Both the position numbers and the translations under genes were made by a program. The notes under the pieces are model-generated. The model had not been told where the DNA came from. It saw nothing but the letters and a program-made list of their open reading frames with translations, and searched no databases. DNA of 5,001 bases from Bacillota bacterium (lineage in GTDB: Bacteria; Bacillota_I; Bacilli_A; RF39; UBA660): positions 1-5,001 of the forward strand of contig JAGZRP010000085.1 in NCBI GenBank assembly GCA_018381595.1. Direction: 5' to 3'. Shown one piece after another: positions 1 to 5,001 of this stretch; position 1 is the first letter of the stretch; the number at the start of each line of letters is the position of its first letter.

Positions 1-120
1 GATCTGATAAAATATACATCATCATCCAATGTCCTCTACGATTATTGCATGTTACTCATTGCCATGGGCATATTGGATGATGATACCATAAGGGCAATAA
101 AGGCCGCTTACGCATGTTAA
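1..120 (+). CDS. C-terminal end of an unknown protein (partial)
   Basis: Frame 1 is open from the window edge to a TAA stop and gives 39 residues ending in LDDDTIRAIKAAYAC. The start lies outside the window. The gene runs in the same direction as the three genes after it, and its stop is 6 nt before the first copy of the shared palindrome, so it probably belongs to the same operon. I do not recognise the family. The tail does not look like the C-terminus of a ParA ATPase, although ParA is what one would expect upstream of parB. The last 20 or so residues have a helix-turn-helix-like pattern that loosely resembles the repeat unit of the next protein, but too weakly to claim homology. It could be a chance open frame, but the length and position make a real gene end more likely. 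Confidence 0.6.
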   Translation, partial: DLIKYTSSSNVLYDYCMLLIAMGILDDDTIRAIKAAYAC

Positions 121-126
121 TTTTAC

Positions 127-149
127 AGAAGTGACATCATGTCACCTCT
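127..149. repeat. Shared palindrome, copy 1 (candidate ParB site or operator)
   Basis: An 11+1+11 palindrome with one mismatched pair (130 with 146). The core at 129-147 is AAGTGACATCATGTCACCT. Its centre base is C at 138, whereas copies 2 and 3 have G, so it is in the inverted orientation. It lies between the end of the unknown upstream gene and the ribosome binding site of the 76-residue gene. The flanks share nothing with the other two copies, so only the palindrome is conserved. Known partition systems often have ParB-binding palindromes near parB; assigning this role here is inference. Confidence 0.85.
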
Positions 150-175
150 AATCTATATTTAAAAGGGGTAAGCAT

Positions 176-406
176 ATGGAAAAAATGAAAATGGATACAC
201 TGTATGAATTGTTAGAGACCGGCAATTTCAATGAAAATACTGATGGTGCTTTGATATGGGCTATCTTCGAATTAGAGAGTTCATATAGTACAATAGAGTC
301 TAAAAAAATTGAAAGACTCTACGAATTGTTAGAGACTAAGAATTGCAACGAAAACACCAAGAGTGCTTTGAGCTGGGCTATTCATGAATTGGAAAAGCAG
401 AAGTGA
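176..406 (+). CDS. 76-residue protein made of two near-identical repeats, function unknown
   Basis: The ATG at 176 follows an AAAAGGGG ribosome binding site (161-168) at good spacing. The protein is a tandem duplication: residues 8-34 and 47-73 match at 20 of 27 positions, with the shared pattern LYELLET-N-NEN-T--AL-WAI-ELE. Each unit looks like two short helices joined by an Asn/Glu-rich turn, so the protein may form a small helical bundle. There is no signal peptide or membrane segment. The TGA stop (404-406) lies inside the second palindrome, and the fic gene follows closely. An exact class I Fic antitoxin motif ([ST]xxxE[GN]) is absent, so it should not be called a Fic antitoxin. It could be a small DNA-binding or partner protein of the operon. 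I do not recognise a family; that it is a gene is fairly sure, its function is not known. Confidence 0.8.
   Translation: MEKMKMDTLYELLETGNFNENTDGALIWAIFELESSYSTIESKKIERLYELLETKNCNENTKSALSWAIHELEKQK
197..394 (+). repeat. Internal 81-bp tandem duplication within the 76-residue gene
   Basis: Segments 197-277 and 314-394 are homologous with an offset of 117 bp. Stretches such as GAATTGTTAGAGAC and GGTGCTTTG/AGTGCTTTG are kept almost unchanged. Many of the differences are at third codon positions (for example AAT/AAC and GAA/GAG choices), which suggests an older duplication kept under protein-level selection. Residues that differ are T/R, G/K, F/C, D/K, G/S, I/S and F/H. Confidence 0.85.
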
Positions 407-421
407 CATGATGTCACTTCT
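399..421. repeat. Shared palindrome, copy 2 (candidate ParB site or operator)
   Basis: A perfect 11+1+11 palindrome centred on G410, with core AAGTGACATGATGTCACTT at 401-419. It overlaps the last codons and the TGA stop of the 76-residue gene and lies upstream of the fic ribosome binding site. As RNA it could form a 9-bp stem with a 5-nt loop, but no U-tract follows, so a terminator role is unlikely. The core is identical to copy 3. Confidence 0.9.
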
Positions 422-449
422 TTGGTAAAAATTATTTTCATGATTAAAA

Positions 450-456
450 AAGGAGG
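450..456 (+). promoter_or_regulatory. Ribosome binding site that decides the fic start
   Basis: AAGGAGG is a near-perfect anti-16S match. It lies 10 nt before GTG 467. The in-frame alternatives upstream, TTG 422 and ATG 440, have no comparable site, so translation most likely starts at the GTG. Confidence 0.8.
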
Positions 457-466
457 CTATTTTGTA

Positions 467-1249
467 GTGACCTATGTTGACATAATAAAAAAATGGAAAG
501 AGAAGAACATAGATAGTATTGAGAAATTGGATCAGCAGCTCAGTAACTTTCGTATCATTTTTGCTTATAACTCTGGAACGATAGAAAATCCACAGATAAC
601 ATATCATGATACTAGAGAAGTCTTCGAAAATGGAAAGGTAATCAATTTTTCTGGTGATACTCGAACCATATTTGAAATTGAAAATCAAAAAAAATGTTAT
701 AATTTTCTTGCATCAAAAATTATAACTAAAGATCCTATTACCCCTGAGTTTATAAAGGAAATTCATTATCAACTTATGCAAGGGGCCTATGACGAACGCC
801 GTTGGGAAAGAGGTGAACGTCCCGGACTTTATAAAATACATGATTATGTAATTGGACAATCAGATCAGGGGGCGCTACCAGAAGAAGTTCCATCTGAAAT
901 TGAGGAATTATGTGACGAAATTTTAAACATTCCTGATAAGGGCGAAAACATTTTAAAAACAGCTGCTTATATCCATTGTAAATTTGAAAATATCCATGCA
1001 TTTGCCGATGGGAATGGAAGAGTAGGACGAACCCTCATGAATTATTACTTGATGATCAATAACTATCCACCTTTAGTAGTATATTCAGAAACAAAAGATC
1101 AGTATTATAAAGCCTTAGACCATTATGACAATACCGGTGATATCACCCCATTTCTTAACTACATGAAAAAGAGTTTGGAGAAAACATGGGTTTTAGGCCA
1201 ACGTCAATCTCCCAAAAACACTCTGCAAGATTTGCATTTGGAACAGTGA
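467..1249 (+). CDS. fic: Fic-domain protein (AMP-transferase family) with N-terminal inhibitory motif
   Basis: Read from GTG 467 the protein has 260 residues. The Fic active-site motif is complete at residues 177-188, HAFADGNGRVGR: the catalytic His, the Asp that binds metal, the Gly-Asn-Gly anion hole and the second Arg. The flap region is present around GLYKIHDYVIG. Near the N-terminus, residues 36-41 read SGTIEN, which matches the [S/T]xxxE[G/N] inhibitory motif; its Glu is known to block ATP binding in class II Fic proteins. The family typically transfers AMP from ATP to a protein hydroxyl, and some members also remove it. The predicted protein is cytoplasmic. It sits between the repeat protein and parB, with palindromes on both sides, so it is probably co-transcribed with them. 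The target is unknown. A role in plasmid maintenance or host modification is inference. All key residues are intact, so it should be active once inhibition is relieved. Confidence 0.93.
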   Translation: MTYVDIIKKWKEKNIDSIEKLDQQLSNFRIIFAYNSGTIENPQITYHDTREVFENGKVINFSGDTRTIFEIENQKKCYNFLASKIITKDPITPEFIKEIHYQLMQGAYDERRWERGERPGLYKIHDYVIGQSDQGALPEEVPSEIEELCDEILNIPDKGENILKTAAYIHCKFENIHAFADGNGRVGRTLMNYYLMINNYPPLVVYSETKDQYYKALDHYDNTGDITPFLNYMKKSLEKTWVLGQRQSPKNTLQDLHLEQ

Positions 1250-1256
1250 AATAAGT

Positions 1257-1279
1257 AGAAGTGACATGATGTCACTTTA
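1257..1279. repeat. Shared palindrome, copy 3 (candidate ParB site or operator)
   Basis: The core AAGTGACATGATGTCACTT (1259-1277) is identical to copy 2; the arms match at 9 of 11 positions because the last two bases differ. The centre is G1268. It starts 7 nt after the fic stop and ends at the ribosome binding site of parB, so bound protein or an RNA hairpin here could affect parB expression. Its position right before parB supports autoregulation or a parS-like role. Confidence 0.88.
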
Positions 1280-1293
1280 GGAAAGGAATTTAT

Positions 1294-2523
1294 ATGAGTA
1301 CTAAACCCCGAATGAATTTAAATATGCTTGGAAATGATTTAAAAGATTCAGCGAAACAGTCTCTTCAAGGTCTCGGAAGCCTTAACCTTTCACAGGAAGG
1401 AAATAGAACTTCTGTACCGGATACTGCACCCAGAACCTTTAAAAGAATATCTTATCAGAAAATCAAGAGCAGCGAACTCAATGATTATCCCATAGATAAC
1501 ATTGAAGAGATGGAGCAGCTCCTTTTACAATATGGTCTGCTGAATCCCCTGAACGTCAATTACATAGAAGATAATGATATCTACGAATTGGAAAGTGGCG
1601 ATAGAAGACTGCATGCTTTACAGAACTTGTTCCAACGCTATGAAAACATTGATGGTGTTGAAGACACAGTGGAATACAAATTATATTGCAAAAATATCCA
1701 TCCTCTTTATGTAAACGGTATTGATTGTATGGTTGAAAAGGGCGATACTGACAGAGATAGTGTAAGAGCACGTATCATCGTACATAACGAATCCGTCCGT
1801 CCTTTTGATGCCCTGCGCACCGCCGAAAAGATTAATGAACTTGCCGAAATTTATACTCGACAAAATAAAAACCTACCGAAAGAACAACGTTTCAACGTCA
1901 ATCAACGAATTGCTGATGATCTGAAAGGTAAATATACGGTCCGTCAAATCATCCGGTATAAAAATTTTGACAGCTTAATTGATGAACTAAAAGAGGTAGT
2001 TATAAACCATGGTATGTCCATATCAGAGATAAGTACTTACCATACATTAACAGTGGATGAACAAGCATTACTCGCTCATTATATAAAACAATATCATATT
2101 CCTGGAGAGAAATTAACTTTACCTTCTATAGAAGAAATACGAGATATGGTTGATTGGACTACTGAGTCTAATAATAGTAGTGAAAAATCATCTTCAGATA
2201 TTCAACCCGACAACGATAATGCTGGTTCCATAAAAGAAGAGACAACTTCTGATTTTTCTGCTGAAAATGAAGATTTTGAAGAGTTGAAAAAGAAAGCTGC
2301 AAAAAAATTGAAAGAAAACAAGGATAACGAGAATGATAAAATTCAGAGTACAGCTTTGGCCATCCAAAAGAAAACGAAACAGCTTGAAAGAGATTTTTAC
2401 AACTATTTAACAGACTCTGAGCAAATAGAACTCGACCTGAGTACTTTCATCAAAGAGTTGGAAACGTCAATAGAAACTTTGTCCAATCTAAAAGAATCTG
2501 TAACAAAATACGAGAGGAGATGA
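1294..2523 (+). CDS. parB: ParB-family DNA-binding / partition protein
   Basis: The ATG at 1294 follows AGGAAAGGAA at good spacing and gives 409 residues. The N-terminal ParB/sulfiredoxin-like domain spans about residues 48-175. It contains SGDRRLHAL (101-109), the equivalent of the GERR box that binds CTP in ParB proteins (Glu is replaced by Asp), and HNESVRPFDALRTAEKI (164-180), matching the box that precedes the DNA-binding part. A helix-turn-helix follows at about 203-225 (QRIADDLKGKYTVRQIIRYKNF). Residues 290-330 form an acidic, Ser-rich linker, and 330-409 is charged and helical, probably a coiled-coil dimerisation tail. ParB proteins bind parS, spread along DNA as clamps and work with a ParA ATPase. 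No ParA is visible in the window. The three palindromes upstream are the obvious candidate binding sites. It could instead be a ParB-like regulator of a conjugative element. Confidence 0.88.
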   Translation: MSTKPRMNLNMLGNDLKDSAKQSLQGLGSLNLSQEGNRTSVPDTAPRTFKRISYQKIKSSELNDYPIDNIEEMEQLLLQYGLLNPLNVNYIEDNDIYELESGDRRLHALQNLFQRYENIDGVEDTVEYKLYCKNIHPLYVNGIDCMVEKGDTDRDSVRARIIVHNESVRPFDALRTAEKINELAEIYTRQNKNLPKEQRFNVNQRIADDLKGKYTVRQIIRYKNFDSLIDELKEVVINHGMSISEISTYHTLTVDEQALLAHYIKQYHIPGEKLTLPSIEEIRDMVDWTTESNNSSEKSSSDIQPDNDNAGSIKEETTSDFSAENEDFEELKKKAAKKLKENKDNENDKIQSTALAIQKKTKQLERDFYNYLTDSEQIELDLSTFIKELETSIETLSNLKESVTKYERR

Positions 2524-2532
2524 GTAGTCTGT

Positions 2533-2652
2533 ATGAGTAAAAGATCTGTAAAGGTTATTGGATCGGCGATTGGAGTTATCATTTTTATATCCGCCTTAAT
2601 CTATCAAATTATGGGCTCCATTAATGGATCCAGTCTATTAGATATTTTTTAG
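2533..2652 (+). CDS. 39-residue single-pass membrane peptide, function unknown
   Basis: An ATG 9 nt after the parB stop opens a 39-codon frame ending in TAG. The N-terminus is basic (K3, R4, K7). It is followed by a hydrophobic stretch at about residues 8-28 (VIGSAIGVIIFISALIYQIM) and a short tail SINGSSLLDIF. The charge pattern predicts the N-terminus in the cytoplasm. The ribosome binding site AGGAG (2515-2519) lies inside the end of parB with rather long spacing (13 nt), so translation may be coupled to parB. A terminator follows directly, so this is the last gene of the operon. I do not recognise it. It lacks the charged C-terminal tail of Fst-type plasmid toxins, so a toxin call is not supported. 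A real small protein is likely but not proven. Confidence 0.6.
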   Translation: MSKRSVKVIGSAIGVIIFISALIYQIMGSINGSSLLDIF

Positions 2653-2659
2653 CGATTGT

Positions 2660-2700
2660 ATAGCGAGGACTTTGAAGCATAAGAAGTCTTCGCTATTTTA
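2660..2700 (+). terminator. Intrinsic terminator of the parB operon
   Basis: TAGCGAGGACTT (2661-2672) pairs with AAGTCTTCGCTA (2684-2695): 12 bp with one G-T wobble, extended by A2660 with T2696, and an 11-nt loop. TTTTATTG follows on the plus strand. The minus-strand side has no T-run, so it mainly serves the plus-strand operon, 8 nt after the stop of the membrane peptide. Confidence 0.85.
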
Positions 2701-2728
2701 TTGAAAAATTATAATAATTCGTTATAAT
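2701..2728 (+). promoter_or_regulatory. Promoter-like sequence pointing antisense into rep
   Basis: TTGAAA (2701-2706), a 16-bp spacer and TATAAT (2723-2728) lie just after the operon terminator. A transcript would start near 2735, has no evident gene to express, and would run antisense into the 3' end of rep. The region is very AT-rich, so a chance match is quite possible. Confidence 0.3.
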
Positions 2729-2790
2729 GCAAAAAAATATACTTGATTTATGACTATTTTTATTGTATTGTTGAAAACGAGACAAAGTAA

Positions 2791-2821
2791 CTATTTTGAC
2801 CCGTTTTTTAAGGTAAAATAG
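2791..2821. repeat. Weak inverted repeat downstream of rep
   Basis: CTATTTT-g-ACC (2791-2801) pairs with GGTAAAATAG (2812-2821): 10 bp with one bulged G and a 10-nt loop. The stem is mostly A-T. It lies about 34 nt past the rep stop. It could help end rep transcription, but there is no good T-run on the minus strand, so the call is weak. Confidence 0.35.
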
Positions 2822-2854
2822 GGTAGTAGCAAAGAGACTATAATTTATTTTTTA

Positions 2855-3793
2855 TTAAATGTATATGGTCACAGAATAATAAGATTTACCTTTTTTATTT
2901 ACAATAAAATCAGTAATATACTTTTCTCCTTTCCAATATTCCAGCATAGTATCCATATATTTTCTTATTCTTTGGAGTTGATTTTTCACTTTTTGCGGTT
3001 CATTAATACCGAAAATTTTATAAATATCATCATATAGTATAATTCTGTCTGCAGTCCGATCTGACTTCATCGCCTCAATTTTTCGTAGCAAAAATCCCTG
3101 TAGAACAATAATATCATTAGTCTTTGATACAGGAGTATCCAAAAGCTTGATATCAATAGCTGATATTTGTTTTCCGGCCTTTGCATACCGGTACAATAAC
3201 GGCTCTACCAAGATTTTGTAAGCAGCAACTCTCCTTCCACCCATTTTTATAGTCATTTTTTCTGCGGATAACAATGATCCATCGTACTTTGCTTCCTCGA
3301 ACCCATAATAGGCAGCTTCTTCGGTGGCATCAATAACAAGTTTTGAGAACATACACTTATCTATAGATTCTTCAATTTCTTTGAGTTTGTCTGGATGTAT
3401 GTACTCGGAATTTGTTTTGCCGGTCATGGCTCTATATACCATGGCCGAAGTGATAAAATGATTACCGGCTTTAAAGAGAGTTACTACAGCATCATGTACT
3501 TCCTGATCGAACAGAGTAAATTCCTTTTTCGTAAGAATATCAATACCTTCGTATGAAAAAGTCACTTTTGTTCGGATTTGTTTTTTTACCCTACCGCCCT
3601 TTTCCATTTCAAGTAATTGTTCACCGGCATCCAGAAGATTCTGAGTAATAAAAGAACTAACATTATCTTTCGTCTTTACCGCTTTTTCCGGCAATTTGGG
3701 TGATATAACAAGTTCTGCAGGACCTTTCTCATTAGGTCTTTCTACCACTACCATTTCGATTTGATTTTCGTCAATCATATTTCGTCTTGCCAT
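2855..3793 (-). CDS. Probable plasmid replication initiator protein
   Basis: The start at 3793 follows AGGAG with 6-nt spacing and gives 312 residues. The N-terminal 50 residues are polar and probably flexible. Residues 89-155 (LTKKEFTLFDQEVHDAVVTLFKAGNHFITSAMVYRAM with the following IEESIDKCMFSKLVIDA, positions 139-156) look like the first winged-helix domain seen in Clostridia plasmid initiators. Residues 193-240 and 250-312 could form the second, ending in a beta-hairpin (YITDFIVNKKGKSYYSVTIYI). The family binds origin DNA and recruits host replication proteins. It is the last gene of a four-gene operon, 14 nt after the VapD-like gene, and converges on the parB operon, a layout typical of plasmid backbones. 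The call rests on pattern memory and context, not on a diagnostic catalytic motif; a DNA-binding protein of another kind remains possible. Confidence 0.65.
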   Translation of the reverse strand: MARRNMIDENQIEMVVVERPNEKGPAELVISPKLPEKAVKTKDNVSSFITQNLLDAGEQLLEMEKGGRVKKQIRTKVTFSYEGIDILTKKEFTLFDQEVHDAVVTLFKAGNHFITSAMVYRAMTGKTNSEYIHPDKLKEIEESIDKCMFSKLVIDATEEAAYYGFEEAKYDGSLLSAEKMTIKMGGRRVAAYKILVEPLLYRYAKAGKQISAIDIKLLDTPVSKTNDIIVLQGFLLRKIEAMKSDRTADRIILYDDIYKIFGINEPQKVKNQLQRIRKYMDTMLEYWKGEKYITDFIVNKKGKSYYSVTIYI

Positions 3794-3807
3794 AATTTTC
3801 TCCTATA

Positions 3808-4284
3808 CTACCGTTCCATTACATTCATTTCAAAAAAATTATGAAGTTTCATTTGATCTGGAGTCTTCTTTTTGAGTCCTGTTGATCTTTTTTTTGCAGA
3901 ATGAGGATCCTTTGAGGCATTCAATTCTTCTCTGGTTGGTACTTTCGCATTTTTACTAAATATATAATTTAGACTATGCTGTCTGCCTATATTAGCTTGC
4001 CTACAATCCCTCATACACTTATTCAACCAGGGATACCTTTTTACAAGATCCCTTACTATTTTTGTTACTTCATAAGATTCCAATGGCTTTTTAGAAACAT
4101 ATACCGTTCCTTCACACCACTCAAATCCTTCTCTTTTTAAAAATCCGCGAATATCATCATAACCATGACGCCAATTAGCTTTAGGATAATAAATTTCTAA
4201 AGTCTTTGTATCAATATCAAATGTCAACTGCTTACGATATCTATCCCTTTCTGCTATTATAGGGACCTGGCCATTATTCTCCAT
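3808..4284 (-). CDS. vapD: VapD-like protein (Cas2-fold endoribonuclease family) with basic C-terminal tail
   Basis: The start at 4284 follows GAGGAG with 10-nt spacing and gives 158 residues. Residues 19-100 follow the VapD pattern: QLTFDID (20s, with Asp residues in the place of the conserved strand-1 acid), YDDIRGFLKREGFEWCEGTVYVS (42-64; the family's aYxdIxxxLxxxGFxxxQGSvY, with Glu instead of Gln), then YPWLNKCMRDCRQANI (84-99). VapD proteins resemble Cas2 and some cleave RNA; in Haemophilus VapXD and related systems they act as toxins. Typical VapD is about 90-95 residues, so this one carries about 60 extra. The tail is basic (KKRSTGLKKK) and ends with QMKLHNFF. The start lies 28 nt inside the upstream 99-residue gene, so the two are translationally linked. 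Whether it is toxic here is inference. Confidence 0.72.
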   Translation of the reverse strand: MENNGQVPIIAERDRYRKQLTFDIDTKTLEIYYPKANWRHGYDDIRGFLKREGFEWCEGTVYVSKKPLESYEVTKIVRDLVKRYPWLNKCMRDCRQANIGRQHSLNYIFSKNAKVPTREELNASKDPHSAKKRSTGLKKKTPDQMKLHNFFEMNVMER

Positions 4285-4556
4285 ACGTTATAATTCTCCT
4301 CAGGATATTCCTCATCAACCCATTTCCAGTCACGTACACACTTCAGAAACTCTTTGTTATCCTCCAATTCCAGCATTCCTAATTGCAAACAGCCATACAA
4401 ATTCTCATCACCACCAAAAGACAAACAATGAGAAGATTCTCTAATACCCGTGATCTGCCCTTCGCGGTTATTAAATGCTTCATTTGCAATGGATACTAAT
4501 AGAGTCACCACCTTTTCAGGCAAAGATTGCTTAAAAAAAATCACACTCTTTTGCAT
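4257..4556 (-). CDS. 99-residue acidic protein, possible partner of VapD
   Basis: The ATG at 4556 is 4 nt after the stop of the XRE gene; the purine-rich GGGGGTAGGAGG directly upstream supplies the ribosome binding site, though AGGAGG touches the ATG, so the GTG at codon 5 is an alternative start. The protein begins SVIFFKQSLPEKVVTLLVSI, probably an amphipathic helix, has a central YGCLQLGMLELE segment, and ends with an acidic stretch rich in Trp (WKWVDEEYPEENYNVW). There is no signal peptide. I do not recognise a named family. Its 3' end overlaps the VapD-like start by 28 nt. In Haemophilus the antitoxin VapX is encoded just upstream of VapD, so this acidic protein sits where an antitoxin would be; that is inference from position and charge only. 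Confidence 0.8.
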   Translation of the reverse strand: MQKSVIFFKQSLPEKVVTLLVSIANEAFNNREGQITGIRESSHCLSFGGDENLYGCLQLGMLELEDNKEFLKCVRDWKWVDEEYPEENYNVWRIMARSL

Positions 4557-4560
4557 CCTC

Positions 4561-4737
4561 CTACCCCCTTTCCTTCTTCACCGAAACCAATTTTTCGACA
4601 ATTAATTTTTCGACGTACACCGGAGGAACTCTCACACCAGACTCCCAGTTTTCCAGCGTTCGAAGCGGAATCTCCAACAACACGCTCACTTCCTTTTGCG
4701 TCAAACCAGAAAGATACCTAGCTTCTTTGATTGTCAT
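4561..4737 (-). CDS. Small XRE-type helix-turn-helix regulator
   Basis: The ATG at 4737 follows GAGG (minus strand, 4749-4746) with 8-nt spacing and encodes 58 residues. It is almost nothing but a helix-turn-helix: LSGLTQKEVSVLLEIPLRTL (residues 9-28) is the two-helix core, then ENWESGVRVPP (29-39), the typical XRE ENWExGxRxPP signature, and a helix VEKLIVEKL (42-50). Such short XRE proteins are common in Clostridia mobile elements. It is the first gene of the rep operon, and the operon promoter holds a perfect palindrome, so autoregulation is the simplest reading. Its stop overlaps the ribosome binding site of the next gene, so translation is coupled. Repression rather than activation is inferred from the position of the palindrome. 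Confidence 0.9.
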   Translation of the reverse strand: MTIKEARYLSGLTQKEVSVLLEIPLRTLENWESGVRVPPVYVEKLIVEKLVSVKKERG

Positions 4738-4775
4738 AGTACCATCCTCACATTATTGAAATATGTAATGTAATC

Positions 4776-4804
4776 ATTATACCACCCATTGGGTGGTCTG
4801 TCAA
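4776..4804 (-). promoter_or_regulatory. Consensus sigma-A promoter of the rep operon
   Basis: On the minus strand TTGACA (4804-4799), a 17-bp spacer and TATAAT (4781-4776) match the consensus at all 12 positions with ideal spacing. Transcription would start near 4769, giving a leader of about 30 nt before the XRE gene. Such a strong promoter usually needs repression, which fits the palindrome in its spacer. Confidence 0.9.
4781..4797. promoter_or_regulatory. Palindromic operator inside the rep-operon promoter
   Basis: ACCACCCATTGGGTGGT is a perfect 8+1+8 palindrome that fills nearly all of the -35/-10 spacer and overlaps the first base of the -10 box. Bound protein would block RNA polymerase. 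The likely binder is the XRE protein encoded directly downstream; this is inference. It is G/C-rich in an AT-rich setting and differs in sequence from the palindromes near parB, so a different protein probably binds it. Confidence 0.75.
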
Positions 4805-4843
4805 ACCGTAACGAGCCAAAGTGCCGACTGAAACTGCAAAAGG

Positions 4844-4906
4844 ATACCCACAAATAACGCAAATATCGATAAAGAATCACCCGGGCATATCCACATAAAA
4901 CAACGC
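4844..4906. repeat. Two direct repeats with DnaA-box-like cores
   Basis: ATACCCACAAATAACGC (4844-4860) and ATATCCACATAAAACAACGC (4887-4906) are imperfect direct repeats, 43 bp apart from start to start, about four helical turns. The core ATATCCACA (4887-4895) matches the DnaA box TTATCCACA at 8 of 9 positions, and ATACCCACA (4844-4852) at 7 of 9. Two sites only, so an origin role is tentative. Confidence 0.4.
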
Positions 4907-4909
4907 TAG

Positions 4910-4925
4910 ATGTCCTGAAGGACAT
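4910..4925. repeat. Perfect inverted repeat ATGTCCT-GA-AGGACAT
   Basis: Two 7-bp arms with a 2-nt centre. A plus-strand TATAAT (4927-4932) follows directly, so it could be an operator of a promoter reading out of the window, but no good -35 box is found (CGCTAG at 4904-4909). It could also be a protein-binding site of an origin. Confidence 0.6.
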
Positions 4926-5001
4926 ATATAATAAAGGGGCTGAAAAAATTAGACTCTTCTTTTTTTCAACGCTTTTATATGCCTCAAATAATTTCTGCAA
5001 T

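What the first reader, a model, noticed from the sequence alone, without database searches (positions are those of the whole stretch)
127..1279. One palindrome punctuates three successive gene junctions before parB
Copies at 127-149, 399-421 and 1257-1279 share the core AAGTGACAT(G/C)ATGTCACTT but no flanking sequence, and each lies at the junction just before a gene (repeat protein, fic, parB). No full copy was found elsewhere in the window. They do not match the canonical parS TGTTTCACGTGAAACA. The simplest reading is a new type of ParB-binding centromere spread through its own operon, doubling as operators. Alternatives are an operator for another protein, an mRNA processing hairpin, or recombination sites that bring in single genes as cassettes, since the repeat protein gene and fic are each flanked by two copies.
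Basis: partly seen in the sequence, partly recalled or inferred. Interest (0 to 1): 0.72.

Follow-up and report, generated by a model that had tools for sequence, protein, structure and literature searches.

The report
Palindromes punctuating a plasmid partition operon
A stretch of DNA that is likely from a bacterial plasmid carries one 19-23 bp palindrome at three successive gene junctions leading up to a parB gene, and these copies are likely the landing sites of that ParB protein, which would use them to sort plasmid copies and to restrain its own operon.

Summary
Three copies of AAGTGACAT(S)ATGTCACTT lie at 127-149, 399-421 and 1257-1279, each in a separate gap between co-oriented genes. 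Their half-sites GTGACAT/ATGTCAC occur nowhere else in the 5,001 bases. The invariant dyad is 15 bp, GTGACATSATGTCAC. Predicted neighbours are plasmid core genes: a divergent ParB (ParB/Noc/KorB fold) and an RctB-like initiator. I judge the palindromes most likely ParB-binding sites (centromere plus operator) of non-canonical specificity, comparable to KorB/OB; about 0.45. Supporting analogy: two of the three plasmids with distant ParB relatives that I read carry repeated palindromes just upstream of parA. Against: no parA is visible, no close relative's DNA could be reached, and no binding data exist. The same 15-bp core also punctuates six gene junctions of a GC-rich phage in which no ParB was detected, so a repressor of another family ("stoperator"-like) or a hairpin remains open. 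The cassette idea has no support. Interest moderate.

The parts
1..120 (+). 3' end of an unidentified ORF (last 39 codons)
   Evidence: Open frame 1 ending TAA at 118-120
127..149 (.). Palindrome copy 1, AGAAGTGACATCATGTCACCTCT; 15-bp core 131-145
   Evidence: holds the GTGACA of a 10/12 promoter-like pair with TATATT 154-159
176..406 (+). 76-aa protein of two ~39-residue repeats, no family
   Evidence: repeat; 10 homologues, 93-100% identical over 30-100% of it
399..421 (.). Palindrome copy 2, perfect 23-nt dyad; contains the stop codon TGA 404-406 of the preceding gene
467..1249 (+). fic, FICD-like Fic protein with SGTIEN inhibitory-type motif and HAFADGNGRVGR
   Evidence: PF02661 E=1.4e-18 on the longer frame 443-1246; FICD homologues in PDB; motifs and start; meaning of the motifs recalled
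1257..1279 (.). Palindrome copy 3, 19-nt perfect dyad 1259-1277, abutting the parB ribosome-binding site
1294..2523 (+). parB, divergent ParB (GDRR motif, HTH domain, helical C-terminus)
   Evidence: AlphaFold2 model matches Noc, ParB, KorB; ParB_N in 18 of 28 aligned family members at E 0.01
2855..3793 (-). replication-initiator-like protein, RctB-like fold, convergent with parB
   Evidence: model mean pLDDT 68.0; Foldseek to RctB domains 2-3, E=9.5e-5, TM 0.37-0.40
4561..4737 (-). HTH_3 repressor with its own, different predicted operator
   Evidence: palindrome ACCACCCATTGGGTGGT 4781-4797 in the spacer region of its 12/12 promoter-like pair 4804-4776

Best explanation
The three palindromes are likely binding sites for the ParB encoded directly downstream, together forming a predicted plasmid centromere whose sites would also restrain transcription of the operon they punctuate. 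Shown: three copies, each between (or overlapping) a stop codon and the next ribosome-binding site, with a strictly kept 15-bp dyad GTGACATSATGTCAC; a gene for a predicted ParB-fold protein starting 14 bp beyond the third copy; a predicted RctB-like initiator next to it; no canonical parS in the window. Inferred: a ParB dimer binds each dyad through its helix-turn-helix, loads as a CTP clamp (as described for ParB and KorB), engages an unseen ParA for partition, and hinders RNA polymerase at or between the sites, so that ParB level feeds back on the operon. Sites sit in the gaps because a fixed 19-23 bp sequence is tolerated there and because that position limits the next gene.
Against: No binding data. 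parA is not in the window. No DNA coding for any of the 50 ParB homologues was found in the collections open here, so co-conservation is untested. Only 3 of the 10 plasmid records hit were read; the third, a Clostridioides plasmid, has no strong repeated dyad near parAB in 8.7 kb (one weak AT-rich family), only a single perfect 29-nt dyad upstream of parA that occurs once on the plasmid. The E. eligens plasmid also has one near-canonical parS, TGTTTCACATGAAACA, 0.37 kb upstream of parA, so its TGAACTSAGTTCA sites may serve another protein; two of its six TGAACTSAGTTCA hits lie inside unrelated genes. The TGAnnTSAnnTCA resemblance is post hoc (chance of at least 4 of 6 half-site letters 0.04). 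A phage in which no ParB was detected uses the same core at six gene junctions.
Confidence: 0.45

Rival explanations
1. The palindromes are operators of another, unseen plasmid repressor (for example a ribbon-helix-helix or HTH protein encoded upstream of position 1). It would bind each gene junction, either over an internal promoter (copy 1) or as a roadblock to elongation, like phage stoperators.
For: The same 15-bp core lies at six gene junctions of phage contig IMGVR_UViG_3300044995_000108, each 32-45 nt (centre to start codon) before a start with a ribosome-binding-site-like sequence, with no ParB found in the 33.6 of 43.6 kb read. In 4 of the first 29 viral loci (16-mer) it sits beside a gene that reads like an Arc-type ribbon-helix-helix protein (family by eye, not tested). 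Copy 1 supplies the -35 of a 10/12 promoter-like pair.
Against: No such protein was recognised in the window; the one small repressor has another predicted operator. Promoter-like sites in the window are no more frequent than in shuffles (24 against 20.3, sd 5.2). No promoter-like pair uses copy 3, which abuts the parB ribosome-binding site. The phage match can be coincidence: 60 loci of 2.9 million IMG/VR contigs hold the 15-mer; I did not compute the chance expectation.
Confidence: 0.32
2. The palindromes act as hairpins in the operon mRNA: processing or stabilising elements between cistrons that set the relative output of each gene.
For: The copies lie in the gaps of what looks like one transcript. 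Copy 3 alone (23 nt) folds at -9.9 kcal/mol, z -4.7, 0 of 200 shuffles as good; with flanks, copies 1, 2, 3 fold at -10.7, -16.2, -9.9 kcal/mol, z -0.9, -1.9, -2.1. In sense orientation 2 of 3 window copies and 6 of 6 phage copies have the centre base G, an orientation that a DNA dyad does not need.
Against: Copy 1 breaks a stem pair without compensation, and with its flanks 31 of 200 shuffles fold at least as well. Exact sequence is kept where a hairpin would tolerate paired changes (n=3). No Rfam family matches at gathering score. Copy 2 holds a stop codon that ribosomes must enter.
Confidence: 0.17
3. The palindromes are recombination sites that delimit single-gene cassettes (repeat gene, fic).
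For: Two genes are each flanked by two copies; copies 2 and 3 share a few extra bases on the left.
Against: No recombinase was recognised in the window; no relative with gene gain or loss could be read; GC content of the flanked genes is like that of parB (0.346, 0.344, 0.357). Junction-bearing homologues P0094, P0095, P0097, P0099 and P0100 of the repeat protein change inside the gene, not at its end (proteins only), and may be assembly chimeras.
Confidence: 0.04

Closest known systems
KorB / OB sites of plasmid RK2 (ParB-family partition protein that is also a repressor)
   Same: ParB-fold protein (KorB is among the fold matches); short dyad sites in several places of core genes. KorB binds a 16-bp OB near to or far from promoters and slides as a CTP clamp (PMC11790492, passages seen). 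That the OB core is an odd-centred dyad is recalled.
   Different: Different site sequence by recall (OB was not searched for here); sites are at internal gene junctions of one operon; no KorA-like partner seen; binding not shown.
pSM19035 omega (ParB)-parS of Firmicutes
   Same: Centromere sites that overlap promoters of the plasmid's own control genes, in several places (PMC9499535, passages seen).
   Different: Omega is a ribbon-helix-helix protein on runs of 7-bp repeats; here a HTH-type ParB and single long dyads.
Stoperators of cluster A mycobacteriophages
   Same: One repressor site repeated along transcribed regions and mostly not promoter-associated (PMC6550527, passages seen).
   Different: Stoperators are asymmetric and mostly in one orientation; these are palindromes, three in number, no repressor identified.
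Canonical parS / Noc NBS
   Same: Palindrome read by the ParB/Noc fold; specificity is known to switch by four residues (PMC7383237, passages seen).
   Different: Sequence and length differ; none within 4 (parS) or 3 (NBS) mismatches in the window.

Membership tests
ParB family (protein 1294-2523) | ParB N-terminal fold followed by HTH DNA-binding domain | tested here: met
   AlphaFold2 model (mean pLDDT 77.3), matches to ParB, Noc, KorB chains; a prediction, not a solved structure
ParB family (protein 1294-2523) | G-[ED]-R-R motif of the CTP pocket and CTP binding | tested here: inconclusive
   GDRR present; G, R, R invariant and D in at least 90% of 28 aligned members; CTP binding itself not testable here; motif meaning recalled
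ParABS partition system | ParA encoded next to ParB | tested here: inconclusive
   Not in the window; sequence upstream of base 1 not available. The E. eligens relative has parA 2 bp upstream of parB
ParABS partition system | ParB binds the site; site confers stability | not testable with these tools
   Needs gel shift/ChIP and plasmid-loss assay
Canonical parS | TGTTTCACGTGAAACA-like sequence | tested here: not met
   No match within 4 mismatches in the window
KorB/OB type regulator | ParB homologue represses promoters near its sites | not testable with these tools
   Only promoter-like sequences at copies 1 (10/12) and 2 (9/12), none at copy 3
Stoperators | Asymmetric sites in one orientation along transcription | tested here: not met
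   Sites are dyads; the centre base is G in 2 of 3 sense strands
mRNA hairpin element (Rfam) | Match to a described RNA family | tested here: not met
   No Rfam match at gathering score in the window

The most novel reading that the evidence does not exclude
A plasmid ParB of new specificity has its centromere written as one palindrome into every gene junction of its own operon, so that the partition complex itself acts as a chain of elongation roadblocks: segregation and operon output are set by the same protein at the same sites.
Probability: 0.15. Interest if true: 0.72.

Novelty: new variant of a known kind. Interest (0 to 1): 0.45.

Why it matters
In my judgement partition systems of plasmids from anaerobic Firmicutes, such as the relatives read here, are thinly studied. 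A new ParB-site pair would give an orthogonal tag and a stability cassette, and would add a case of ParB sites inside, not before, a transcribed operon. It would also make testable how a loaded ParB clamp and RNA polymerase share the same DNA.

Tried and rejected
Genome of origin: none held, so sequence upstream of base 1, copy number on the whole replicon, and source are unknown. Close relatives: two scans of genome contigs, three of viral contigs with ParB or Rep queries and tblastn of plasmids and phages with the window ParB found none. Of other family members, P0039 and P0048 found nothing in plasmids; P0028 found only two E. eligens-type records. The initiator found one distant plasmid, Anaerotruncus (31.7%); the 16.7 kb read there shows no annotated par gene and was not used. 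The repeat protein found nothing in plasmids. Palindrome in PLSDB: one 17-base match, E about 5. Six Lactococcus plasmids share only a fic stretch (two read). Clostridioides fic near parB: 23% identity over 115 columns, and its small upstream protein does not match the repeat protein, so not taken further. Literature: searches by site sequence gave 3 papers (listing only) and 253 papers of which 40 were listed, all for the 9-mer AAGTGACAT alone; E. eligens with ParB and parS gave 0. Nothing on this site was seen, which is a weak negative. Promoter reading for all copies: rejected for copy 3. Terminator reading: one antisense hit at copy 3, below the shuffle mean (1 against 2.4).

Residue-level comparison of the HTH with ParB/Noc specificity positions was considered but not run as a proper alignment, so nothing is claimed from it. 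The KorB operator sequence was not searched for in the window.

Full report
What is there. Three copies of one dyad occur at 127-149, 399-421 and 1257-1279 and nowhere else in the window, even with three mismatches; 200 shuffles give none. Copy 2 is a perfect 23-nt dyad round a central G, copy 3 perfect over 19, copy 1 over 15 with an outer pair broken. The half-sites GTGACAT and ATGTCAC are confined to these copies. Each lies between the stop of one gene and the ribosome-binding site of the next, copy 2 including the stop itself. If positions in 1-2523 were random the chance of one per gap would be about 6e-5. A single dyad of this quality is not rare: 9 of 20 shuffles had one or more scoring 9 or better. 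Repetition and placement carry the case.

Which protein reads it. The only small repressor recognised in the window has a 12/12 promoter-like pair with a different perfect palindrome, ACCACCCATTGGGTGGT, over the spacer, so it most likely reads that one. The initiator's upstream region carries no copy. ParB is then the likeliest reader among proteins seen; one encoded outside the window cannot be excluded. The window has no canonical parS within four mismatches.

Relatives. DNA of close relatives was out of reach. A tblastn with the E. eligens ParB hit 10 plasmid records, of which three were read. On the E. eligens plasmid, dyads TGAACTSAGTTCA stand at -304, -182 and -86 from parA, the last with one mismatch; of 6 hits (up to one mismatch) in 626,744 bp, these three and one 6 kb downstream are intergenic, two lie inside unrelated genes; the reversed control pattern had none. 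The same plasmid has one near-canonical parS at 290181, which weakens the inference. On Butyrivibrio pCY186, 11 TGTAAAN7TTTACA-type sites (0 or 1 pair off) fill about a kilobase before parA, and 4 of the 5 exact ones on the plasmid are there, the fifth at 60,404 in a gap between other genes. On the Clostridioides plasmid no strong repeated dyad was found in 8.7 kb, only a single perfect 29-nt dyad before parA. So 2 of 3 relatives read have repeated palindromes before parA, each with its own sequence.

The contrary find. In IMG/VR the 15-mer GTGACATSATGTCAC occurs in 60 loci. In none of these stretches (parts of contigs) does our profile detect a ParB at E 0.1 in ORFs of 60 aa or more. For the first 29 (16-mer) loci, 19 of 32 sites were intergenic by mechanical ORF calling, and tblastn with ParB, initiator, Fic and repeat protein at E 0.01 found nothing in them. 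One contig, a GC-rich phage with a DNA polymerase-like gene (by eye), has six perfect copies of TTTGTGACATCATGTCACAAA and no further copy within 3 mismatches on its 43,618 bases. Each stands 32-45 nt (centre to start) before a start codon with a ribosome-binding-site-like sequence on one and the same strand; one lies inside the last codons of the gene before it. No ParB was found in the 33.6 kb read; bases 1-10,000 were not read. The layout is that of the window. There are 16,384 possible 15-bp odd dyads and a very large collection was searched for this one, so shared sequence may be coincidence (my estimate, not computed), but it shows that such punctuation need not involve ParB.

Mechanism. 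Most likely (0.45): ParB dimers bind the three dyads; the cluster is the plasmid's centromere; bound or sliding ParB lowers transcription through or from the junctions. Binding, partition and repression are all inferred. Copy 1 supplies a -35-like GTGACA 17 nt before TATATT, copy 2 a weaker pair, copy 3 none; promoter-like matches overall are at the shuffle level. The alternatives are a different repressor (0.32), an mRNA hairpin (0.17; copy 3 alone folds better than all 200 shuffles, but with flanks the three z-scores are only -0.9, -1.9 and -2.1) and cassette boundaries (0.04).

Known kinds. KorB/OB on RK2 is the closest working model (PMC11790492, passages). pSM19035 shows parS overlapping promoters of plasmid control genes in Firmicutes (PMC9499535, passages). 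Stoperators show repeated sites along transcribed genes that block elongation (PMC6550527, passages). ParB/Noc specificity is known to diverge by few residues (PMC7383237, passages). The present case is at most a new variant: new site, junction placement.

Noticed in passing
L057 7713-13525 (IMGVR_UViG_3300044995_000108, 37,625-43,443): GC-rich phage with six perfect 21-bp palindromes TTTGTGACATCATGTCACAAA at gene junctions, all shortly before ribosome-binding-site-like sequences on one strand; one forms the 3' coding end of a gene (..EVCDMMSQT). Looks like a palindromic stoperator system.
   Followed up: partly
window 4776-4804: Perfect palindrome ACCACCCATTGGGTGGT lies over the spacer of a 12/12 sigma-70-like promoter for the HTH_3/VapD-like operon: a clear predicted autorepression site.
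   Followed up: partly
window 3808-4737: VapD-like protein (below NCBIfam cut-off) with a small unknown gene and a HTH repressor, possibly a toxin-antitoxin type operon.
   Followed up: no
window 176-406: 76-aa protein made of two 39-residue repeats (89-nt DNA repeat, 74%), found only in near-identical copies; a weak EntA immunity hit (E 0.008, below cut-off).
   Followed up: partly
L041 1655-2643 (Butyrivibrio pCY186): Eleven TGTAAAN7TTTACA-type palindromes in about a kilobase before parA: a centromere-like array (literature not searched for it).
   Followed up: partly
L031 3690-3992 (E. eligens plasmid): Upstream of parA lie both one near-canonical parS and three TGAACTSAGTTCA dyads.
   Followed up: partly
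L003, L011, L012, L026: GTGACATSATGTCAC beside Arc-like ribbon-helix-helix genes (by eye; divergent pair in L003 and L011).
   Followed up: no
L067 589-839: Ten units of GTGACATCATGTC, mostly spaced 23-24 nt; nature not examined.
   Followed up: no
L040 3995-7234 (Clostridioides sp. pESS10701c): A fic gene, preceded by a 71-aa gene, also lies close to parAB on this plasmid, but it is not closely related to the window's fic.
   Followed up: partly
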